From NCBI GenBank assembly GCA_944322375.1, contig CALUOX010000008.1, positions 1 to 44,760 of the forward strand: a DNA stretch of 44,760 nucleotides, in the 5' to 3' direction. Of the stretch, positions 1 through 44,760 are shown piece by piece. The notes under the pieces are model-generated. The model had not been told where the DNA came from. It searched no databases and saw nothing but the letters and a program-made list of their open reading frames with translations. Source of the stretch: an uncultured Alistipes sp. GTDB taxonomy: Bacteria; Bacteroidota; Bacteroidia; Bacteroidales; Rikenellaceae. The stretch's first letter is position 1, and every line of letters starts with the position of its first letter. The translations under genes were made by a program, and so were the position numbers.

Positions 1-78
1 TTTATTTATTTTTATTTATTTTTATTTATTTTTATTTATTTTTATTTATTTTTATTTATTTTTATTTATTTTTATTTA
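1..78. repeat. 10-bp AT-only tandem repeat at the window edge
   Basis: About 7.8 head-to-tail copies of TTTATTTATT begin at base 1, so the array may continue beyond the window. It runs into a further AT-rich stretch to about base 125, downstream of nadA. The unit is not a multiple of three and no gene covers it. Such a stretch would be easy to unwind and prone to slippage, so copy number may vary between isolates. Confidence 0.9.
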
Positions 79-186
79 ATATATAAATATAAGTAAAAAC
101 AAAAAAATAAAAAGTATAAAAGGAAAGTGACAAACAAACAGTCACATCCGTTTCACACATATTTCACACACTTCCTCCCCTCCAAA

Positions 187-204
187 TCTCCCGGAAACGG
201 GAGA
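187..204 (-). terminator. Rho-independent-type hairpin after nadA
   Basis: A 7-bp stem (TCTCCCG / CGGGAGA) with a GAAA loop starts 14 nt past the nadA stop codon. On the minus strand it is followed by only a short T run, so termination strength is uncertain. Confidence 0.55.
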
Positions 205-217
205 AAACGTAACACCG

Positions 218-1144
218 TCAGTGAATCTCTATCATCCGCAGAATCGAACGCTCCGCAGCACGACGCACCTCCTCGTCGATCGTCACTTCGGGTGCTTCAC
301 GCTCCAGACAATCGACAATCCGTTCGAGTGTCGCCAACTTCATATCCTCACACTCGTTGGGCGTCCGGCCGTCGAGCGTCGGAGCGGCAATGAACACCTT
401 CTCCGGATAGCGGCGTCCCAGCTCACAGAGAATGCCGGCTTCCGTCACCACAATGAACTCCTTCGCGGCATCCCGACCGCAAAAGTCGAGCATGCCGGCC
501 GTAGAACCCGTATAATCCGCCAGGGCAACCACCTCGGCCGGACACTCCGGATGGGTCACCACCCTGGCCGAAGGATGCTCCTCCTTCAAGCGACGGATCC
601 CATCGGCCGAGAAGCGCTCGTGCACGACACATGCACCGTCCCAGATCACCATGTTCTCTCTTCCGCTGAGCCGCTGCACGTAGCGACCCAGATTCCGATC
701 GGGACCGAAGAGAATCGGAACATCGGCCGGAATCGATTCGACGACCTTCAGCGCATTCGACGATGTGCAGCAGATATCCGTCTGCGCCTTCACCTCGACC
801 GACGTATTGACATATGAGATCACCTTGTGATCGGGGTAAAGAGCCCGGAAACGGCGAAAGGCCTCGCTCTGGCAACTTTCGGCCAGCGAACAGCCTGCCT
901 CACGCACCGGAATGAGAACCTTGCGATCCGGGCACAGCACTTTGGCCGTTTCAGCCATGAAGTGCACCCCGGCAAAGAGGATGATGCGTGCATCGGTACG
1001 TTTGGCCTCGATGGACAAAGCCAGCGAATCCCCCAGAAAATCGGCAACGGCCTGCACCTCGGGGCGCATATAATAATGTGCGAGAATTACGGCATTCTTC
1101 TCCCGTTTGAGCTCTTCGATTCGGGTACGGAGTTTATCGACCAT
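218..1144 (-). CDS. nadA: Quinolinate synthase NadA
   Basis: Condenses iminoaspartate (made by NadB) with dihydroxyacetone phosphate to give quinolinate in de novo NAD synthesis, in the cytoplasm. The 308-residue protein has the family's usual length. It shows the N-terminal AHYYMRPEVQ region and the three cysteines expected to hold the 4Fe-4S cluster, in AGCSLAE, WDGACVVHE and NECEDMK. The ATG at 1144 gives a complete N-terminus. No nadB or nadC lies in the window. The next gene upstream on the same strand is mrp, an Fe-S carrier-type ATPase, which fits an enzyme needing a 4Fe-4S cluster, but the 415-bp gap makes co-transcription uncertain. Confidence 0.96.
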   Translation of the reverse strand: MVDKLRTRIEELKREKNAVILAHYYMRPEVQAVADFLGDSLALSIEAKRTDARIILFAGVHFMAETAKVLCPDRKVLIPVREAGCSLAESCQSEAFRRFRALYPDHKVISYVNTSVEVKAQTDICCTSSNALKVVESIPADVPILFGPDRNLGRYVQRLSGRENMVIWDGACVVHERFSADGIRRLKEEHPSARVVTHPECPAEVVALADYTGSTAGMLDFCGRDAAKEFIVVTEAGILCELGRRYPEKVFIAAPTLDGRTPNECEDMKLATLERIVDCLEREAPEVTIDEEVRRAAERSILRMIEIH

Positions 1145-1154
1145 GGCTTCCCTT

Positions 1155-1587
1155 TGTTTTTTATGTTTATTTATTTCAATTCAATTTTAAATTTAAAAAG
1201 AAGAAGATTAATAATACCTGTCGATAAGTTTTACAACTTTTTTCGCGAAAGGGTTATCATCATTTTATGATCCGTCTCCGGAACGGTTCACTGATCGCCT
1301 GTCGCTTTCCGTTGTTGATATTCAGGCGTTCCGATCCATCCTCTTCCTTTTTTCAACAATTGTCGAAAGGTCTTTTCAACACTTCGACAGCACTTTTTTC
1401 TCAACAATCGTCGCTCGCCGGCCGTTCTTTGTTTCGGAGTAACTTTTGAAAAGTTTTTCTTGTTTTTTCCGAGATTCCGTACACGCGGAGGAGAACCGGT
1501 TTCTGCAACTTTTTACATCTCCTTTTTATCACTTTTTTCGTCCGTCCGCCGACAGGTTGTCAACATGATTTCGTCATGTTTTCAACA
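1155..1587. other. AT-rich region with clustered TTnTCAACA motifs, candidate oriC
   Basis: The nadA-mrp gap holds no gene. An almost pure A/T stretch (about 1155-1217) is followed by TTTTCAACA at 1350-1358, 1373-1381 and 1579-1587, TTCTCAACA at 1398-1406, TTGTCAACA at 1557-1565, and an inverted ATATCAACA at 1313-1321. These nonamers match the classical DnaA box TTATCCACA at 6 to 7 of 9 positions. I found no exact TTTTCAACA elsewhere in the window. The layout (unwinding-prone DNA beside clustered boxes) resembles a bacterial origin, and parS-type sites lie 12 kb away. The two rightmost boxes overlap the 3' end of mrp. The origin assignment is inference; another repeated protein-binding site is possible. 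Confidence 0.35.
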
Positions 1588-2618
1588 ATTTTTTCGGCTA
1601 TCGACCGGTAGCGCGATTCCACTTCGGGATCCGTTCCCACGGCCGGACGCCCCTCTTCCGATCCGTCCATAACGGATTGAATGATAGGTATCTCTCCTAA
1701 AAACGGAACATCGTTTTTCTCCGCATACTCACGGGCTCCGCCATGTCCGAAGAGGTAATAACGGTTTTGAGGCAGCTCCCTGGGTGTGAACCACGCCATG
1801 TTCTCGATGATTCCCACCACCGGGATCTCGATCTTTTCGGCGCGGAACATCTCCACACCGCGCCGTACATCCGCCACGGCAACCTGTTGCGGGGTGGAGA
1901 CAATGACGGCACCCGTGATTTTCAGCTCCGAGATGACTGCCAGATGCACGCCGCCCGTTCCGGGAGGAAGATCGATGAGCAGAAAATCGAGACCTCCCCA
2001 CTTCGTCTGATGTATCATTTGCCGCAGGGCGTTCGTGGCCATGGCATCCCGCCAGATCAATGCGTCGGTGGGTTTGATGAAGAAACCGATCGACATCAGT
2101 TTGATTCCCATGGCGTCGGCCGGAAGGATGCACTCTTCGCCGTCGATGCGCTCCGCCTCGGGCAGATAATCCTCCACGCCGAACATTTTCGGCTGCGAGG
2201 GTCCGTAGATATCGGCATCGAGGATTCCGACGCGGTATCCCATGTTGCGCAGTGTGAGGGCCAGATTGGCCGTTACGGTCGATTTGCCCACGCCGCCCTT
2301 TCCCGAGGCAACGGCCAGAATCTTGCCGATGCCGCCCGTCTGGGTATGCCGTTCGGCAGGCTGCTGCACGTGGGGTGCGGCCTCCTTGATGATGACCGTG
2401 ATCGCCTCCTTGTCGAGTGCGAGCTCCGTGGAGAGGATCTCTTCGATCTGGTGTTTGATCTTCAATGCAAAGGGGTCACGGGCCTTGTCGAAGTGAAGGG
2501 TGACGGTGATGCGGTTGTTCTGGAGATCGACGTGTTCAACGATACCGCTTTCGATGATATTGCGTCCGCTTTCGGGATGGACGATCGTCGAAAGCAGCCT
2601 TTTGATTTGTTGCTCCAT
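1560..2618 (-). CDS. mrp: Mrp/NBP35-family Fe-S cluster carrier ATPase
   Basis: Cytoplasmic P-loop ATPase that carries or assembles Fe-S clusters. A DUF59/MIP18-like domain (about residues 3-80) precedes a MinD/Mrp-type ATPase with the deviant Walker A SGKGGVGKST at 105-114, then LDADIYGPSQP and LIDLPPGTGG. The start at 2618 (MEQQIKRLL) was chosen because the longer frame to 2741 adds low-complexity residues not expected in the family and crosses a promoter-like TATCTTTG. The product has 352 residues. Many Mrp proteins have a CxxC after the ENM(A/S) motif; here that segment reads TPRELPQNRYYLFG with no cysteine pair, which I recall as common in Bacteroidetes. The neighbouring nadA encodes a likely client enzyme. 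Confidence 0.93.
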   Translation of the reverse strand: MEQQIKRLLSTIVHPESGRNIIESGIVEHVDLQNNRITVTLHFDKARDPFALKIKHQIEEILSTELALDKEAITVIIKEAAPHVQQPAERHTQTGGIGKILAVASGKGGVGKSTVTANLALTLRNMGYRVGILDADIYGPSQPKMFGVEDYLPEAERIDGEECILPADAMGIKLMSIGFFIKPTDALIWRDAMATNALRQMIHQTKWGGLDFLLIDLPPGTGGVHLAVISELKITGAVIVSTPQQVAVADVRRGVEMFRAEKIEIPVVGIIENMAWFTPRELPQNRYYLFGHGGAREYAEKNDVPFLGEIPIIQSVMDGSEEGRPAVGTDPEVESRYRSIAEKIVENMTKSC

Positions 2619-2643
2619 AAAATCTGTTCGAGTAAGATTCAAC

Positions 2644-2651
2644 AAAGATAA
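2644..2651 (-). promoter_or_regulatory. -7 promoter element for mrp
   Basis: On the minus strand this reads TATCTTTG, matching the Bacteroidetes TAnnTTTG element 25 nt before the mrp ATG. No clear -33 TTG sits at the right distance. Its position supports the start codon at 2618. Confidence 0.4.
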
Positions 2652-2657
2652 CGATAT

Positions 2658-2700
2658 TTTGTCAGATCGTAGTATAGTCGTAAAATTTGTGTATTTTTGT
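2658..2700 (+). promoter_or_regulatory. Bacteroidetes-type promoter region for sppA
   Basis: TTTTG (2658-2662), a 19-nt spacer, then TAAAATTTG (2682-2690, one base longer than TAnnTTTG). A perfect TATTTTTG follows at 2693-2700. Either -7 element could serve sppA, whose ATG is at 2764. The region lies back to back with the mrp promoter. Confidence 0.5.
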
Positions 2701-2763
2701 TTGTCGGAAGGGCGGGGGTGTTTCCGATCCCGGAAAATCAAAATTTGTCAATTGAAATTAAAT

Positions 2764-4539
2764 ATGAATTTTTCAAAGACTTTTCTTGCCGGATTGCTGG
2801 CTTTTGTTGTAGGCAACATACTGATTGGTATGATATGGAGCCTGTTTGTGATGGGAATTGTGGGAGCATTGAGTGTAAGTACGGGCATCTCCGATAATTC
2901 CATTTTGAAGATCGACCTTTCGGAGAACCTGCTTGACGCTCCGTCGAACGATCCCTTTGCAGGGGTGGATTTCAAGACGATGACCGTAACGCCGCAGGTG
3001 ACGTTGTTCAGTGCTCTGCGGGCCATTGATGCCGCCAAGGCCGATCCTCGCATCAAGGGAATCTACATCCGACCCAACGGTGCAGGCATGGCGTCGCTGG
3101 CGATTCTCGAGGAGCTGCGGGCTGCGATCGATGATTTCCGGACGGAGAGTGGAAAATTCGTTCTTGCTTACAACGAAGCCTACAGTCAGAGTGCCTACTA
3201 CCTTGCATCGGTTGCCGACAAGGTTTACATTCAGCCCGAAGGGATGCTCGACTGGCGGGGTATGGCGATGAACGTGATGTTTTTCAAGGGTTTGATGGAC
3301 AAGCTTGATCTCAAGGCGGAGATTTTCCGACCGACGGCCTGCAAGTTCAAGAGTGCGGTGGAGCCCTATTTCCTGACACAGATGTCCGATGCCAATCGGG
3401 AGCAGATGTCGGAACTGGTCAATACGATGTGGTGTGTCGTGGCGGGTGATGTAGCCGACTCGCGCGGACTGACCATCGAGCAGCTTGACGATTATGCCGA
3501 CAATCTGTCGGTTCTCCAGGCCGAGGATGCGGTCAAGTGGGGGATGATCGACGATACGCTCTACGAAGATCAGATGAACGATCTCTTTGCCGAACAGGGT
3601 GTCCCGGCGAACGGCGACGGAAGTTACAACTTTGTGTCGCTGGGTACGTATGCGGCGCAGGTCGGGCCTGACCTTGCACACATGGGTTCGAACCGTGTGG
3701 CGATTCTCTATGCCGACGGCAATATTGTCGATGGCGAGGGTTACGATGCCGTTTACGGCAATACGCTTGGCGAAAAGATCCGCGGTTTGCGTGAGGACGA
3801 CGGTGTGAAGGCCGTGGTCCTGCGGGTCAATTCTCCGGGTGGAAGTGCTTTGGCGTCGGATGTGATCTGGCGGGAGATCGAGCTGCTCAGAGCTGAAAAA
3901 CCCGTAATCGTCTCCATGGGTGCCTATGCTGCCAGCGGCGGATATTATATCTCCTGTCCGGCGGATGCCATTGTCGCCGACAGATTGACCCTGACGGGTT
4001 CGATCGGCGTATTCGGCATGTACGTCGATATCGGCGATGCGGCCAAAAACAAGTTGGGTATTACCGTTGACGGAGTCAAGAGCAATCGTTCGGCCGACAT
4101 GAACGTCTTCCGCGGATTGACCCCCATCGAGCGTGCAGCCATGATAAAGGGGGTAGATCATGTTTACGAAACTTTCACGGAGAATGTCGCTGAGGGACGT
4201 AATCTGCCGCTGGATCGTGTGCTGGAGATTGCCGGCGGCCGCGTATGGAGTGGAATAAAGGCTGCGGACATTGGTTTGGTGGATGTCAACGGCGGTTTGA
4301 AGGCGGCCATTGCCGTCGCGGTTGACAAGGCGGGGCTGGGTGAAGATTACTTCATCGAAGAGGTTCGGGAGCTGCCGCAGGGCCTCGCGGCCATCTTCGC
4401 AGCGCTCCATGCGAAAGTGGAGGCGCATGTCGAGCATGGAGCGCTGTTTGACCTTTACGACGAATACAGCAGTGTCCGCAAGGCGCTTTCACAGCAGGGT
4501 GTGCTTGCCTATTGTCCCTACATTCTTTCGTTCGAGTAG
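2764..4539 (+). CDS. sppA: Signal peptide peptidase SppA, 67-kDa type
   Basis: Membrane-anchored serine protease that degrades cleaved signal peptides. The 591-residue product is the long, two-domain (tandem S49) form. An N-terminal membrane segment covers about residues 8-38. The catalytic pair is visible: Lys196 in KFKSAVEP of the first repeat and Ser391 in YAASGGYY of the second, with NSPGGSALASD nearby. The start at 2764 puts the membrane anchor at the N-terminus; an in-frame extension to 2500 runs through mrp and its promoter and was rejected. The gene is divergent from mrp and ends at a strong hairpin. Confidence 0.95.
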   Translation: MNFSKTFLAGLLAFVVGNILIGMIWSLFVMGIVGALSVSTGISDNSILKIDLSENLLDAPSNDPFAGVDFKTMTVTPQVTLFSALRAIDAAKADPRIKGIYIRPNGAGMASLAILEELRAAIDDFRTESGKFVLAYNEAYSQSAYYLASVADKVYIQPEGMLDWRGMAMNVMFFKGLMDKLDLKAEIFRPTACKFKSAVEPYFLTQMSDANREQMSELVNTMWCVVAGDVADSRGLTIEQLDDYADNLSVLQAEDAVKWGMIDDTLYEDQMNDLFAEQGVPANGDGSYNFVSLGTYAAQVGPDLAHMGSNRVAILYADGNIVDGEGYDAVYGNTLGEKIRGLREDDGVKAVVLRVNSPGGSALASDVIWREIELLRAEKPVIVSMGAYAASGGYYISCPADAIVADRLTLTGSIGVFGMYVDIGDAAKNKLGITVDGVKSNRSADMNVFRGLTPIERAAMIKGVDHVYETFTENVAEGRNLPLDRVLEIAGGRVWSGIKAADIGLVDVNGGLKAAIAVAVDKAGLGEDYFIEEVRELPQGLAAIFAALHAKVEAHVEHGALFDLYDEYSSVRKALSQQGVLAYCPYILSFE

Positions 4540-4602
4540 TTTCGACATTCGGTGCAGAGCGATCCTTCTCCTTGACGGTCAGGATCCTTGATGAAACAAT
4601 CG

Positions 4603-4641
4603 GAAGAGGAGGCTTTCGTGAAAGCCTCCTCTTCGTTTGTT
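4603..4641 (+). terminator. Intrinsic terminator after sppA
   Basis: A perfect 14-bp stem (4603-4616 with 4621-4634, loop CGTG) is followed by GTTTGTTT, 63 nt past the sppA stop. The rest of the 342-bp gap up to 4881 shows no gene or repeat. Confidence 0.8.
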
Positions 4642-4881
4642 TACCGTTTGTCCGGTCCTGGGCCGGGAACGGTTCGGAGAATCACACATGCTGGAAAAGG
4701 AAGTAAAAAGTCTTTTCGAATTGTTTTCGGTTGCCGTTTCGTTCGTATGTGTATCAGGTATTGGGCGTGTGAGTCGCGGTATCCCGGAGCAGAGCGGAAG
4801 CACGGTGTTTTTGCAAAGAACCGCATGGAGCCGTATAAGCCCTGTGAAAAGGTTCGAAACGGTCCGCTTTCCTCTGTTCTT

Positions 4882-6252
4882 CTATTCGTCAAGATTCTGA
4901 AAATCGATGCTCCCCTTGTATTGTCCCGAGACGGTATGGGGGGAATGGACATTGTCATCGACGAAGAGGTAGTCGATCGTGTAGCTCTTTCCGTCTCTTG
5001 AAACGACGGCTTCTCCCTTGACCAGCGGAGCTGCGGCCATCAGCTCCGTCTCTCCATTGCGGGTTGTCAGGAGACGGTACCAGCTGCCGCTGAAGATTCC
5101 TGTATCCGTATCGTCTGTCGAGATCTCTCCCGCCAGGATGCCCCCGACCTGCAGATCCTCGGCCGTGAGTGCGGCCGACGGTTTCCCGATCACGCTGTAT
5201 CTGCCTTCGATTGCGCCGTTTTTCGCCGCTTCCGGTTCGACGAGGAGGGTCCACATCATGTTCTCTAACGGCAGAACCGCAAGGTCTCCGTAAAATTGCA
5301 AAACGAGTTTTCGGGCCGTGATCTGCGGATCGTCGCAGGGGTAAAACATGCCGGTGGCGCGCAGGACGTTGGGCCGGACATTTTCGGTGAGGGTGGAGTG
5401 CGGTGCCGCCGTATCGTCAACGAGGATGATTGACCCTTCATAGCGGGCCGTGCAGGTCGTTCCATCGCCGGTTTTCAGTGTCAGGTCAATCCGGTAGAGA
5501 TCGTTTGAACGGACGATTGCGACGTCTCCTCCGACCGTATAGAGTGGTTCAAGCGCATCTCCGTCCGCATTTTGGCGAATGATGCATGTCGTTTCCGAGG
5601 AGTTGAAACTCCCCTTGCACGGGATGTCGGTGAGATTCGCGGCATAGGATCCCGTGAGATCCGTCGCGGCAAAGGTCGTTGCCGGAATGTTCAGGTCAAG
5701 CACGATCTCCACAATGGGGTAATCGGAGGATGATGGATCGGTCCCGCGCAGCTCGAGTCGGACGTTGTCAAGCTCTCCGTTTGTCTGGAGCAGATCGCCC
5801 CGATAGTGTGCAACCGCCTCTTTCAGCAGGATTGTTTCGGACGATGGTGCGGGTGCGGCGGCCTGTTCTATCGTTACGGAGATGGTTGAGGCATGCGGAG
5901 ATGTTACGGTGACGCACGCATATCGGGGTTCGGCTGAATCGTTCGCCCTTGCCGCGACGGAGAGCTCGGTGGAACCATATCCTTGATTTTCACTGACTTC
6001 CAACCATTCGGCATTGGCGTCGGCGCTCCATTCGTCTGCCTCTCCGGACGTGATGAAAAGAGCAGACTTTCCGCCGCCGGCGTCGAACCGTAACGACAGC
6101 GGTTCGACCTTCAGTACGGGTTGTGGTGTCGTGGAGGTACCGTCTTCGGGATCGAAGAGCGGCATGTCACGCTGCTGGCAGCCTCCGGCAAGCAGCACTC
6201 CCGAAATAAAAAGCATTGTCAGACAATGCCTTGACGATCCTTTCCCGCCCAT
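4882..6252 (-). CDS. Secreted lipoprotein with a BACON-like domain
   Basis: Specific function unknown. The 456-residue protein starts with a signal peptide ending in the lipobox LAGGC, so it is a lipoprotein. The residues after the cysteine (QQRDMP) lack the acidic run linked to surface export in Bacteroidetes, so it may face the periplasm. Residues about 48-130 resemble a BACON domain (LKVEPLSLRFDAGGG, then a WSADANAEWLEVS core), a beta-sandwich common in Bacteroidetes secreted proteins. The remaining 320 residues look like beta-rich repeated modules (two segments contain V/I-RSNDLYRIDL- and YTIDYLFVDD-like strands), and I do not recognise a catalytic domain. An internal ATG at residue 13 could also serve as the start. 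It is monocistronic by spacing. Confidence 0.8.
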   Translation of the reverse strand: MGGKGSSRHCLTMLFISGVLLAGGCQQRDMPLFDPEDGTSTTPQPVLKVEPLSLRFDAGGGKSALFITSGEADEWSADANAEWLEVSENQGYGSTELSVAARANDSAEPRYACVTVTSPHASTISVTIEQAAAPAPSSETILLKEAVAHYRGDLLQTNGELDNVRLELRGTDPSSSDYPIVEIVLDLNIPATTFAATDLTGSYAANLTDIPCKGSFNSSETTCIIRQNADGDALEPLYTVGGDVAIVRSNDLYRIDLTLKTGDGTTCTARYEGSIILVDDTAAPHSTLTENVRPNVLRATGMFYPCDDPQITARKLVLQFYGDLAVLPLENMMWTLLVEPEAAKNGAIEGRYSVIGKPSAALTAEDLQVGGILAGEISTDDTDTGIFSGSWYRLLTTRNGETELMAAAPLVKGEAVVSRDGKSYTIDYLFVDDNVHSPHTVSGQYKGSIDFQNLDE

Positions 6253-6268
6253 ACCGACAAGTTTTTTT

Positions 6269-6276
6269 CAAAAATA
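6269..6276 (-). promoter_or_regulatory. -7-like element for the BACON lipoprotein gene
   Basis: The minus strand reads TATTTTTG 16 nt before the start codon, matching TAnnTTTG. No -33 element is evident, and the short distance to the ATG implies a very short leader. Confidence 0.3.
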
Positions 6277-6370
6277 CGAAAAAAAGTCCGTAATATGGTC
6301 GTTGCGGATGGGTTATCGACCCTGTTTCGGCGTCGGACGATATACTTTTTCATGTCGGGGGGCATGAAAA

Positions 6371-6395
6371 ACCCCGTTCTTTTGAAAAACGGGGT
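6371..6395 (-). terminator. Intrinsic terminator after the PepSY-like gene
   Basis: An 8-bp GC-rich stem (ACCCCGTT 6371-6378, AACGGGGT 6388-6395) is followed on the minus strand by TTTTTC. It lies 50 nt beyond the stop of the gene at 6445-7005. Confidence 0.8.
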
Positions 6396-6444
6396 CTTGA
6401 CGTGTTGTCGGCGGTCGGGAGAGCGGGTCTCCCTTCGGAAGGCT

Positions 6445-7005
6445 TTATCTGCTCATTCCGTGATGGTCCCTGTGATGCGGATGTTTCTCATCCTTCATCT
6501 CCTTTTTCATTGTTTTGTCCTCCTGTTTTTTCTGCATGCGGGTGCGGAGGTTGTCCGTTTCGGAGGGGACGGTCAACTCCGTGTGGTCGGAGAGAGAGAC
6601 CGAAATGCCGTTGTTTTCGAGTCCGATGGCCGTGATGGTCCGACCCGGGTATTTGCTCTTTACATAATCCTTTACCTCCTGCGGGACGAGTTGCGCCGGC
6701 ACGCCTTTCGGACACTCCATTTCGGTCCACTCTCCGCTGCGCGAAAAGAAGATCTCGTCACCATTGGTGAACCGGACCCTGTAAGTGAAGAGTTTTGCCG
6801 TAGGATCCGTCCGGACGCGCATTACCCGCTCCTGAGCATAGAAATCGTGGATGAAGCTGCGGGCCGCATCCGGAAGTGCCTCGAAATGAATCGTCCGGCT
6901 TTTTGTCTCCGCAGCCGTCCGTTCGTCCCTGGCGGTCGGAGAGATCGTTGTTGCCGTTGCCGTCATGCCCGACAGCAGGGCGATGAAGAGAATCCAGTGT
7001 TTCAT
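6445..7005 (-). CDS. Secreted PepSY-like (DUF2874-type) protein with a His-rich tail
   Basis: Exact role unknown. The start at 7005 (MKHWILFIALLSGM) gives a typical signal peptide and a 186-residue product; the open frame upstream to 7413 is arginine-rich antisense-like sequence and was dropped. The mature part has two half-repeats of the PepSY-like kind: LPDAARSFIHDFYAQ with a following GDEIFFSRSGEWTEMEC strand pair, and VPQEVKDYVKSKYPG with a matching ITAIGLENNGISVSL. Proteins of this type in Bacteroidetes are periplasmic. The tail HPHHRDHHG is rich in histidine and could bind metal, which is inference. It ends at its own terminator, and the M13 peptidase gene upstream also has its own terminator, so it is probably transcribed alone. 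Confidence 0.78.
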   Translation of the reverse strand: MKHWILFIALLSGMTATATTISPTARDERTAAETKSRTIHFEALPDAARSFIHDFYAQERVMRVRTDPTAKLFTYRVRFTNGDEIFFSRSGEWTEMECPKGVPAQLVPQEVKDYVKSKYPGRTITAIGLENNGISVSLSDHTELTVPSETDNLRTRMQKKQEDKTMKKEMKDEKHPHHRDHHGMSR

Positions 7006-7253
7006 GACCGTATGAATTTTTGTCTGTCCGGATCGTTCAAATACCGTACCGCAGCGTGCCGCGTGTGGATTTTGTTGCTTGCCGGTTTGCCGGCAGCGGA
7101 TCCCTCGTCCACGGTTCCTCGGTCCGACCGGACCGTTCCGTCGTTTGCATCTCCGGACAGCAGCGTCCGCAGCGGTTTTCCGTCGTTCTGTTGTGGCAAA
7201 TCCCAGATCCGGAATCTTTCCGTTGGCCGGAGCGGTCCCGATTTCGGAAAACA

Positions 7254-7284
7254 AAAAGGGACCGGCAAACGGCCGGCCCCTTTT
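7254..7284 (-). terminator. Intrinsic terminator after the M13 peptidase gene
   Basis: Arms 7254-7266 and 7272-7284 form a 13-bp stem with one mismatch and a 5-nt loop, flanked by A/T runs that give TTTTTG on the minus strand. It starts 21 nt past the stop codon. Confidence 0.8.
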
Positions 7285-7304
7285 CACTTGTTTGATATGA
7301 CGGT

Positions 7305-9347
7305 TTACCAGATGATGACACGCTCCTCTTCGGGCATGAACATCGCTCCATCGGTGATGTTGAATGCGTCGTAGAAGCTCTGGAGGTTGCGCAGGGTTGC
7401 GTTGACACGCCATTTTCCCAACGAGTGTACGTCGATCTTCGTCAGACGGGCTATCTCCTCGTCACGGATGTTCTGCGCCCACAGCTGTGCATAGGCCAGA
7501 TAGAAGCGCTGGTCGGGTGTAAATCCATCGATGGGCGCCGGAGTCTCCTTCCCTTTCAACGAGTTGTGATATGCGGTGTATGCCACGCGCAGACCGCCCT
7601 GATCGGCAATATTCTCTCCCAGCGACAGCGCGCCGTTGGCGAAGACGGCGGGTTGGTCACCCTTGGCGGGCAGCACCTCGATGGCATCGAACTGTTTGAC
7701 CAGAATGTCCGTTTTGGCCTTGAAGGCTGCCGCATCGTCGTCGGTCCACCAGTTGTTCATGTTGCCGTCCTTGTCGAAATTGCGGCCCTGATCGTCGAAT
7801 CCGTGCGTCATTTCGTGGCCGATCACGACGCCGATGGCTCCGTAGTTGACGGCATCGTCGGCATCCGGATTGTAGAACGGCGGCTGCAGAATGGCGGCCG
7901 GGAAGCAGATTTCGTTGGTCGTGGGGTTGTAGTAGGCATTGACCGTCTGCGGCGACATCAGCCATTCATCCTTATCGACCGGTTTGCCGTATTTGCTCAG
8001 ATTGTCCTTCGAGCTCCAGAGGCTGGCGGCCTTGATGTTGTGCCAGTAGTCCATCGCGGGATCGATCGTCAGCGACGAGTAGTCCTTCCACTTGTCGGGA
8101 TAGCCGATCTTCACGTGGAATGCAGCGAGTTTCTCCTGCGCCTTGGCCTTCGTGGCATCCGACATCCAGTCGAGGGCTGCGATGTGTTCGCCGAGGGCCG
8201 TTTGCAGATTCTTCACGAGAGCCAGCATGCGCTCCTTGTCCTCCTTGGGGAAGTACTTGGCGACGTACATCTCGCCGACAGCTTCGCCCAATACGGCATT
8301 CGGAACCGACATGGCCCGTTTCCAGCGCGGTTTCTGCTCCTGTTTTCCGGCCATCTGACGACCGTAGAAGTCGAACGACGCGGCATAAAAGTCGTCGCTC
8401 AGGTAGGATGCCGCATTGGTCAGGTATTGTCCTGCCAGGTAGTAACGCAGCGTTTCGATCGGTGTCGAGTCGATGAGTTTGCTCATCCCCTCGAAGAAAC
8501 TCGGCTGTCCGACGATGGCGCGGTCGATGTTCTTCGCCCCCGTTTTGTCCAGCTCGCTGAAGAGAAGCGTCCAGTCGATGGCTCCGTAGTTCTTCTTGAG
8601 CTCCTCGACGGTCATCGGATTGTATCCGCGGGCCACGTCGCGCAGCTCGACATTCGACCAGGAGATGCGTGCCAGCTCCGTTTCGAAGGCAACGACATCC
8701 GCTGCGGCCTTGGCTGCGGCAGCCTCTTCGACGCCGGCAAGCGTGTAGAGTTTGGCAAGCAGGGCCTCATACCCCTTTTTGAGCCCGGCATTCGACTCTT
8801 CGAGGTAGTAGTCGCGGTCGCCCATGCCCAGCCCCGCCTGCTGGAGATAGAAGGTGTTGGTGTTGCTGTCCATCAGATCGGCCATGACACCGAAGGTGAA
8901 GAGCGGGTTGCCCGTATCGAGAATCATCTCCGTGAGTTTTTTCGTCAGGGCACTTCCCTTTTCGACCTGCATGATTGCGGCGATATCGGCCATGACGGGT
9001 GCAGCACCCTCCTTGTTGAGGCGCACCGAGTCAAGCCCCATCTTGTAGAGATCGGAAATCTTCTGATCCACCGAACCGGCTTCGGCCTGCATGGCGGTCA
9101 TCTCCTGGAAGAGCTCGTTGATGCGGATCTCGTTGTTTTCACGCAGGACGTCGAACGATCCGTAGCGTGAGAATTCGGGTTTCAGCGGGTTTTTGGCCTG
9201 CCAGCCGCCCGTGGCATATTGATAAAAGTCTTCGTTGGGTGCGACGGTCGGGTCGAAATTCGTCGTATCGATTGCCGCTACCTTTGCCGGTTTGTTGTTG
9301 CAACTCATCATACAGGCTACCGTTGCAAAAAGAATGATTCGTTTCAT
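7305..9347 (-). CDS. M13-family zinc metallopeptidase (PepO/neprilysin type), lipoprotein
   Basis: Zinc endopeptidase of the neprilysin/PepO family, expected to cleave oligopeptides outside the cytoplasm. The 680-residue protein has the family's usual length. His511, Glu512 and His515 in the HEMTH motif, with GFDDQGRNFDKDG after it, form the active site; ENIADQGG downstream supplies the third zinc ligand. The N-terminal signal sequence ends in MMSC, a plausible lipobox, so it is probably a lipoprotein at Cys16. NAYYNPTTNEICFPAAIL and the C-terminal VNATLRNLQSFYDAF region are typical of the family. It is flanked by a terminator on its 3' side and by pgk upstream at 147 bp. Confidence 0.95.
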   Translation of the reverse strand: MKRIILFATVACMMSCNNKPAKVAAIDTTNFDPTVAPNEDFYQYATGGWQAKNPLKPEFSRYGSFDVLRENNEIRINELFQEMTAMQAEAGSVDQKISDLYKMGLDSVRLNKEGAAPVMADIAAIMQVEKGSALTKKLTEMILDTGNPLFTFGVMADLMDSNTNTFYLQQAGLGMGDRDYYLEESNAGLKKGYEALLAKLYTLAGVEEAAAAKAAADVVAFETELARISWSNVELRDVARGYNPMTVEELKKNYGAIDWTLLFSELDKTGAKNIDRAIVGQPSFFEGMSKLIDSTPIETLRYYLAGQYLTNAASYLSDDFYAASFDFYGRQMAGKQEQKPRWKRAMSVPNAVLGEAVGEMYVAKYFPKEDKERMLALVKNLQTALGEHIAALDWMSDATKAKAQEKLAAFHVKIGYPDKWKDYSSLTIDPAMDYWHNIKAASLWSSKDNLSKYGKPVDKDEWLMSPQTVNAYYNPTTNEICFPAAILQPPFYNPDADDAVNYGAIGVVIGHEMTHGFDDQGRNFDKDGNMNNWWTDDDAAAFKAKTDILVKQFDAIEVLPAKGDQPAVFANGALSLGENIADQGGLRVAYTAYHNSLKGKETPAPIDGFTPDQRFYLAYAQLWAQNIRDEEIARLTKIDVHSLGKWRVNATLRNLQSFYDAFNITDGAMFMPEEERVIIW

Positions 9348-9431
9348 TGTTAATGGTTGTTGTCGCGGCGCGCGGTTACGGACTCCTTCTCTCTCTGCCG
9401 TATCTCCGTGCGCCCTTTTGGGTTACAGGCA

Positions 9432-9466
9432 CGAAGGAGTTGCCTCACATGGGGGCAACTCCTTCG
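9432..9466 (-). terminator. Hairpin after pgk
   Basis: A 13-bp stem (9432-9444 with 9454-9466, loop 9 nt) lies 29 nt past the pgk stop. It lacks a clear T run on the minus strand, so it may act as a 3' stabiliser as well as, or instead of, a terminator. Confidence 0.6.
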
Positions 9467-9494
9467 CAAGATGGTTTTGTTCCGCAGACAGCGA

Positions 9495-10756
9495 TTATTT
9501 GCGGATGGCCGCTACGCCCGGAAGTTCCTTGCCCTCCATGTATTCGAGCAGTGCACCACCGCCGGTCGATACATAGCTGACCTTGTCGGCCAGACCGAAC
9601 TTGTTGATGCAGGCTACCGAGTCGCCGCCGCCGATGAGCGAGTAGGCGCCTTTTGCGGTAGCTTCGGCGATTGCTTCGGCAACGGCCTTCGAACCTGTTG
9701 CGAACTTGTCGATCTCGAATACACCCACGGGACCGTTCCACAGAATGGTCTTGCAGCCGAGGATGTGTTCACGGAAGATCTTTTTGCCTTCATCGGCGAT
9801 ATCGACACCCTCCCAGTTGTCGGGAATGTCGTTTGCCGGGGCGACGGCCGTATTGGCGTCGGCCGAGAAGGCGTCGGCGATCAGCGCGTCAGGCGACATG
9901 ACCAGCTTGATACCCTTTTCCTGCGCCTTTTGAGAATGTCGAGCGCTACGGGGAACATGTCGGGTTCGCAGATCGAGTTGCCGACCTTTCCGCCCTGTGC
10001 TGCGGCGAACGTGTAGGTCATCCCGCCGCCGATGATGATCGAATCGACCTTCTCCATGAGTTTCTCGATGATCGAGATCTTGGTCGAGACCTTCGAACCG
10101 CCGATGATGGCGCAGAAGGGGCGCTGCGGGTTCTGCATCACGCCGTCGATCGCCTTGAGCTCGTTCTCCATGACGTAGCCGAACATCTTGTCGTGGGGAA
10201 AATATTCGGCGATCAGGGCCGTCGATGCGTGTGCGCGGTGTGCCGTGCCGAAAGCGTCGTTGATGTAGCAGTCGGCGTACGAAGCGAGTTTCTTGACGAA
10301 CTCCTTCTGCGGACCCTCCTTGAGAGCCTTCTTTGCCGCCTTCTTCTCCTCTTCGGTAGCGTCCTCCGCCAGCCCGCGCGGTTTGCCCTCTTCCTCGGCG
10401 TAGAAACGGAGGTTTTCGAGCAGCATCACTTCGCCGGGCTTGAGGTTCTTGGCCATTTCGGCAGCCTTTTCGCCCATGCAGTCGCCGGCGAACATCACCT
10501 TGTGTCCCAGGCGTGCTTCGATGGCGCCGACGATGTGTTCGAGCGAGAATTTCATATCGTTGTTCTTCTTGGGGCGTCCCAGATGCGACATGAGAATTAC
10601 CGCTCCCCCCTTTTCGAGTACTTTCTTGATAGTGGGGATCGCTGCACGGATACGGGTATCGTCCGTGACTTCGAACTTGTCGTTCAGAGGCACATTGAAA
10701 TCCACGCGGATAATGGCGCGTTTCCCTTTGAAATCATAAGAATCGATTGCGAACAT
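9495..10756 (-). CDS. pgk: Phosphoglycerate kinase, split by a one-base frameshift
   Basis: Glycolytic enzyme that makes ATP from 1,3-bisphosphoglycerate. Translation from 10756 gives a normal N-terminal domain ([40 protein letters not shown]) up to VALDILK, then runs out of frame to a stop near 9881. The frame starting at about 9899 continues the family sequence ([37 protein letters not shown]). Adding one A to the four-A run (plus-strand T run at 9928-9931) restores an unbroken protein of about 419 residues, including the expected KKAQEKGIK. Because pgk is normally single-copy and essential, a homopolymer sequencing error is most likely; a true mutation is possible. The site does not look like a classical -1 slippery heptamer. 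Confidence 0.93.
9928..9931 (-). other. Frameshift site in pgk
   Basis: The minus strand reads CTC AAA AGG CGC AGG where family conservation calls for CTC AAA AAG GCG CAG. One A is missing from the run. The sequence on both sides is otherwise intact pgk. Confidence 0.9.
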
Positions 10757-10816
10757 AATGATTTGGTTTTAATGTATTTAGTTTATGTACGACTTCGTCC
10801 TGCGCAATTGCTCCTG

Positions 10817-10824
10817 CAAATGTA
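10817..10824 (-). promoter_or_regulatory. -7-like element for pgk
   Basis: The minus strand reads TACATTTG, a match to TAnnTTTG, 60 nt before the pgk start. No convincing -33 box is seen. The 373-bp gap between pgk and metG shows nothing else beyond the two opposed promoter elements. Confidence 0.35.
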
Positions 10825-11095
10825 CGCATTTTTTTCATAAAAGTGCTTTTCTGCTGTTTGCAAAATAACAATGCCTCTTCTTTTTCTTCGGGACGGCACT
10901 CCCCGTATGCCGGCATACTGCGGAACGCGATTCGGGTCTTGTGCCTTATGTCGCTCTGTCCGCTTCGTCACCGGCGTCGCGAAAAGCAACTTTTCCGGAA
11001 CATTCCCGTGTGCTCCGAATCTTTCTCTTCAAGTCCGTGCATCCCGCTGAAAAAGAAAAACAGCTCTTTTCTTAGGCTTTTTGGCGGGGATTTCC

Positions 11096-11103
11096 TATTT
11101 TTG
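11096..11103 (+). promoter_or_regulatory. -7-like element for metG
   Basis: TATTTTTG matches TAnnTTTG and ends 26 nt before the metG ATG. The -33 region has no clear TTG at the expected spacing. Confidence 0.4.
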
Positions 11104-11129
11104 TGACAAAATTTACAAAGTAAAAGGAA

Positions 11130-13172
11130 ATGGCAAAAGAGTTTAAGCGCTATCTGGTTACATCGGCTCTTCCCTATGCAAACGGTCCGGTGCACATCGG
11201 CCATCTGGCGGGCGTGTATGTTCCGTCGGACATCTATGTCCGTTACCTGCGGCTGCGTGGCCGGGACGTCATCTCGATTTGCGGAAGCGACGAACATGGC
11301 GTCGCCATTACCATCAAGGCCCGCAAGGAGGGTGTGACACCTCAGCAGATTATCGATCGTTACCATAACCTGATCAAGACATCGTTCGAGCGTTTCGGCA
11401 TCTCTTTCGATATCTATTCCCGGACATCGTCGCCCGTGCATGCGCAGACGGCGTCGGATTTCTTCCGCAAGCTCTATTCCGAAGGAAAATTCATCGAAAA
11501 GACCTCGCTGCAGTATTACGACGAGGAGGCGCAGCAGTTTCTCGCCGATCGTTATATCGTCGGCACCTGCCCCCATTGCGGGAACGAGCGCGCCTATGGC
11601 GATCAGTGCGAGCAGTGTGGATCCACGCTGTCGCCCGATGAACTGATCAATCCGCACAGCGCCCTGTCGGGGTCGCCGCTTGTCAAGCGTGAAACGAAAC
11701 ACTGGTACCTGCCTCTTGATCAGTACGAGGGATTCCTGCGTCATTGGATCCTCGACGGTCACAAGGAGTGGCGCCCCAACGTTTACGGACAGTGCAAAAG
11801 CTGGCTCGATCTGGGCCTGCAGCCGCGTGCCGTGAGCCGCGACCTGGATTGGGGAATCCCCGTGCCGGTCGAGGGCGCCGAGGGCAAGGTCCTCTACGTC
11901 TGGTTCGACGCCCCGATAGGATACATCTCGGCTACCAAGGAGCTTACTCCCGACTGGGAGCGCTACTGGAAGGATCCCGAGACCAAGATGGTCCATTTTA
12001 TCGGCAAGGACAACATCGTGTTCCATTGCATCGTCTTCCCGTCGATGCTCAAGGCGCACGGTGATTATATTCTCCCGGAGAATGTTCCGGCAAACGAGTT
12101 TCTGAACCTCGAGGGCGAGAAGATCTCCACCTCGCGCAACTGGGCTGTCTGGCTGCATGAGTACCTCGACGAGTTCCCCGGCAAGGAGGATGTCCTGCGC
12201 TACGTTCTCTGCGCAAATGCCCCCGAGTCGAAGGACAATGACTTCACGTGGAAGGATTTTCAGGCGCGTAACAACAATGAGTTGGTCGCCGTTCTGGGAA
12301 ACTTCGTCAACCGCGCTCTTGTCCTGACGCAGAAGTATTACGAGGGTGTGGTGCCTCCCTGCGGCGCGCTGACCGATTACGATCGTGAGACGATTGCCGA
12401 GCTGCAGCGTGTGAAGTCGGTTTTGGAACAGGATCTGGAGAACTTCCGTTTCCGCGAGGCGCTGAAGGACGCGATGAACGTCGCCCGTATCGGCAACAAG
12501 TACCTTGCCGACAGCGAACCCTGGAAGGTGATCAAGACGGATCCCGAACGTGTGAAGACGATTTTGAATATCGCCCTGCAGATTACGGCCAATCTGTCGA
12601 TTGTCATTGAGCCGTTCATGCCCTTCTCCGCGGAGAAACTGCGCCGGATGTTGCAGGTGGATTCTTTTGACTGGGAGCGTATCGGCTCCATGGATCTGCT
12701 CGCGGCTGGCCATACCATCGGGAAGCCCGAACTTTTGTTTGAGAAGATCGAAGACGACGTCATTCAGAAACAGCTCGACAAACTTGCCGCCACAAAGGCC
12801 GCGAATAAGGCTGCTGAGGCTTCGCAAAATATTGAAAATCAGAAGGATGAGATCTCTTTCGACGATTTCCAGAAGATGGACATCCGTGTCTCTACGATCC
12901 TTGAGGCTGAGAAGGTCGCCAAGACGAAGAAACTGCTCAAGTTAACGGTTGATACGGGTATCGACAAACGTGTTATCGTTTCGGGAATTGCCGAGTATTT
13001 TACTCCCGAGGAGCTTGTGGGACAGCAGGTGCTTGTCCTTGTGAACCTTGCGCCGCGCACGTTGAAGGGAATCGAGTCGCGGGGCATGATTCTGATGGGC
13101 GAGAATGCGGATGGCCGTCTTGTCCTCTTGAAGCCCGCTGCTGCGGTTTTTAACGGTTCAATTGTCGGATAA
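11130..13172 (+). CDS. metG: Methionine--tRNA ligase with C-terminal tRNA-binding domain
   Basis: Charges tRNA-Met in the cytoplasm. The 680-residue protein is the long form. The class I HIGH motif is at residues 22-25 (PVHIGHLAG), and the KMSKS-type motif is KISTS at 331-335. A CxxC pair of zinc knuckles (CPHCG and CEQCG) sits in the connective domain. Residues from about 574 ([17 protein letters not shown]) form the OB-fold tRNA-binding (EMAP-II/Trbp111-like) domain that also supports dimer formation. The linker before it is alanine- and lysine-rich. ilvE follows after 17 bp, so the two genes are probably co-transcribed. Confidence 0.97.
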
Positions 13173-13189
13173 TTTAAAACAACAGGAAT

Positions 13190-14203
13190 ATGGAAAACAT
13201 CGATTGGGCTTCGCTGCCTTTCAATTATCACAAAACGGATTATAACGTCCGGATCTCTTACAAGGATGGTAAATGGGGCAAACCTGAGCTGACGCAGGAT
13301 GAGTATATCTCGATCCACATGTCGGCACCTTGCCTGCACTACGGTGTAGAGTCATTCGAGGGGTTAAAGGCTTTTCGCGGCAAGGACGGTAAGATTCGTC
13401 TTTTCCGTCCCGATGAAAACGGAAAACGTTTTGCCGCCTCGGCGCGCAAGTTGTGCATGGCCGAGCTTCCGGTCGATACCTTTGTCGAGATGTGCAAGAT
13501 GGTCGTGAAGGCAAACGAGCGTTTTGTTCCTCCTTATGGTACGGGAGCGACGCTTTATTTGCGGCCTTATGAGATCGGCATGGGGGCATTCCTGGGTGTA
13601 CATCCTGCCAAGGAGTTTCTGGTGGGCATCTTCGTTTCTCCTGTCGGAGCCTATTTCAAGGAGGGGATCAAGCCGATCCGCGTGATCATCAATCCGAATT
13701 TCGACCGCGCTGCTCCACGTGGAACAGGCGACGTAAAGTGTGGCGGCAACTATGCTGCGAGCCTTGAGGCTGGTGAGGTCGCCAATGCGGAGGGATTTGC
13801 CAACTCGATGTTTGTTGATGCCGTACATCGGAAATATATCGAGGAGTGCGGTGCCGCGAACTTCTTTGGAATTAAGGACAATACCTACGTGACGCCCAAG
13901 TCTACCTCTATCCTCCCCTCCATTACCAACAAGAGTCTCCGTCAGCTGGCAAAGGATATGGGAATGAAAGTTGAAGAGCGTCCCGTTGCTGTTGATGAGC
14001 TCTCTACTTTCGAAGAGTGTGCTGCTTGCGGTACGGCTGCCGTTATTTCGCCTATCTCATATATCTACGACAAGGAGACGGGTCGCGAGTGGCATTTCGG
14101 CGATGAACCAGGCAAGCGCTGTCTCGAGATGTACAATAAATTGCAGGATATTCAATACGGCCGTTGCGCAGATCCGTATGGATGGACGGTTGTTGTCGAG
14201 TAA
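13190..14203 (+). CDS. ilvE: Branched-chain amino acid aminotransferase
   Basis: PLP-dependent class IV transaminase, last step of valine, leucine and isoleucine synthesis and first step of their breakdown. The 337-residue protein resembles the BCAT2-like form of Bacteroidetes and eukaryotes. Lys183 in DVKCGGNYAAS is the expected PLP lysine. YGVESFEGLKAFRG, RPYEIGMGAFLG and AACGTAAVISPI are conserved family segments. It directly follows metG. A near-parS sequence overlaps codons for APRGT just before the PLP lysine, using CCA, GGA and ACA codons that are uncommon in neighbouring genes. The gene ends at a strong terminator. Confidence 0.95.
   Translation: MENIDWASLPFNYHKTDYNVRISYKDGKWGKPELTQDEYISIHMSAPCLHYGVESFEGLKAFRGKDGKIRLFRPDENGKRFAASARKLCMAELPVDTFVEMCKMVVKANERFVPPYGTGATLYLRPYEIGMGAFLGVHPAKEFLVGIFVSPVGAYFKEGIKPIRVIINPNFDRAAPRGTGDVKCGGNYAASLEAGEVANAEGFANSMFVDAVHRKYIEECGAANFFGIKDNTYVTPKSTSILPSITNKSLRQLAKDMGMKVEERPVAVDELSTFEECAACGTAAVISPISYIYDKETGREWHFGDEPGKRCLEMYNKLQDIQYGRCADPYGWTVVVE
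13711..13726. other. parS-like site inside ilvE
   Basis: TGCTCCACGTGGAACA matches the palindrome TGTTCCACGTGGAACA at 15 of 16 positions. It lies 577 bp from a perfect copy. The protein here (PRGTG) is conserved in the family, so coding constraint explains part of the match, but the codon choices also favour the site. Confidence 0.6.
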
Positions 14204-14256
14204 GCGTCTTTTTTTTGTGTGCGGCGCTGTGACGCAGTACGCAATAAAGGTAATTT

Positions 14257-14283
14257 AAGAGGCGGAGCATTGCTCCGCCTCTT
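14257..14283 (+). terminator. Intrinsic terminator after ilvE
   Basis: Perfect inverted repeat AAGAGGCGGAGCA / TGCTCCGCCTCTT with a 1-nt centre (effectively a shorter stem with a small loop), followed by CTTTTG. It stands 53 nt past the ilvE stop. Confidence 0.8.
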
Positions 14284-14287
14284 CTTT

Positions 14288-14303
14288 TGTTCCACGTGGA
14301 ACA
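14288..14303. other. parS: parS centromere-like site
   Basis: TGTTCCACGTGGAACA is a perfect 16-bp palindrome (18 bp with its flanking T and A). It equals the parS sequence I recall from Pseudomonas and fits the general bacterial consensus TGTTnCACGTGnAACA bound by ParB. It is intergenic, between the ilvE terminator and a 9-bp repeat, upstream of the 3' end of mnmG, a gene often found near origins. parS sites in other bacteria cluster close to oriC and seed ParB spreading for chromosome segregation. No parA or parB is in the window. Confidence 0.85.
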
Positions 14304-14330
14304 ATTTGTGGAAGACGATCCGCGAGTATG

Positions 14331-14393
14331 CTGTTGATCCTGTCGGTTCTGTCGATCTTGCCGATTCTGTCGGCCTTGTCGGTGCTGCGGATG
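14331..14393. repeat. 9-bp degenerate tandem repeat next to parS
   Basis: Seven head-to-tail copies close to CTGTCGATY (for example CTGTTGATC, CTGTCGGTT, CTGTCGATC, TTGCCGATT, CTGTCGGCC). It starts 28 bp after the parS palindrome in the 488-bp ilvE-mnmG gap. The rest of that gap, to 14659, shows no gene. Open frames through it encode only repetitive Arg-Gln-rich peptides. Confidence 0.7.
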
Positions 14394-14659
14394 TAGGATC
14401 GTCAGGTCTGGAAGCTTTATGTTTTCCGGAGAGACGCGCTGGTTATCTCTGATAAATCTTTGAATGCCGGTCACGAGGTCTTCAATTCCTTTCGACAGTA
14501 TCCAGCAAGAGATGCCGGTAAAAGACTGCTTTTTTTTACAAATCCCGAATCTTCTTTTATAATAAAAGCGGTCGAAGATGGGTTTTGACCTGAACCTTTT
14601 TCCTGTTGTTTTGAAGAAAAACTGTTCTCTGAACTGCTTCCGCGCGATTTTTCTGTTGA

Positions 14660-14677
14660 CGCAGGCGGCTGCCTGCG
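14660..14677 (-). terminator. Possible hairpin after mnmG
   Basis: CGCAGGC / GCCTGCG with a 4-nt loop, 15 nt past the mnmG stop on the minus strand. The T run is missing, so this is a weak call. Confidence 0.35.
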
Positions 14678-14691
14678 GGGCGCGGTCTCCC

Positions 14692-16575
14692 CTATCTGCC
14701 GAATTTGACAAGCAGCACGTTGATGTCTGCCGGTGAAACTCCCGGAATGCGCGACGCCTGTCCAATGGTACGTGGCTGAATGCGCAGCAGCTTTTGTCGG
14801 GCCTCAATTGTCAGCGATTGCATCGACATGAAGTCAAAACCGTCGGGTATGGGAATCTCCTCCAGCCGGTGCAGCTTCTCCGCAATGTTTTTTTCGCGCA
14901 GAATGTATCCGTTGTATTTAATCTGGATCTCGGCCTCTTCGACAGCTTCGCGACTGATCGCCCCCTCTTCAAGAAAGTGCTTCAGTTTGGGAAGGGCGCC
15001 GGCCATCCCCTCAAAGGTGATGTCGTTGCGCAAAATCAGATCGTAGAGCTTCCTCCCCTGCTTCATTGGCTCTGAATTGACACTTTTTAGATAGTCGTCA
15101 ATTTCGCCTGCACGGACACTCGTGCGGTGGGCGAACGATACAAGCGATTCTACGCTCGATTTTTTTTGTTCGAATTCAGCGAACTCTTTTGCCGTGATGA
15201 GCCCGATTTTCCGACCGATCGGTGTCAGCCGAAGGTCGGCGTTGTCCTGTCGCAGCAGGATGCGGTACTCGGCGCGCGAGGTGAACATCCGGTACGGCTC
15301 ATCGACCCCTTTGGTGACGAGGTCATCGATCAGCACGCCGATGTATGCCTGGTCGCGGTGGAGAACCAGCGGCTCCTGTCCGGTCCGTTTGAGGTGTGCG
15401 TTGATTCCGGCCATCAGCCCTTGTGCGGCGGCCTCTTCGTAGCCGGTCGTGCCGTTTACCTGTCCGGCGAAGTAGAGCCCTTCGACAAGTTTCGTCTCAA
15501 GGGTGTGGTGCAGCTGTGTAGGAGGGAAATAGTCGTATTCGATGGCGTAGCCCGGGCGGTAGATATGTACGTTCTCCAGTCCGCGGATCTTGTGAAGCGC
15601 CTCGTACTGTATCTCCCAGGGCAGTGACGAGGAGAATCCGTTGAGGTAGTATTCGTTCGTCTCCTCCCCTTCGGGTTCGAGAAACAGCTGGTGCTGCTCC
15701 TTTCCGGCGAAGGTGCGCAGTTTGTCCTCAATCGACGGGCAGTAGCGGGGACCGATTCCGTGTATCGTCCCGTTGAACAGCGGCGAACGGTCGAACCCGC
15801 TGCGCAGGATTGCATGTACCTCCGGGTTCGTGTAGACGAGAAAACACGGAAGTTGATGCCTAACAGGTTGAGGATCAGATGAGAACGAGAATTTGGACGG
15901 ATTTACATCTCCATATTGGATCTCGAGGGCGTCGAAGTTGATTGTTCGTGCGTCGAGGCGTGCGGGGGTTCCCGTCTTCATTCGTCCCACGTCGAACCCC
16001 ATGCTTGCGAGCGATTCCGTAACGCCTGTTGCAGCCGCGTCGCCGGCTCTTCCTCCGGAGGCGTGTGCCGCTCCGCAGTGCATCAGTCCATTGAGGAAGG
16101 TCCCGGCCGTAAGGATGACGCAGTCGGCCGAGAAGGTCACACCCATCCGGGTCCTTATGCCCGATATGCGGGTATGGCCGTTTTTGCTGTCAAAGAGCAG
16201 TTCTACGGCCGCGTCCTGCCAGATGTAGAGATTCTCCGTATTCTCCAGCTCGCGCCGCCATTCGGCGGAAAAACGGCCTTTGTCGCACTGCGCGCGGGGA
16301 CTCCACATGGCGGCCCCCTTCGAACGGTTGAGCATGCGGAACTGGAGGGTCGTGCGGTCCGTTATGCGGGCCATGCGACCGCCCAATGCGTCGATCTCCC
16401 GGACAATCTGGCCCTTTGCCACGCCGCCGACGGCCGGATTGCACGACATGCCGGCCATCTTGGTCATGTCCATTGTCAGCAGCAGGGTCCGTGAACCGAG
16501 CCGTGCGGCGGCAGATGCCGCTTCACAGCCGGCATGCCCGCCGCCGATGACGATAATATCGTAATGAAGCGTCAT
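14692..16575 (-). CDS. mnmG: tRNA uridine-5-carboxymethylaminomethyl modification enzyme MnmG
   Basis: FAD protein (GidA) that with MnmE installs the (carboxymethyl)aminomethyl group on U34 of several tRNAs. The product is about 627 residues, as in E. coli. The dinucleotide-binding motif GGGHAGCEAA is at the N-terminus, followed by SCNPAVGGVAKGQIVREIDALGG and MKTGTPARLD, and the C-terminal helical domain is intact. The start at 16575 (MTLHYD) was chosen over 16590 because it overlaps the ybeY stop in an ATGA arrangement and is preceded by GGAGGAGAG, an unusually good ribosome site for this group. It forms a coupled operon with ybeY. Its 3' end faces ilvE across the parS-bearing gap. Confidence 0.95.
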   Translation of the reverse strand: MTLHYDIIVIGGGHAGCEAASAAARLGSRTLLLTMDMTKMAGMSCNPAVGGVAKGQIVREIDALGGRMARITDRTTLQFRMLNRSKGAAMWSPRAQCDKGRFSAEWRRELENTENLYIWQDAAVELLFDSKNGHTRISGIRTRMGVTFSADCVILTAGTFLNGLMHCGAAHASGGRAGDAAATGVTESLASMGFDVGRMKTGTPARLDARTINFDALEIQYGDVNPSKFSFSSDPQPVRHQLPCFLVYTNPEVHAILRSGFDRSPLFNGTIHGIGPRYCPSIEDKLRTFAGKEQHQLFLEPEGEETNEYYLNGFSSSLPWEIQYEALHKIRGLENVHIYRPGYAIEYDYFPPTQLHHTLETKLVEGLYFAGQVNGTTGYEEAAAQGLMAGINAHLKRTGQEPLVLHRDQAYIGVLIDDLVTKGVDEPYRMFTSRAEYRILLRQDNADLRLTPIGRKIGLITAKEFAEFEQKKSSVESLVSFAHRTSVRAGEIDDYLKSVNSEPMKQGRKLYDLILRNDITFEGMAGALPKLKHFLEEGAISREAVEEAEIQIKYNGYILREKNIAEKLHRLEEIPIPDGFDFMSMQSLTIEARQKLLRIQPRTIGQASRIPGVSPADINVLLVKFGR

Positions 16576-17006
16576 CTCTCCTCCTCCCAATAACGGAGGT
16601 ATTTGTCCTCCTTGCGGTGCATGGCTGCGTTTGTGCGGGGCGTTTTGTCCTTCTGTCCGCAGAGGTGCAGCAAGCCGTGAACAACGACGCGGCGCATTTC
16701 ACAAAGCCGTGTCGCTCCGTAGATCCGGGCGTTGTCCGCAACCGTCTCCACATCGATAAAGATATCTCCCGCCACCGTGCGGGCCTTTTTGCGGTCGCTG
16801 TAATCGAATGTGATTACATCGGTGTAATAGTCATGTCCGAGAAACTGTCTGTTCATCTCCAACAGTCGTTCCGCCGAACAGAAGATATAGTTTACATCGG
16901 TGAGCACGTATCCCTCCTCTTCGGCGACCCTGCGCAGCCAGGCCGAAGTCCGTCTCTTTTCCGGCAGACGGTAGGAGCACGCCTCGTTATAGTATCTTAC
17001 AGCCAT
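16572..17006 (-). CDS. ybeY: Endoribonuclease YbeY (rRNA maturation factor)
   Basis: Zinc RNase involved in 16S rRNA 3'-end maturation and ribosome quality control. The 144-residue protein carries NYIFCSAERLLEMNRQFLGHDYYTD and the metal motif at about 109-121 (HGLLHLCGQKDK) with His110 and His114. The third histidine of the usual HGxLHLxGYDH motif is replaced by a KD pair, a variant I believe is common in Bacteroidetes. The last four bases overlap the start of mnmG, so translation is probably coupled. Confidence 0.93.
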   Translation of the reverse strand: MAVRYYNEACSYRLPEKRRTSAWLRRVAEEEGYVLTDVNYIFCSAERLLEMNRQFLGHDYYTDVITFDYSDRKKARTVAGDIFIDVETVADNARIYGATRLCEMRRVVVHGLLHLCGQKDKTPRTNAAMHRKEDKYLRYWEEER

Positions 17007-17313
17007 ATTGCCGTTGTCTGTTGCATTAATTCATACGGGGACCAGTGATCCCAATTACTCCTCCCGTTGCGGCCCGCGAAACGGGATTTTCTCTGTTTTC
17101 CGTATTTGGTGACAAGCCGCAACGCCCCGGTTGTCGATATATTCCCTTCTTCTCCGATGGTTGCGCCGGTCCGGTCTGTCCCTTTTCCGCTGCTCCTCGC
17201 CTGTCCCGTTTTTGTCCCCGCTCGTTTTTTGTCTTTATTGTGGTTGGTATGTATCTCTGTTTTTCAGCCTTTCATCCGCGCCTCTGTCCGATCGATGCGG
17301 TCGGGTTACTTGG
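17007..17313. other. Intergenic stretch with no recognised feature
   Basis: The 307 bp between ybeY and the EnvC-like gene hold open frames in several phases but none with family resemblance. I see no repeat, RNA gene or strong hairpin. Confidence 0.5.
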
Positions 17314-18441
17314 TTACTTGCGGAAGCAGTCCGATGCCCGCATCTTCTTCCCTCCAGCCGGCGGGTAGATGCCGAAAACAAGCCGGTATTCGGTCTTCAT
17401 CGTCTGGATGTCAACCGAAGGACCGATGATGCCGATCGGGGCATTCTTCGCAACGGTCTGTCCTTTGGACACACTGACGGAATTGAGGTTTGCGTAGGAT
17501 GTAATATACTCTCCATGAGCAATATATACGTCGTATCGGTTGGTGATGCGGTTGCGTTTGACATCCATGACCTTCCCCTCGTAGATCGACGTGATGCGTG
17601 CACCCTTGCGCCCGACAATCTCGGCCATGTTTTCATGATAGCGTTTCACGCGACCGCCTTCGACGGGAAGGTTGAGGTTCGATGTTTTCGCCGTAAACGA
17701 GGCGCCCGTTTTGTTGCCCTTGGTCAGTTTCTGCAGTTCGGCGATGGCCGCATCCAGTTTTGCCTCCTGGAGCTCTTTCTGCTTCAATACGCTCTTTTCA
17801 CGGGCCGACATGCGCTGCAGCCGGGCTTTGGCGTTGCGTTGGTCGCGTTCGTAGCGTGCCCGTTGTGCATCAATCTTCCGGTGTGTCGAATCAAGCGCCT
17901 GCTTTTGTGTGGCCAACAGCGCCTGTTGTCTGCCCACCTCTTCACTCGTCCGGAGAATCTCCTGCATCTTCGCTTCGCGAAGTTTGGCTACTCCCCGGAT
18001 ATTGGCGATGCGCCGGGCGATGTCGGCAAAGTCGTCGGCGGCAAAAATGTAGGTCAGATAGCTGTTCTGTTTGTAGTTCCGGTAGGCCTCGCGAACCATG
18101 GCCGCATATTCGTTGCGGTAACGGGCCAGCCGTTCCGCCAGAACTCCCGCCGTGCTGTCGGTTACGGCAAGCTGACGGGAGAGCAGATCGATCTGTCCCT
18201 CCGTTTCGTCAAGGAGCTGTCGCCGCGATGCAATCTGCTGCGCCAACCGTCGTACGCTCCGTTGTTCGGCACTTTTCCCCTTTTGGATGGACGAGAGCTC
18301 CCGCTCCCCCTCCGCGATCTGTTTCTCGAGCGTTTCGATGGCCCGCTGCTTCTCCGCAATTTTACGTTGCAACTCATTCTGTCCGGAGGCCGGCAACCAC
18401 AGGCAGAGCAGAATTCCGACGAGATAAAGTGTACGTGTCAT
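17314..18441 (-). CDS. EnvC-like murein hydrolase activator, degenerate LytM domain
   Basis: Likely activates an amidase for daughter-cell separation. The 375-residue protein has a signal peptide (about 1-20), long coiled-coil segments (about 22-110 and 155-245) and a C-terminal LytM/M23-type domain. The M23 zinc motifs are not intact: the first HxxxD site reads RYHENMAEIVG and the usual HLHFE is replaced by EYRLVFGIY, so it is probably not an active peptidase. The VYIAHGEYITSYANL and KGQTVAKNAPIGIIG segments keep the fold's signature. This resembles E. coli EnvC, a degenerate LytM activator. The start overlaps the TPR gene stop by 4 nt, indicating translational coupling. Confidence 0.88.
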   Translation of the reverse strand: MTRTLYLVGILLCLWLPASGQNELQRKIAEKQRAIETLEKQIAEGERELSSIQKGKSAEQRSVRRLAQQIASRRQLLDETEGQIDLLSRQLAVTDSTAGVLAERLARYRNEYAAMVREAYRNYKQNSYLTYIFAADDFADIARRIANIRGVAKLREAKMQEILRTSEEVGRQQALLATQKQALDSTHRKIDAQRARYERDQRNAKARLQRMSAREKSVLKQKELQEAKLDAAIAELQKLTKGNKTGASFTAKTSNLNLPVEGGRVKRYHENMAEIVGRKGARITSIYEGKVMDVKRNRITNRYDVYIAHGEYITSYANLNSVSVSKGQTVAKNAPIGIIGPSVDIQTMKTEYRLVFGIYPPAGGKKMRASDCFRK

Positions 18442-20261
18442 GGCTTCTTCTCGGTTGAGGATGATGCAGCCCTGGCCTCCTTGAGCTGCCGGAAGCGTTC
18501 GACGATGGCATCCGGATTCTCATATCCGCCTTCCAGCGCCTTGCGCCAGTAGATTTCGGCCATGAAGTACTCGCCCATCGCCGCAAGGATATCCCCGTAG
18601 TGGAACTGCAGGGTCGGACTTTCACTGCGGTCGAGCGACAACGCCTGCTGCATGGCCCTTTTGGCCTCGTCGTAGCGGCCCAGCCGGTAGAGAATCCATG
18701 CATAGGTATCGAGATAGGTCGAATTGCCCTGTTCGAGCGCATTGGCCTGTTCGGACATTGCAAGGGCCCGTTCCAGATCCCGCCCCGCGAGCGTCAGGAA
18801 GTAGGCGTAGTTGTTGAGTACCATCGGATTGTCCGGCCGCAGCGCGAGCGACCGGTCGTAGGCATCGTAACATTTCCGCATGTAACGTGCCGCAGGCCCC
18901 TTGCGGCTTGCGAACATCTCCTCTTCCGTTGCGGTCTTCCCCGCTTTGGTCGCAGCCTGCTGCGCCTGCATGTGGTAAACGTCGCCCATGAAATTCCAGA
19001 TGGCACTCTTGAGTGAATCGCTTTGCGTCAGCTCCAGCGAATTGCGGAAGAATTTCAATGCCTCGTCGTAGCGTTTCATGTAGGCCAGCGAGTGTCCTTT
19101 GCGCAGATAGAGGTCGGGATTGTCGGGGAACAGCTGCATGGCGCGGTTGATGTAGAGATCGACCGAATCGGGCCGTTGCCGGTAGCTTTCGATGTCGATG
19201 ACCGCTTCGAAGAACTCGACCTGCGGCGGTTGGTCTCCGAGATGCGTCTTGTAGTAGGCCAATGCTTCCTCCAGCTGTCCCGACGCGATGAGATGATTGG
19301 CATAGAGCTTCACCACGCGCGGGTCCCGCGGATATTTCAGGGCGAGGGTCGTCGCCAACCCGTTGATCTGAAGGTAGTAGCTTCCATAGAAGCTGCGGTC
19401 GGCGGTGATGCGTTCGAAATACCGGATCTTCTCCTCGAGCGGCATTTCGTCTCCCGAAAAGAGCTTGTCGGAGTAGCTCAACGCAGCGGCATAGTCGTGC
19501 CGGTCATTGTAGAACTCGCTGAAGGCGGTCAATACGGCAATGCTTGTGGAGTCGAGCCGATATGCCTCGTTGAATTGTGTCAGCGCCAGAGAGTCCTTCT
19601 TCTGTCGGGCGTACAATTCTCCCAGCAACAGGTGGTTCTCGACCTTGTAGGGGGCCGTTTCAATCAAGGCCTCTATTTCCGAGATGGCACGGTCGTACTG
19701 CATCGTCCCGATCAGCAGCCGTTGCTTGAGTTCCGAGAGAAGGTCGATCCGTCCGAACCGTACCTCGGCCGAATCGAGCACGGCTATGGCCGAGAAGGGC
19801 TGCCGCACCTGATCGTAGAGTATCGCCAGCATGCGGTAGCTGTCGGGATTCTGGGGATCGATCTCCCGCAGACGGTCATAGGTTCCGATGGCGTCGCGGT
19901 ATCGTTCGTTGAGCACCTGCGCCTGCGCCAGCTGAAGCAGATACCACTTGTCGGTGCTGTTGCTGCGTACGGCTCGTTCCGCATAGCGCAGGGCGCTTTT
20001 CGTGTCGTTGTAGAGCGACAGCCCGGCCAGTTCGTACCATGTAGCTCCGTAGGTGGAGTCGGCGGCTGCAGCCTGCTCCAGGGCGGCTCTTGCGGCGGCG
20101 GTATCTCTTGCGATGAAGGCCTCCTTGATCCCTTTGGTGAAGAGGTAGATGCTTCTGAGCGAATCGGGAATCTGCGGCGCAGGTGTCGGAGACGGAACCT
20201 TGCGGGCGAAGGCTCCGCCGATTATCGCCGTCAGAACGAGAACCGTCAGAATTTTGCGCAT
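18438..20261 (-). CDS. Secreted TPR-repeat protein
   Basis: Protein-binding scaffold of unknown specific role, 607 residues. An N-terminal signal peptide (MRKILTVLVLTAIIGGAFA) is followed by many tetratricopeptide repeats across most of the chain, for example AYYKTHLGDQP- and YDRSLALRPDNPMVLNNYAYFL-type units, so it should act in the periplasm or at the membrane. The end is Glu/Lys/Ser-rich. It overlaps the EnvC-like gene by ATGA and lies 89 bp downstream of pheS. In many Bacteroidales this TPR gene and the EnvC-like gene are neighbours, from memory sometimes with a small DUF4292 lipoprotein gene between them; that gene is absent here. Together they suggest envelope or division work. Confidence 0.87.
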   Translation of the reverse strand: MRKILTVLVLTAIIGGAFARKVPSPTPAPQIPDSLRSIYLFTKGIKEAFIARDTAAARAALEQAAAADSTYGATWYELAGLSLYNDTKSALRYAERAVRSNSTDKWYLLQLAQAQVLNERYRDAIGTYDRLREIDPQNPDSYRMLAILYDQVRQPFSAIAVLDSAEVRFGRIDLLSELKQRLLIGTMQYDRAISEIEALIETAPYKVENHLLLGELYARQKKDSLALTQFNEAYRLDSTSIAVLTAFSEFYNDRHDYAAALSYSDKLFSGDEMPLEEKIRYFERITADRSFYGSYYLQINGLATTLALKYPRDPRVVKLYANHLIASGQLEEALAYYKTHLGDQPPQVEFFEAVIDIESYRQRPDSVDLYINRAMQLFPDNPDLYLRKGHSLAYMKRYDEALKFFRNSLELTQSDSLKSAIWNFMGDVYHMQAQQAATKAGKTATEEEMFASRKGPAARYMRKCYDAYDRSLALRPDNPMVLNNYAYFLTLAGRDLERALAMSEQANALEQGNSTYLDTYAWILYRLGRYDEAKRAMQQALSLDRSESPTLQFHYGDILAAMGEYFMAEIYWRKALEGGYENPDAIVERFRQLKEARAASSSTEKKP

Positions 20262-20350
20262 AAGTTGTCAGTCAGTTTTCAAATGAACGTTGTCGGAGCG
20301 CCGAAAAGTACGCCCGACACGTTTTTCCGCGCATCGTGGAGACACACGGA

Positions 20351-21379
20351 TCAATCCAGCGCCGAGTCGAACTGGTGGAGGAACCGAACGTCGTTTTCAA
20401 AATAGAGCCGCAGATCTCCGACTCCGTATTTGAGCATGGCGATTCGTTCGATGCCCATTCCGAATGCGAATCCGGAGTATTTCAGCGGATCGATCCCGCA
20501 CGACTCAAGGACGTTGGGGTCAACCATGCCGCATCCCAGAATCTCCAGCCAGCCCGTACCCTTGCAGACTGGGCACCCTTTTCCGCCGCAGAGGTTGCAC
20601 GAGACGTCAACCTCGGCCGAAGGCTCCGTGAAGGGGAAATAGGAGGGTCGCATGCGGATTGCGGTCTGTTCGCCGAAGAGCTCCTTGGCAAAGTAGAGCA
20701 GCGACTGTTTGAGGTCGCCGAACGATACCCCCTCGTCGATATAGAGGCCTTCGATCTGATGGAAGATGCAGTGTGCACGGTAGGAGATTGCCTCGTTTCG
20801 GAAGACGCGCCCGGGACAGATGACGCGGATGGGCGGTTTCTGACGCTCCATCGTACGGACCTGGATGGACGAGGTGTGTGTCCGGAGCAGGATGTCGGGA
20901 TTCTTTTCGATGAAGAAGGTGTCCTGCATGTCGCGGGCCGGGTGTTCGGGCGGGAAATTGAGCGCCGAGAAGACATGCCAGTCGTCCTCGATTTCGGGAC
21001 CGTCGGCAACGGTATATCCCAGACGGGAGAAGATCTCCACGATCTGGTTCTTTACCAGCGAGATCGGATGCCGGGATCCGAGGCTCCCGGCAGAGCCGGG
21101 ACGGGTGGGATCGTCGATCTTGGCGGCGTTTGCGGCTGCCTCCTCCTGCATTTTGCTCCGCAGAAGATTGATGCGTTGCGTAGCGGTCTGTTTGAGATTG
21201 TTCAGCTTTTGGCCCAACTCGCGCTTGAGTTCGGGCGCAACCGTTTTGAACTCCTCCATCAAGGCGGTCAGCTCGCCCTTCTTCCCCAATATGCGGATAC
21301 GGAACTCTTCGAGTTCGGCCGCCGTCCGGGGGTGAAATTCTTCAACGCGACGCAAAAGGTCTTCGATTTTGCCAGTCAT
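20351..21379 (-). CDS. pheS: Phenylalanine--tRNA ligase alpha subunit
   Basis: Catalytic alpha subunit of the (alpha-beta)2 enzyme that charges tRNA-Phe. The 342-residue product shows an N-terminal coiled coil (about 1-90), class II motif 2 (RVFRNEAISYRAHCIFHQIEG), the CGGKGCPVCKGTGWLEILGCGMV segment, and motif 3 (GFAFGMGIERIAMLKYG). The beta subunit gene pheT is not in the window, so it is encoded elsewhere, as usual in Bacteroidetes. The ATG at 21379 is supported by a TAACTTTG element 48 nt upstream. Confidence 0.96.
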   Translation of the reverse strand: MTGKIEDLLRRVEEFHPRTAAELEEFRIRILGKKGELTALMEEFKTVAPELKRELGQKLNNLKQTATQRINLLRSKMQEEAAANAAKIDDPTRPGSAGSLGSRHPISLVKNQIVEIFSRLGYTVADGPEIEDDWHVFSALNFPPEHPARDMQDTFFIEKNPDILLRTHTSSIQVRTMERQKPPIRVICPGRVFRNEAISYRAHCIFHQIEGLYIDEGVSFGDLKQSLLYFAKELFGEQTAIRMRPSYFPFTEPSAEVDVSCNLCGGKGCPVCKGTGWLEILGCGMVDPNVLESCGIDPLKYSGFAFGMGIERIAMLKYGVGDLRLYFENDVRFLHQFDSALD

Positions 21380-21426
21380 ATTTTGCCGTTTTATACTTTT
21401 TGTCTAATTTTAACGCTTATAACATG

Positions 21427-21434
21427 CAAAGTTA
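21427..21434 (-). promoter_or_regulatory. -7-like element for pheS
   Basis: TAACTTTG on the minus strand matches TAnnTTTG. A TTTTG-like element lies 23 nt further upstream, longer than the usual spacing. The patatin gene starts 16 bp away on the other strand, so the two promoters overlap. Confidence 0.4.
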
Positions 21435-21449
21435 TAAATTTTTTGAGAT

Positions 21450-23771
21450 ATGTTGCGCAAAACGCTCGCTTTTATCGCAGTTCTTGCGGCTCTCGCGGAA
21501 GGGGCCCAGGCACAGAGCGTAGGTGTGGTGTTGAGCGGCGGCGGCGCGAAGGGCCTTTATCATATCGGTGTCCTGCAGGCTCTTGAGGAGAACGAAATTC
21601 CGATCGACTATGTTGCCGGCACTTCGATGGGTTCGATCATCGCGGCGCTGTATGCGGCGGGATATTCTCCGGAGGAGATGGCGGAGATCGTCGATTCGGG
21701 CCAGATTCAGGATTGGGTGTCGGGGCGCATCGCCCCCCAGTATGCCTCTTATTATCGGCAGATGCAGGGTCAGCCCTCCATGCTTACGCTGCGGTTCAAT
21801 CTGCGGGACGACAAACAGCGCGACGAAGCCCGCAGGCGGTCGCGGCTTGTCCTGCCGGGCCATCTGATCTCTTCGACACAGATCGATCTGGCACTGGCGG
21901 AGCTGCTGACCCCGGCAACGACGGCCTCAAGGGGCGATTTCGACAGCCTGATGGTCCCGTTCCGGTGCGTCGCCAGCGACATGGTGAACCGTGAGCCCCA
22001 TGTCCTGCGCAACGGTGATCTCGGTGAGGCCGTGCGGGCTTCGATGGCGATTCCGCTGGCGTTCCAGCCGGTCGAGAAGGATTCAATGCTGCTCTATGAC
22101 GGCGGCATATACGACAATTTCCCCTGGAAAGTGGTGGATGACACCTACAACCCCGACTATCTGATCGGGAGCAAATGCACCTCGGGAAATACGGCCCCCA
22201 ATGCCAAAAGTATCATGGATCAGGTCTGGATGCTTACGATGGAGAATACGGACTACGACATGCCGGCGGGACGCAGTACGTTGATTGCCCGTGCGGTGGA
22301 TGTGTCGATGCTCGATTTCGCGCAGGCGGAGGCGATCATCGAGTTGGGGTATGACGATACGATGGCCCTGATGGATTCGCTCAAGCGGGCCATCCCGCGC
22401 CGGATGTCGCGGGGCGAGATCCTGCGGCGGCGGGCCGATTTCCGTGCGCGGTGTCCCGAATTGGTTTTCAACCGTTATGCGATCGAGGGGCTGAACGCTG
22501 CACAGACGACCTATGTCCGGGACTACATGCAGTTGGACCACCGGCATGACGGGACGCCGAAGGTGTTGAAGATGGACCGGCTGCGGGAGAAGTACTTCTC
22601 GGTGCTGGCGGACGGAGACTTTTCGACCGAGTACCCCACAATGAGTTACGATGCCGAATCGGGATACTACGGGATCGATTTTCATCTGACGACGAAACCC
22701 GACTACAAGATATTGATTGGCGGTAACATCTCCTCGACGGCCTTCAACCAGGCATATGTCGGGTGCGAGTATCGCCGGATCCGTCGCGCGGACAACCGCT
22801 ACTATGCGCATCTGTTTCTCGGACCCGTATCTTCAGCGGTAATGTTGGGCGGGCGTTCGGACTTCTTTTTGTGGCATCCGCTCTTTGTCGATTATTCCTA
22901 TAATTTTACCGTCCGCAACTACAAGAACGGCAACTTCGGGAACCTTACATCGGCGCCCAATACGCAGTCGATGAAGTACCTGGAGAACTATTTGTCGGTG
23001 GGATTCGGATTTCCCGTGACGCACCGCAGCGCTCTTGTCCTTCGGTTGAACGGCGGACAGGAACGCTACTATTACAGCCTGTGGCGGGACTCCTACAAGG
23101 AGAACTATTACGAGGATCGGACGACGCTTAATTTCCTCTCTCCCAAACTCGAGTTGCGGCGCAGTTCATTGGATCGGGTGATTTTCCCCCACTTCGGGAC
23201 TCAGTTTTCGCTGTCGGGCATCTACGTCTATGGCCGGGACCGGTTTCTGCCCAGCCTCTGCTCGCTGGGAGAGTGGGGATTGCTGGAGATGCGGCAGACG
23301 ATGTCGTGGTGGGGTGTCAGGGTGTCGTGGGAGCAGTATCTCCGGATCATGAACGGCGGATGGCTTTCGTTGGGATATGCGGTTGAGGCGGTCGCCACGA
23401 CAATCCCGTCGATGAGCAACGACCGGGCCACACGGGCCGTATATCCCGGTTACCGGCCGACACTGCATTCACAGACGGTCTATATGCCGGAGTATCGGGC
23501 CAAACAGTATGTCGCTGCCGGTGTGATGCCGACGTTTGATTTCAGCGACCGTTTCTTTCTGCGGACGGGATTCTATGCAATGTATGCCGAACGCTATACG
23601 CCCGAAAGCAGTCCGATGCGCTATATCGTGGATGCCTCGCTGGTCTATCACACGGTTGTGGGGCCCGTGAGCCTCTCGCTGACGAAGTACAACCTGCAGA
23701 ACTGGAACAATCTCTTTCTGACCTTCAATTTCGGATATGCGCTTTTCCGACCGCGCGGAATCCACTATTGA
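21450..23771 (+). CDS. Patatin-like phospholipase with outer-membrane beta-barrel
   Basis: Likely acts on membrane phospholipids at or outside the outer membrane. The 773-residue protein has a signal peptide (1-21) and a patatin domain with the oxyanion loop SGGGAKG (29-35), catalytic Ser59 in GTSMG and Asp217 in DGGIYDNFP. Residues from about 380 to the end are rich in alternating aromatic strands and finish in [13 protein letters not shown], as in Omp85/BamA-type barrels, giving the patatin-barrel layout of type Vd autotransporters such as PlpD. A POTRA-like segment may sit between (about 310-400). Distant neighbours include no obvious partner genes. It is divergent from pheS and followed by a 578-bp repeat-bearing gap. 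Confidence 0.92.
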
Positions 23772-23842
23772 TATTGAGAATCCCGGACGGCGGAAGAGTT
23801 GTCAGAACCGGTAGAGACCGAAGAAACACCCGGGCTGGCAGA

Positions 23843-24126
23843 GGCAGAAAAGAGGATTGCGGTAGAAAGGACGATCGCGGCAGAGGAGACGACAGGGGCC
23901 GACAGAGGCGGAAAGGATGATCGCGGCAGAGAGACGACAGGGGACGACAGAGGCAGAAAGGACGATTGCCGCGGAGGGGAGGACAAAGGCAAAAGAGGCG
24001 GCAGAGACGACAGAGAAGATAGGGCCGACAGTGGCAGAAAGGGCGATCGCCGCAGAGAGACGACAGGGACCGACAGTGGCAGAAAGGACGATTGCCGCAG
24101 AGGAGACGACAAAGGCGGCAGAGATG
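23843..24126. repeat. 45/36-bp purine-rich intergenic tandem repeat
   Basis: Imperfect units starting GGCAGAAAGG and ending CGACAG, in lengths of 45 and 36 bp (multiples of 9), stacked about six to seven times. The plus strand is heavily G/A-rich. Because unit lengths divide by three, long open frames run through on both strands, giving peptides like AERTIAAE and CRLCRLLC; these look like repeat artefacts, not genes. The gap from 23772 to 24349 otherwise shows nothing. It lies between the patatin gene and the HAD gene, both on plus. Confidence 0.8.
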
Positions 24127-24349
24127 ATCGGCGATACCGGTATCCGGGAGACTGTGGAGTCGTTCCTGCGGCTGGCAGGGCGACAATCCTGAGATGTCCC
24201 GATTGAAACGTCCGTATCGGCAGCCGGCCCTCCTCCGGGGCTGTGGAGCGTGATCTCGGGACCTGTGAGGGGAGGGAGAAGGTTGCCCGCACCGGCAAAA
24301 GAAGACCGATCGGGAAGTTGAAGAGAGAGTTGTAAAACAGGAGTGATAT

Positions 24350-25201
24350 ATGGCAGAGAAGATTCAAACTACGGCGGCGCTGATCTATGATTTCGATGGA
24401 ACGCTGGCGCCGGGAAACATGCAGGAGTATGACTTTATTCCGGCCGTGGGACAGAGCAACAAGGAGTTCTGGAGCGATGCCAATGCCCTTGCCGAATCGC
24501 AGGACGCCGACATGACGCTGACCTATATGGCGAAGATGCTCGAGGCGGCCCGGGCGCGCAAGTTGTCGCTGCGCCGCGAGGCCTTTCAGGAGTCGGGACG
24601 CAACATTACGCTCTTTCCCGGCGTGCGGGAGTGGTTCGGACGGATCAATGCCTATGCGGCCGGGCGGGGTGTGCGCGTGCTGCACTATATCAACTCGTCG
24701 GGGCTGAAGGAGATGATCGAAGGGACGCCCATTGCCGGCGAGTTCCGCAAGATCTATGCCTGTACGTTCCTGTACGATGTGGACGGAATCGCCTATTGGC
24801 CGGGGGTGGCGGTGAACTATACCAACAAGACGCAGTTCATCTTCAAGATCAACAAGGGTGTCGAGTCGGTATTCGACTGCAAACTGGTCAATCAGTATAT
24901 CGAGGAGCGGAATCGTCCCGTGCCGTTCAGCCGGATGATCTACGTGGGGGACGGAACGACCGATATCCCGTGCATGCGTCTGGTGAAGAACTTCGGCGGC
25001 CATTCGATCGCCGTTTACAATCCGTCGTCGTCGAAAGTGGGCCGGAAGGATCTTGCCTCGCTGATTCGCGACAATCGGGTCAATTATGTCTGTCCGGCCG
25101 ATTATACGGAGGATTCGGAGATGGATCGGTTGGTGAAACTTATCATCGACAAGATCGCCGTGGATGCGGAGCTGCAGCGGCTGGAGATCATTCCCCGTTG
25201 A
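24350..25201 (+). CDS. HAD-superfamily hydrolase
   Basis: Probable phosphatase; substrate unknown. The 283-residue protein has HAD motif I (YDFDGTLAP, Asp14 and Asp16), motif II (INSSG), a motif III lysine (NKTQF region) and motif IV (GDGTTDIPC). A helical cap of C1 type sits between motifs I and II (about 25-105). No signal peptide is present, so it acts in the cytoplasm. The ATG at 24350 has AGGAG 11 nt upstream. rdgB follows after 105 bp on the same strand, which would fit nucleotide or phosphate housekeeping, but this is only proximity. Confidence 0.9.
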   Translation: MAEKIQTTAALIYDFDGTLAPGNMQEYDFIPAVGQSNKEFWSDANALAESQDADMTLTYMAKMLEAARARKLSLRREAFQESGRNITLFPGVREWFGRINAYAAGRGVRVLHYINSSGLKEMIEGTPIAGEFRKIYACTFLYDVDGIAYWPGVAVNYTNKTQFIFKINKGVESVFDCKLVNQYIEERNRPVPFSRMIYVGDGTTDIPCMRLVKNFGGHSIAVYNPSSSKVGRKDLASLIRDNRVNYVCPADYTEDSEMDRLVKLIIDKIAVDAELQRLEIIPR

Positions 25202-25306
25202 GACCCGTGTGGTGACGGAACGTTGAGCCCTGTTTGTGCGGAGGCGCCGTCTGGCGGGACGGACGGGTGCGGAAAGGGAGGAAATGAGTATTATGAAGAG
25301 AATTCC

Positions 25307-25912
25307 ATGGCAATGAAGATCGTGTTTGCAACCAACAATGCCCACAAGTTGTCCGAGGTGCAGGCGGTTTTGGGCCCGTCGTTCGAATTGGTGACGCCGC
25401 GCATGTGCGGCGTCGCGGAGGATATTCCGGAGGATCAGCCGACCCTCGAAGGCAACGCCCTGCAGAAGGCGCGTTATGTGCGTGCCCGCACGGGACTGGA
25501 CTGTTTTGCCGATGACACGGGACTGGAGGTCGAGGCGTTGGACGGAGCTCCGGGGGTCCATTCGGCGCGTTATGCCACCGACGGACATGACTTTGCGGCG
25601 AACAATCGCCTGCTGCTGGCGAATCTTGCCGGCAAGGAGAACCGTCGGGCGAGGTTCCGGACGGTGATCGCGCTGCTTGTGGGCGAAGAGGAACACCTGT
25701 TCGAAGGGATCGTTGAGGGACGGATCCTCGATCATGCCTGTGGCACGGAAGGATTCGGATATGATCCGTTGTTCGTTCCCGACGGTTATGACCGAACTTT
25801 TGCCGAGATGAGTGCCGATGAGAAGAATGCCGTTTCGCATCGGGGCCGTGCCGTCCGCAAGCTGTCCGAATTCCTCTCCCGGTACGAAGCCGCGAAGTCG
25901 TCGAACGGTTGA
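25307..25912 (+). CDS. rdgB: RdgB/HAM1-family XTP/dITP diphosphatase
   Basis: Removes non-canonical purine triphosphates (dITP, XTP) from the nucleotide pool. The 201-residue protein carries FATNNAHKLSEV, TLEGNALQKARY, FADDTGLEVEAL, PGVHSARYA and the GTEGFGYDPLFVP segment of the family. The start at 25307 (MAMKIVFATNN) was chosen because the in-frame extension to 25223 adds glycine-rich residues unlike the family. A Met at 25313 is an alternative. Confidence 0.94.
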   Translation: MAMKIVFATNNAHKLSEVQAVLGPSFELVTPRMCGVAEDIPEDQPTLEGNALQKARYVRARTGLDCFADDTGLEVEALDGAPGVHSARYATDGHDFAANNRLLLANLAGKENRRARFRTVIALLVGEEEHLFEGIVEGRILDHACGTEGFGYDPLFVPDGYDRTFAEMSADEKNAVSHRGRAVRKLSEFLSRYEAAKSSNG

Positions 25913-26268
25913 CACGGCCCTCGCGGCAGGCGCCGTAGCCGCAGATAACGGGCTCTTGTCGGTTCCGGCCGAAGCCGGCAAAGGCTCTCCCCGACGGGAG
26001 ATTCCTCTTTCTGGCCCTTTCTCGCGGATCGGGCGGCGTGGCGTCTCCGGTCTCTTCGGAACGGTTGAACCCATCCGATCCGCCGGCCGGTTTCCCCGAT
26101 TCAATCGTCGCCCGCACTCGAAAATACGCCTTTTCGGCAAAAGAAGAGGGGGTTTGGTAGAATTATTCCATAGGGGAAAGGGTAACTTTACCAATCCGTT
26201 CATGTGCGTTTTTCATATCGGCCCTGTAAATACGAAATTTCTAACACTAATTCTAAACATTTTTGCGT
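25913..26268. other. Intergenic stretch with no recognised feature
   Basis: The 356 bp between rdgB and the large lipoprotein gene show no family-like frame. A TAACTTTA at 26183-26190 resembles a -7 element but lacks the final G and a correctly spaced -33, so no promoter is called. Confidence 0.5.
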
Positions 26269-28425
26269 ATGAAACACATTTTGCTATGGGGAATGGCTCT
26301 GGCGTTATGTACTTTGGGCGCCTGCTCGGACGATTACGACGACACGGAGCTGCGTAACGGACTGGAGAGCCTGAAGAATCGGGTGGCGGCACTCGAAACA
26401 CAGTTGGGCAAGCTCAACGGGGAGATCACGACGATGGATGCGCTGATTGAGAAACTCGAGGGCAATGTCTCGGTCGTGAAGGTCGAGACAAGCGCGGACG
26501 GCAAGAGCTATACGATCTACTTCTCGGACGATACCAAGGCGACGATCACCAACGGATCGGACGGTGCCGCCGGCAAGGATGCACCGGTGATCGGCGTGAA
26601 GGAGGTCGATGGCGTCTATTACTGGACGATAACCAGTGACGGAACGACCGAGTTCCTGACCGACGATGCCGGTCAGAAACTGCGTGTTACGGCCGAGACG
26701 ACACCTCCGCAGTTGAGTGTCGATTCGGAGGGCTACTGGACCGTCAGCTACGACGGAGGTGCAAGCTGGACGCGGATTACGGATGCTGCGGGCGATCCCG
26801 TCAAGGCGGTGACGGACGAAGGATCGGCCATCCAGGAGTCGTTCTTCCGCGCCGTGACGCAGGATGCCGACAATGTCTATTTTACGCTTGCGGACGGTTC
26901 GGTGATAACGGTTGCGAAGCGTTCGGACTTCTATCTGATTCTGCGCAAGGCTCCCGATACGGCAACCTTCGTTTACGGCGAGACCAAGACCTATGAGGTG
27001 GAGAGCAACGGTGTCGCGGAGACCGTCGTGACCAAACCGGACGGATGGCGTGCCTCGCTCAAGGAGAATGTGTTGACCATAACGGCTCCCGCCGAGAGCG
27101 TGGAGAATTACGAGTCCGAGGGCGTGGTGGCCGTGATCTATTCCGACGGCGCGGAGCGCAGCTCGATCGCCAAAATGGAGGTCGTCGTGGAGAAGAGTCA
27201 GACCGGGGTGACCGAAGGCGACTATTTTACGATCGACATCACCGAAGTGACCGACAAGAGCGTATCGGCTACCGTTACGGCCAAGGATCCGTCGATATAC
27301 TATTACGTTTCGGCATATAGCGCCGCAACATTCGACGAGAAGGGTGAAACTGCCGTTGTCAACGAGCTGAAGGCGATGTTCGACTATTTTGTCGCAACCG
27401 GCTTGTGGGAATATTATCGTGACATGTACATGCATACGGGGACGTATGATTTCGTTTCGCCGGATTCGACGCCGTTGACGGCCGGAGAGTCCTATTACCT
27501 GATCGCTTTCGGCCTTGAGGAGAATAAGGAGGCCGGTGTTCTGGATCCCTCCACGCCGGTAATGAAGGTTCCGTTCAAGACGACGGCTCCGGTGGTCGTC
27601 AATACCAAATACCGTGTCAATATCGATCAGCTTAGCTGGTACGGCGTGGAGTACGATGTCGTTCCGAGCGACGACCTGCACTATTTCCACGGAATCGTCA
27701 AGCAGTCCGCCTTTACGGGCGAGGATGGCAGTACGCTCTCCGATGCGGAGGTTGCGGCGGCTTACGTCAAGTCGTACGAGGACCGGTATTATGACGAGCT
27801 CTACTACATGGATCCGACGATCAAATGGACGGATCTCTCCTCGACGGGCACGCAGCACATGTCGGTGCCCAGGGTATGGATTCGGGAGAACCAGCTGGCT
27901 TCGGAGGCGCTGCGGCCGCTGGTTCCCGATACGGACTATTGCCTGATCGTGTTCGGTGTGGACGAAAAGGAGGTTCGCACGGATGTCGTGAAGAAGGAGT
28001 TCCATACGCCGGCTTTCGTGCCGACGGAGAGCTGCACGTTCGATCTGGATGTAACGGTTTCGCGCCAGAATCTGGACATTAGGGTCAAGCCGTCGGATCC
28101 GACGCTGACCTACATGTGCCACCTCGACAAGAGCGCAACGTACTATGAGTTCGAGAACGACATGCAGTTCGCCGCCGATGATCTTTTCTGGACGAAATAC
28201 AACCTTGCGGAGGGCGGAACACTGTCGGATGAACTGCTTTCGGGAGATGTCACGCTGGGAGCCGAGAACCTGTGGGCTTCGACGGGGTACGTGGTCTATG
28301 CTTACGGATGTACGCCCGAGGGCGTTATTACGACACCGTTAACGGTAGTGCGTGTACTCACCGAAGCGGGATCCGATACGCCTCCTGCCACGACGTCCGT
28401 TCCCAAACTGGTGCGGATGCGTTAA
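26269..28425 (+). CDS. Large surface lipoprotein, DUF4988-like with repeated Ig/FN3-like modules
   Basis: Function unknown; 718 residues. A signal peptide ends in a lipobox before Cys, and the next residues are SDDYDD, close to the acidic lipoprotein export signal of Bacteroidetes (SDDDD-like), so it is likely displayed on the cell surface. Then come a coiled coil (about 25-70), a DUF4988-like segment with DGAAGKDAPVIGV and GVYYWTI plus YWTVSYDGGASW, and three modules, each with a Y-strand core (GESYYLIAFG, DTDYCLIVFG, STGYVVYAYG). Start ATG 26269 was preferred over the in-frame TTG 6 nt earlier. A second gene of the same design lies at 30375-32612 on the other strand, across pth-rplY. I saw no catalytic motif; binding or adhesion are only guesses. 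Confidence 0.85.
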   Translation: MKHILLWGMALALCTLGACSDDYDDTELRNGLESLKNRVAALETQLGKLNGEITTMDALIEKLEGNVSVVKVETSADGKSYTIYFSDDTKATITNGSDGAAGKDAPVIGVKEVDGVYYWTITSDGTTEFLTDDAGQKLRVTAETTPPQLSVDSEGYWTVSYDGGASWTRITDAAGDPVKAVTDEGSAIQESFFRAVTQDADNVYFTLADGSVITVAKRSDFYLILRKAPDTATFVYGETKTYEVESNGVAETVVTKPDGWRASLKENVLTITAPAESVENYESEGVVAVIYSDGAERSSIAKMEVVVEKSQTGVTEGDYFTIDITEVTDKSVSATVTAKDPSIYYYVSAYSAATFDEKGETAVVNELKAMFDYFVATGLWEYYRDMYMHTGTYDFVSPDSTPLTAGESYYLIAFGLEENKEAGVLDPSTPVMKVPFKTTAPVVVNTKYRVNIDQLSWYGVEYDVVPSDDLHYFHGIVKQSAFTGEDGSTLSDAEVAAAYVKSYEDRYYDELYYMDPTIKWTDLSSTGTQHMSVPRVWIRENQLASEALRPLVPDTDYCLIVFGVDEKEVRTDVVKKEFHTPAFVPTESCTFDLDVTVSRQNLDIRVKPSDPTLTYMCHLDKSATYYEFENDMQFAADDLFWTKYNLAEGGTLSDELLSGDVTLGAENLWASTGYVVYAYGCTPEGVITTPLTVVRVLTEAGSDTPPATTSVPKLVRMR

Positions 28426-28439
28426 GGAATATCTGATCA

Positions 28440-28473
28440 AAAAAGGCCCCGATCCTGCGATCGGGGCCTTTTT
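28440..28473 (+). terminator. Strong terminator after the lipoprotein gene
   Basis: A 15-bp perfect stem (28440-28454 with 28459-28473, loop CTGC) with A and T runs at both ends, so it can work on both strands. It is 14 nt past the lipoprotein stop and 94 nt beyond the pth stop. Confidence 0.9.
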
Positions 28474-28566
28474 CTTTGCGTAACGTACCGTTTCTCAGCC
28501 CGGGCCGAGCGTGACGATTGCGCAACGGTGTCTTCTGCCGGTAGGGAGTGCGGCCTTTTCCGCCGC

Positions 28567-29130
28567 TTATCGCTTGTTGTAAAGGTTCATCGTGCGTTCG
28601 GCGCCGATGGTCGCGAACGAAAGAACCGCTTCGGCGAAGATCTTCAACCGTTCGGGCAGCGCCTTGCGCTCCTCGTCGGTCCAGGTGCCCAGCACGTAAT
28701 CGACCTGGTGGCCGCGTGCGAAGTCTCCGCCGATTCCGAAGCGGATTCGGGCATAATCCTCCGTGCCAAGCAGCTCGGAGATGTTTTTCAATCCGTTGTG
28801 ACCGCCGGCGCTCCCTTTGGTGCGCATGCGCAGCGTTCCGAACGGAAGGGCAATGTCATCGACCACGACCAGCAGATTTTCGAGCGGGATCTTCTCCGTC
28901 TCCATCCAGTAGCGGACGGCTTTTCCGGAGAGGTTCATGTAGGTCGAGGGCTTGAGCAGAAGCAGCGTCCGCCCCTTATGCCGCAACTCGGCGGTTGCGC
29001 CGTATCGATTTGTGGTAAAAACGATGTTGGACTGCTCGGCCAAGCAGTCCAACACCTTGAATCCGATGTTGTGGCGGGTATCGGCGTATTCCGCACCGAT
29101 GTTGCCCAGCCCGACAACGAGGTATTTCAT
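28567..29130 (-). CDS. pth: Peptidyl-tRNA hydrolase
   Basis: Releases peptides from peptidyl-tRNA that drops off the ribosome; essential in most bacteria. The 187-residue protein shows [18 protein letters not shown] (His in RHNIGF is catalytic), [13 protein letters not shown] and [27 protein letters not shown]. It lies downstream of rplY on the same strand, a common pairing, but here they are separated by a 498-bp gap filled mostly by a repeat array. Confidence 0.96.
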
Positions 29131-29313
29131 TGTTTGTAGCGTTTAATCCTCTGTGTATTTCCGTGAGGAGGGTTTTCTGCCTTTTTGCACGCCGCACCGC
29201 AGGGCCTTGCTGTCGCGCAGTTCCTTCGGCGCCTTGTGCGTTTTGTCCGGGAGTCTGGTTTTTATCCGGTTCCGGTTATGCGTTCCGTTCGGGACGTTTC
29301 AAGCGCTGTTTCC

Positions 29314-29603
29314 AAGTCCAGCCCTCAAGGTCCAGCTTTCGGAACCGGTCTTCGGAGTCCAATCCTCAAGGCTCAGTCCTCTGAGCCTGTCTTTGGAGGC
29401 CACTCCTCAAAGTTCGACCCTCAAAGTTCGACCCTCAAAGTCCAACCCTCGGAGCCAGTCTTCGGAGGCCACTCCTCAAAGTTCGACCTTCAAAGTCCAA
29501 CCCTCGGAGTCCAATCCTCAAGGTTCAGTCCTCAGAGTCTGTCTTCGGAGGCCAGCCCTTTAGAGTCCACTTCTCAAAGTCCAGCCCTCGGAGTCCGGCC
29601 CTC
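29314..29603. repeat. 14-bp degenerate tandem repeat between rplY and pth
   Basis: About 21 units of mostly 14 bp (some 13 or 15) with consensus near RRAGTCCAnYCCTC. Two adjacent copies of AAAGTTCGACCCTC are identical. Because 14 is not a multiple of three, no frame can read it as a peptide repeat. On the strand of rplY and pth transcription it is purine-rich with recurring GAGGG. A run of nine C follows at 29612-29620, just past the rplY stop. The outer part of the gap (29131-29313) shows nothing. Confidence 0.85.
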
Positions 29604-29628
29604 GGAATGCTCCCCCCCCCTCGATCGG

Positions 29629-30201
29629 TTACTGTGCGGCCTGGTCGGCACCACGCGAAGCACGTGTTACACGTACGGCGCAGATGGCGGTTGTTGCCGG
29701 CGTGAGGAACTTCAGGTCGTCGGACTTGAGGTCGCCTACGAAGATGGTCTTGCCTACGCCGAGCGACGTTACATCGACCGTAATCTCATCGGGCAGTTTG
29801 TCAACCATGCCGCTTACGACGAGTTTGCGGGTCGAGAGCACGAGCTTGCCGCCGACCTTCACACCTTCGGCGTTACCCGTCAGACGTACCGGAACGGTGA
29901 TGGCTACGGGTTTGCCCTCCTGTACGCGGTAGAAATCGATGTGGAGGATCTCCTCACGTACGGGGTGGAACTGTACCTCGCGCATGACGGCCTTTTCGGC
30001 CTTTCCGTTGATCATGAGCTCCACGATATAGGAGTTGGGCGTGTAGATCAGCGGTTTGAGCGCCTTGGCGCTGACGGTGAACGATACGGTTTCGCCTCCT
30101 CCGTAGAGGACGCCGGGAACGAGTCCCTCACGACGCATTGCACGGCTTGCTTTCTTGCCGAAATCGGTACGCGGCGTGGTTTCGATCTTGATGACTTGCA
30201 T
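29629..30201 (-). CDS. rplY: 50S ribosomal protein L25 with C-terminal CTC domain
   Basis: Binds 5S rRNA in the large subunit. The 190-residue protein is the long Ctc form: an N-terminal L25 domain (about 1-95, including TPRTDFGKKASRAMRREGLVPGVLYGG) and a C-terminal beta domain (KVGGKLVLSTRKLVVSGMVDKLPDEI). The alanine-rich tail (SRGADQAAQ) is short. The start at 30201 has a promoter 80-110 bp upstream. It pairs with pth in many bacteria. Confidence 0.95.
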   Translation of the reverse strand: MQVIKIETTPRTDFGKKASRAMRREGLVPGVLYGGGETVSFTVSAKALKPLIYTPNSYIVELMINGKAEKAVMREVQFHPVREEILHIDFYRVQEGKPVAITVPVRLTGNAEGVKVGGKLVLSTRKLVVSGMVDKLPDEITVDVTSLGVGKTIFVGDLKSDDLKFLTPATTAICAVRVTRASRGADQAAQ

Positions 30202-30281
30202 GATAAAAAAGTTTTAGTGTTACCTTGGGCGCCGCTCAGTCCTGCCTCGTACAGGCCCCCTCGACGCTTGCTTTCGGAGTG

Positions 30282-30311
30282 CAAAGATAGCTAAAAATTC
30301 ACAAAAACAAA
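30282..30311 (-). promoter_or_regulatory. Bacteroidetes-type promoter for rplY
   Basis: On the minus strand: TTTG (30311-30308), 18-nt spacer, TATCTTTG (30289-30282). It precedes the rplY start by 80 nt, leaving a leader long enough for regulation. Its -33 element touches the terminator of the upstream lipoprotein gene. Confidence 0.65.
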
Positions 30312-30358
30312 TTCCCGCGGCCGAAGAATTGGAAAATCAACTCTTTGGCTGCGGGAAT
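30311..30358 (-). terminator. Terminator after the minus-strand surface lipoprotein gene
   Basis: Arms of 17 nt (30311-30327 and 30342-30358) pair with two mismatches, followed on the minus strand by TTTGTTTTTGTG. It lies 16 nt past the stop of the gene at 30375. Confidence 0.75.
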
Positions 30359-30374
30359 CGGTTTCAGCGGCGCT

Positions 30375-32612
30375 CTATTCGAACGATGCTACGCTGCGCT
30401 TTACGAGGGGTGCGTCGGGTATCGTCGGACGTACGGCAGCCGTTGCGGGGCGGCATCCGGCAAAGCGGCGGTCGAGTGCCTTGGGAAGTGCGGCCGGACG
30501 GTTGGTCGGACGGGCCGGAGCGGCGACGGTCGTGATCGTCCCGGCCTCATCGACCGTAAAGAATACGCTCTGCATGCCGGTCGTCAGGACATCCGCCTCG
30601 CTCAGGCCATAGGCATAGGCGACATAGGTCGTGCCGGGATCGAAACTGATGTCAAGGTCAAGACTGGGAATCGTGAAGGTCTGGTCTCCCTGCAGGAAGA
30701 GACCGAACATGCCGAAAAGTTCGGCGGCGCTCATTGTCTCTGCGGAGGCCATCTCCTTCCACATGGCCAGATCATCGATCAGGTAGTCGTTGTCGGAGGG
30801 AGCTTCCATGAGGAAGTCGGCCTCACCGACCATGCCGACATAGGTCATCTGCTTGTCTTCGGGGATGACCGTCATGTTGAGCCCCTCTTCCGTAACGGAG
30901 TTGAGCGTGATCGTGCAGGCCATCGGCTGCAGATCGACGGTCGATTCGGCGAGCGTGCGGAAGGGTTCCGAGACATAGACATCGGTCGTCTGGCGGGCCT
31001 TGTCGTCGAGACCTACGGCTACGACGCAATACTCTGTATCGGGATCCCACTGCTCGAAGTAGGTGAACTGGTCGGTGCCGGTTGTGGTAACCATGCCGGC
31101 AGCCGCCTCGACCGTGATTTCGAATCCGTATTGTTCCGAGAGCGCCTCGGCAATGATGGCCAGACCGTCGTTCATCAGTGCGGCGGCACCGCCCTTGTCG
31201 GCATAGCTGTCAACGAGCACCTTGTTGTAAACCTGCCAGAAATAGGTCGTTTCGGGGTTCGACGGTGTTACGGTAACGGTTCCGCCCGTTGCATTGAGGT
31301 CGGTTACCTGCGACTCGAAGGTGCAGTCCTGCGGCACCAGTTCTCCGCCGGGGGTGTGGAACTCGACGACAACGACGTCGGTCGTCGGATAACCGGCCAC
31401 GCAGCCGAACGCTACGGCGCAGTAGTCGGTATCTTCATCGAGGATGGAGGTGAAATCCCGCTCCACGTTCCCCGTCTCGATGCACTGGTCGAGCGCCATG
31501 CCGTAGATACCGATCATGTGCTGTGCCAGCTGGTCGAGCGGATAACCTTCAATGCGGTCCGCTTCGATGCAGTTGAGGAAATAGGGGTCGGAGTTGGTCG
31601 TTTCGACCTTCACGAGAGCGGTTCCGGGCTCTACCGTTATGCTGATCCGGTTGGTCGAAGGCTGGACTTCGGTCGTGGCGATGAATCCGTAAACGGGGTC
31701 GGTTGCAAGTGCACCCTCGGCCGTGACGCCGAAGACCATGACTGCATATTCCGTCTTGGGTTTCAGGTTCCAGACCTCTCCGGCTTCGATGCTCTTGTTC
31801 CCTTTGTGAACGAGTTGGCCGTCGGCTACACTCCAATCGACTTGCCCCTTCTGCTCTTCGAGCTGGATGAATGCCTCGGCAACGGCCGCCGGCGACTCCA
31901 GTTTTTCGAATTCGGTACGGGTGGTAACTCCGACATAATAGTTTTGCTGCCCGTCGCGGGCCTTGATGTCGATTGTGAAGCTTTGCGGTTCGGCGCCGGA
32001 AAGCGTCATGTCGAAGGGCTTGACGGTGGGTACGGTGATCTTTGTCCCGTCCGGCAGGATGAAATAGACGTAGTTTTCGTCCATCTCGATCTGGATGCCG
32101 TCACCGGTTGCCTTGTCGAGCATCGTCCAGGTCTTTCCGTTGTCGTAGGAGATGTACCAGTACTCCTCCTCGATCTTCAGCTTCGGCGTTATGCCGTCCT
32201 TGCCCGAGACGGGAAGTTTGTTCCCCGCACCGTCGGTGAGCCACTCCCCGTCGAGCGTCCAGTAATAGACACCGTCGGTATCCTGTTTGACCGATACCAC
32301 GGGCGACGTTCCGTCCTCACCGTGATAGATGACGATGGGCGTGCTCTTGGCGAACTTGATCGTGTAGCCGACGACGGTCCCGTTCTCGGTGAGCGGCTCG
32401 ACGGAGGTTATGTAATCCCCCTTTTCGAGGGCGGTGACGATACTCTGCATGGAGGAGAGGTTCGTGTTCATGCTGTTGCAGAGCTGTTCGAGTTTCTGAA
32501 GGCGTTGCTCGAACTCGTCCATGCGCTTGACGAGTTCCGAATCGTCGTACGTGTCGTTGCATCCGGCTGTCAGCATGCCGAAACCCGCAAGGAGTAGAAA
32601 GAGTTTTTTCAT
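30375..32612 (-). CDS. Large surface lipoprotein, paralogue of the one at 26269-28425
   Basis: Function unknown; 745 residues. The start at 32612 (MKKLFLLLAGFGMLTAGC) gives a clean lipoprotein signal; the in-frame extension to 32672 crosses the promoter. After Cys come NDTYDD (acidic export-type signal) and a coiled coil (about 25-55), then DUF4988-like sequence (DGVYYWTLDGEWLTDGAG, YWYISYDNGKTW), then four modules with KTEYAVMVFG, DTDYCAVAFG, DTEYCVVAVG and TTYVAYAYG cores. The paralogue has three. The two share the YDD(T/S)EL start after the lipid site and the TTDV..EFHTP-type strand. The last 50 residues are proline-, arginine- and alanine-rich and look unlike the rest, perhaps a read-through extension of the ancestral end. 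Likely surface exposed. Confidence 0.85.
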   Translation of the reverse strand: MKKLFLLLAGFGMLTAGCNDTYDDSELVKRMDEFEQRLQKLEQLCNSMNTNLSSMQSIVTALEKGDYITSVEPLTENGTVVGYTIKFAKSTPIVIYHGEDGTSPVVSVKQDTDGVYYWTLDGEWLTDGAGNKLPVSGKDGITPKLKIEEEYWYISYDNGKTWTMLDKATGDGIQIEMDENYVYFILPDGTKITVPTVKPFDMTLSGAEPQSFTIDIKARDGQQNYYVGVTTRTEFEKLESPAAVAEAFIQLEEQKGQVDWSVADGQLVHKGNKSIEAGEVWNLKPKTEYAVMVFGVTAEGALATDPVYGFIATTEVQPSTNRISITVEPGTALVKVETTNSDPYFLNCIEADRIEGYPLDQLAQHMIGIYGMALDQCIETGNVERDFTSILDEDTDYCAVAFGCVAGYPTTDVVVVEFHTPGGELVPQDCTFESQVTDLNATGGTVTVTPSNPETTYFWQVYNKVLVDSYADKGGAAALMNDGLAIIAEALSEQYGFEITVEAAAGMVTTTGTDQFTYFEQWDPDTEYCVVAVGLDDKARQTTDVYVSEPFRTLAESTVDLQPMACTITLNSVTEEGLNMTVIPEDKQMTYVGMVGEADFLMEAPSDNDYLIDDLAMWKEMASAETMSAAELFGMFGLFLQGDQTFTIPSLDLDISFDPGTTYVAYAYGLSEADVLTTGMQSVFFTVDEAGTITTVAAPARPTNRPAALPKALDRRFAGCRPATAAVRPTIPDAPLVKRSVASFE

Positions 32613-32671
32613 AAGGCAAAGAATAAAGAATATTTTGTGTAAATGGAATTTGTCCGGGCAACAAACGGACA

Positions 32672-32701
32672 CAAAGATAGCGAAAAAGCGGAGGGTTCAA
32701 A
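32672..32701 (-). promoter_or_regulatory. Bacteroidetes-type promoter for the surface lipoprotein gene
   Basis: On the minus strand: TTTG (32701-32698), 18-nt spacer, TATCTTTG (32679-32672), 60 nt before the ATG. The -7 element and downstream context closely match the rplY promoter. The 349-bp gap to the ABC gene holds this and the opposed promoter only. Confidence 0.65.
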
Positions 32702-32910
32702 ATATAATTTGACAATTTAATTGTCTTGCCGGAGGGATATTTGCGTTTTTCGGCCGAATCCTGCGGCGCCGGAGCCCCTCCCTTCCGGACCGGTTCCCGC
32801 GATTCTGCTGTCCGGGGGCTTTCCGTCTTCGGGCTATGGGGGCCGCGCAAGGCGGAGTTCCGGAAGGTACGGGGCAACAACGGCCGCGCTGAATTTTTTT
32901 ATGCGGTCTG

Positions 32911-32943
32911 TTGGGTGCGGGCTCCCAAAAATCCCTATATTTG
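32911..32943 (+). promoter_or_regulatory. Bacteroidetes-type promoter for the ABC exporter ATPase gene
   Basis: TTG (32911-32913), 22-nt spacer, TATATTTG (32936-32943), a perfect -7 match. It lies 18 nt before the ATG at 32962 and argues against the longer in-frame start at 32911. Confidence 0.55.
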
Positions 32944-32961
32944 CAAATAATTTTTCCGCCG

Positions 32962-33939
32962 ATGGAAGACTTTCTTTTGCATGCCGAGCATGTGTCGAAA
33001 CGGTATGCCGGCCATACGGCTCTGGACGATGTGTCGATTTCCGTTCCGCGCGGATCGGTTTATGGGCTGCTGGGCCCCAACGGTGCCGGCAAGACCACGC
33101 TGATCCGTATCATCAACCGGATAACGGCCCCCGACCGGGGCGCTGTTTTTTTCGACGGGCATCCGTTTGCGCCGTCCGATGTGCGGCATATCGGTTATCT
33201 GCCCGAAGAGCGGGGCCTCTACAAGAAGATGAAGGTCGGGGAACAGGCGTTGTTCTTCGCCCGTTTGAAGGGCCTTTCGCGCAATGAGGCGACGCGCCGG
33301 TTGCGGATGTGGTTCGACCGTTTCGACATCGCATCGTGGTGGAACCGCCGTGTCGAGGAGTTGTCGAAGGGAATGGCCCAGAAGGTGCAGTTCATCGTGA
33401 CGGTGCTGCATGAACCCGAACTGTTGATCTTCGACGAGCCTTTTTCCGGGTTCGATCCGATCAATGCGAATTTGTTGAAGGAGGAGATTCTCGCTTTGCG
33501 CGACCGGGGGGCGACGGTGATCTTTTCGACGCACAACATGTCGTCGGTCGAAGAGGTGTGTGACCATATCACTTTGATCAACCGATCGCGCAATATTCTT
33601 TCGGGCGCGGTGGCGGAGATCCGGCGCCGGCATGGCCAGAACCTTTTCCGGCTCGAATATCGGGGCGATGAGCCGGCGCTGCGGAGCGCTTTGGCGGGGC
33701 GCTGCGAGGTCGTCGCAACCGATGGGGATGCCGAACCTCCCGCCGACGGAACGCAGGATGCCGCTCCAACCCTCAGGGCACCGGCGGCATTGCGGTCGTT
33801 GACAATTCATGTCGCCGACGACAAGGCGTTGCATGCCGTCATTGCGGCGGCCAACGAAGCGGTCGCCCTGCGCTCGTTTGCCGAAGAGATCCCGTCGATG
33901 AACGACATCTTCATCCGGGCAGTCAACGGAACCTTGTGA
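32962..33939 (+). CDS. ABC transporter ATP-binding protein, NatA-like
   Basis: ATPase of an ABC-2-type exporter; substrate unknown. The 325-residue protein has Walker A GPNGAGKTT, signature ELSKGM, Walker B LLIFDEP and the H-loop FSTHNM. A C-terminal extension of about 100 residues after the nucleotide-binding domain is typical of NatA/CcmA-like exporters. Start 32962 (MEDFLLHAEHVSKRY) begins at the usual point of the domain. The permease gene follows on the same strand after 221 bp. Confidence 0.92.
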   Translation: MEDFLLHAEHVSKRYAGHTALDDVSISVPRGSVYGLLGPNGAGKTTLIRIINRITAPDRGAVFFDGHPFAPSDVRHIGYLPEERGLYKKMKVGEQALFFARLKGLSRNEATRRLRMWFDRFDIASWWNRRVEELSKGMAQKVQFIVTVLHEPELLIFDEPFSGFDPINANLLKEEILALRDRGATVIFSTHNMSSVEEVCDHITLINRSRNILSGAVAEIRRRHGQNLFRLEYRGDEPALRSALAGRCEVVATDGDAEPPADGTQDAAPTLRAPAALRSLTIHVADDKALHAVIAAANEAVALRSFAEEIPSMNDIFIRAVNGTL

Positions 33940-34160
33940 TGTCCCGCTGGCGGCCGTGTCCGGACGAATGGACGGGGCCGAAGAGCCGGCAACCCGTTTT
34001 GCCGAAACGGCGCCGGGGCTGCTCCCCTGCAATCCGTCTTCGGGAAGCGGGGCCTGCAGAAAATAAAAGATTGGTTGTCGTCACAGCCGCCGGTTAGGGC
34101 CCTCCGTGCCGGACGGTGCGGGGTTGGGACGACAGAAAAGATTCGAAAGGAGAAGAGATT

Positions 34161-35468
34161 ATGTCCGATATGCTGTTGATCGTGGAGCGCGAGTTCAACG
34201 AACGCGTCCGCAAAAAGTCGTTTATCGTAACAACGCTGCTGATGCCGTTGCTGATGATTGGGCTGATGCTGGCTCCGGCGTTGATGATGAGTTATGTGGC
34301 GGGTGATGCCAAGACGATCGTCGTCATCGACCGCAGCGGCGTGGTTGCCCCGCAACTGACGGATACCGAAAGCGTCCATTTCGAACGGTCGGATATTCCG
34401 GTCGATACGGCGCGGCGCGTGATGACAGACAAGTTCGGCGTATTGGCAATCGGTGCCGATATCCTGGCGGATCCTTCCGACGTGCAGCTCTATACCAATG
34501 CCGCGTCATCGATGATGCTCGAAGAGGAGGTGCGCGGCCAGATCGCCGGTATTCTCGAAAAAGAGAAGCTGCAATCCTACCGGATCGAGAATCTCGACCG
34601 CATCCTTGCCGAGGTGAAAACCGACGTGCACATGCAGGTAATCCGCAATGACGGGGATCTCCCCTCGTCGGGATCGTCGTCCATCGCTACGGTGCTGGGA
34701 ATGGCGCTGGGGCTGATTCTCTACATGTTTCTGATGGCGTATGGGGCGATGGTGATGCAGAGTGTCATCGAAGAGAAATCTTCGCGCGTGCTGGAGGTAA
34801 TCGTCTCTTCGGTGCGTCCCTTCGACCTGATGATGGGCAAGATTCTGGGCGTTGTGCTCGTCGCGGTCGTACAGGTGGCGATCTGGGGCGTGCTGGCCTG
34901 TGGAATCGGCCCGGCCGTCATGCCGCTGGTTCTTCCCGACGGTGCGATGGCCGCTGCCAGATTCGTGCAGCAGGGCGGTGATGCGGCAATGATGGCCTCC
35001 TTCGATCCCGACATGTTGGGTGCATTGGCCGTTGCCACCGATATCGGATATCTGGCATCGCTGTTCGGCTATCTGCTGCTCTTTATCGTCGGCGGCTGCC
35101 TGCTCTATTGCGCGATGTTTGCCGCCGTCGGTTCGGCGGTGGACAACGCCCAGGATGCCGCACAGCTGCAAATGCCGGTCATGATCCCGATCATGTTGGC
35201 CTTTTTTGCCGAGATGTCGATCCTGACCGATCCCAATTCGTCGCTGGCCGTCTGGTTCTCGATCATCCCCTTTACCTCGCCGGTCGTGATGATTGCCCGC
35301 ATTCCGTATGGGATTCCGACGTGGGAGATCATCCTTTCGCTGGTGCTGCTCTATGCCTCGTTCGTCGGTATGGTATGGGTTGCGGCGAAGATTTACCGGG
35401 TGGGAATCTTCATGTACGGCAAGAAACCGACGCTGCGCGAGATGTGCCGGTGGATCCGTTACAAATGA
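34161..35468 (+). CDS. ABC-2-type transporter permease, NatB-like
   Basis: Membrane partner of the ATPase encoded upstream. The 435-residue protein has one N-terminal membrane helix (about 19-45, TTLLMPLLMIGLMLAPALMM), a large extracytoplasmic loop of about 140 residues, then five to six more helices. VIEEKSSRVLEVIVSSVRP in the loop before the second helix pair is a hallmark of the NatB/ABC-2 family. Natural partners of this kind export sodium, drugs or peptides; here the substrate is unknown. The start 34161 (MSDMLLIVEREFNERVRKKSF) follows AGGAGAAGAG. The 221-bp gap to the ATPase gene shows no terminator, so they may be one operon. Confidence 0.9.
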   Translation: MSDMLLIVEREFNERVRKKSFIVTTLLMPLLMIGLMLAPALMMSYVAGDAKTIVVIDRSGVVAPQLTDTESVHFERSDIPVDTARRVMTDKFGVLAIGADILADPSDVQLYTNAASSMMLEEEVRGQIAGILEKEKLQSYRIENLDRILAEVKTDVHMQVIRNDGDLPSSGSSSIATVLGMALGLILYMFLMAYGAMVMQSVIEEKSSRVLEVIVSSVRPFDLMMGKILGVVLVAVVQVAIWGVLACGIGPAVMPLVLPDGAMAAARFVQQGGDAAMMASFDPDMLGALAVATDIGYLASLFGYLLLFIVGGCLLYCAMFAAVGSAVDNAQDAAQLQMPVMIPIMLAFFAEMSILTDPNSSLAVWFSIIPFTSPVVMIARIPYGIPTWEIILSLVLLYASFVGMVWVAAKIYRVGIFMYGKKPTLREMCRWIRYK

Positions 35469-35506
35469 CCTGCTGAAAAGATAGATGCAACCCGAATAAA
35501 ACCTTT

Positions 35507-36364
35507 ATGAACATGAAACGAACACTTGCAGCCCTCCTTTTCACCGCCCTGACGGGGGTTGTCTCGGCACAGCCGGACTCCGCCGTGGCGGTTCCTGCCG
35601 GCGAGGCGAAAATCATCTCCTACAACATCCGTCTGGGTGTGGCGGATGACGGATCGAACAGCTGGGAAAACCGGCGTGAAGCGACGATCCGGATGCTGGA
35701 GCGCGAAAAACCGACCGTCTTCGGTATCCAGGAGGGATACCTCTTTCAGGTGAACTACATTGAAAAGCACCTTCCGCAATATGGCCGCGTGGGCGTGGGC
35801 CGCGACGACGGCAGGGAGAAGGGCGAGATGATGGCGGTTTTTTATTTGAAGGATCGCTATGAACTGCTTGAGCATGGCGACTTCTGGCTCAGTGAGACGC
35901 CCGATCGGGTGTCGCGCGGATGGGATGGGGCCTGCAACCGGACGATGACCTGGGTGCATCTGCGGGAGAAGGCCTCGGGCAAGGAGTTTTACTACTTCAA
36001 CACGCATCTCGATCACAAGGGAGAAGCGGCGCGGCGCGAAGGCGTGAAACTCGTTGTTGCGAAGATCGTCGAGATTGCCGGGAAACGGGCCTCGGTTGTT
36101 TTGGGCGGCGACCTCAATTCGACGATTGAGGATCCGATCTTCGACCCATTGAAGAAGCTCATGTCGCCGGCGCGGGAGAAGGCCCCCGTTACCGACCGCA
36201 AGGGAACCTACAACGGATGGGGCCAGGCCCCCAATTCGATGATAATCGACCATCTCTTTGTCCGGAACCTGAAGTGCCTGTCGTACCGTACGCTTGACGG
36301 CGATTACGGAGTGCCCTACATCTCGGACCATTATCCCATCGAGATCGTCGTGCGGCTGAAATAA
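35507..36364 (+). CDS. Secreted endonuclease/exonuclease/phosphatase-family protein
   Basis: Metal-dependent phosphoesterase of the EEP fold; substrate unknown (could be a nuclease, or a phosphodiesterase acting on lipids or sugars). The 285-residue protein has a signal peptide (about 1-22) and family residues in SYNIRLG, GIQEG, NTHLDH, GGDLNS, IDHLFV and SDHYP. It starts 38 nt after the permease stop, so it may be co-transcribed. An ATG at 35513 is an alternative start. Confidence 0.9.
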   Translation: MNMKRTLAALLFTALTGVVSAQPDSAVAVPAGEAKIISYNIRLGVADDGSNSWENRREATIRMLEREKPTVFGIQEGYLFQVNYIEKHLPQYGRVGVGRDDGREKGEMMAVFYLKDRYELLEHGDFWLSETPDRVSRGWDGACNRTMTWVHLREKASGKEFYYFNTHLDHKGEAARREGVKLVVAKIVEIAGKRASVVLGGDLNSTIEDPIFDPLKKLMSPAREKAPVTDRKGTYNGWGQAPNSMIIDHLFVRNLKCLSYRTLDGDYGVPYISDHYPIEIVVRLK

Positions 36365-36368
36365 ATCC

Positions 36369-36381
36369 GGCCGGAGCGGCC
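36369..36381 (+). terminator. Short GC hairpin after the EEP gene
   Basis: GGCCG / CGGCC with loop GAG, directly after the stop, followed by CTTTCC. Short and without a full T run; weak. Confidence 0.3.
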
Positions 36382-36539
36382 CTTTCCTGCGGTGTGTTTT
36401 CGTGTTCTTGACCTCTGCCCGGTTGCGGAGAGGTCGTTGCCGTGGCTGGTTTCAAGGTCGGGGAACGGATCGTTCCCTGCGACATGTCCCGGCGTGTGGA
36501 GGCAATGCCGAACGGAATCCGGTAATTCCGAAGGCCGGC

Positions 36540-36720
36540 GGAGTTGCGATGAAGACCGGGGACAGTAGGGAGAGAGGAGTCGGAGAGAGACCGGCCGAGA
36601 AAGTCGGGCCGGAGGGGGGGGGAAAGAGAAAGGAGAAACGAGGGACGGGAGAGAGGAGCGGAACGAAAGAGTCCGCAGACAGGATTGTCGGACCGACGCA
36701 AGAATGCAGTCCGAAAGAGA
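36540..36720. repeat. Purine-rich low-complexity intergenic stretch
   Basis: Between the EEP gene and fabI, the plus strand is dominated by GAGA/GGAG motifs and contains a run of nine G (36614-36622). No regular unit could be fixed and no gene is present. The part from 36382 to 36539 shows nothing. Confidence 0.6.
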
Positions 36721-36721
36721 A

Positions 36722-36757
36722 GAGGAGCGTTTGGCCTTGTGCTGCCAAACGCTCCTC
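36722..36757 (-). terminator. Intrinsic terminator after fabI
   Basis: A 14-bp perfect stem (36722-36735 with 36744-36757, 8-nt loop) 22 nt past the fabI stop. The minus strand continues with TTCTCTTTC. Confidence 0.75.
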
Positions 36758-36779
36758 CTTTTACATCTGCGAGGCAAGG

Positions 36780-37664
36780 TTATTCCTTTGCTTCGTGCTC
36801 TTCCCCGCCGCCGAACGGATACTGATGCTCATGCACATCCTCGAACCGCAACCCCTTCTCGTAGGTACGCATGGCGCGGCGGCTCATACCCATCGACGAG
36901 AATCCGCCGTCGTGGTAGAGATTCTGCATCGTAACCTTGCGCGTGAGGTCCGAGAAGAGCGTCAGCACGTAGTTGGCGCAGTCTTCGGCCGTTGCATTCC
37001 CCAGCGGCGACATGCTCTCCGAGAACTCCATCAGATCCGTGAGCCCCAGGACGCGGCTGCCGGCCGTCGGGAGCGTCGACGGTTTCGAGACGGTGTTGAT
37101 GCGCACGTGCTTTTCACGGCCGTAGATGTAGCCGAAACTGCGGGCGATCGACTCCAGCAGCGCCTTGGCGTCGGCCATGTCGTTGTAGCCGTAGAGGGTG
37201 CGTTGCGCCGCGATGTAGCTCAGAGCGACGATCGAACCCCATTCGCGCAGTGCATCCTTCTTGCGGATGACCTGAATCATCTTGTGGAAGGAGATGGCCG
37301 AGATGTCGAGCGTCTTCTGCAGGAAGTCGTAGTCGAGATCGTCGTAGGTGCGGCCCTTGCGGACGTTGGGCGACATGCCGATCGAGTGCAGTACGAAATC
37401 GAACGGCCCGCCGAAGTGTTTCAACGCTTTATCGACCAGATGCTCCAAGTCGGCGACCGACGTGGCGTCGGCCGCAATGACCGGCGCATTGCATTTTGCG
37501 GCCAGTTCGTTGAGCGTGCCCATGCGCAGCGAGACAGCTGTGTTCGTAAGAACGATTTCGGCACCCTCCTCGACGGCGCGTTCGGCAACTTTCCAGGCAA
37601 TGGAGTGTTCGTTGAGCGCCCCGAAGATGATCCCTTTCTTTCCTTTCAACAGATTGAATGACAT
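36780..37664 (-). CDS. fabI: Enoyl-ACP reductase FabI
   Basis: NADH-dependent last step of fatty acid elongation (FAS II). The 294-residue product shows the nucleotide-binding GIIFGALNEHSIAWKVAERA, the catalytic YNDMADAK pattern (Tyr and Lys of the short-chain reductase type) and SRVLGLTDLMEFS. The start 37664 (MSFNLLKGKKG) was chosen because the ten residues above it (RRRKLNVKV) are not typical. The N-terminal side faces a 507-bp gap with a triplicated 93-bp repeat. Confidence 0.95.
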   Translation of the reverse strand: MSFNLLKGKKGIIFGALNEHSIAWKVAERAVEEGAEIVLTNTAVSLRMGTLNELAAKCNAPVIAADATSVADLEHLVDKALKHFGGPFDFVLHSIGMSPNVRKGRTYDDLDYDFLQKTLDISAISFHKMIQVIRKKDALREWGSIVALSYIAAQRTLYGYNDMADAKALLESIARSFGYIYGREKHVRINTVSKPSTLPTAGSRVLGLTDLMEFSESMSPLGNATAEDCANYVLTLFSDLTRKVTMQNLYHDGGFSSMGMSRRAMRTYEKGLRFEDVHEHQYPFGGGEEHEAKE

Positions 37665-37804
37665 AACTTTCACATTTAATTTTCTGCGCCGCATACAAGA
37701 TTTTCAGGCGCTGAACTCCGTAAAACAGGGCGTAAAGGTAAACAATTTTTTCGAAACCGCCGATTCATTCGTCTTTTTGTCCGGTAGGGCACCCGTCGCC
37801 CGGC

Positions 37805-38083
37805 CGTCGAATCAGACCTTTTTGCCCGATGGATACGCCGTTGCCCCGATCCTTCGATACAGGTCTCCGGGGTTGGGGAAGGTATGTATTGTCCAACCGT
37901 TGAATCTGATCTCTTTACCCGATGGATATGCCGTTGTCCCGATCCCTCGATGTAGGTCTTTCGGTTTGGGAAAGGTATGCGTCGCCTGGTCGTTGAATCA
38001 GATCTTTTTGCCCGATGGATATGCCGTTGCCGATCCCTCGATGCAGGTCTTCCGGATCAGAGAGTATGCGTCGCCCGATCCGG
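37805..38083. repeat. Three 93-bp tandem copies upstream of fabI
   Basis: Copies begin at 37805, 37898 and 37991, each with a core like TTGCCCGATGGATATGCCGT and a GCAGGTCT element. The third is 2 nt shorter inside the GCCCCGATC block, which breaks the reading frame, so the array is probably not a peptide repeat. It fills much of the fabI leader side; the rest (37665-37804 and 38084-38171) shows nothing clear. Confidence 0.85.
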
Positions 38084-38171
38084 CAAATCTCAATCCCTTG
38101 TCCGGTATGTATGCTGTTGTTCAACAGCCATCTCCCACGGACTTCCAGCTTGGTTGCGGAGAGGGGTGGCG

Positions 38172-38363
38172 TTACTTCTTCTCCGACTTGCGACCGCCGA
38201 ACCGTCCGACCAGAAATCCGGCCAGAAAGATAACCACCCAGATCAGCAGCGTGGTCAATTTGCTCATGATCCATACTTGGACCTCACTCGAATAAAAGAC
38301 CAACAGCAGCAGAAGCACCACCGCTGCGGCGATGCCGATCAGCCATTTCGTCGAAAGTTTCAT
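38172..38363 (-). CDS. Small two-helix membrane protein
   Basis: Unrecognised 63-residue protein. It has two hydrophobic helices (about 8-24 and 36-54) with a short acidic-polar link, and a basic tail FGGRKSEKK. The GFLVGRFGG stretch could pack against another helix. It has good Bacteroidetes-like composition and an ATG at 38363, but no family assignment. A terminator of the M24 gene lies just upstream, so it has its own transcription unit or is part of the fabI unit. Confidence 0.65.
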   Translation of the reverse strand: MKLSTKWLIGIAAAVVLLLLLVFYSSEVQVWIMSKLTTLLIWVVIFLAGFLVGRFGGRKSEKK

Positions 38364-38393
38364 CTCATGCGCGTATTTGTTTCAAAATATTTC

Positions 38394-38417
38394 GGGGAGA
38401 GGATCGCTCCTCTCCCC
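38394..38417 (-). terminator. Intrinsic terminator after the M24 aminopeptidase gene
   Basis: A 10-bp perfect stem GGGGAGAGGA / TCCTCTCCCC with loop TCGC lies 73 nt past the M24 stop and continues on the minus strand into GAAATATTTTG. Confidence 0.7.
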
Positions 38418-38490
38418 TTGTTGATCGGTCTCCGGTTGCCGTCCGCTCTCCCTTTCGGACGCGACGCGGCTGTCGGAGACAGCGGTTCCG

Positions 38491-39888
38491 TCAACGGCCT
38501 ACGACGGCCTCGAGCTGCTCGACCGTAATCGGAATCGTCCGGTCGCCGATGATGCGGCAGCCCGTTTCGGTGACCAGCAGGTCATCCTCGATGCGGATGC
38601 CGCCGAAATCGAGGTAACGGCTCCGCAGAAGGTCGTAGTTGACGATTCCCCGGTATTGTCCTTCGGCCTCGCACTTGTCGATGAGTGCCGGGATGAAGTA
38701 GATGCCCGGTTCGTCGCTCAGGATCGTGCCGGGGCGCAGCCGCCAGGTGGCACGGTGGAGGCAGGTGGCCGATTGTGCCGCGCGTTCGGCGACCTGCGAG
38801 TAGTCGAAGCTCCGTTCGCCGATGTTCTCGCAGTCGTGGACGTCCATCCCGAGTCCGTGCCCGAGTCCGTGGGGCATGAAGAGGTACATGGCGCCGCTGG
38901 CAACGGCATCCTCGGCCGTACCCTTGAGCAGCCCGATGCCGACAAGCCCCTCGGCAAGTTTGCGATAGGCTTCGAGATGCACCTCCTGCATGTACATCAT
39001 TCCCGGACGTACGATGCGGGCGATATGGTCGTGGCAGGCGAGGACGATCTCGTAGATCTCGCGCTGCTGCTCGGTGAAACGGCCGCTGACGGGATAGGTG
39101 CGCGTGTGGTCCGAGCAGTAGTTCATCAGGTTCTCGCCGCCTGCATCGACCAGCAGCAGCCGTCCCTCCTGAAGGATCCCTTCGGAGTTGAGGTTGTGGA
39201 GCGTCTCGCCATGCTGCGACACGATCGACGGGAAGGATACGCCCAGTCCCATCGATTTGGCCACGCCTTCGATTGCGCCGGCAATCTCCCGTTCGATGAC
39301 ACCCGGCCGGCACATGTGCATGGCCGTCGTATGCATGGCATAGCCGATGTGGAAGGCATCCTCCATCTGGGCAATCTCCTCGTCGCTCTTGACCTCGCGC
39401 ATCTCGGCGACGGCGAACATCAGGTCGACGGACTTGTAGTCGTGGAGCATCTGCGGGGCGATTCCCAACAGTGCCGAGAGCTGCAGCTTCGTCTCACCGC
39501 GATAGGGCGGCAGATAGTGCACGCGGCGGCCCAGACGGATGGCGCGTGCCAGGTAGTCGGCCAGCGCCGCCATCGGCCGGCAGTCGTTTACGCCGACCTG
39601 TGCGCCCAACTCCCGGAGCGTGGGCTGCGGTCCCGTCCATATGATGTCGTCAACGGTAAAGTCGTCGCCGAAGAGGATCTCTTCGCCCGTGTCGGCATCG
39701 ATGATTCCCGCCAGCGACGGCATGTTGAGACCGAAGTAGTAGAGGAACGTCGAATCCTGACGGAAGTAGTAGGCGTTGTTGGGATAGTTGTTCGGCGAGG
39801 GTTGATTTCCCGGCAGCAGGATCACGCCGCTGCCTGTCTTCGTGCGCAGTTCCGCACGACGCGATACGTAGGTTTGAATCGGAAACAT
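38491..39888 (-). CDS. Aminopeptidase P family (M24) metallopeptidase
   Basis: Cleaves Xaa-Pro N-terminal residues; cytoplasmic. The 465-residue protein has an N-terminal creatinase-type domain (RQDSTFLYYFGL and the GDDFTVDDIIWTG region) and the pita-bread domain with metal ligands in VDAGGENLMNYCSDHTRTY (two Asp), PHGLGHGLGMDVHD (His), LSDEPGIYFIP (Glu) and GGIRIEDDLLVT (Glu). Start 39888 (MFPIQTY) uses ATG; an in-frame TTG 9 nt upstream is a weaker choice. It lies 34 bp from the Bax-inhibitor gene on the same strand. Confidence 0.95.
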   Translation of the reverse strand: MFPIQTYVSRRAELRTKTGSGVILLPGNQPSPNNYPNNAYYFRQDSTFLYYFGLNMPSLAGIIDADTGEEILFGDDFTVDDIIWTGPQPTLRELGAQVGVNDCRPMAALADYLARAIRLGRRVHYLPPYRGETKLQLSALLGIAPQMLHDYKSVDLMFAVAEMREVKSDEEIAQMEDAFHIGYAMHTTAMHMCRPGVIEREIAGAIEGVAKSMGLGVSFPSIVSQHGETLHNLNSEGILQEGRLLLVDAGGENLMNYCSDHTRTYPVSGRFTEQQREIYEIVLACHDHIARIVRPGMMYMQEVHLEAYRKLAEGLVGIGLLKGTAEDAVASGAMYLFMPHGLGHGLGMDVHDCENIGERSFDYSQVAERAAQSATCLHRATWRLRPGTILSDEPGIYFIPALIDKCEAEGQYRGIVNYDLLRSRYLDFGGIRIEDDLLVTETGCRIIGDRTIPITVEQLEAVVGR

Positions 39889-39922
39889 GGTTTTCAATGT
39901 TTATCGAAGTGCCGCGTGCAGC

Positions 39923-40624
39923 CTATCGGCGGTTGCCGAGCAGCCGCAGCAGATACAGGAACAGATTGATGAAATCGAGGTAGAGCGACAACGCTCCTAT
40001 CAGGGCGAATTTCTGCATCGTCTCATCGACTTCGGCATCGGAGTAGATCATGCGTTTGATCTGCTGGGTGTCGTATGCCGTGAGGCCGACGAAGAGCAGG
40101 ATGCCGACATAGGTGATGATCCACATGAGGGCGTCGCTCTTGAGGAAGAGATTGACCAGTGAGGCGATGATGACGCCGACAAGCGCCATTGTGAGCAGAT
40201 TGCCCCACGAGGAGAGGTCGCGGCCCGTGATGTAACCGTAGATCGACATGGCGCCGAACATGCCGGCCGTGACGAGGAACGTGGTGCCGATCGATCCCAG
40301 GTCATAGACGAGGAAGATGACCGACAGGGTTGCTCCGTTCAGTACGGAGTAGGCGATGAAGGCGAGCGTTGCCGTCAGGAACGACATGCGCATGATGTTG
40401 GCGACAAGCACCATCACCAGCACGATTTCACCGATCAGCAGGCCGTAGAAGAGAAATCTGCTGCTGAAAATGGCCTGCAGCATGCTCTCGGATCCGGCGA
40501 CGGTATAGGCTGTCAGTGCGGTCAGTACGAGCGCCATCGTCATCCAGAGATAGACGTTGCGGAAGAGCGTCGTGCGTGCGGCATCGGTTCGGGCGACCGT
40601 TGTGGTCGGTTTTGTTGTTTCCAT
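39923..40624 (-). CDS. Bax inhibitor-1/YccA-family membrane protein
   Basis: Multi-pass inner-membrane protein; in E. coli relatives (YccA) it modulates FtsH proteolysis and in others it leaks calcium or protons. The 233-residue protein has about seven hydrophobic helices and the family motif near AYDTQQIKR, with acidic residues in the last part. It lies 34 bp upstream of the M24 gene; they are probably co-transcribed. Confidence 0.93.
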   Translation of the reverse strand: METTKPTTTVARTDAARTTLFRNVYLWMTMALVLTALTAYTVAGSESMLQAIFSSRFLFYGLLIGEIVLVMVLVANIMRMSFLTATLAFIAYSVLNGATLSVIFLVYDLGSIGTTFLVTAGMFGAMSIYGYITGRDLSSWGNLLTMALVGVIIASLVNLFLKSDALMWIITYVGILLFVGLTAYDTQQIKRMIYSDAEVDETMQKFALIGALSLYLDFINLFLYLLRLLGNRR

Positions 40625-40753
40625 TGTTGTTGTCAGTTTTTATTCGTTTTATTCGTATTCGGTTTGATTGCCGGTTGAGCAGGGTTAAATTCGGTTGTGC
40701 TCCGGTTGAACCGGTCTGTTCCGGGATTCAACAGCAAAGGGCGTGCAACGAAG

Positions 40754-42013
40754 TCAGTCGGGTTGCGAATTCGATGCGTCGGACGGCACCATCTTGTAGA
40801 GCTGGTCGCCGCGCCGTACCAGCGACGGGGTCTTGAACGAGCAGTAACAGCCTTGCGGGGCCTCATCCGCCGGTTTGTTCCCCACGTAGGGATTGGCCGT
40901 CAGTTCGACGATGCCGGTTGTCGGTCCCTGGAAGAAGAGTTCTTCGCCGCGGGCCACCGGCGCCGCTTCGACATAAACTTCGGCAACCGACGGCTTTTTG
41001 AAGAAGTTGGTCACCTTGCCCACATAGACCTTGCGGCGCGTGGCCGACGATCCATAGTGCTCGGTGTGCTCGGCCATCGGTGCTCCGGCATAATACCCTT
41101 GCCAGAATCCCCGGTTGAAGACCGTTTCGAGCTCCTGTTTCAACGTTGCGGCGAGTTCCGGCGTGTAGGTCCCCGCCTCCATGGCCCGCAGTGCACGGTC
41201 GTAGCAGGACACGACACGCCTGACATACTCCGCACCGCGCGCGCGGCCTTCGATCTTGAGGACGCGCACGCCGGCAGCGAGGAAACGGTCCAGAAAGTCG
41301 ATCGTGCAGAGATCCTTCGGCGAAAGGATATAACGTCCTTCCGTAAGGAGCTGCGCTCCGGTCTCCGCATCGGTAAGGAGGTACTTCCGGCGGCAGATCT
41401 GGCGGCAGGCGCCCCGGTTTGCCGAACAGCCCGTTTCATGCAGTGAAAGGTAGCATTTCCCCGATACGGCCATGCACAATGCACCGTGCGCGAACATCTC
41501 GATGCGCACCGGCTCTCCCGAAGGACCGCAGATGCCCTGTTCGGTGATTTCACGACTGATCCGCCCGATCTGTTCCAGCGAAAGTTCGCGCGCAAGGACC
41601 ATGACGTCGGCCCATTGGGCGTAGAACTTTACGGCTTCGCTGTTGGTTATGTTGCACTGGGTGGAGATGTGCACCTCGACCCCCGTACGGCGGGCGTAGA
41701 GGATTGCGGCGATGTCGGAGGCGATCACGGCGTCGATTCCGGCCGCACGGGCCCGGTCGATAAGTTCGTGCATCTGTCGCAGTTCGTCCTCATAGACGAC
41801 GGTATTGACCGTAAGGTAACTTCTGATGCCGGCTTCGCGGGCGATGTGCACGATCTTCTCCAGATCGTCAAGGGTAAAGTTCGCGGCCGATTTCGACCGC
41901 ATGTTCAGTTGTCCCACACCGAAGTAGACGGCATCGGCTCCCGCCTGTATGGCGGCCTGCAATGCCTCGTAACTTCCGGCCGGGGCCATCAATTCAATAT
42001 CGTTTCGTTTCAT
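40754..42013 (-). CDS. Peptidase U32-family protein (TrhP/RlhA-like)
   Basis: Members make 5-hydroxyuridine or related modifications in tRNA or 23S rRNA using a 4Fe-4S cluster, though named peptidases. The 419-residue protein carries the U32 signature EMFAHGALCMAVSGKC with further cysteines in CSANRGACRQICRRKY, and an N-terminal LMAPAGSYEALQAAIQAGADAVYFG TIM-barrel start. A C-terminal domain (about 320-419) is of the DUF3656/U32-C type. The exact target (TrhP tRNA or RlhA rRNA) cannot be fixed from sequence alone. No promoter was clear. Confidence 0.9.
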   Translation of the reverse strand: MKRNDIELMAPAGSYEALQAAIQAGADAVYFGVGQLNMRSKSAANFTLDDLEKIVHIAREAGIRSYLTVNTVVYEDELRQMHELIDRARAAGIDAVIASDIAAILYARRTGVEVHISTQCNITNSEAVKFYAQWADVMVLARELSLEQIGRISREITEQGICGPSGEPVRIEMFAHGALCMAVSGKCYLSLHETGCSANRGACRQICRRKYLLTDAETGAQLLTEGRYILSPKDLCTIDFLDRFLAAGVRVLKIEGRARGAEYVRRVVSCYDRALRAMEAGTYTPELAATLKQELETVFNRGFWQGYYAGAPMAEHTEHYGSSATRRKVYVGKVTNFFKKPSVAEVYVEAAPVARGEELFFQGPTTGIVELTANPYVGNKPADEAPQGCYCSFKTPSLVRRGDQLYKMVPSDASNSQPD

Positions 42014-42249
42014 TCAGTCACTCTTTCCGGTACGATTCCTTTCGCCGTTTCTGCATGACGTCGGATCTCTCCGGTCGGCTTCGAAACCTTCAACTCCTTT
42101 GCTTCTCCTTTAAGGCCTCTTTCCCGGTTGAGGCGGCGTATTGACCTTCGGCGCCTTGTGTCAGTACGGAGGAAAGCTCTTCCTGCACAATCAATACAAT
42201 AAACGGAATACTGCCGGGCGCAAGCGTGTAACGCCTGCTCTTTTTTTCA

Positions 42250-42258
42250 CCCCCCCCC
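42250..42258. repeat. Nine-C homopolymer just downstream of the polyprenyl synthetase gene
   Basis: A run of nine C (plus strand) 18 nt past the stop of the minus-strand gene. Similar nine-base C or G runs lie just past rplY (29612-29620) and at 36614-36622. The remainder of the 263-bp gap shows nothing. Confidence 0.7.
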
Positions 42259-42276
42259 TCTCCGGATGTACGGGAC

Positions 42277-43248
42277 CTATTTTTTCCGGTTCATCAGGCT
42301 TCGGGCATATTCGCGCAACGGCTCCTTGCGGAAGTCCGGAACATTCACCTCGTCGAGCATCGTCAATGCCCGGTCGAATCGTATGGAGATCTGCTGTTCG
42401 GTCAGTCTCGGAATGTCGAGCGCATCATAGACGGCCCGTACACGGGCGATCTTCTCTTCGGGCGACAGTTTCGGATCCTTGTACGTGTGGCGCAGAATCT
42501 CACGCTGCGCCTCTTTCGCACGGCTCATGGCCGTCACCATCAGGTAGGTCTTTTTCCCTTCGAGGATGTCGCCGCCGATCCTCTTGCCCAACTCCTCGTC
42601 GCCGTAGCTGTCAAGCAGGTCGTCCTGCAGCTGGAATGCCATGCCCAGTTCGATGGCGAACTGGTGGATGCGCCGGCTCTGTTCATCGTCGGCACCGCCC
42701 AGGATCGCTCCGATCATGGCCGACCCGGCCATCAGCACCGAGGTCTTGAGCTCGATCATCGACATGTACTCCACGACGGAGACCTTCTGTTTCTGTTCGA
42801 AATCCATGTCGTACTGCTGGCCTTCGCAGACGCCGAGCGCCATGGCATTGAATACCTCGAGGATGCGGGGAAGGGATGCCGGTGCGGTCTGCCCGAGCAG
42901 CCGGTAGGCATAGATGAGCATGGCATCGCCCGAAAGGATGGCGACATTGCCGCCCCACCGCGCGTAAACCGAAGGCTTCCCGCGACGCATGGCGGCATTG
43001 TCCATGATGTCGTCGTGGAGCAGCGTGAAGTTGTGGAAGATCTCGACGGCCGCCGCAGCCGGCAGCGCCGATTCCACACGGTCGCTGAAGAGTTCGCACG
43101 AGAGCAGCAGCAACATGGGGCGCAGGCGTTTGCCGCCGCCGCCCAGCGAGTAACGGATCGGATCGTACAACCGCTCGGGTTCGGACGGCAGTTCGCGTTG
43201 AGCGAGGTAATTCTCAATGATCTGGAGAAGCTGTTCGTAGGTATGCAT
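42277..43248 (-). CDS. Polyprenyl synthetase family protein (short/medium chain isoprenyl diphosphate synthase)
   Basis: Adds isopentenyl diphosphate to allylic diphosphates; product length cannot be read from sequence alone, but it may feed quinone side chains or farnesyl/geranylgeranyl needs. The 323-residue protein has the first aspartate-rich motif HDDIMDNAAMRRG and second QLQDDLLDSYGD, plus GGGGKRLRP. The start at 43248 is supported by a minus-strand TATATTTG at 43290-43283. The open frame beyond 43248 runs antisense through the ROK gene and is not real. Confidence 0.92.
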   Translation of the reverse strand: MHTYEQLLQIIENYLAQRELPSEPERLYDPIRYSLGGGGKRLRPMLLLLSCELFSDRVESALPAAAAVEIFHNFTLLHDDIMDNAAMRRGKPSVYARWGGNVAILSGDAMLIYAYRLLGQTAPASLPRILEVFNAMALGVCEGQQYDMDFEQKQKVSVVEYMSMIELKTSVLMAGSAMIGAILGGADDEQSRRIHQFAIELGMAFQLQDDLLDSYGDEELGKRIGGDILEGKKTYLMVTAMSRAKEAQREILRHTYKDPKLSPEEKIARVRAVYDALDIPRLTEQQISIRFDRALTMLDEVNVPDFRKEPLREYARSLMNRKK

Positions 43249-43282
43249 TTCGTAACGTTTGATCGAATGGGCAAATACTCGC

Positions 43283-43290
43283 CAAATATA
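43283..43290 (-). promoter_or_regulatory. -7 element for the polyprenyl synthetase gene
   Basis: The minus strand reads TATATTTG, matching TAnnTTTG, 34 nt before the ATG. No clear -33. It lies beside the opposed ROK promoter. Confidence 0.45.
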
Positions 43291-43298
43291 CGAAAAAG

Positions 43299-43329
43299 TT
43301 TGGAGTTGCGAGAATATTTTGTAACTTTG
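43299..43329 (+). promoter_or_regulatory. Bacteroidetes-type promoter for the ROK kinase gene
   Basis: TTTG (43299-43302), exactly 19 nt, TAACTTTG (43322-43329), the best promoter match in the window, 48 nt before the ATG. Confidence 0.7.
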
Positions 43330-43377
43330 GATGTGAATAAACCGGCGCCTGCGCCATAAATCAAAAAATTTCAGACA

Positions 43378-44388
43378 ATGAAAAGACTTGCAATAGGAAT
43401 CGACATCGGCGGCATCAATACGGCCTTCGGACTGGTGGATGAAAACGGCGATCTGTATGCGGATTCGGTGGTCTCGACCAAGAAGTATCCGCTCTTTACG
43501 GACTATCCGGCCTATGTTGCCGAGTTGACCGAATCGATGCATGCCCTGGCCGACAGCCTGTCGTTCGAGTATGAACTGGTCGGTGTGGGTATCGGTGCTC
43601 CGAATGCCAATTTCCATACGGGCGTGATCGAACATCCCGCCAACCTGTGGAAGTTCCCCGTCGGGGAGAAGAATCCCGACGAGGGGCGGCGGATGTTCCC
43701 GTTGGTGGACGACATCAAGAAGTCGTTCCCGGGCGTGGAGGTGTTGATGACCAACGACGCCAATGCCGCGACGATCGGCGAGATGATCTACGGCAACGCC
43801 AAGGGGATGAAGGATTTCATCATGATCACGCTGGGTACGGGCCTCGGGTCGGGATTCGTGGCAAACGGCGAGATGATCTACGGCCACGACGGCTTTGCCG
43901 GCGAGTTCGGCCATGTGACCGTCGTACGCAACGGCCGTCAGTGCGGTTGCGGCCGCCGGGGCTGTCTGGAGACCTATGTCTCGGCAACGGGTATCAAACG
44001 CACGGCATTCGAACTGATGGCAACGATGACGGCGCCGTCGGAGTTGCGCGATATCTCCTATGCGGATTTCGATGCGGCGATGATCTCTACGGCGGCATCG
44101 CACGGCGATCCCATCGCTTTGGAGGCCTTCCGCATTACGGGCGAACTGCTGGGCCACGCCCTGGCCGATGCGGTGACGATCACCTCTCCGGAGGCGATCT
44201 TCCTCTTCGGCGGCCTGGCCAAGGCCGGGAAGTACCTCTTCGAACCTACGCAGTGGTACATGGAGGAGAGCATGATGAATGTCTTCAAGAACAAGGTGAA
44301 ACTGCTGCCGAGCGGTATCCAGAGCAAAAATGCCGCTATTCTGGGCGCTTCGGCCCTCATCTGGCAGCATATTCAGCACGGAGCCTGA
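43378..44388 (+). CDS. ROK-family glucokinase-type sugar kinase
   Basis: Phosphorylates glucose or a related sugar with ATP in the cytoplasm. The 336-residue protein has the N-terminal DIGGINTAFGL phosphate-binding loop, the sugar-binding NDANAATIGEM region, LGTGLGSGFV, and the ROK signature with the zinc-binding CGCGRRGCLE. A regulatory DNA-binding domain is absent, so it is a kinase and not a NagC-type repressor. It is followed by a terminator, and then the GH2 gene, whose released sugar would be a natural substrate. Confidence 0.93.
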   Translation: MKRLAIGIDIGGINTAFGLVDENGDLYADSVVSTKKYPLFTDYPAYVAELTESMHALADSLSFEYELVGVGIGAPNANFHTGVIEHPANLWKFPVGEKNPDEGRRMFPLVDDIKKSFPGVEVLMTNDANAATIGEMIYGNAKGMKDFIMITLGTGLGSGFVANGEMIYGHDGFAGEFGHVTVVRNGRQCGCGRRGCLETYVSATGIKRTAFELMATMTAPSELRDISYADFDAAMISTAASHGDPIALEAFRITGELLGHALADAVTITSPEAIFLFGGLAKAGKYLFEPTQWYMEESMMNVFKNKVKLLPSGIQSKNAAILGASALIWQHIQHGA

Positions 44389-44408
44389 TTCCGGACATCG
44401 GATCCTGC

Positions 44409-44446
44409 AACAGGAGTCTGCCAAGGGTGGCGGCTCCTGTTTTTTG
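44409..44446 (+). terminator. Intrinsic terminator after the ROK kinase gene
   Basis: AACAGGAG / CTCCTGTT (44409-44416, 44434-44441) with an inner GCC/GGC, then a T run (TTTTTT). It starts 20 nt past the stop. Confidence 0.8.
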
Positions 44447-44548
44447 CAGATGATTATTGCTGCGCCAGCCCCTTTTGCTCTCTTGACAACCAACCGATGC
44501 CGAACCTGAAAATATAAAACTGCCTAACCTCAAGAATCTCAAAAACTC

Positions 44549-44760
44549 ATGAATCGACTGCTTGCCGTTCCTGTGACCGCAGCCCTCTGTCTGCCGGTCG
44601 CTGCACAAACCCCGTATCATCTCGATCTGAACGTCACGGAGCTTCATCGCGAGGCTCCGCGTACGGAATTTGTCGAATATGCCTCGCGTGAGGCGGCTCT
44701 CTCTTCCCGTTTCGAGCAGAGCGAGGCCTGGCGTTCGCTCGACGGTGTCTGGAAGTGCCG
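44549..44760 (+). CDS. GH2-family glycosidase (beta-galactosidase-like), partial
   Basis: Only the first 70 codons are inside the window. The product starts with a signal peptide (MNRLLAVPVTAALCLPVAA), then PYHLDLNVTELHREAPRTEF, SREAALSSRFEQSEAWRSLDGVWKC. The run with an arginine, alternating small residues and SLDGVWK is the usual opening of Bacteroidetes GH2 beta-galactosidases (RSLNGTWKFxW). Secretion and the ROK kinase upstream fit sugar-chain breakdown. The exact substrate cannot be told from this fragment. Confidence 0.85.
   Translation, partial: MNRLLAVPVTAALCLPVAAQTPYHLDLNVTELHREAPRTEFVEYASREAALSSRFEQSEAWRSLDGVWKC

Follow-up and report, generated by a model that had tools for sequence, protein, structure and literature searches.

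Two parS-type sites beside mnmG in an uncultured Alistipes, one of them within the coding sequence of ilvE

The stretch analyzed here (44,760 nucleotides of contig CALUOX010000008.1 from an uncultured Alistipes sp., hereafter the window) harbors metG, ilvE, and mnmG in a conserved block, together with two short sites of the parS type, one inside ilvE and one in the intergenic region that follows it. Close to its left end, the gap between nadA and an mrp-like gene is predicted to contain the replication origin. The features on which the analysis draws are as follows.

218..1144, minus strand: nadA (PF02445), a flank of the predicted oriC
1145..1559, no strand: predicted oriC, the nadA–mrp gap with DnaA-box-like motifs, placed by homology to the skew-minimum region of relatives
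1560..2603, minus strand: mrp/apbC-type P-loop NTPase (PF10609), a flank of the predicted oriC in all five relatives
11130..13172, plus strand: metG, left member of the conserved metG–ilvE–parS–mnmG block
13190..14203, plus strand: ilvE, branched-chain amino acid aminotransferase (NCBIfam NF009897 and TIGR01123), which holds site 1
13711..13726, no strand: site 1, parS-type TGCTCCACGTGGAACA, in frame within ilvE codons 174–179
14288..14303, no strand: site 2, parS-type perfect palindrome TGTTCCACGTGGAACA, in the ilvE–mnmG gap right after a terminator-like hairpin
14692..16590, minus strand: mnmG (gidA; TIGR00136), the usual parS neighbor in the order loci inspected

The genes ilvE and mnmG are convergent, and the 488-bp gap between them holds site 2, at a start-to-start spacing of 577 bp from site 1; both positions and both sequences are those claimed in an earlier note on this DNA. 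Measured against the parS consensus TGTTNCACGTGNAACA, taken as stated in that note, site 2 has no mismatch and site 1 has one. This single departure from the palindrome, a C for a T, keeps an Ala codon (GCT) at residue 175, where the palindrome would demand Val (GTT). The codons CCA, GGA, and ACA of site 1 had been described as uncommon in nearby genes, which, in a count over ten genes of the window, held for CCA (2.2% of Pro codons) and ACA (13.9% of Thr codons) and failed for GGA (32% of Gly codons).

No third match to the consensus was found in the window at up to three mismatches, in agreement with what had been claimed. At this tolerance, 40 out of 100 shuffles of the 44.8-kb stretch reach two matches, and the window alone is thus not unusual; the evidence for the sites is the genome-wide count at zero to one mismatch. 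Searching the whole host genome (2,518,635 bases in 139 contigs, 98.27% complete) with at most one mismatch returned exactly two matches, both located here within 593 bp, compared with about 0.3–0.4 expected from base composition and none for the reversed-pattern control in the same genome. Scattered copies, which the earlier note had named as the first ground for doubt, were therefore not observed.

A perfect inverted repeat that lies between convergent genes and adjoins a T-rich stretch, as site 2 does, could also be read as a transcription terminator or attenuator between ilvE and mnmG. However, a separate GC-rich hairpin followed by a T tract is already present directly before site 2, the same 16 bases but one recur inside the ilvE coding sequence, and parS-type sites in relatives are also located at the 5′ end of mnmG (L256, L257, and L262) and in the metG–ilvE gap, which makes this reading very improbable.

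The conservation of the sites, the lack of which had been put forward as a reason to abandon the parS proposal, was extensive. A consensus match with at most one mismatch was present in all 71 same-genus genomes sampled (each at least 90% complete), with hand-summed totals of 165 matches versus 26 for the reversed control. The metG–ilvE–mnmG block carries a site in 70 of these 71 genomes and accounts for 155 of the 165 matches. When the contexts of 157 matches were inspected, at one locus per genome, 42 were found inside ilvE, 105 in the ilvE–mnmG gap, 8 in the metG–ilvE gap, and 2 elsewhere, namely one just past ilvE (G060) and one in G009. The remaining eight are on other contigs of G016, G026, G028, G031, and G040; none of them has the CC..GG form, and they look like chance occurrences. 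The G009 genome (1.3 Mb) has its sole parS-type site (L011) inside a frame that, from its sequence, we take to be murC-like, and no ilvE match was found in this genome.

Beyond the genus, a match with at most one mismatch was detected in all 41 genomes from 15 other genera of the same family; 22 of the 24 loci inspected among them adjoin mnmG and none adjoins ilvE. The form found within ilvE, TGCTCCACGTGGAACA, occurs in 43 of the 71 genus genomes (42 times in ilvE and, in G009, elsewhere) and in none of the 41 genomes of the other genera. Within the family, the ilvE copy is, as judged from these genomes, confined to this genus. At the level of the order, the exact consensus was matched in 134 of 199 genomes, against 1 of 199 for the reversed control. 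Thirty loci were inspected, from 30 of the 134 matching genomes, and mnmG was within the locus at 26 of them, across 16 of the 17 families represented, with no ilvE or metG match at any of the 30. The placement of predicted parS beside mnmG is thus widespread in the order, and since the order and family loci are mostly at mnmG and none at ilvE, the mnmG neighborhood is old. Among the titles and abstract openings covered by our literature search, no description of parS beside mnmG in Bacteroidales was found. The same distribution bears on the proposal that the sites are read by some other palindrome-binding regulator, controlling ilvE or mnmG. The loci inspected outside the genus have the motif at mnmG and none has it at ilvE, and the sites are mostly at gene 3′ ends or inside genes, away from promoters, so we give such a regulator next to no credence.

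Variant forms of the site were also observed within the genus. The asymmetric form TGTTCCACGGGGAACA accounts for all 14 sites (at most one mismatch) of G023, G035, G037, G045, G052, and G070 (row labels L025, L068, L070, L078, L085, and L312) and occurs in at least three separate lineages of the MnmG tree, from which G037 is absent. Forms of the CACGAG type were found in G022 and G040, and one in G004. Leaving G004 aside, the eight variant-site genomes all have Ala at the 177-equivalent position of ParB; counted without correction for kinship, variant sites are present in 8 of the 20 genomes with Ala at this position vs none of the 31 with Ser. An altered ParB HTH was considered as the source of the CACGGG variant and dropped, the HTH regions of G045 and of the canonical-site genome G041 being near-identical.

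Turning to the protein that would read these sites, the host genome encodes one ParB_N protein, immediately downstream of parA, on a contig (G000:C29) different from that of the sites. This protein passes the ParB-family domain model TIGR00180; its top-scoring NCBIfam model is Noc, under the cut-off of that model, and its nearest PDB chain is a Noc. A GERRxRA motif is visible in the sequence, which we take to be of the CTP-clamp type. ParB_N matches were obtained in 69 of the 71 genus genomes, and the search found none in G064 and G067, although both carry sites. Additional ParB_N proteins from longer frames (664–686 aa) were detected in G004, G005, G007, G049, G052, G057, and G065, and these perhaps belong to mobile elements.

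Residues of the genus ParBs were mapped by alignment to Caulobacter ParB (6t1f). The equivalents of R173 and G201 were kept in all 51 ParBs aligned from the 71 genomes, and PMC7383237 links these residues to the recognition of parS as opposed to NBS. The Noc-binding site was accordingly discarded as a candidate class, the Q173 and R201 equivalents being replaced by R and G in 51 of 51 ParBs. The same source places R204 of Caulobacter ParB among the parS contacts; its equivalent is Lys in 51 of 51 genus ParBs, and the S172 equivalent is Lys or Arg. The identification of the sites as parS, as advanced in the earlier note, is upheld by their genome-wide rarity, clustering, and conservation and by a cognate parAB with parS-type residues. 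On this comparative evidence, both sites belong to a known class and are almost certainly chromosomal parS.

It had further been proposed that the pair forms a loading zone for SMC, which our searches do not support. ScpB gave no matches in the host genome (98.27% complete), and the nine SMC_N matches resolve into eight proteins, namely RecN, RecF, an ABC-F protein, UvrA, two exporter-type ABC proteins, and a pair of short ABC frames (233 and 271 aa), with no SMC among them; the search spanned SMC_N and ScpB. In PMC10197239, Bacteroides caecimuris and Muribaculum intestinale are likewise reported with no known condensin.

The proximity of the region to the replication origin, also claimed previously, is supported, with the predicted origin 12–13 kb away from the parS pair and not at it. 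In contiguous stretches around parS from five relatives, the minimum of the cumulative GC skew was located approximately 7.6, 7.6, 8.3, 7.5, and 19.2 kb from parS (in G008, G006, G002, G057, and G055, respectively), always on the metG side; in all five it falls within mrp or slightly beyond the 3′ end of that gene. A minimum far from the sites had been named as evidence against the proposal, and a nearby one, at 7.5–19 kb, was found in each of these relatives. The positions of other potential markers were measured in two of them: in G008 (3.79-Mb contig), parS is at 1,193,000, dnaA at 2,748,495, and parB at 354,863, and in G057 (single contig of 3.38 Mb) the respective positions are 1,161,377, 3,167,896, and 1,925,396. 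The coarse skew of G008 goes positive at approximately 1.15 to 1.32 Mb, with weak exceptions elsewhere, and that of G057 is noisy across the 20 stretches sampled, so that no conclusion was drawn from it alone. An oriC distant from dnaA in Bacteroidetes has already been published (PMC4755523 and PMC10197239).

Four relatives have an AT-rich gap behind mrp, in which the 200 bp of lowest GC content reach 21–27% GC; in the corresponding gap of the window (1145–1559) the AT bias is weaker, with 34% GC in the equivalent segment, and the 200 bp of lowest GC content in the window as a whole are at its left end. All four relaxed TTWTCNACA motifs of the window are found at 1219–1587, the last one just inside mrp, and G055 has seven relaxed DnaA-box motifs in 600 bp at its skew minimum, where nadA was not found. 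Because this motif was picked after viewing the gap sequences of the relatives, its clustering is only suggestive, and because larger TTWTCNACA clusters additionally occur elsewhere in the stretches of G008 and G002, the origin is placed mainly by the skew of the relatives and by homology. The strict DnaA box TTWTNCACA was set aside as an origin marker; it is too rare, with one occurrence in the window, outside the predicted gap. A GC-skew sign change at parS was expected in the window and none was found, the skew being mostly positive, which fits a predicted origin near the left end. On these grounds, oriC is predicted at 1145–1559, that is, 12.2–13.1 kb from the parS pair.

Several rearrangements were noted around this region. 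Within positions 218–10756 of the window, the nadA–mrp–sppA block is inverted relative to four relatives. An M13-type peptidase gene and pgk are located between this block and metG in the window, and in those four relatives the two genes are approximately 7–59 kb beyond mnmG, on the opposite side. In the G006 stretch, beside the predicted origin, two copies of sppA and of most of mrp occur approximately 4.8 kb apart, at approximately 86–94 kb from 298201. The window itself begins with a (TTTATTTATTTT)n simple repeat (positions 1–80), which is probably the cause of the contig break there.

A notable feature of the site inside ilvE, present in 42 of the 71 same-genus genomes, is the fixation of its codons. 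The ilvE codons were read in 59 of the 71 genomes, and the exact 16 bases were found in 37, of which 36 are full-length. These 36 genes encode proteins with pairwise identities of 57–96% (mean 70%), and all 16 bases of the site, wobble positions included, are identical in every one of them, compared with just 31% for the best-conserved 16-mer not overlapping the site. The codons of residues 175–179 (GCT CCA CGT GGA ACA) are 100% fixed, whereas at other invariant residues whose codons are at least fourfold degenerate the commonest codon averages 52%; by the codon usage of the same genes, the joint frequency of the five codons is 0.0003.

It could be argued that parS function is limited to the gap site and that the match in ilvE arose incidentally from constraint on codons and protein in the conserved R-A-A-P-x-G-T-G segment of the aminotransferase. 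The A-P-x-G-T-G portion is indeed conserved in most relatives, the protein sequence thus accounting for some of the match, and 28 genomes possess ilvE without the internal site. Such constraint does not readily account for five consecutive degenerate codons fixed to this extent, nor for the behavior of the genes in which the site is missing: five of seven genus genes that keep the Arg at residue 177 but lack the exact site have acquired synonymous changes in at least two codons, and four Arg-bearing genes of other family genera are 4–6 bases off. Moreover, the wobble T before residue 175 survives the replacement of Ala by Ser, with TCT in two genomes and AGT in one (L091, L093, and L094), both Ser codons retaining the T that the site requires. 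We therefore consider this reading very unlikely. The ilvE copy is dispensable in the 28 genomes, since ilvE is found there without it, and most likely it adds a second ParB loading site that is selected in some lineages and dispensable in others. Sites of the parS type within coding sequences are already known from other bacteria. The titles and abstract openings searched contained no description of a conserved ilvE-internal parS, and within that literature the depth of dual coding seen in ilvE seems undescribed so far.

The CGT codon of the site requires Arg at residue 177, and Arg was present in 37 of 37 site-bearing ilvE genes. Besides one Alistipes record, none of 28 relatives from named records has it, the residue being L, H, K, N, Q, or G instead. 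The possibility that Arg177 is exclusive to the genus was entertained and fell on comparison with 29 genomes of other family genera (30 rows, two of which are one genome), 4 of which have Arg without the site, which is 4–6 bases off in these genes; Arg177 may for this reason precede the site. Of the 22 same-genus ilvE genes without the exact site, 7 retain Arg; 5 of these have drifted synonymously at two or more codons, 1 has also lost Pro, and L006 is one base off. The site would thereby hold Arg177 in place.

Mapping site presence onto the MnmG tree (66 genus rows) needs 10 changes, at least 3 of which are forced by starred branches; the tree has many weak inner branches, and the change count cannot separate gain from loss. 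The site is seen on both sides of deep forks, which suggests an early gain followed by repeated loss. A fuller history, in which a parS arose in ilvE early in the genus, froze six consecutive wobble positions, holds Arg177, and was then repeatedly lost, with several losers keeping Arg with drifted codons, is advanced tentatively, at a little below even odds.

Taken as a whole, the observations are best explained by a chromosomal parS centromere serving ParB/ParA segregation, with a genus-specific second site in ilvE under selection at the DNA level, to which we assign a probability of roughly 0.94. The sequence, rarity, clustering, conservation, gene context, cognate parAB with its parS-type specificity residues, and short distance from the skew minimum seen in relatives were computed, and from the ParABS family we infer binding, CTP gating, spreading, and segregation. 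The host ParB would bind the palindromes, close as a CTP clamp, and spread over the origin-proximal region, and ParA would move the ParB complex, by which the newly copied origin would be segregated. Site 2 would occupy the position customary in the order, immediately beyond the mnmG 3′ end, and site 1 a second loading site that would have arisen in ilvE within the genus and been kept by selection on DNA, which is the proposed reason for its fixed wobble bases.

Clusters of parS at ori have been described in gut bacteria, two Bacteroidetes among them, and the ParABS parS employed was TGTTTCACGTGAAACA, as given in the available part of PMC10197239. As in chromosomal ParABS systems, the host sites consist of a 16-bp palindrome in one to few copies, clustered near the predicted origin and accompanied by a single parAB operon with parS-type ParB residues. 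They differ in their location beside mnmG, from which parB and dnaA are hundreds of kilobases distant (as measured in two relatives), in the presence of a coding copy with frozen wobble bases, and in the K found at the 204-equivalent of ParB. The species Bacteroides caecimuris and Muribaculum intestinale belong to the same phylum and resemble the host in having parS at the origin, in yielding no known condensin, and in an ori that is not always at dnaA, whereas the ilvE-internal copy seen here occurs in one genus of its family; in the part of PMC10197239 consulted, their parS are compared without gene neighborhood. The Noc-binding site (PMC7383237, likewise consulted in part) is a related palindrome read by a ParB paralog, and a Noc chain is the best PDB match of the host ParB, but at the two base-reading positions (173 and 201) the latter carries R and G in place of Q and R, and the host sites are few and clustered, not scattered.

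These results give positions for the putative centromere and the predicted origin in a gut genus where, to judge from two relatives, neither dnaA nor parB marks the origin well. With the origin anchored, growth-rate estimates from metagenomes that are based on the origin would be better anchored as well. Additionally, the ilvE copy constitutes a natural experiment in dual coding, in which related lineages have kept or lost a putative ParB loading site, and comparing these lineages would allow one to gauge the value of an additional parS to a genome in which searches found no SMC–ScpB.
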